22,675 bases of DNA. Source: a virus. Below the pieces are notes generated by a model that worked only from the letters and a program-made list of their open reading frames with translations, did no database searches and was not told the DNA's origin. Shown here piece by piece: positions 1 through 22,675 of the stretch. Each line of letters opens with the position of its first letter. Position 1 is the first letter of the stretch. Made by a program: the position numbers and the translations under genes. The stretch spans positions 1-22,675 of IMG/VR virus record IMGVR_UViG_3300041809_001444, one strand, 5' to 3'.

Positions 1-1
1 C

Positions 2-1168
2 ATCCAGATCCCGGTCGGCGCCGCCGATACGCCGACCACGATCGCCACTGCGATCGCCGCCGCGATCAATGCCTACTGGAACCCGCTGACCGAGGCGATG
101 CTGCCGGTCACCGCGACATCGGCCGTCGCCGTTGTGACGCTGACGGCGCGCAACAAAGGCGCGATCTTCAACGAGACCGACTTCTATATGAACCCGCTGA
201 TCCAGGGCAACATCTTCGCCCAGGCTGGCGTATGGACGCTCGCGGTAGGGACCGCTGGCGCAGGCACGCCGACCGGCGTCGCGGCGGCGCTGGCCGTGCT
301 CGGCGACGATCCCGCAGACTTCGTCGTCTGCCCGTGGTCGGATACGACTTCGCTCGGCTTCTACACCGCTTGGGGCTCGGACATCAACGGCCGCTGGGCG
401 TGGAACCGGCAAAGCTACGGTCATTCGTGGTGCGCCTCGCGCGGGACGTTCTCGGCGCTGACGACGCTCGGGCTGACGATGAACGATCGCCACACGACGA
501 TCCTCGGCTGTCTCGCGCCCGGCGCCAACGGCACGCCGCACAGCTCCTATCTCTGGATCGCGGCGTTCGCGGCGCGGGTCTCGACCTGGCTGATGGATTG
601 CACAACCGGGGACGTGTCGCGCAGCCAGAAGCGGCTCGTCGTGCAGGGCCTGCGGCCGCCGCGCGACCGCTCGGTGTGGCCGAATTATTCCGGGCGCAAC
701 ACGCTGTTGAGTTCCGGGATCTCGACCTGGGGCGTCGGCGCCGACGGCTCGGTGCAGGTCGACAAGCTGATCACCACCTATCAGCTCGGCTCGAGCGGCC
801 AGCCGGACGCGGTGTTCCGCGACATCCAGGCGCTCTATCAAGTCTCGGGCGGGTTGAAGTTCCTGCGCGCCGGCCTGGCGACGTTGTTCGGCCAGAAGGC
901 GATCGCGCCGTCGAACCCGGGCAATCTCGGCGCCCTCGCGACGCCGGCCGACATCAAGGGCGGCTTCGTCTCGCTCTATTCGCAGCTGTGCAGCCAGGGC
1001 GTGTTCGCCGATTCGGCGACCTTCGCCTCGCTACTCAGCGTCGTGCAGAACGCAAGCAATCCCGATCGCGTCGACGTCTTCTGCCCGCTCGAGCGTGTCA
1101 ACCCGCTCGACATCCTGGCCGCCAACGCGACGGTCTACCAGCAATTTCCGCAGTCGATCGCGGCGTGA
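2..1168 (+). CDS. Phage tail sheath protein, 5' partial (Mu gpL-like)
   Basis: The frame is open to the left edge, so the N-terminus lies outside the window; 388 residues are visible. The protein should form the contractile outer sheath that drives the tail tube through the host envelope. Family-like segments include an alanine-rich helix ending AAAINAYWNPL, followed by LPVTATS, and the core segments WAWNRQSYGHSW and RPPRDRSVWPN. A methionine at base 98 exists but is internal, because upstream codons read as coherent protein. The tail-tube gene follows after a 92-base gap containing a palindromic repeat, which matches the sheath-tube order of Mu. The family call comes from motif recognition plus gene order, without a database search. 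Confidence 0.88.
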   Translation: MQIPVGAADTPTTIATAIAAAINAYWNPLTEAMLPVTATSAVAVVTLTARNKGAIFNETDFYMNPLIQGNIFAQAGVWTLAVGTAGAGTPTGVAAALAVLGDDPADFVVCPWSDTTSLGFYTAWGSDINGRWAWNRQSYGHSWCASRGTFSALTTLGLTMNDRHTTILGCLAPGANGTPHSSYLWIAAFAARVSTWLMDCTTGDVSRSQKRLVVQGLRPPRDRSVWPNYSGRNTLLSSGISTWGVGADGSVQVDKLITTYQLGSSGQPDAVFRDIQALYQVSGGLKFLRAGLATLFGQKAIAPSNPGNLGALATPADIKGGFVSLYSQLCSQGVFADSATFASLLSVVQNASNPDRVDVFCPLERVNPLDILAANATVYQQFPQSIAA

Positions 1169-1175
1169 GAAAAAG

Positions 1176-1242
1176 GGCAGTCGGCAGTCGGCAGTAGGCA
1201 GTAGGTCGAAGCCGCTTCCCCGACTGCCGAATGCCTATTGCC
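1176..1242. repeat. Heptamer-repeat palindrome between sheath and tube genes
   Basis: Four tandem heptamers lie at 1176-1203 (GGCAGTC twice, then GGCAGTA twice). After a loop, 1220-1242 contains the imperfect reverse complement of the same unit. The arms could fold into a long hairpin in DNA or mRNA. It fills most of the 92-base sheath-tube gap and ends just before the tube gene's ribosome binding site. It resembles short intergenic palindromic repeats dispersed in alphaproteobacterial genomes, though copy number cannot be judged from one window. It lacks a T-run, so it is not an obvious terminator, but it could alter transcript stability or sheath:tube expression. Confidence 0.75.
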
Positions 1243-1260
1243 TTCTTCAAGGAGATTCCC

Positions 1261-1653
1261 ATGGCCGATTTCGGCGGATTGATCCGCTTCACTTACAACG
1301 CGACGCCGATGAAGATCCGGGCGCGCGTCACCATCGAGCCGACCGGCGGCGACTACAAGGCCGAGGACAATCAGGACGGCAGCTTCGACCGCTACTACCA
1401 GCCGATGGGGCCGAAGTTCGACCTCGAATTCGTCGACTCGGCCGACGGCGTCAGCGCCAAGTCGCTGCCGTGGGACGCGATCATGGCCGGCGGTCCTTAC
1501 AACATCTCGATCGTCGAGGACTCGAACAGCGTGTTGCATACGTTCACCGGCTCCAAGTTCATCGGCCGGCCGAAGATCGACCGGCTCAAGGGCCTCGTCT
1601 CCGGCGTCACCGGCCAGTGCCCGGTCGGCGGCTACCAGCAGACGGCGACGTAA
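1261..1653 (+). CDS. Phage tail tube protein (Mu gpM-like)
   Basis: This 130-residue protein should polymerise into the inner tail tube inside the sheath. Its short, beta-rich sequence begins MADFGGLIRFTYNATPMKIR and ends in a segment carrying QCPVGGYQQTAT, consistent with the Mu-like tail tube family. The start at 1261 is chosen because AAGGAG lies at 1249-1254, six bases upstream. An in-frame ATG at 1231 lies inside the palindromic repeat and has no such signal. The gene sits directly between the sheath and the tail assembly chaperone, the standard position, with only three bases to the next start. Confidence 0.87.
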   Translation: MADFGGLIRFTYNATPMKIRARVTIEPTGGDYKAEDNQDGSFDRYYQPMGPKFDLEFVDSADGVSAKSLPWDAIMAGGPYNISIVEDSNSVLHTFTGSKFIGRPKIDRLKGLVSGVTGQCPVGGYQQTAT

Positions 1654-1656
1654 GCG

Positions 1657-1965
1657 ATGGCGACGAAGGACGTTCCCCTGTCGACGCCAATCGCTTGGGC
1701 CGGCAAGAAGCTTGCCGCCGTCTCGCTGCGCGAACCAAATGGCCAGGATTTCTTCGACCTCGGTGAGCCGAAGATCATGGTCAGGATGCGCGACGGCGGC
1801 TTCTATTTCATCGAGCAGGAAGCGGTGATCAAGGCCTATCTCGAACGCTGCCTCACCCACGAGGCGCACGGCGCTTTGCTACCGCTGCTGAGCCTCGCCG
1901 ACGCGCGCGAGGTTAAGGACGCGCTGTTCGATTTTTTCCACGCGGCGCCGGCGACGCCTTCCTGA
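1657..1965 (+). CDS. Tail assembly chaperone, zero-frame product (Mu gp41-like)
   Basis: This is a 102-residue protein in the position of the lambda G / Mu gp41 tail assembly chaperones, which coat the tape measure during tail building and are absent from the finished virion. The sequence around VSLREPNGQDFFDLGEP matches the general style of Mu gp41-like proteins. The ORF starts three bases after the tube gene. Near its 3' end, in phase, is the slippery heptamer T TTT TTC at 1932-1938, after which this frame runs only 27 more bases to TGA. A minority of ribosomes should shift there to make a longer product. The role follows from motif, position and frameshift architecture together. Confidence 0.85.
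   Translation: MATKDVPLSTPIAWAGKKLAAVSLREPNGQDFFDLGEPKIMVRMRDGGFYFIEQEAVIKAYLERCLTHEAHGALLPLLSLADAREVKDALFDFFHAAPATPS
1932..1938 (+). other. Programmed -1 ribosomal frameshift site
   Basis: The heptamer T TTT TTC is in the reading phase required for simultaneous P- and A-site slippage (codons GAT TTT TTC from 1930). The -1 frame becomes open only after a TAA at 1914-1916, so any shift must happen between that stop and the zero-frame TGA at 1963-1965; the heptamer lies in this short interval. After slipping, CCA at 1938 is read and the frame stays open to TAG at 2085-2087. A GC-rich segment (GGCGCCGGCGACGCC) follows and could form a stimulating structure. Such frameshifts between tape-measure chaperone genes are conserved in tailed phages, including Mu. 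Confidence 0.85.
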
Positions 1966-2087
1966 CGGCGCTCGGCGACCTAGTCTTCAAGTTGAGACTG
2001 GTCGCGCTCGACGCCGCCGCCGCGAAACCGATCTCCGAACTGCTGGCGCTGCACCGCTTCGCCGCAGGAACGATGCCAAAGAGGTAG
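1938..2087 (+). CDS. Tail assembly chaperone -1 frameshift extension (T-like)
   Basis: This -1 frame adds 49 codons after the slippery site, giving a fusion of about 143 residues (94 from the zero frame plus 49). The added part reads as plausible protein, including AFLTALGDLVFKLRLVALDA and ISELLALHRFAAGTMPKR, with amphipathic helical character. It has no convincing start codon or ribosome binding site of its own, and its TAG ends one base before the tape measure ATG at 2089. By analogy with lambda gpGT, the extension should bind the tape measure or recruit tail tube subunits. Too short to be obvious as a free-standing ORF, it would be missed by routine annotation. Confidence 0.82.
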   Translation, partial: PRGAGDAFLTALGDLVFKLRLVALDAAAAKPISELLALHRFAAGTMPKR

Positions 2088-2088
2088 C

Positions 2089-3879
2089 ATGGCCGTCCTT
2101 GAGTCACGCCTCGTCATCGCCGGAGACGACCTCACCGGGCCGATGTTCGCCTCGATCCAGGCGAAGATGGACGCGCTGGATGGCCGCATCGGCACGATCA
2201 ACGCGACAATTGGCCGGATCGGTGCGGCGACCAAGCCGCCTGCGGTGGTGCAGGACACAACGAAGGCGGTCGACGACGCCAAGGCCAAAACGCAGGCCGC
2301 TTCCGGCGGCATGCTGAACGGCCTCGCCGGCTTTGTCGCCGCGATTACCGGCTTCGAAGTGGTGACGGCGGCGTGGGAGCAAAAGGCCGAACAACTCCAC
2401 GAAGAGATGCGCCAGAAGCTCGCCGCGATGAGCCCCGAGGAGATCGCCGAAGGCGAGAAGATCGGCGCCGACATTGCGTCGCACTACCCGAGCGTGGCGC
2501 AATCCGACGTTATGCACACGCTGCGCAGCGTGCGCACGGTGACCGGCTCCTACGACGAGGCGAAGGGCCTCGTGGAAGACATCACGAAATTACGCACCAT
2601 CGCCCAGGCGGCCAATCCCCAAGCGTCGCCCGAGCAGATGACCGAAGAAATGGACAAGCTGATCAAGGCGATGGAAATCGCCGGGGTGACCAACGACCCG
2701 GTCAAGTTTGGCCGGTACATCAACGACATCGCCAAGGCGTTGAACGCCTTCGGCGATCAGTTGAAGCCCGAAGATTATTTTGAGCAGTTGCGCTACGCGC
2801 GCGCCGCCGGGCAGACGATCTCCGAACGCTTCCTGATGACGACCATGGCGACGCTCGGAACCGAAGTCGGCGGCCAGTCGATCGGCACGGCGGTGGCGGC
2901 GTTTAACCAAGCCTTGGTTGGCGGCCGGATGACGCACCAGGCTGCGCTCGGCTTCGCTGATCTCGGCCTAGTGAACGACGAAGACTTGCTGCGCACCAAG
3001 ACAGGCGAGGTCAAGGGGGTCAAGCGCGGTTCGCACGTCAAGGATTGGCGGCTGGCGCAGAGCGACCCTGATTTGTGGATCAAGCAAGACTTACTGCCGG
3101 CGCTGGCGGCCAAGGGCGTCACCGACCCGGCCGAGATCCAGTCGGCGATCAGCCAGTTGTTCTCCAACCGGCTCGCCGCGCAGCTGGCGTCGATGATCGC
3201 CAACCAGCCGGTCAAGCTGGAAAAGAATGCGAAATTGTGGTCGGACGCATCGGGCAAGGAGTCCGCCGACACACTGACGCGCGGCGACCCTTACGCTGCT
3301 CGGAAGGGCGCATTGAACACGCTGACGCGCGGGCTCGCCAAGATCATGCCGGTGCAGGAGGCGACGGACGTCAGCGCGGCGGTGTCGATGTCGCCGGGGG
3401 AAGCGGCTTTTCCGTGGCTTGGCGCGCCGGATGAGGTGCACACTTCGAAAGGGTCGGTGTCCAGATCCGATGTGCTCGGGGCGTTGAAGGATGGGTGGCG
3501 GGCGCTCCTCGGCGAGATCCAGATCGGGCCGCCGCAGATCGGCGGGTCGGGGCAGGCGTGGCAGAACGACATTCACGCCTATCAATCGCTCTACGGCGCA
3601 GGCTATCGCAACGGCGACCTCGAGGCCGAGGAAGCGCGCGAGCGCTCGCGCGGGCTGGCGATGGGCGGCGCGCACGGGCCGCTCGATGTGACGGGCAAGG
3701 TGACGCTCGACCCGAACTCGAAAGCCGAGGTCGACGTCAACGTGCATGTCGAGACCGACTCGCTGCTGAAGTTTGTCGCCGACGCGGTGGCGACCGCGAC
3801 CGGCAATCTCGCCGCCCATGTCGGTCGCATGGACACCGACGCCTCGCCTCGGCGTTCCGGTGGCATCGGGCATATGTGA
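2089..3879 (+). CDS. Tail tape measure protein
   Basis: This 596-residue protein sits directly after the chaperone pair, where the tape measure is always found. Its helix-rich N-terminus (ASIQAKMDALDGRIGTINAT) and hydrophobic glycine-rich segment at about residues 75-95 are typical. Such proteins set tail length and may leave with the DNA on injection. At roughly 1.5 angstroms per residue, general for the family, the tail would be around 90 nm. AGAGG at 2080-2084 precedes the ATG. The middle and C-terminal parts (Gly/Asp/Arg-rich from about residue 480) contain no enzyme domain I recognise. The stop lies five bases from the end of the converging reverse-strand gene. Confidence 0.85.
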   Translation: MAVLESRLVIAGDDLTGPMFASIQAKMDALDGRIGTINATIGRIGAATKPPAVVQDTTKAVDDAKAKTQAASGGMLNGLAGFVAAITGFEVVTAAWEQKAEQLHEEMRQKLAAMSPEEIAEGEKIGADIASHYPSVAQSDVMHTLRSVRTVTGSYDEAKGLVEDITKLRTIAQAANPQASPEQMTEEMDKLIKAMEIAGVTNDPVKFGRYINDIAKALNAFGDQLKPEDYFEQLRYARAAGQTISERFLMTTMATLGTEVGGQSIGTAVAAFNQALVGGRMTHQAALGFADLGLVNDEDLLRTKTGEVKGVKRGSHVKDWRLAQSDPDLWIKQDLLPALAAKGVTDPAEIQSAISQLFSNRLAAQLASMIANQPVKLEKNAKLWSDASGKESADTLTRGDPYAARKGALNTLTRGLAKIMPVQEATDVSAAVSMSPGEAAFPWLGAPDEVHTSKGSVSRSDVLGALKDGWRALLGEIQIGPPQIGGSGQAWQNDIHAYQSLYGAGYRNGDLEAEEARERSRGLAMGGAHGPLDVTGKVTLDPNSKAEVDVNVHVETDSLLKFVADAVATATGNLAAHVGRMDTDASPRRSGGIGHM

Positions 3880-3884
3880 TGCGG

Positions 3885-4298
3885 TCAGGGGGTCGCAAGC
3901 CAGGGCTTGGCGCCCGCGGCGCGCTCGTCGTGTGCCGCTCCGGCCGGCGCGAACGCCGCGCTCGCCGGACGCGCCGCCGCGACGGGCGGCCGGGACGGCT
4001 CCTCGACGTCTCGCGCCGTGGCCAGGGTGCGGCAATGCGGGCAGATCGTCGCCTCGGCGCGGATGAACTCGCGACAGGCGGGGCAACGCGTTTCGCCGCG
4101 CGCCGCGGCGTCGCGTTCAGCGCGGGCGACCAGGGCGTCGCCGTTCGGCTTCGAGACGATGGCGACCGGCAACGCGATCGGAAAGAACAACGCGCCGGCG
4201 AGCCAGTTGAGCCAGAAGGAATAACCTTTGTGAAATTTGATCGTCGCCGGAATCAATCCGAGCAGGATCAGCAGACCGAAGGCGTCATCCGGTTGCAT
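3885..4298 (-). CDS. Two-TM zinc-ribbon protein, reverse-strand moron candidate
   Basis: This 137-residue protein is encoded opposite to the tail genes around it. Two hydrophobic segments at about residues 7-20 and 29-48 suggest a small inner-membrane protein. A zinc-ribbon-like quartet follows (Cys72, Cys75, Cys86, Cys89, in RCPACREF and ICPHCRTL), then a Pro/Ala-rich tail. The start at 4298 has GAGGAG eight bases upstream; a longer ORF from 4364 lacks this. It is strongly preferred over the plus-strand ORFs here because of its coherent membrane and cysteine motifs. Its function is unknown. An isolated reverse gene between tape measure and circularization genes looks like a moron that may be expressed in the lysogen. 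Confidence 0.75.
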   Translation of the reverse strand: MQPDDAFGLLILLGLIPATIKFHKGYSFWLNWLAGALFFPIALPVAIVSKPNGDALVARAERDAAARGETRCPACREFIRAEATICPHCRTLATARDVEEPSRPPVAAARPASAAFAPAGAAHDERAAGAKPWLATP

Positions 4299-4364
4299 CG
4301 CGATCGCTCCTCGGCGAGCGCCGCGCTCTCGGCGCAGCGGCGCCGCAGCCGCGGAGACTAGCAC

Positions 4365-4838
4365 ATGCGCGACTGGATGGCGACGCTGTGGCCGGCCTCG
4401 TTCATGGGCGTGCCGTTCTGGGTCGAGGACGACGGCGCGACGACCGGCCGGCGCGTGTCGACGACGTCATTTCCGGGGGTGGACGAACCTTTCAACGAGG
4501 ACCTCGGCCGCAAGGCGCGATATATCGAGATCAGCGGCTATTTCATCGGCGACGTCTCGGACGGCCAGATGACGGCGCTCGAGGCGGTTTGCGACGGCGT
4601 TTCGACGGCGGGCACGCTGGTGTTGCCGGCGCAGGGGCCAATTCAGGCGCGCTGCGAAGACATCAAGCGGAATCGCAAGCGCGACAAGATGGGGCGGTTC
4701 GGCTTCACCGCCAAGTTCGTCCGCGAGGGGCTCGGGTCGCCGCTGGCGCCGAGCGAATTTCTCGCCCAACTCGCCTTCGACGCCGTTGGCGCGCTGACCG
4801 CAGCCGCGCCGGCGTTCTTGAACGGAGTCGGGCTGTGA
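4365..4838 (+). CDS. DNA circularization protein, N-terminal half (Mu gpN-like)
   Basis: This 157-residue ORF carries the complete N-terminal domain of the Mu gpN / DNA circulation family. Hallmarks are MRDWMATLWPASFMGVPFWV at residues 1-20, FPGVDEPFNEDLGRKARY at about 36-53 and EISGYFIGD at about 55-63. The family links tail and baseplate assembly to DNA circularization in Mu-like phages. GGAG at 4353-4356 precedes the ATG by eight bases. Full-length relatives continue into a helical C-terminal region, but here TGA follows FLNGVGL, and the continuation appears in another frame after a palindromic repeat. The half could work as a separate subunit paired with the next ORF, or be a fragment of a broken gene. 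Confidence 0.85.
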   Translation: MRDWMATLWPASFMGVPFWVEDDGATTGRRVSTTSFPGVDEPFNEDLGRKARYIEISGYFIGDVSDGQMTALEAVCDGVSTAGTLVLPAQGPIQARCEDIKRNRKRDKMGRFGFTAKFVREGLGSPLAPSEFLAQLAFDAVGALTAAAPAFLNGVGL

Positions 4839-4850
4839 CGGCGAACCAAG

Positions 4851-4900
4851 ACGTGGATGGCCGGGTCAAGCCCGGCCATGATGGGCGATGGCGGGAGAAG
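4851..4900. repeat. Palindromic intergenic element splitting the circularization gene
   Basis: A perfect nine-base-pair palindrome, ATGGCCGGG at 4857-4865 and CCCGGCCAT at 4871-4879 with loop TCAAG, sits within the flank ACGTGG...ATGATGGGCG. It resembles the abundant short palindromic elements of Bradyrhizobium-like genomes (RIME-type), though I cannot confirm the exact family. It lies between two ORFs that together look like one DNA circularization protein. The purine-rich right flank (GGGAG at 4893-4897, AAGGGGAG at 4898-4905) supplies the ribosome binding site of the second half. The outer limits given are approximate. Confidence 0.75.
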
Positions 4901-4905
4901 GGGAG

Positions 4906-5715
4906 ATGAGCCGGCCAAGCTGGATCGCCGCCAACGTCGTCGACGGCCTGCAGGGGATCGTCGCGCAGATCGAGGCGGTCTTCAACGCATCGACGGTCGA
5001 CGCGGCCAAGGCGGCGGCGATTTCGGTCGCTATCGCCACCGACCCGGCGCCGAGCGCCTCGACGCCGGCGACGACCGCCAACGTGACCGGCCTGATGACG
5101 GCGCTGATCGCGCTCTACAACGCGATTCCGTTCCTGGTCGAGCCGGGGATCGGCGTCGACCCGAGCGTGTCGCGAGGGCTGATCGCGCTCGCCTGCGGCC
5201 TCGCCGGTGCGATGGCGCCCGACGATGCAGCCGCGGCCTTCGCGCAAGCGGTCGACCTGACCGCCGACGCAACGCCTTCGCCGACCTCGACGCCGAACCG
5301 GCTGACCGACGCGGCGAACGCCGAGATCGTGGCGCGGTTTGCGCGGATGGTCTATCTCGCCGCCTACACCGAGGCGCTGGTCCTGTCGACTTACGCCACG
5401 CGCGCCCAGGCGATCACCGCGCGCGCCGATTGCGTGCAGCGGTTCGAGCGCGAGCTCGACCTTTGCGGCTTCGCCCGCGACATCGGCGTCGCGACGGCGC
5501 TGACCGCGATGCGCGACCGCTGCGTCGCCTATCTGACCCAGGCGATCATCAATGCGACGCCGGTGCTAACCGTCTCGGCGCCGATCGCCCTGCCGGCGTT
5601 GTGGTGGGCATGGCGGCTCTATCAGGACCCGACGCGCGCCGCGCAGCTGATTAGCCGTAACGACGTGCCGACCTGCGAATTCATGCCGATCCAGTTCGAA
5701 GCGCTGGCGGCGTAG
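4906..5715 (+). CDS. DNA circularization protein, C-terminal half (Mu gpN-like)
   Basis: This 269-residue, alanine-rich helical protein has no enzymatic motif. It matches the C-terminal region of gpN-like proteins by position, by helix-rich composition and by its ending (TCEFMPIQFEALAA), which resembles the usual gpN-type close. The start at 4906 (MSRPSWIAANVVDG) is chosen because GGGAG lies eight bases upstream; the in-frame ATG at 4888 falls within the repeat flank. Read as protein, FLNGVG at the end of the previous ORF joins naturally to RPSWIAANV here. The two ORFs total about 426 residues, a plausible full-length protein. The baseplate hub gene starts nine bases downstream. Confidence 0.7.
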   Translation: MSRPSWIAANVVDGLQGIVAQIEAVFNASTVDAAKAAAISVAIATDPAPSASTPATTANVTGLMTALIALYNAIPFLVEPGIGVDPSVSRGLIALACGLAGAMAPDDAAAAFAQAVDLTADATPSPTSTPNRLTDAANAEIVARFARMVYLAAYTEALVLSTYATRAQAITARADCVQRFERELDLCGFARDIGVATALTAMRDRCVAYLTQAIINATPVLTVSAPIALPALWWAWRLYQDPTRAAQLISRNDVPTCEFMPIQFEALAA

Positions 5716-5724
5716 GGGCGAGGC

Positions 5725-6795
5725 ATGGCGCTCGAGCAGGTCGTCGTCTCGGTCGGCGGTGGGAATTTCACCACCTGGGAGAAGATCGAGATCCACGCCA
5801 GCGTCAAGGATGCGGCGCGGACGCTCGATCTGCATATCGTCGACCAGGTCGGCGCGCCGCTCGCGCCGGGCGTGTTCGTCGGCCAGCCGGAGGTGACCGT
5901 CACCGCGACCGGCGAGCTGATGTTCACCGGCTATGTCGACAAGCTCAAGCCGGAGATCGACCCGGAGCATTACAAGGCGACGATCTCGGCACGGTCGAAG
6001 GGACAAGACGCGGTCGACAGCAGCGTCGACCACACCAAACCCGACTACGTCGATCAGAACGTGCTGCAGGTCGCCCAGGACCAGGACGCGTTCGGCATCG
6101 GCTTTTCCGCCGACTTCACGCCCGACGGCTTCGATCGCTGGCGGCCGAATGTCGGCCATACGCTGTGGCAGGCGCTCGTTCCGCTGTGCGAGGACGAAGG
6201 CGCGACGATGAGCGGGCAAGCGGACGGGTCGATCAAGATCACCCGCGCCGGCGAGAGTGCGACGCCGCAGGCTGGCCCGATCGTCGAAGGCGCGAACCTG
6301 TGGAAGGGCTCGGGCGACTTCGACACGTCGGCCCAGCACAGCGAGGTCAACGAACACGGGCAGAGCTACAAAGGCGATGGGGCGCAGGCGATCGCGATCA
6401 AGGCGACGGCCAAAAATTCGACGGTGACGCGCAACCGGCCGCTGCACCATCACCACGATCGCCACACCGACCGCCCGCGGGTGCTGCGGCGGGCCAAGCG
6501 GCGGCGCGACAAGGAAGAGGGCGAGGGCGTCCGCGCGACCATCCATATGCGCGGCTGGCGCGATTCCGGCGGGATGATCTGGACGCCGGGGAACCTCGTC
6601 TATGTCAAATCGCCGTCGCTTTATCTTTGCCAATACCTGCTGATCGAGTCGGTTCTCTATTCACAGGGCGGAAGCCCGGGCGAAGGGACCTTCAGTGTTC
6701 TCGGCCTCGTCGATCCCCGCGCCCATGGCGGGACGGGCGGCGGCGTCAATCAGTCCGGCTCGGCGTGGACCTTCGACGATTCGGCGGCGCAATGA
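5725..6795 (+). CDS. Baseplate hub protein (Mu gpP/gp44-like)
   Basis: This 356-residue protein matches the Mu gpP type of baseplate hub, the structural counterpart of T4 gp27, which joins the tail tube to the central spike. Typical features are the beta-rich N-terminus (WEKIEIHASVKDAARTLDL), the GELMFTGYVDKLKPEIDPEHY segment, and a basic linker near residues 240-265 followed by VRATIHMRGWRDSGG and W(T)PGNLVYVKSPSL. An unusual run, HHHHDRH, starts the linker. The gene follows the circularization protein and overlaps the spike gene by four bases (ATGA), matching the Mu order N, P, 45. GAGG lies just before the ATG. Confidence 0.85.
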   Translation: MALEQVVVSVGGGNFTTWEKIEIHASVKDAARTLDLHIVDQVGAPLAPGVFVGQPEVTVTATGELMFTGYVDKLKPEIDPEHYKATISARSKGQDAVDSSVDHTKPDYVDQNVLQVAQDQDAFGIGFSADFTPDGFDRWRPNVGHTLWQALVPLCEDEGATMSGQADGSIKITRAGESATPQAGPIVEGANLWKGSGDFDTSAQHSEVNEHGQSYKGDGAQAIAIKATAKNSTVTRNRPLHHHHDRHTDRPRVLRRAKRRRDKEEGEGVRATIHMRGWRDSGGMIWTPGNLVYVKSPSLYLCQYLLIESVLYSQGGSPGEGTFSVLGLVDPRAHGGTGGGVNQSGSAWTFDDSAAQ

Positions 6796-7298
6796 GGGAT
6801 CAGGAACCGACCGTCCGCTCGCAACTGCTGCGCGCGATCCTCGAGAGCGTCGACGACAGCGGCCCGCAGCAGCTGATGAAGCTCTCCGGTCTCGCCGGCC
6901 AGACGATCGGCGAGGCGGTGCGCTCGCAGCATTTCGGCCTGACCAGCGTGCCGCCGGCCGGCGCCGAGGCGCTGATGCTGGCGCTCGGGGGCGGGTTCGA
7001 CCGGGCGCATGCGCTCGGCGTCGAGCATCCGCAGAAACGGCCGACCAATTTACCGTCCGGCGCTTCGGCGCTTTACGACGCGAGCGGCAACATCATCAAG
7101 CTGCTCGGGCCGGGCGGCGCGGTGATGAACTTCAACGCCAACGGCTGGACGCTGACTTGCGCCGGCGCGACGATCACCAGCAACGGCAAAGACATCGTGA
7201 TCGAAGCGCCAGGCGCGCAGGTCAAACTCGGCGTCGGAACCTATTCGCCGATCGTCACCGTCGCCGGCCCGTCGAGCCAGGCGCAGGCGGCTTTGTGA
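6792..7298 (+). CDS. Baseplate spike/assembly protein (Mu gp45-like)
   Basis: This 168-residue protein is translationally coupled to the hub gene through ATGA at 6792-6795. The N-terminal region (residues 1-60, with GQTIGEAVRSQHFGLTSVP) resembles the OB-like domain of Mu gp45 and gpV proteins. The C-terminal part from about residue 90 is glycine-rich and beta-repetitive (NANGWTLTCAGATITSNGKD), as expected for a trimeric membrane-piercing needle. Its role would be puncturing the outer membrane on tail contraction. The frame is open far upstream of 6792, but that part is a shadow of the hub gene. I see no HxH iron-binding tip motif, so the tip chemistry is uncertain. Confidence 0.82.
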   Translation: MRDQEPTVRSQLLRAILESVDDSGPQQLMKLSGLAGQTIGEAVRSQHFGLTSVPPAGAEALMLALGGGFDRAHALGVEHPQKRPTNLPSGASALYDASGNIIKLLGPGGAVMNFNANGWTLTCAGATITSNGKDIVIEAPGAQVKLGVGTYSPIVTVAGPSSQAQAAL

Positions 7299-7305
7299 GG
7301 CGCGC

Positions 7306-7911
7306 ATGACCGCCATTCAAGTCAACCTGCGCGCCAACGAGGGCTGCGCGCCGCAACCCGTTCTGTTCTGGGATGCGGTGTGGGACGCTGCGTCGGGGAC
7401 CGCCGATTGGGCGCTGGCCGGGCCGACCGAGACGGTCAACGTCGGCGGCCTCAAGGCCACCGAGGCGATCGAGACGGCGGTGACGCTGTGCCTGTGGACC
7501 GACCGCCTCTGCCCGCCTGACCACCCGCTGGCGAAATATATCGAAGCCGACGATCCGCGCGGCTGGTGGGGCGACGGGATCGACGTGCGCGCCGACCTCG
7601 GCGAAACGCCGCTCGGCTCGCTGCTGTGGCTGCTCGAGCGCGCCGCGGTGACGCCGCAGACGGTGCAATGGACGCAGGCGCTGGCGCTCGACGCGCTGGC
7701 GCCGATGCTGGCGCAGGACTCGGTCAGCCGGGTCGACGCGCAGGCGTCGAGCGGTCCGGCCTTCAACCAGATCAATCTCGCCGTCCAGGTCTACGGCCGC
7801 GACGGCGCGAAGGTCTACGACCGGCGCTTCGACGATATCTGGGCGCAGCTTGCGGCCTCCAGCCTGCCGCCGCGGAACTTCGACGATAACTGGTCGCCCG
7901 ACTTCGCTTGA
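7306..7911 (+). CDS. Baseplate protein, GP46 family
   Basis: The 201-residue product resembles Mu gp46, related to the T4 gp25 / P2 gpW wedge proteins. Recognisable parts are the central segments TEAIETAVTLCLWTD and DPRGWWGDGIDV, the latter a hallmark GWWGD motif, followed by GSLLWLLERAAVTPQT and a C-terminal half with repeated aspartates. It should sit in the inner baseplate wedge next to the hub. A GAGG before the ATG serves as ribosome binding site, seven bases after the spike gene. Downstream is the baseplate J-like gene after 12 bases. Gene order and the GWWGD motif both support the call. Confidence 0.87.
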   Translation: MTAIQVNLRANEGCAPQPVLFWDAVWDAASGTADWALAGPTETVNVGGLKATEAIETAVTLCLWTDRLCPPDHPLAKYIEADDPRGWWGDGIDVRADLGETPLGSLLWLLERAAVTPQTVQWTQALALDALAPMLAQDSVSRVDAQASSGPAFNQINLAVQVYGRDGAKVYDRRFDDIWAQLAASSLPPRNFDDNWSPDFA

Positions 7912-7923
7912 TGTAGGGGCAAA

Positions 7924-9054
7924 ATGTTCAACCTTCCTCCGCTCGCTCAATGCGTCCAGGCGGCGCGCGCCGCCTATATGGCGGCTGTCCCCGGCCTCAA
8001 CGCCTGGCTGTGGCCGAACAACATCGGGCCGTCGGCGAAGGTGGTCGGCGGGGCGCAGTGGAGCGTCTACCAGCGGCTCGATTTCGTTGGCCGCCAGGCG
8101 TTTGCGCTGTTCGCCGAGGGCAAATATCTCGACTATCACGGCGCGGAACTCAATCTGCCGCGCAAGCTGGCGGCGGCGGCGACCGGCAACATCGTCGTGA
8201 CGGCGCCGGCGGACGTCGCGATCGCGCCGGGCGCGCAATTCCAGCGCGGCGACGGGGCGCTGTTCGCGGCGACGGCGGCGGCTTCGCTGCCCGGCGCTGG
8301 GTCCGTCAGCGTGCCGGTCGTCGGCGCGGCGGGGCAGGCCTCCGACACTGCCGAGGGCTCGCCGATGACGATCGTCGCCGGCGTGACCGGCGACGGCGCG
8401 ACAGGGGCGCTGGCGGCGGTCGACGGCAACGGCCTTGCCGGCGGCGCCGACGTCGAACCGGACGGCGCGCCCCGCACGCGCGATCTTTCGACCTATCGCG
8501 GCCGCATCCTGTTCCGCAAAGCGAACCCGCCGCAGGGCGGCTCGGCCGCCGATTATGTCAGCTGGGCGAGCGCGATCGCCGGCGTGACGCGCGTCTTTGT
8601 CGAGCGCACATGGTCCGGCGCCGGGACGGTGCGCGTCTTCCCGCTGTTCGACGTCCTGTTCGCCAGCGCCGGCGGCGTGCCGGACTCGGGCCATATCGCG
8701 ATCGTCAACGCCGCGCTGCAGGCGCTGGCGCCGGGCGACGCCGCGCTGACCGTCGCCGCGCCGACGCCGACACCGATTGCAGTCGCCATCACCAATCTCA
8801 TCCCCAACACGGTCCCGGTGCAGCAGTCGGTCCTGGCCGAGCTCGCCGACGCGTTCCAGCGGCTCGGCCGCGTTAGCGGCAATAACACGGCGATCGCCGG
8901 CATGCCCTATCTCGCGTCGCCCTTCACCTTCATGGCCGACTGGATCGAGGCGGCGGTCGCCAACGCCGCCGGCGTGGTCAGCGCCGACGTCAGCGTCGGC
9001 GACACGACGATCGCCGAGGGCTGCATTCCGACCCTCGGCGCGGTAACGTTCTGA
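7924..9054 (+). CDS. Baseplate J/gp47 family protein
   Basis: This 376-residue protein belongs to the baseplate J-like family (Mu gp47, P2 gpJ, T4 gp6 relatives), which forms the wedge ring around the hub. Supporting segments include the N-terminal FNLPPLAQCVQAARAAYMAA, the central RGRILFRKANPPQGGSAADY and VSWASAIAGVTRVFVERTW, and the late DSGHIAIVNAALQALAPGDA. The middle is rich in AT- and VG-type beta strands. AGGGG precedes the ATG at 7924. Its last base overlaps the start of the next gene (TGATG), suggesting coupled translation with the gp48-like protein. Confidence 0.88.
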   Translation: MFNLPPLAQCVQAARAAYMAAVPGLNAWLWPNNIGPSAKVVGGAQWSVYQRLDFVGRQAFALFAEGKYLDYHGAELNLPRKLAAAATGNIVVTAPADVAIAPGAQFQRGDGALFAATAAASLPGAGSVSVPVVGAAGQASDTAEGSPMTIVAGVTGDGATGALAAVDGNGLAGGADVEPDGAPRTRDLSTYRGRILFRKANPPQGGSAADYVSWASAIAGVTRVFVERTWSGAGTVRVFPLFDVLFASAGGVPDSGHIAIVNAALQALAPGDAALTVAAPTPTPIAVAITNLIPNTVPVQQSVLAELADAFQRLGRVSGNNTAIAGMPYLASPFTFMADWIEAAVANAAGVVSADVSVGDTTIAEGCIPTLGAVTF

Positions 9055-9785
9055 TGACCTGCGCGACCTCGCTCGCCCAAGACATCTGCCCGACGCAAGA
9101 GCAGCTGATCCCGCAATATCTCGCGCTGCTGCCGCGCGGTCGCGCCTGGGGCGAGGGCGGCCCGGCGCGCGAGCCGGGCGGAATCATCTATGGCTGGCTC
9201 TCGGCGCTGGCGGCGATCTTCGCCCTCGTCCATGCGGCGATCTGCGCGCTGATTCCGGAATTCTTTTGTTCGACGGCGGTTGAGACCGCCGCCTGGTGGG
9301 CCGAGGAATATGCAGTCGATGACGGCTGCGACCCGTTCCCCGACGCCTGCGCCAAGATCGCGGCGCAGGGCGGCGTCACCTGCGCCTATTACGAAGAGAT
9401 CGCGGCGCTGCACGGCTGGGATATCGTCTGCGGCGTCCTCGCCGAAGTCGTCGCGGCGACGACCGCGTCGGCAAGTTGCATCTGGGCGAGCGGCGCCGGC
9501 TCGATCTGCCCCTATCCCGGCACGCCCGCCCGCGGGCCTGCCGGCGCCGGACAGTTGCAGATCACCGTCCTCGTGCCTGCGCCGACGACGCCCGCGCCGG
9601 CGCCGACTGCGATCCCGATCGTTCCGCCGCTCGCCGGCCGCATGCACGCCGGCGGCTTTCTGACCTGCATCCCGTCGCTGACCTCGCCGAGCTTAAGCGA
9701 GCCCGACATCACCGGCCTGCGATGCCTGCTGGCGCGCGTCGCGCCGGCGCACGCCAAGATCACCTTCAGCTTTGGAGTTGTCTGA
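9054..9785 (+). CDS. Baseplate protein, gp48/YmfQ-like (DUF2313)
   Basis: The 243-residue product lies where Mu gp48 is found and has the family's N-terminal pattern, QYLALLPRGRAWGEG at about residues 22-36, in which LPRGRAW is the typical motif. The C-terminus, ITGLRCLLARVAPAHAKITF, also fits the family. In between are about twelve cysteines and a Pro/Thr/Ala-rich linker (residues about 172-190). The cysteine content is high for a cytoplasmically assembled protein, although related alphaproteobacterial proteins are also cysteine-bearing. The start overlaps the stop of the J-like gene. The protein should cap the baseplate wedges and connect to fibres encoded next. Confidence 0.82.
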   Translation: MTCATSLAQDICPTQEQLIPQYLALLPRGRAWGEGGPAREPGGIIYGWLSALAAIFALVHAAICALIPEFFCSTAVETAAWWAEEYAVDDGCDPFPDACAKIAAQGGVTCAYYEEIAALHGWDIVCGVLAEVVAATTASASCIWASGAGSICPYPGTPARGPAGAGQLQITVLVPAPTTPAPAPTAIPIVPPLAGRMHAGGFLTCIPSLTSPSLSEPDITGLRCLLARVAPAHAKITFSFGVV

Positions 9786-9786
9786 A

Positions 9787-10881
9787 ATGACCGACCAACT
9801 GGGCCCCTACGATGGCGTCAACGCGGTTACGGAGCGCCCGGACGACACGACGGAGCAGCCGGCCGGCGATTTCTGGTTTGCGCCCTGCTCAAGCCCGACG
9901 GCGCAGGACGGCACACAGCTCACCGCCAATACGATGAACCGTTGGGTCGCCAACATTCGCGCGTTGTGGCGCGGCGCCGGGGCGCTGATCTCCGGCTCGC
10001 CGGTCAATCCCGATACCTACAGCGACTCAGGCCTGCTCGCTGCGGTGCAGCAGCTCATCCAGCGCGGCCAGACCAATTATGCGGTCGATACCGGCGCGGC
10101 CAATGCGCTGGTGGTCAATCCGACACCGCCGCTGAAGGAATACAAGGCCGGGATCCGGCTGACCGTCGTCCCCACCAACGCCCTGACCGCGGCGGCGGAG
10201 ATCAACGTCTCCGGCCTCGGCGAGGTCGCACTGACCTGGGCCGACGGACAGGCTTTCACCAACGGCGATTGGCCGGCCGGCGCGCCGGGCCAGATCGAAT
10301 GCACCGGCGCGACTTGGGTGCTGCTCGGCCCTGTCGGGCCGACGGTGTTCGGCCGCGCCAGCCTCGGCGGCCTCGGCGGTCTCGGAATCGGCTGCGTCCG
10401 CAAGATCGCCCAATTCGTCGTCACCGAAGTGACCGGGGCGTTGGCGCTCGACTTCTCGTCGCCCTTGGTGGCGGACGGCGAACCGGGCGGTTACGCGCCG
10501 GGATCGCCGGCGCCTTATCCGGCGCACGGCATGAAGATCACCATCACCGGCGCGCCGCAGGCGTTCACGCAAACGGATTCCAGCAGCGATCCCAATACGT
10601 GGTGGCTGCAACCCTGCACCGTCGCCCTCGGCGATTTCGACGGCTACGCTCCGGGTTACGCAACCGAGGCCGCGCTCGCGGCGGCCCTGGCGCTGCCGTG
10701 GACGGCGATGATCGGCAATCCTTTCAATTTCTCCTATGTCATCGATTCGACTGCGCCCGCCCAAGGTCCCGGCAACAGCCAGTGGCCCGTCGGCGCGGTG
10801 CTCGAGGTCATCGATAGCGAGGTGGGGAGCGTCTACTCGGGGGCCAAGCACTGGTCCCTGGAGGTCCAGCGCATCGCCTGA
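9787..10881 (+). CDS. Probable tail fibre or collar-like protein
   Basis: This 364-residue protein follows the last baseplate gene, where fibre or receptor-binding proteins are encoded. I recognise no named family. The N-terminal third contains the asparagine-rich segment TANTMNRWVANIRALWRGAG, reminiscent of the attachment end of phage fibres. The centre holds beta-prone glycine-rich sequence (FGRASLGGLGGLGIG), and the C-terminal half resembles a beta-sandwich with many aromatic residues. The start at 9787 is preferred over the in-frame TTG at 9772 because GGAG at 9774-9777 gives good spacing. It is followed by a 49-base gap. The fibre role is inferred mainly from position and composition. 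Confidence 0.65.
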   Translation: MTDQLGPYDGVNAVTERPDDTTEQPAGDFWFAPCSSPTAQDGTQLTANTMNRWVANIRALWRGAGALISGSPVNPDTYSDSGLLAAVQQLIQRGQTNYAVDTGAANALVVNPTPPLKEYKAGIRLTVVPTNALTAAAEINVSGLGEVALTWADGQAFTNGDWPAGAPGQIECTGATWVLLGPVGPTVFGRASLGGLGGLGIGCVRKIAQFVVTEVTGALALDFSSPLVADGEPGGYAPGSPAPYPAHGMKITITGAPQAFTQTDSSSDPNTWWLQPCTVALGDFDGYAPGYATEAALAAALALPWTAMIGNPFNFSYVIDSTAPAQGPGNSQWPVGAVLEVIDSEVGSVYSGAKHWSLEVQRIA

Positions 10882-10930
10882 TGGCGCTGCGCAACGATCA
10901 ATGGCGCGCTTTTCCCGAGACGGAACTGAC

Positions 10931-13159
10931 ATGAAATCCTTCGGTCTTCAGCGCATGGGCGCCGCGCTCGCGCTCGCCTTCTTGTTCACATTCCCCGCCG
11001 TGGCGCAGGAATCGCGGGCGAGCCTCGTCGGCGACGACAACGCGTCGATCGCCAATTGCCCGCCCGGCGCGCCGCGATGTCTCACGCCGTCGCGGGTCAA
11101 CGGATTCCTGCAGCGGCTGATCGCCAGCGTCGGCACGCTGCTCGACGCCAACGAATGGGCGCAGGCCCAGAAGTTCGACGCCAACCCGATCTTCGTCGGC
11201 TGCGCGGGCTATTTACTCGGCAACGGCGCCAGCCCGGCGAGCTGCGCGCTGAAGATCCCGGCGGGCGGCCTGCCGCTCGGCGTTTCGGTGGTTGATCCCG
11301 GCGACGGAACGCTCGAGGCCGTGCTGCCGGTGCAGAGCGTCGCCGGCGCGACTTACGGCTTCGCCAGCGGGGATCTGTTCAAGAAGACGCGGCGGTCGAA
11401 CGCCGGCGTGGCGATGGCGGACACGCTGCTGGCGGCGACCGTCCTCGACATGGTCAACGGCGCGCGGGTCGACGTCGCCAATGTCGACGCCACCGCCGCC
11501 GATGCGTTGACCGCCGGCGCGGGGACGGCGATCGCCGCGGGCTGCGCCAACGTGCCGCCCGGCCGCGACGTGATGCTGGTCTACGATCTGCCCAACGCGA
11601 CCTGGCGCGGCGACGGCAACAGCTGCACGGCGCTGCTTTCGGTTCCGGCGCCGACCTCGTCGTCGCTCGGCGGCGTCGAGAGCGACTCGTCGGTCGCGCA
11701 CAACTGGATCGCCTGGATCGACTCGTCGGGCATACCGCACCAGAGCCAGCCGGCGTTTTCCGACATCTCCGGGTCGGTCGCGCCGAGCCAGTTGCCGGCG
11801 CCGACCTCGTCGTCGCTCGGCGGCGTCGAGAGCGACTCGTCGGTCGCGCACAACTGGATCGCCTGGATCGACTCGTCGGGCGTTCCCCATCAGAGCCAGC
11901 CGGCGCTCGGCGACATTTCCGGTTTTGGCGCTGGAGTGCCGACGGCGCTGGCGCAGCCGGCCAACGGTGCCAACGGCGTGCCGGTCGAGACCAACGCGCC
12001 GGCGGCCGACGAAGACTTCATCGACGACGCCTGGACGGCGATCCCGAACTGCGCGAGCGCGATCACCTATTCGACCTCGACGCATCTGTGGGGTTGCAAC
12101 GCCGGCCTCGGCACCGGCAACGTCTCGAACAGCGGCACGCCGGCCGCCGGGCAGTTGCCGCTGTGGGTCTCGGCGACGGCGATCGATGGCGTGACGCTCG
12201 GCGCGAACGTCCTTTCGGCGTTGGAGACGGCGGAGAACGGGACCGGCGCTTTCGCCGGCACCAACTCGCCGGCCTTCACCGGCGCGCCGTCCGCGCCGAC
12301 GCAGAGCACGGCCGACAATTCGACCGATCTGGCGACCGACCAATACGTTCACAACGTCGTCAACGCGCTTCCCGCGGCGGCGCCGGCACCGTGGTCGATC
12401 ACCGGCTGTCTGCCGTTGGCGATGTCCGGCGCGAACAACACCGCCGCGATCTCCATCGGCGCGTGCACGGCGGCCGATCAGAGCGACACCGCGACGATCG
12501 GTTGGACCGCCTCGAAGTCGTGGGCGGTCGCCAATGGCAATGCACCCAACGGCTATGCCGGTGGCGCGACGCTGCCGAACTCCTCGACGATCCATGTCTA
12601 CGACTGCCATGGGGCGAGCGGCGATACGAGCTACGGGTCGACCACCGCGCCGGGCACCTTCGAGCCGTCGAACTGCCCCAGCGGCTACACCACCAATGCC
12701 CGGCGCATCTTTTCGTTCGTGACGACCAGCGCCGGAGCGCCCCAGGCCTTCGTCGCCGACGAGGTCGCCGGCGGTGGCTACATCGCCTACCTGGCGTCCG
12801 CAGTGTTCGACTTGAACGGGGTCACCCCCCCGAGCGCAAACCGAACGCTCTACACGCTCAGCGTCCCGACCGGGATCAAGGCTGAGTGGAATGGGCGATA
12901 CTACGCTCACTACAATTCGGCGGCCGAAACATTCCTGGTGACATCGCCTGATGAGGCGGATGTTGCCGCCGGGACTTACAACATAGCGCCCGGACAAGAC
13001 GTCAACGCGTCAAGTGGCGCACCGATCAACTCCCTCCAGCCCGGAGGCCCGCGCCGCATTCTCACCAACACGGCCGGTCAACTCGGCGTGCGCTCCGGCG
13101 CCGCCAACGGGATGTTCTACCTCGACACGACGGCCTTCGGCGACGCGCGCCGCAGCTAA
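10931..13159 (+). CDS. Tail-fibre-like protein with signal peptide
   Basis: This is a 742-residue repetitive protein. Residues 1-25 form a textbook Sec signal peptide (MKSFGLQRMGAALALAFLF, then AVA before Gln26), and ATG 10931 is chosen for this reason; no strong Shine-Dalgarno sequence is visible and the frame is open further upstream. Residues about 239-338 hold two near-identical 50-residue repeats with SSSLGGVESDSSVAHNWI, a motif type known from phage fibres. The C-terminal region (SPDEADVAAGT, then RILTNTAGQLGVRSGA) resembles the receptor-binding end of fibre proteins of Rhizobiales prophages. It either binds the host as a fibre or is exported as a surface adhesin. Signal peptide and fibre architecture together are unusual. 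Confidence 0.75.
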   Translation: MKSFGLQRMGAALALAFLFTFPAVAQESRASLVGDDNASIANCPPGAPRCLTPSRVNGFLQRLIASVGTLLDANEWAQAQKFDANPIFVGCAGYLLGNGASPASCALKIPAGGLPLGVSVVDPGDGTLEAVLPVQSVAGATYGFASGDLFKKTRRSNAGVAMADTLLAATVLDMVNGARVDVANVDATAADALTAGAGTAIAAGCANVPPGRDVMLVYDLPNATWRGDGNSCTALLSVPAPTSSSLGGVESDSSVAHNWIAWIDSSGIPHQSQPAFSDISGSVAPSQLPAPTSSSLGGVESDSSVAHNWIAWIDSSGVPHQSQPALGDISGFGAGVPTALAQPANGANGVPVETNAPAADEDFIDDAWTAIPNCASAITYSTSTHLWGCNAGLGTGNVSNSGTPAAGQLPLWVSATAIDGVTLGANVLSALETAENGTGAFAGTNSPAFTGAPSAPTQSTADNSTDLATDQYVHNVVNALPAAAPAPWSITGCLPLAMSGANNTAAISIGACTAADQSDTATIGWTASKSWAVANGNAPNGYAGGATLPNSSTIHVYDCHGASGDTSYGSTTAPGTFEPSNCPSGYTTNARRIFSFVTTSAGAPQAFVADEVAGGGYIAYLASAVFDLNGVTPPSANRTLYTLSVPTGIKAEWNGRYYAHYNSAAETFLVTSPDEADVAAGTYNIAPGQDVNASSGAPINSLQPGGPRRILTNTAGQLGVRSGAANGMFYLDTTAFGDARRS
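11645..11905 (+). repeat. 150-base tandem repeat within the fibre gene
   Basis: Bases 11645-11731 recur exactly at 11795-11881, an 87-base perfect direct repeat with a 150-base period (50 codons). After a nine-base variable patch, a further 15 bases are again identical (11741-11755 and 11891-11905). Both copies encode PAPTSSSLGGVESDSSVAHN followed by WIAWIDSSG. Exact identity at synonymous positions points to recent duplication or gene conversion. Recombination between copies would add or remove one 50-residue module in frame, a plausible route to fibre length variation. Confidence 0.92.
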
Positions 13160-13178
13160 GAAAGGCGCCAGCACCAAC

Positions 13179-13685
13179 ATGCGAAAACAGATCCTCGCCG
13201 CATCGGCGCTTGCGCTTGTGCTCGCACTCCCGGCGAATGCGGCCAACGTCACGCTCGACCCGACCGGAACAATCGTAACCGGCGTCTACGCCATGCCGCA
13301 GACGTTCTCGGTCGTCATCCCCGACAACGACGCCCGCCTCGTCGCATGGCAGGCCGCGCGGGCCGTGCCGCAGACGTTCGCCAACGCCCTCGCTGCCGGT
13401 CTCGCCGTCGCGTCGACCGCGACGCCGGCGCTGAACGGCTCCTACGCGGTCGACGCCGGCGCGCAGGCGGCGATCGCCGCCGTGGTCACCGGCGTCGCGG
13501 CCGGCGAGGGCCTGCCCGGCGGCGGCTCGACGTTCGTCTTCATGGACGCGTCGGGCGCGCCGCACAGTTTCAACCAGGCACAATTCGTCAGCCTCGCCGC
13601 GGCGATCCGCAATTACCTCTATGCGCTCGACCTCTACGCCGCAGGGCAGGGCGCGCTGCCCGCCGCGAGCGTGACGATCCCCTGA
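13179..13685 (+). CDS. DUF4376-like phage protein with signal peptide
   Basis: The 168-residue product has a predicted Sec signal peptide (residues 1-21, MRKQILAASALALVLALP, cleavage after ANA). The rest resembles DUF4376-type proteins found next to tail fibres: TPALNGSYAVDAGAQAAIAA around residue 90, then STFVFMDASGAPHSFNQAQF and a C-terminal helix (AIRNYLYALDLYAAG). Such proteins are often described as fibre-associated or fibre-assembly proteins, without proven function. The start is set at 13179 because it begins the signal peptide; only a modest AAGG lies upstream. The preceding gene also has a signal peptide, suggesting the two act together outside the cytoplasm. Confidence 0.7.
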   Translation: MRKQILAASALALVLALPANAANVTLDPTGTIVTGVYAMPQTFSVVIPDNDARLVAWQAARAVPQTFANALAAGLAVASTATPALNGSYAVDAGAQAAIAAVVTGVAAGEGLPGGGSTFVFMDASGAPHSFNQAQFVSLAAAIRNYLYALDLYAAGQGALPAASVTIP

Positions 13686-13729
13686 CGCCTTCCGCGCCGA
13701 ACGCGCGGCCTTCCGAAAAAGGACAGTCC

Positions 13730-14284
13730 ATGCCCGATCTTCGCTGGCCGCGGGGCGCTTTCGCGCGCCTGGCGATCACGCTCCTCCTCGGCCTCGCCGT
13801 TGTCTCATGCGCGCTGGCGCCGCGGCTCGCCCATGCGGCGGGCCGGGCCGGGCCGCCGGTCCCATCGCTCTATGCGCCGACTTGGCAAGCCGGCGCGCCG
13901 GCGATCGCGGCCAGCCAGGCCTGGCGGACGGGCAGCGCGGTCGCGCGCTCAAGCGTCGACCTGGTCGTCGAGGCGGCGCGCTATGTCGGCGCGGGCAAGT
14001 TCACCGGCCTGCCCGGCGCCTGGTGCGCCGACGCGGTCAGCGTCTGGCTTGAGCGCACCGGCCGGCCGCCGCTCGCCAATCGGCTGGCGGCGAGCGCGAT
14101 GAGCTATGGGGCGCCGGACGCCGAGCCGCACGCGGGCGACCTGGCGGTGACAGCCCAACACGTCGGCGTGGTGGCGCACGTCTACAACGACGGCTCAATC
14201 GACGAGATCAGCGGCAATTGGGGGCGCCGCGTCGCCGAGGCGCACGTCGCGCAGACGCGCGCAATGCGGTTCGTGACGCCGTGA
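13730..14284 (+). CDS. Exported CHAP-like cysteine peptidase/amidase
   Basis: This 184-residue protein begins with an export signal; a lipobox-like VVSC (Cys27) and an AHA site near residue 36 make lipoprotein processing or ordinary cleavage both possible. The rest resembles a CHAP / NlpC-P60-type fold: Cys99 in GAWCADAVSVWLER, His144 in QHVGVVAHVYND and Asn163 in SGNWG could form a Cys-His-Asn triad. These enzymes cut peptide bonds in peptidoglycan, so the protein may aid lysis or wall degradation at entry. AAAAAGGA with six bases spacing supports the start. Its stop overlaps the GTG start of the next small gene. The substrate is unknown. Confidence 0.72.
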   Translation: MPDLRWPRGAFARLAITLLLGLAVVSCALAPRLAHAAGRAGPPVPSLYAPTWQAGAPAIAASQAWRTGSAVARSSVDLVVEAARYVGAGKFTGLPGAWCADAVSVWLERTGRPPLANRLAASAMSYGAPDAEPHAGDLAVTAQHVGVVAHVYNDGSIDEISGNWGRRVAEAHVAQTRAMRFVTP

Positions 14285-14412
14285 CGCCGTTCCGCCGCGT
14301 CGAGCTCGCGCTCTGCGCTCTCTGCGCTCTCGCCGCACTGTTTCGCGTGCCCGGCGCGGCGCTCGCCGCCGTCGCCGCAATCGTCGCGCTCGAACTGATG
14401 AGGATCATGTGA
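14281..14412 (+). CDS. Tiny two-TM protein, holin candidate
   Basis: The 43-residue ORF starts with GTG, overlapping the preceding stop (GTGA), and its own stop overlaps the amidase start (TGATG). Two hydrophobic stretches, residues 8-22 (ELALCALCALAALFR) and 25-40 (GAALAAVAAIVALELM), suggest a small hairpin membrane protein with a basic N-terminus. Adjacency to an endolysin and translational coupling at both ends make a holin or pinholin the leading guess, but the protein is very short and lacks any recognised family motif. It could also be a tiny accessory membrane protein. Confidence 0.5.
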   Translation: MTPFRRVELALCALCALAALFRVPGAALAAVAAIVALELMRIM

Positions 14413-15206
14413 TGACGCTTCAACTGCCGGCGCTGACCTGGCGCGCCTCGCCGAATTATTCCTCGCGCGGCGGCCAGCGCGTCCGCCTGATCGTCGCTCA
14501 TGATTGCGAAGGTTCGTTCGGCGGGTCGGTGTCGTGGTTCGCGATGGCGAAGTCGCAAGTCAGCGCCAACCTCGTGCTCAGCGACGACGGCCGGCAGGCC
14601 GTGCAGATGGTCGCGTGGGCCAACAAGGCCTGGCACGCCTGCAACTTCAACCCGTTCTCCGAAGGGATCGAGGCGGCCGGCTATGCGGCCAAGGGCCTCG
14701 GCGCGCCGGAATGGGCGGCGCTGGCGGCGATCGTCGCCTTCCGCCTGCGCGCCAACGGCATCCCCTGCCATCGCGCCAACGCGGCGAACGATTGGACCGG
14801 CTATTGCGAGCACGTCGAGCTCGGCGTCGCCGGCGGCGGCCATCACGACATCACCGCCGACCCGGCGGTTCAGGCGCAATTCGACGCGCTGGTGCGCGCC
14901 GCCTTTGCTCAAGACATGCCGGCGTCGTTCCCGGTCGCCGGCGCGCCGACGGCGATCCCCGCTGCGCCGGCCGACTGGAAGCCGGCCGGCACGACGCGTC
15001 ACGACCTGGTCGCCGGCTCGCTCGAATGGACGCAGGCCAAGCTCAATGCGCTCGGCGCGCCGACCGCGCCGTTGATTGTCGACGGCCTCGACGGCCCGGC
15101 GACGCGCGGCGCGATCAGCAAATTCCAGCAGGCGCACGGCCTGTACATCGACGGCGACGCCGGCGCGCAGACGATCGCCGCGCTCGAGGAGGCGACCGGC
15201 GCATGA
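14412..15206 (+). CDS. N-acetylmuramoyl-L-alanine amidase endolysin
   Basis: This 264-residue protein combines an Amidase_2-type (T7 lysozyme/PGRP-like) catalytic domain and a C-terminal peptidoglycan-binding domain. Catalytic features include RLIVAHDCEGS with His30, GRQAVQMVAWANKAWHAC, a central CHRANAANDWTGYCEHVE, and GGGHHDITADP at residues 141-151, which carries the second zinc-ligand region. The C-terminal part (about 200-260), with VDGLDGPATRGAISKFQQAH, is a classical PG_binding_1 repeat. The enzyme should cleave the bond between MurNAc and the stem peptide during lysis. There is no signal peptide, so release would depend on a holin, which fits the coupled small TM gene upstream. It overlaps the next tiny ORF by four bases. 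Confidence 0.87.
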   Translation: MTLQLPALTWRASPNYSSRGGQRVRLIVAHDCEGSFGGSVSWFAMAKSQVSANLVLSDDGRQAVQMVAWANKAWHACNFNPFSEGIEAAGYAAKGLGAPEWAALAAIVAFRLRANGIPCHRANAANDWTGYCEHVELGVAGGGHHDITADPAVQAQFDALVRAAFAQDMPASFPVAGAPTAIPAAPADWKPAGTTRHDLVAGSLEWTQAKLNALGAPTAPLIVDGLDGPATRGAISKFQQAHGLYIDGDAGAQTIAALEEATGA

Positions 15207-15292
15207 TCGCCGGCTTTGGCGCGCTCGCCGTCGACGCGCCGCTGATCTGGCCGGCGTGGCTGCCAGCGACAGGCAAGGACAACGCGAAATGA
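15203..15292 (+). CDS. Tiny ORF bridging amidase and phosphorylase genes
   Basis: A 29-residue ORF starts within the amidase stop (ATGA at 15203) and ends by the same four-base overlap with the phosphorylase ATG at 15289. It reads MIAGFGALAVDAPLIWPAWL and then a short polar tail. It is mildly hydrophobic but probably too short for a stable TM protein. The overlaps at both ends favour real translation or a leader-type link, though it may simply keep ribosomes engaged. Function unknown. Confidence 0.35.
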   Translation: MIAGFGALAVDAPLIWPAWLPATGKDNAK

Positions 15293-15951
15293 AAACCGCC
15301 GTCGTTGTCGGGATGCAGAGCGAAGCCAACATCGTCGGCCAGCGGCCGGATACGGTCGTCATCGTCGGCGCCGGCGATGCGGCCAAGCTGGCGGCCGATC
15401 TGCAAGCCGCCATCGCCGGCGGTTGCGACCGCGTGCTCAGCTTCGGCACGTGCGGCGCGCTCGATCCCGTCCTCGAGGCCGGAGCGATCGTCGTCGGCTG
15501 GTCGATGACCGGGCCGGCCCTGACGATCCCGTGCGACCGCGCGTGGGCGTCGAGCCTGGCGGCGGCGACTGGCGGAAGGGTCGTCGTCGCCACGGTTGCG
15601 ACATCGACCGTGGCGACGGCCGCCGACAAAGCGGCTCTGTTCGCTCAGACCAAAGCCTGCGTGGTCGACTTCGAATCCTATGTCGCCGCGCGCGTCGCCT
15701 GGGACAAACGCGTCCCGTTCGCCATGTTGCGCGCCGTATCGGACACGGCCGACCAGGACATTCCCCCCGCCGCGCTGACGGCGCTCGACGCGGGCGGCGG
15801 GATCGACGTCTGGGCGGTGATCGACTCGCTCGCCGGCGACGACGCGCAACTGCCCGCGCTGCTGCGCCTGGCGGATTCCTCGACGCTTGCATTCAACGCG
15901 CTGGCGAAGGCGCTCGCCGACGCGGGCGTGGACTACGGCGAAACGGCGTAG
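15289..15951 (+). CDS. Nucleoside phosphorylase/nucleosidase-like enzyme
   Basis: The 220-residue product looks like the PNP/UDP phosphorylase superfamily, closest in feel to MTA/SAH nucleosidases and the hopanoid-associated phosphorylase type. Visible motifs are GMQSE at 8-12 (Glu12 in the catalytic position), FGTCGALDPVLEAGAIVVG at 52-70, CVVDFESYVAARVA at 124-137 (usually D-M-E in the family) and RAVSDTAD at 148-155 with the expected catalytic Asp152. The enzyme would act on a nucleoside N-glycosidic bond, but substrate cannot be told. Its location between the amidase and membrane genes of a phage lysis cassette is unusual. A strong hairpin follows the stop codon. Confidence 0.75.
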   Translation: MKTAVVVGMQSEANIVGQRPDTVVIVGAGDAAKLAADLQAAIAGGCDRVLSFGTCGALDPVLEAGAIVVGWSMTGPALTIPCDRAWASSLAAATGGRVVVATVATSTVATAADKAALFAQTKACVVDFESYVAARVAWDKRVPFAMLRAVSDTADQDIPPAALTALDAGGGIDVWAVIDSLAGDDAQLPALLRLADSSTLAFNALAKALADAGVDYGETA

Positions 15952-15997
15952 CGCCGAGAACCTCCGCGCGCGGCGGCTTCCGCGCATCACAAACACA

Positions 15998-16027
15998 CGC
16001 CGCGCGGCGACCGATCGTCGCGCGGCG
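15998..16027 (+). terminator. Strong GC hairpin, possible terminator
   Basis: Bases 15998-16010 (CGCCGCGCGGCGA) pair with 16015-16027 (TCGTCGCGCGGCG) around the loop CCGA, a 13-base-pair stem with one G-U pair. CTTTT occurs six bases after the stem (16033-16036 Ts), so it is at best an imperfect intrinsic terminator. It lies in the 101-base gap between the phosphorylase gene and the next gene's GTG, the largest gap in the lysis region, and may mark a transcription boundary or an mRNA-processing or attenuation element. Confidence 0.5.
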
Positions 16028-16052
16028 CAGCCTTTTCCGAGGAGAGAAATCC

Positions 16053-16877
16053 GTGAACTTCAATCCCAAGATTGGCGTTTGGGTGAGCGTCGTCGCGATC
16101 GTCCTGTCGGTCGTTGCGATCATGCCGCCCACGACCTTCCCGAGCTACGTCCCGACGACTCTCGCCGTGGCGATCATCAGCACTTGCGCGTTCCTGACGA
16201 TCATCTTCAACGCGATCAACGGCGTGCTGCACCTCTACTCGTCGAGCCAACCCGGCCCGCTCGCGCCGCCCGACCCGCCGGCGGTCAAGGCGGCGACGGA
16301 AGCGGCGTCGAAAATCGCGGCTGTGCTGCTCGTCGCGTTGATGGTCGTCGTCGAGCTGTCGCTGAGCGCGCCCGGCGCAAAGGCTGCGCCGAGGATGGCG
16401 CGTTACGCGCTGCGGCCGGTCGCGACCGCGCCCGTGAAGGCGTCGAACCCGCTGCAACCGTTGGTCGACTTCATCCTGTCAGACCTTCCGGCCGCCGTGT
16501 CGCTCCCCGACCAGGTGTCGATGAGCGACCCCAACGGCAAGCTGTGCTGGCAGATAATGGAAAGCGTGAACCCCGTCGTCAAGGCGCACCCGCTGATCTT
16601 CACCAGCCACGCGGCGACCGACGTCGAGGCGCAACGACTGCTCATGATGGTCGGCCATCAGGTCTGCGAAGACCCGAGCTGCAATATGGTTTTCAACGAG
16701 CATGTGGCGTTCCTCGCGCGGCTCGGGCTCGGCATCTCGCCGGCGATCACGTTGTCGTCGGTCTGCTCTTACCTGACGCCGATTTCGACGACGGCCGCGA
16801 CGGCCCCGACGCCCGCTCCGACTCCGACGCCGACGCCGATTCCGACCGTCGCGCCGACACCCGCCCCGACGCACTGA
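16053..16877 (+). CDS. Three-TM protein with PT-repeat tail
   Basis: This 274-residue protein starts with GTG, supported by GAGGAG eight bases upstream. Three hydrophobic segments at about residues 7-24, 36-60 and 87-106 are followed by an AKA/AP junction resembling a signal-peptidase site, then a soluble domain with four or more cysteines (KLCWQIM, HQVCEDPSCNMV, SSVCSY). The C-terminus is a Pro-Thr-Ala low-complexity tail (about 249-274). I recognise no family. The first two TM segments resemble a holin, but the large cysteine-bearing domain is atypical. It may be an envelope-localised lysis or superinfection factor. Two bases separate it from the next gene. Confidence 0.68.
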   Translation: MNFNPKIGVWVSVVAIVLSVVAIMPPTTFPSYVPTTLAVAIISTCAFLTIIFNAINGVLHLYSSSQPGPLAPPDPPAVKAATEAASKIAAVLLVALMVVVELSLSAPGAKAAPRMARYALRPVATAPVKASNPLQPLVDFILSDLPAAVSLPDQVSMSDPNGKLCWQIMESVNPVVKAHPLIFTSHAATDVEAQRLLMMVGHQVCEDPSCNMVFNEHVAFLARLGLGISPAITLSSVCSYLTPISTTAATAPTPAPTPTPTPIPTVAPTPAPTH

Positions 16878-16878
16878 C

Positions 16879-17649
16879 ATGAACGACCTCGCCGCGACGA
16901 TCGAAGCCGCTCGCGCGGCGTCGATCCAAAACGCGTTCGGCGTGCTTGTCTCCGGGCTCGCCGACGCCAACGAGGCGGCCGGCGCGCCGGCGCGCTTCGC
17001 TAAGGCGGTCGGGCTCGCCGACCGGGCGCGCGAGCTCGCGCTCGCCGCCTACGGCCTCGCCAACGCTGCGGCGCCGACGTCGGCCGACCGGCCGATTGTG
17101 ATCCGCCTCGTCACCTGCGGCGATCCGGTATCGGCGATCATTCGTCGTGGCGAGACCGGCTTCTGGGCGAGCCACGTCGAGGCGCTAACGCCTGACGGCT
17201 TCCTGCTCGGCGCTCACGCTGACGGTGGGGTCGCCAAGCGCCCGCGCGACTACGACGCAGGACAATGGACGCTCGAACTCTACGTGACCGTTCCGGCGAC
17301 GCCGGCGCAACAAGCGGCGTTTTGGGCGGCGCTCGAGGCGTTGATCGGCCATCCCTACGACATGGACGCGATCAAGGCGATGGAAGCGGGCGTGCTGACC
17401 GGCATGGCGAAGATCGCCGACAACGCCGGCGCGACTGAAATCTGCTCGGCGGCGATCAAGATCGCCTTCCTCGCCTCGGGCCACGCCAAGAGCGCCCCGG
17501 CGAGCATCCGTCTCACCACGCCGCGCGACATCGCCGAACTTGTGTCGGCCTACGTCGCGCTCGACGCGCCACACCGACCCGGCGTCGCCGCGTGCGAGCC
17601 GTTCGACTTCGATCCCTTCACCCCCCGACCCGGAGCCATGACATGTTGA
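16879..17649 (+). CDS. Permuted papain-fold (YiiX/NlpC-like) protein
   Basis: In this 256-residue protein the candidate His precedes the candidate Cys, as in circularly permuted NlpC/P60 (YiiX/YaeF, LRAT-like) enzymes. FWASHVEALTPDGFLLGAH places His99 and Glu101, and after a beta-helix core (LYVTVPATPAQQ, GHPYDMDAI) comes TEICSAAIKIAFL with Cys189. Such folds act as amidases, peptidases or acyltransferases. The N-terminal 65 residues are helical and lack a signal peptide. The stop overlaps the next gene by seven bases, suggesting coupled expression with the second cysteine-peptidase-like protein. The substrate may be murein, a lipid or a peptide. Confidence 0.7.
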   Translation: MNDLAATIEAARAASIQNAFGVLVSGLADANEAAGAPARFAKAVGLADRARELALAAYGLANAAAPTSADRPIVIRLVTCGDPVSAIIRRGETGFWASHVEALTPDGFLLGAHADGGVAKRPRDYDAGQWTLELYVTVPATPAQQAAFWAALEALIGHPYDMDAIKAMEAGVLTGMAKIADNAGATEICSAAIKIAFLASGHAKSAPASIRLTTPRDIAELVSAYVALDAPHRPGVAACEPFDFDPFTPRPGAMTC

Positions 17650-18455
17650 AGGTTCTCACTCACCCCGTCAGCAGGAAGACGTTCAAGATGGGCCGCCGCA
17701 TTCGGCCCGAGGCGCATCTGCGGCCCCGGCTGCATTTGCGCGACTATGTCAAGCTCGACGTCGCGACGCCGGCGACGGCCGACTACACCGTCAAGCCGCT
17801 GACGTTCCTGCGCGACATTCTCGGCAACGATACGCTCGGCGACTGCACCATCGCCGGACTGCTGCATGTCGGCGGCGCGTGGCTCGGCAATGCCGATCAG
17901 CCGATTCCGTACACCGACGCTGACGCAATCCGGCTCTACGAAAAGGCCTGCGGCTACGATCCGAGCAACCCCTCGACCGACCAGGGCGGCGACGAGGTCG
18001 ACGTGCTCAACTGCGCGATGCAGGCCGGTCTCGCCGCCGATGGGTCGCACAAGATCGCCGGCTGGATCGGCGTCGACGCGACCGACGCGGCGCTGGTCAA
18101 GCAGGCGGTCTATTTGTTCGAGAACGTCTATTTCGGCGTCGGGCTGCCGGACGCGTGGGTCAATCCGATGCCGTCGAGCGACGGTTTCGTATGGGACGTC
18201 GCCGGCGATTCCGATCCCAACAACGGCCATTGCTTCGTCGGCCTCGGCTACGACGCGCAAGGCGTGGAGATCGACACCTGGGGCATGCTCGGCGCGATCA
18301 CCTGGGCGGCGGCGGCGAAATACGCCGTCCAGTCCGGCGGCGGCGAGCTCTACACGCTGCTCAGCGCCGACTCGATCGCCAAGGCCTCGGCCAAGGCGCC
18401 CAGCGGCTTCGACTGGGCCCAGCTCGAGGCCGACTTCAAGGCGATCGGCGCCTGA
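17643..18455 (+). CDS. Papain-like cysteine peptidase-fold protein
   Basis: This 270-residue protein carries the segment LGNDTLGDCTIAGLLH with Cys68 and, later, GHCFVGLGYD with His196, then EIDTWG. The Cys-His order matches C1-like cysteine proteases, and similar GND-x-x-GDC segments occur in many phage-encoded proteins of unclear role. The start at 17643 has GGAG at 17632-17635 and overlaps the preceding stop by seven bases. It has no signal peptide. Activity is inferred from the motif pair; it could be a virion protease, an effector or a catalytically active wall enzyme. A 50-base gap follows. Confidence 0.72.
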   Translation: MLKVLTHPVSRKTFKMGRRIRPEAHLRPRLHLRDYVKLDVATPATADYTVKPLTFLRDILGNDTLGDCTIAGLLHVGGAWLGNADQPIPYTDADAIRLYEKACGYDPSNPSTDQGGDEVDVLNCAMQAGLAADGSHKIAGWIGVDATDAALVKQAVYLFENVYFGVGLPDAWVNPMPSSDGFVWDVAGDSDPNNGHCFVGLGYDAQGVEIDTWGMLGAITWAAAAKYAVQSGGGELYTLLSADSIAKASAKAPSGFDWAQLEADFKAIGA

Positions 18456-18505
18456 GGCGACGGGCGCCCGCCTAAGCGAAACCCCTTGAAGAGGGTCAAC
18501 CGACC

Positions 18506-18841
18506 ATGGCGCCTGCTCCTGTCACGCCGTCGCCCGAAAGCGTCTCCGGCCTCGCCCAGCTTCTCGACTGGGCGAGGGATTGGGCCGTCCCGTTGTTCGG
18601 CGGCGGTTTCCTGATTTGGCTGCTGCGCGTGGCGCAGTGGAAGCGCGACGTCGAAACGACGCAGGGCCTGCACGCCAAGCGGCTCGACGCACTCGAGAAG
18701 GCCGACGCGGCTCGCGCCGAGAGCCACAACAAGCTCGAGGTCGCGGTCGCGGCGCTGCCGCGGCGCGACGAAGTGAGGGACATGATCAGCGAACTGCGCG
18801 AGGACATGCGCGCCATGCAGGCGGTCGGAGGGCGAGGCTGA
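18506..18841 (+). CDS. TM plus coiled-coil protein (DUF2730 or i-spanin-like)
   Basis: The 111-residue protein has one TM segment at about residues 26-43 (AVPLFGGGFLIWLLRVAQ) and a charged heptad-like helix from about 46 to 105 containing KLEVAVAALPRRDEVRDMIS. This build resembles Mu-type DUF2730 proteins and also inner-membrane spanins, which link the membranes during lysis. No lipoprotein outer-spanin partner is visible nested in or after the gene, so the spanin reading is weaker. GAGGG at 18491-18495 is the likely ribosome binding site. Its stop overlaps the next start (TGATG). Confidence 0.6.
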   Translation: MAPAPVTPSPESVSGLAQLLDWARDWAVPLFGGGFLIWLLRVAQWKRDVETTQGLHAKRLDALEKADAARAESHNKLEVAVAALPRRDEVRDMISELREDMRAMQAVGGRG

Positions 18842-20178
18842 TGGGCGCCCGAGGCATCAACAAAGCCGAAGCGAAGCGCACCGTCGCCGCCGTCGAGAAG
18901 GCGCTGCGCGCCGGTTTTCCGCGTGTCGGCCACAGCCGGCGGCGCGGGGCGTTGCAGGTGGCGGCCGAAGCGCTGAACATTCAGCGGCAGACGCTACGCG
19001 ACCGGCTCGACCCCGCCGGCCCGCTCGCGCGCCACGGGCTCAAGATCAACTGGGGGTCGGGGAATGCGAAGGCCGCCGCGCCGATCGCCGTCGCGCCGCC
19101 GGCCGACCCGATCGAGATCCGCCGCCTGCGCGACCGGAACGCCGAGCAAGCGGGCCGCATCGCCGCCGCCGAGCGGGCGCTGATCGACGAACGCGATTTT
19201 CGCGCCGGCGTGCTCGGCCTCGCCGCCGCGCCGCTGAAGCCGACGCTCGTTCCCGCGGCCCCGCGCGGTCGCGGCGGCGGCCGCAGCGTCGTGCTGCACC
19301 TATCCGATGTTCACCGCAATGAAGTGGTGTCGCTGGCCGAGATGGACGGCGCCAACAGCTACAGTTCGGCGATCTCTCGCGCCCGGCTCGGCCGGTTCTT
19401 TTCGACCGCGGGTTCGTTGATGACCGAGCATTGGGCTGGCAAGCCGCCCGACGAGATTATCGTCGCCCTCGGCGGCGATCTGATCGGCGGCATGATCCAC
19501 GCCGAGCTGACCGAGACCAACGACGTCGCGGTGCCGCACGCGGTGCGCGAGCTCGGCGAGGACATCGCCGGCGGCCTCGTCCATCTCGCCAAGGTCGTCG
19601 GCTGCAAGCTGCGCGTGATCAGCGTGCCAGGCAACCATGCGCGGCTGACGCCCAAGCCGCAGTCGAAGCGCCGCGCCGCCCACAACCTCGACCTGCTGGT
19701 CGCCGACTTCGCCGAGGCGACGGCGCGCGGCGCCGGCCTCGGGCCGGAGCGCTGCGCCTTCTTCGCGACGCAATCGCCCGACGCCTATTTCTCAACCTAT
19801 GGCTTCAACTGGTGCCTGACCCACGGCGACGCGATGGGGGTCGGCGGCGGCAAGGGCTACATAGGCCCGATCGCGCCGATCACCAAGGGCCACCGGCTGC
19901 TGGTCGACTCGGCGCTGAAATCCGGGCGACTCGTCCACTACGTGCTGACGGCGCATTACCACACCACCGCGCGGACGCCGTTCGGCTGGGCCAACGGCTC
20001 GGCGATCGGCTGGAACGAATATGCGCGCGACCTGCGCGCCGACCCGGAGCCGGCCAAGCAAAACATGCTGGTCGTTCACGAGCGCGTCGGCGTGATCGGC
20101 TGGAGCGAACTCTATCTCGGCGCGCCAGAGGAAGGCCGGCTCTACGCCGGGCCGAGAAGCTTTGCGGAGGCGGCATGA
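18841..20178 (+). CDS. Metallophosphoesterase with HTH-like N-terminus
   Basis: This 445-residue calcineurin-like phosphoesterase has the full metal-site set: LSDVH (Asp156, His158), GGDLI (Asp213), PGNHAR (Asn265, His266), THGD (His328) and AHYH (His372, His374). It should hydrolyse phosphoesters, with a substrate that could be nucleic acid or nucleotide. The first 70 residues are basic and contain AAEALNIQRQTLRDRL, a helix-turn-helix-like segment, suggesting a DNA-binding or DNA-directed enzyme. A charged linker (about 90-125) follows. Similar HTH plus phosphoesterase proteins occur in phages. Its start overlaps the preceding stop and its stop overlaps the next start, so it belongs to one operon. 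Confidence 0.86.
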   Translation: MGARGINKAEAKRTVAAVEKALRAGFPRVGHSRRRGALQVAAEALNIQRQTLRDRLDPAGPLARHGLKINWGSGNAKAAAPIAVAPPADPIEIRRLRDRNAEQAGRIAAAERALIDERDFRAGVLGLAAAPLKPTLVPAAPRGRGGGRSVVLHLSDVHRNEVVSLAEMDGANSYSSAISRARLGRFFSTAGSLMTEHWAGKPPDEIIVALGGDLIGGMIHAELTETNDVAVPHAVRELGEDIAGGLVHLAKVVGCKLRVISVPGNHARLTPKPQSKRRAAHNLDLLVADFAEATARGAGLGPERCAFFATQSPDAYFSTYGFNWCLTHGDAMGVGGGKGYIGPIAPITKGHRLLVDSALKSGRLVHYVLTAHYHTTARTPFGWANGSAIGWNEYARDLRADPEPAKQNMLVVHERVGVIGWSELYLGAPEEGRLYAGPRSFAEAA

Positions 20179-20540
20179 ACGCGATCAACGAACTGAAAAT
20201 CGCTTCGGGCTATTCGAAGTGGGCGCACGGGATCGACGACGCTTGCGTCGTCGCCGCTGAACTTGCGGGGCGGCTGGTCCTCGCCGGCGTCGCGGTCTTC
20301 TCGCCGATCGCCCATTCGCACACCGTTTCGCGCGCCGCGAAGATCGACCCGTTCAGCCACAACATCTGGCTGCCGGCCGACCGTCCTCTGTTCGAAGGCG
20401 CCCACGGCCTGCTGGTCGCCGCGCTGCCGGGCTGGCGCGAAAGCTACGGCATTGGCGAAGAGATCAAATGGGCGGTCGAACACGGCAAGCCGCGCTTCCT
20501 GATCGACCCGGGCGCGCTGACCTGGGCGCCGATTGCGTAG
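20175..20540 (+). CDS. DUF1937 protein, deoxyribosyltransferase-like fold
   Basis: The 121-residue protein matches DUF1937, which is related in fold to nucleoside 2-deoxyribosyltransferases. Characteristic segments are VFSPIAHSHTVS at residues 41-52, WLPADRPL at 65-72, a central LLVAALPGWRESYGIGEEIK and AVEHGKPRFLI near the end. Glu95/Glu96 in GIGEE may be the catalytic or base-contacting region. Activity on nucleosides is inferred from family relationship. It starts in the four-base overlap ATGA with the phosphoesterase. In this setting it may adjust nucleotide pools or modified bases. Confidence 0.8.
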   Translation: MNAINELKIASGYSKWAHGIDDACVVAAELAGRLVLAGVAVFSPIAHSHTVSRAAKIDPFSHNIWLPADRPLFEGAHGLLVAALPGWRESYGIGEEIKWAVEHGKPRFLIDPGALTWAPIA

Positions 20541-20552
20541 AGGGAGGTCTTT

Positions 20553-20753
20553 ATGGCGCCCAGCGACGACGATCCCGGCAGCGAGCCCTACGCCGACAAG
20601 ATCGCCGAGCGCGCCCACGCCTTCGCCGCGCTGCTGGCGACGCTGAGCGACGTCAAAGACGCCGACCTGCGCGCCGAGGGGATGTTGATGCTTCAAACTG
20701 TGCGCGAATCGATCAAGACGCCGCCGCGCGGCCAGATCGCGAGGGTGAGGTGA
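20553..20753 (+). CDS. Small acidic hypothetical protein
   Basis: This 66-residue ORF has a good ribosome binding site (GGGAGGT) shortly before the ATG. It is helix-rich, with an acidic N-terminus (DDDPGSEPYADK) and a basic C-terminus, and lacks TM segments. Its stop overlaps the GTG start of the next gene in GTGA, which supports real translation. I recognise no family. It may be a small regulator or partner of the adjacent nucleotide enzyme. Confidence 0.55.
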   Translation: MAPSDDDPGSEPYADKIAERAHAFAALLATLSDVKDADLRAEGMLMLQTVRESIKTPPRGQIARVR

Positions 20754-21148
20754 ACGACGCCGCAACTTCGGCCGCTGGCTTGCCCGACGACAACCCCAAG
20801 ACCCGCTTCGGCCTCGCCAAGCCGAGCATGAGCGTCGTGCCGCCGGCGGCGTTGCTGCACCTGATGGCGGCGATGCGCAACGGCGCTGGCAAGTATGGGC
20901 CGTTCAACTGGCGCGGCCAGGCGGTGTCGTCGACCGTCTATTACGACGCCGCGATGCGCCACCTGATGGCGTGGCTCGACGGCGAGGACGTCGCCGTCGA
21001 TTCGGGCGTCCACCATCTCGGCCACGTCATGGCCTGCTGTGCGATCATTCTCGACGCCGCCGCGGTCGGCAAACTCAATGACAACCGGCCGCCCAGAGGC
21101 GAATTCGCGCGGCTGTGCGCCGAGATAACGAAAGCGATCGACGGATAG
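20750..21148 (+). CDS. DUF5664/dATP-dGTP pyrophosphohydrolase-like protein
   Basis: The GTG-started 132-residue protein has the signature NGAGKYGPFNWRGQ at residues 44-57, then YYDAAMRHLMAWLDGED at 64-80 and SGVHHLGHVMACCAI at 85-99. This KYG..NWR / AAxRHxxAW / HHLGH order is that of the DUF5664 group, annotated as the N-terminal domain of dATP/dGTP diphosphohydrolases (all-alpha NTP pyrophosphatase type). The conserved acidic and histidine residues should bind metal and nucleotide. It may remove selected dNTPs from the pool. It overlaps the preceding gene by four bases, and a 149-base or longer gap follows. Confidence 0.78.
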   Translation: MNDAATSAAGLPDDNPKTRFGLAKPSMSVVPPAALLHLMAAMRNGAGKYGPFNWRGQAVSSTVYYDAAMRHLMAWLDGEDVAVDSGVHHLGHVMACCAIILDAAAVGKLNDNRPPRGEFARLCAEITKAIDG

Positions 21149-21312
21149 GCGTCGGCGCGGATTGACTTCGCCCCACGCAAGCGGGGCCGGCGGCGTTGGC
21201 GCGCCGCCTGCTGCGGGGACCTCGGGAAGGCGTCCCGCCCGGCCGGTCTCACGAGGCCGCCCGCTGCACGCTCTTGTCGAGCGCGGGCGGGACAATCGTG
21301 GAAAACCCCTCA

Positions 21313-22152
21313 ATGGAAGGTTATCGCCGGGTCGCGCCGATGCGGCCTGTCGCGCCGTATGTCGGCGGCAAAAAGCAGCTCGCGGCGCGGCTGGTCGCGC
21401 TGATCGAACAGGTTCCGCATGCGACTTACGCCGAGCCGTTCGTCGGCATGGGCGGCGTGTTCCTGCGTCGATCGGTCGCGCCGAAGGCGGAGGTGATCAA
21501 CGACGCCTCAGGCGACGTGGCGAACCTCTTTCGCATCCTGCGCGAGCACTATTCGCCGCTGATGGATCTGCTGCGCTTCACCTTCGCGGCGCGGCGCGAT
21601 TTCGAGCGGCTTCTGGCGACCGACCCGGCGACGCTGACCGACCTGCAGCGCGCCGTGCGCTTCCTCTATCTCCAACGCCTCGCCTTCGGCGGCAAGGTCG
21701 CCGGGCGCAATTTCGGCGTCTCGCTGCGCATGCCCGGTCGCTTCGACGTGACGCGGCTCGAGCCGATGCTGGCCGAGCTTTCCGAGCGGCTCGCCGGCGT
21801 GGTGATCGAGAACCTGGACTATGCCGAGTTCCTCGATCGCTATGACGCCGACGACACGCTGTTCTACCTCGACCCGCCCTATTTCGGCTCGGAAGACTAT
21901 TACGGCAAAGGGCTGTTCGGCCGCGACGACTTCGGCCGGCTGGCCACACGCCTGGCCGCGTTGCGCGGGCCGTTCATTCTGTCGATCAACGACGCGCCGG
22001 AAGTCCGCGTCCTCTTCGCCGCCTTCGCGCTCGAGGCGGTCGAGCTGAGCTATACGCTGCCCGGCTCGGACGCCGCCCAGGACGTGCGCGAGCTGATCGT
22101 CACCCCGCGCGGCCTGCCGCGGACGGAGCGGGCGGCGACGCTGTTCGATTGA
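21313..22152 (+). CDS. Dam-type D12-class DNA adenine methyltransferase
   Basis: This protein of 279 residues has the D12-class N6-adenine methyltransferase layout: YVGGKKQLA at residues 16-24, the AdoMet motif AEPFVGMGGVFL at 40-51, and the catalytic DPPY at 187-190 inside TLFYLDPPYFGSEDYY. It should methylate adenine in DNA; the recognition site is unknown. The start at 21313 (ATG) is used because there the conserved region begins; an in-frame GTG at 21298 is an alternative, and neither has a strong ribosome binding site. A solitary phage methylase can protect against restriction or alter regulation, as no restriction partner is visible. The 164 bases upstream hold a GC hairpin (21189-21208) but no promoter that I can recognise. 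Confidence 0.9.
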   Translation: MEGYRRVAPMRPVAPYVGGKKQLAARLVALIEQVPHATYAEPFVGMGGVFLRRSVAPKAEVINDASGDVANLFRILREHYSPLMDLLRFTFAARRDFERLLATDPATLTDLQRAVRFLYLQRLAFGGKVAGRNFGVSLRMPGRFDVTRLEPMLAELSERLAGVVIENLDYAEFLDRYDADDTLFYLDPPYFGSEDYYGKGLFGRDDFGRLATRLAALRGPFILSINDAPEVRVLFAAFALEAVELSYTLPGSDAAQDVRELIVTPRGLPRTERAATLFD

Positions 22153-22423
22153 CCGGGCCGAGGCGACCGGCGGGGAAGGGCGCTATGCCGACGTCAAGAC
22201 CGCCCCAACTCGGCAGCCGCAGGCTTGCGCCGCAGGCGCCGCAGCGGCCGCAGCGGGCGTTCCGGCGCAACAGGTCGGACGAAGCGCCGGCGCCGAAGCG
22301 GATGATCCATGGCGTCAATGCCGTCGGCGCGCCGTGGCTGCAGGCGTCGCAATAGAGCCAGATCCAGCAGACGGCGCGCCTGAGTTCGGCGAGGGTCGGC
22401 GGACGAGAGGGCGGCTCGCGCAT
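22100..22423 (-). CDS. Small CxxC zinc-binding-like protein, reverse strand
   Basis: This 107-residue protein has two CxxC-type pairs: YCDACSHGAP (Cys25, Cys28) and ARCGRCGACGASL (Cys58, Cys61, with Cys64 extra), framing a likely zinc site. TLAELRRAVCWIWLYC and FGAGASSDLLRRNARC look like a recurring Rhizobiales hypothetical family of unknown function. The start at 22423 (MREPPSRPPT) follows this pattern; a GTG at 22495 gives a longer N-terminus. The C-terminal extension overlaps the methyltransferase 3' end by 53 bases. It may be a small DNA-binding or regulatory protein. Confidence 0.65.
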   Translation of the reverse strand: MREPPSRPPTLAELRRAVCWIWLYCDACSHGAPTALTPWIIRFGAGASSDLLRRNARCGRCGACGASLRLPSWGGLDVGIAPFPAGRLGPVNRTASPPAPSAAGRAG

Positions 22424-22495
22424 GCACCGAACGTCGCCCGGCCGGGCGCGTCGCGCAAGCGGCGGCGCCTCTTGCGGTCGGCAAAAGTGGGACAC

Positions 22496-22675
22496 TTACG
22501 CCCGGAAACCCGCAGAAGGCATCGCCTGTTTTTCGATCCCACTTTCTTGCAAGCTCTTGATTATGTCCGCTTTCTTTAGTCCCTCCTCTCCTGCCAGCGC
22601 TTCCTGCTGACCTTCCCATCGCTTGCGCGCCGAAAGCGTCCCGTCGCGTCGCCGGGACCGGCAGGCCAGCTTCGC
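22496..22675 (-). CDS. Unrecognised protein, C-terminal fragment at window edge
   Basis: On the reverse strand the frame is open from the right edge to a TAA at 22496-22498, giving 59 residues of a C-terminus: basic at first (CRSRRRDGTLSARKRW), then the helical GLKKADIIKSLQESGIEKQA. The start is outside the window. Base composition is lower in GC than the tail genes, and the hydrophilic helical text reads like a real protein rather than a high-GC shadow. The stop is directly followed by the GTG of the longer version of the next reverse-strand gene. No family assigned. Confidence 0.4.
   Translation of the reverse strand, partial: AKLACRSRRRDGTLSARKRWEGQQEALAGEEGLKKADIIKSLQESGIEKQAMPSAGFRA

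What the first reader, a model, noticed from the sequence alone, without database searches (positions are those of the whole stretch)
1932..2087. Programmed -1 frameshift yields a tail assembly chaperone fusion
A canonical T TTT TTC heptamer sits in correct phase near the 3' end of the gp41-like gene. The -1 frame is closed just upstream (TAA 1914-1916) and then stays open for 49 codons to TAG 2085-2087, one base before the tape measure start. The added reading frame has no start or ribosome binding site of its own, yet encodes plausible protein. This reproduces the conserved G/GT architecture of tailed phages, and standard ORF calling would miss the fusion.
Basis: partly seen in the sequence, partly recalled or inferred. 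Interest (0 to 1): 0.72.

Follow-up and report, generated by a model that had tools for sequence, protein, structure and literature searches.

The report
Phage tail-chaperone ribosomal frameshift, ordinary kind
An uncultured phage very likely makes two versions of a tail-building helper protein from one gene by having some ribosomes slip back one base at a run of six T's, a trick already known from many tailed phages such as lambda and P2.

Summary
[quoted passage not shown] The -1 frame is closed at TAA 1914 and runs open to TAG 2085-2087, one base before the tape measure ATG (2089). The open -1 frame alone means little: 78% of such stretches are open in this 69% GC window. Conservation is decisive. 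All five IMG/VR relatives found have an in-phase T TTT TTC/T at the same codon and a 49-53 codon -1 extension ending just before the tape measure gene. Ten of 13 named phages, P2 included, have the same T-run; an eleventh has G GGT TTT; Mu and SfMu lack it (Mu is known to use -2). Outside these genes an in-phase T6 occurs once in 23,320 codons. Between the window and its nearest relative only the -1 frame shows purifying selection (pN/pS 0.23, against 1.7 and 3.1). Four relatives have no ATG, GTG or TTG in the -1 open frame, which speaks against separate initiation. Product and efficiency are unmeasured.

The parts
1657..1965 (+). zero-frame tail assembly chaperone (G-like, Mu gp41/P2 E-like), 102 aa
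   Evidence: ORF; PF10109 Phage_TAC_7 E=8.4e-4, below the curated cut-off; phrog_24302 E=1.7e-11; predicted fold matches Mu FS-gp41, Foldseek prob 1.00, E=2.6e-3
1932..1938 (+). slippery heptamer T TTT TTC, in phase for a -1 shift (P-site TTT, A-site TTC)
   Evidence: conserved in relatives
1914..1916 (+). TAA that closes the -1 frame upstream of the site
1938..2087 (+). -1 frame extension (T-like domain), 49 codons and TAG; read only after the shift
   Evidence: conserved in L002-L006 and named phages; pN/pS 0.23
1657..2087 (+). predicted fusion product (GT-like), 143 aa, by -1 frameshift at 1932-1938
   Evidence: translation of the fusion; inferred product, not detected
1941..2005 (+). possible downstream stem-loops starting about 3 nt after the site; optional stimulator
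   Evidence: fold z -2.07 here and -3.68 in L002, but +0.9 and +0.4 in L004 and L006: not conserved
1261..1653 (+). tail tube gene upstream (context)
   Evidence: phrog_185 E=0.003 and position after the sheath gene
2089..3879 (+). tape measure gene downstream (context)
   Evidence: 596 aa, by position only (no family match); same place as annotated tape measure genes in PPF1, RR1-A, P2, Mu

Best explanation
[quoted passage not shown] Most ribosomes read 1657-1965 and make the short chaperone (102 aa). A minority slip back one base while the two Phe tRNAs sit on TTT TTC, and continue in the -1 frame to 2087, making a 143-aa fusion. By analogy with lambda gpG/gpGT, the common part should bind the tape measure protein and the -1 domain should recruit the tail tube protein, with the ratio of the two set by the slip frequency. 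Shown by sequence: heptamer, phase, frames, gene order, conservation, selection in the -1 frame. Inferred: slippage itself, its frequency, and the roles of the two products.
For: Exact heptamer in phase. In-phase T TTT TTC/T at the same conserved codon in five relatives from other metagenomes, each with a -1 extension of 49-53 codons ending 3-30 nt before the tape measure gene, while the zero-frame tails differ in length (8-31 codons) and sequence. The first Phe codon is TTT in all six although TTC is preferred 114:20; the search patterns were peptides back-translated with degeneracy, so they did not select for TTT. In-phase T-run and open -1 extension in PPF1, RR1-A, yong2, PG1, SfII, phiAP1, BgVeeders33, BZS1, ST64B and P2; in P2 the frameshift is annotated in the record. 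Background: one in-phase T TTT TT in 23,320 codons of the other genes of these loci. Selection: -1 frame pN/pS 0.23 against 1.66 and 3.06 in the other frames; 15 of 24 differences at -1 third positions, p=0.003. The window's extension scored above all but 1 of 2,000 shuffles against a profile of the other extensions. Fold of the zero-frame protein matches Mu FS-gp41.
Against: No product has been measured. The Pfam match is below its curated cut-off. No named family matches the extension. The profile-profile match of the extension to other extensions is moderate (probability 62%). No conserved downstream RNA structure. An open -1 frame is common by chance at this GC.
Confidence: 0.95

Rival explanations
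1. Transcriptional slippage: RNA polymerase slips on the T run, so that a fraction of mRNAs lack or gain a base and encode the fusion in frame.
For: A homopolymer run is present; 7 T in L003, PPF1, RR1-A, phiAP1, ST64B and 8 in yong2.
Against: The run is only six T in the window and most relatives, shorter than usual for polymerase slippage (own knowledge). phiKM1 has only five T behind GGG yet keeps a tandem-slip heptamer (G GGT TTT), and X always sits at codon position 3, the phase that ribosomal tandem slippage needs. P2, with T TTT TTG, is annotated as translational.
Confidence: 0.03
2. The -1 frame is a separate small gene, started after the chaperone stop by reinitiation or from an unusual start codon.
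For: The window has TTG 1992 and ATG 2073 in this frame.
Against: L003, L004, L005 and L006 have no ATG, GTG or TTG in their -1 open frame, and conservation of the frame begins at the heptamer, before any usual start.
Confidence: 0.01
3. Sequencing or assembly error in the T run: the gene is really one frame, or the extension is a decayed remnant.
For: The window is a single metagenomic contig.
Against: The same two-frame arrangement in five other assemblies and in ten or more sequenced phages; purifying selection in the -1 frame.
Confidence: 0.01

Closest known systems
Phage P2 E / E+E' (-1 frameshift at T TTT TTG; PF10109)
   Same: T TTT TTN heptamer in phase, position between tube and tape measure genes, extension of similar length
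   Different: zero-frame protein only 14% identical; last base of the site is C, not G; high-GC context
Rhizobium phages vB_RleM_PPF1 and RR1-A tail assembly gene
   Same: closest named phages by tail sheath (40-41% identity); in-phase T7 run; -1 extension up to the tape measure start
   Different: 27% and 26% identity of the chaperone; the extension is not annotated in these records
Phage Mu gp41 / FS-gp41
   Same: gene order sheath-tube-chaperone-tape measure; predicted fold of the zero-frame protein
   Different: Mu uses a -2 shift (PMC5009743, PMC2628397) and has no in-phase -1 T-run there
Phage lambda gpG / gpGT
   Same: logic: short chaperone and rarer -1 extended form before the tape measure gene (PMC5009743)
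   Different: different slippery site (own knowledge); siphophage; homology not tested

Membership tests
Frameshifted tail assembly chaperones of tailed phages (G/GT kind) | lies between major tail/tube gene and tape measure gene | tested here: met
   same order in annotated relatives
[quoted passage not shown]
Frameshifted tail assembly chaperones of tailed phages (G/GT kind) | second frame open from the site to about the tape measure start, lacking its own start | tested here: met
   the late ATG at 2073 could not encode the extension, and TTG 1992 only part of it
Frameshifted tail assembly chaperones of tailed phages (G/GT kind) | conservation of site and second frame across relatives | tested here: met
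Frameshifted tail assembly chaperones of tailed phages (G/GT kind) | two products in a fixed ratio, both absent from the virion | not testable with these tools
   needs protein experiments
Pfam PF10109 Phage_TAC_7 (P2 E, Mu gp41) | score above the curated cut-off | tested here: not met
   19.8 bits against 25; 9 of 15 aligned homologues match at E<=0.01, so a divergent relative rather than a formal member
Mu gp41 -2 frameshift | shift into the other alternative (+1/-2) frame, conserved there | tested here: not met
   that frame happens to be open at the end of the gene (stops only at 1826 and 1889), but shows no purifying selection: pN/pS 3.06

The most novel reading that the evidence does not exclude
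The phage group uses an added stimulator to set a ratio suited to its tail: for example the AAGGA about 12 nt upstream (in the window, L002, L004, L005 and L006) acting as an internal Shine-Dalgarno-like pairing site as in dnaX, or a lineage-specific GC-rich hairpin just downstream.
Probability: 0.12. Interest if true: 0.25.

Novelty: new member of a known kind. Interest (0 to 1): 0.15.

Why it matters
It confirms that the conserved G/GT frameshift extends to an uncultured phage group whose nearest named relatives are Rhizobium phages PPF1 and RR1-A, with a P2-type -1 site in a Mu-like tail module. Practically, of the 13 named phage records examined only P2 has the joined product annotated, so gene callers commonly miss the extension.

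Tried and rejected
Two scans of bacterial genomes found no relative, and tblastn of three chaperone sequences found nothing among phage records; anchoring on the sheath and baseplate genes worked instead. Downstream RNA structure: stronger than shuffles in the window, L002, L003 and RR1-A, absent in L004, L006 and PPF1, so not claimed as conserved. No Rfam match. No sequence relative in the PDB: the hits (collagen, urokinase) are chance; no PDB fold match. Upstream AAGGA is conserved in five of six but encodes the conserved Lys-Asp pair, so protein conservation explains it equally well. The length of the open -1 frame was rejected as evidence in itself. The fusion protein was not modelled, because it is not a straight translation of the DNA.

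Full report
What was checked. The window is a 22,675-base virus record of IMG/VR, 69% GC. Its first genes are tail sheath (phrog_165), tail tube (phrog_185, weak), a 102-codon gene at 1657-1965 and a 596-codon gene at 2089-3879 in the place of the tape measure. The heptamer T TTT TTC at 1932-1938, its phase, the upstream TAA at 1914-1916, the 49 open codons and TAG 2085-2087 are exactly as described.

Chance. The run is the only T6 in the window. Phe is encoded by TTC in 85% of cases and Asp by GAC in 79%, so GAT TTT is a rare choice (about 3%). In contrast, 49 open codons in the -1 frame are expected in 78% of cases in this window, so openness is not evidence. In 23,320 codons of other genes of the window and ten phage loci, an in-phase T TTT TT occurs once.

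Relatives. Searches of viral contigs gave five relatives of 31-77% identity. In L002, L004, L005 and L006 the site is T TTT TTC and in L003 T TTT TTT, always at the same Phe-Phe and in the same phase. The -1 frame then runs 49-53 codons and ends 3 to 30 bases before a start in the tape measure position, while the zero frame ends 8 to 31 codons after the site with dissimilar tails. Four of the five have no ATG, GTG or TTG in the -1 open frame. L004 and L005 are near-identical and should count as one lineage.

Named phages. Anchoring on the sheath and baseplate proteins led to Rhizobium phages PPF1 and RR1-A and more distant phages. Reading the stretch between chaperone and tape measure, an in-phase T TTT TTN is present in PPF1, RR1-A, yong2, PG1, SfII, phiAP1, BgVeeders33, BZS1, ST64B and P2. 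phiKM1 has G GGT TTT. In these eleven the -1 frame stop lies between 30 bases before and about 14 bases after the tape measure start. Mu and SfMu have no -1 site, in agreement with the -2 shift reported for Mu (PMC5009743, PMC2628397). KS10 is reported to lack a site (PMC2628397), so the device is not universal. Only P2's record annotates the joined product.

Selection. Between the window and L002 the 150 aligned bases after the site differ at 24 places, 15 of them third positions of the -1 frame (p=0.003); pN/pS is 0.23 in the -1 frame, 1.66 in the zero frame and 3.06 in the remaining frame. The extension is therefore very probably translated and kept. It ranks above all but one of 2,000 shuffles of itself against a profile made only from the other extensions.

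What the protein is. The zero-frame protein matches PF10109 (P2 E, Mu gp41, '14') below its curated cut-off; nine of 15 aligned homologues match that family. A confident model (mean pLDDT 89) matches Mu FS-gp41, a Burkholderia tape measure chaperone and unnamed phage proteins in BFVD (probability 1.00, E about 0.002-0.005), and nothing in the PDB.

Mechanism. In lambda, gpG and the rarer gpGT made by a -1 shift both bind the tape measure protein, and the T part recruits the tail tube protein; in P2 the shift is two- to threefold more frequent (PMC5009743). The anatomy here fits that scheme step by step. Slippage, its frequency and the binding roles are inferred. Stimulators are uncertain: hairpins occur about 3 bases after the site in the window and L002 but not in all relatives, and the upstream AAGGA coincides with a conserved Lys-Asp.

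Verdict. Observation confirmed, interpretation supported, ordinary in kind. The only twists are that the site is P2-like although the gene order is Mu-like, and that the extension is missing from nearly all annotations examined.

Noticed in passing
3885-4364 (-): A reverse-strand gene with a zinc-ribbon motif (PF13248, weak) is wedged between the tape measure and the next baseplate gene; a similar sequence is at the same place in L002 (about 5214-5610). It looks like a cargo (moron) gene.
   Followed up: partly
4365-5715: Two adjacent genes (4365-4838 and 4888-5715) match the front and back parts of one family (phrog_184, baseplate hub): the Mu N-like gene appears split in two, as it also seems to be in PPF1 and L002.
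   Followed up: partly
1168-1230: Short direct repeats of GGCAGT(C/A) in the gap between sheath and tube genes, of the kind seen in bacterial intergenic repeats.
   Followed up: no
11645-11931: Tandem duplication of a 137-nt stretch (91% identical, spacing 150) in a long gene with no Pfam match.
   Followed up: no
15181-15951: A phosphorylase-superfamily protein (PF01048, E=1.5e-9), unusual next to the amidase (probable lysis) gene at 14409-15206 of a phage.
   Followed up: no
21196-22152: D12-class adenine DNA methyltransferase (PF02086), possibly for modification of phage DNA.
   Followed up: no
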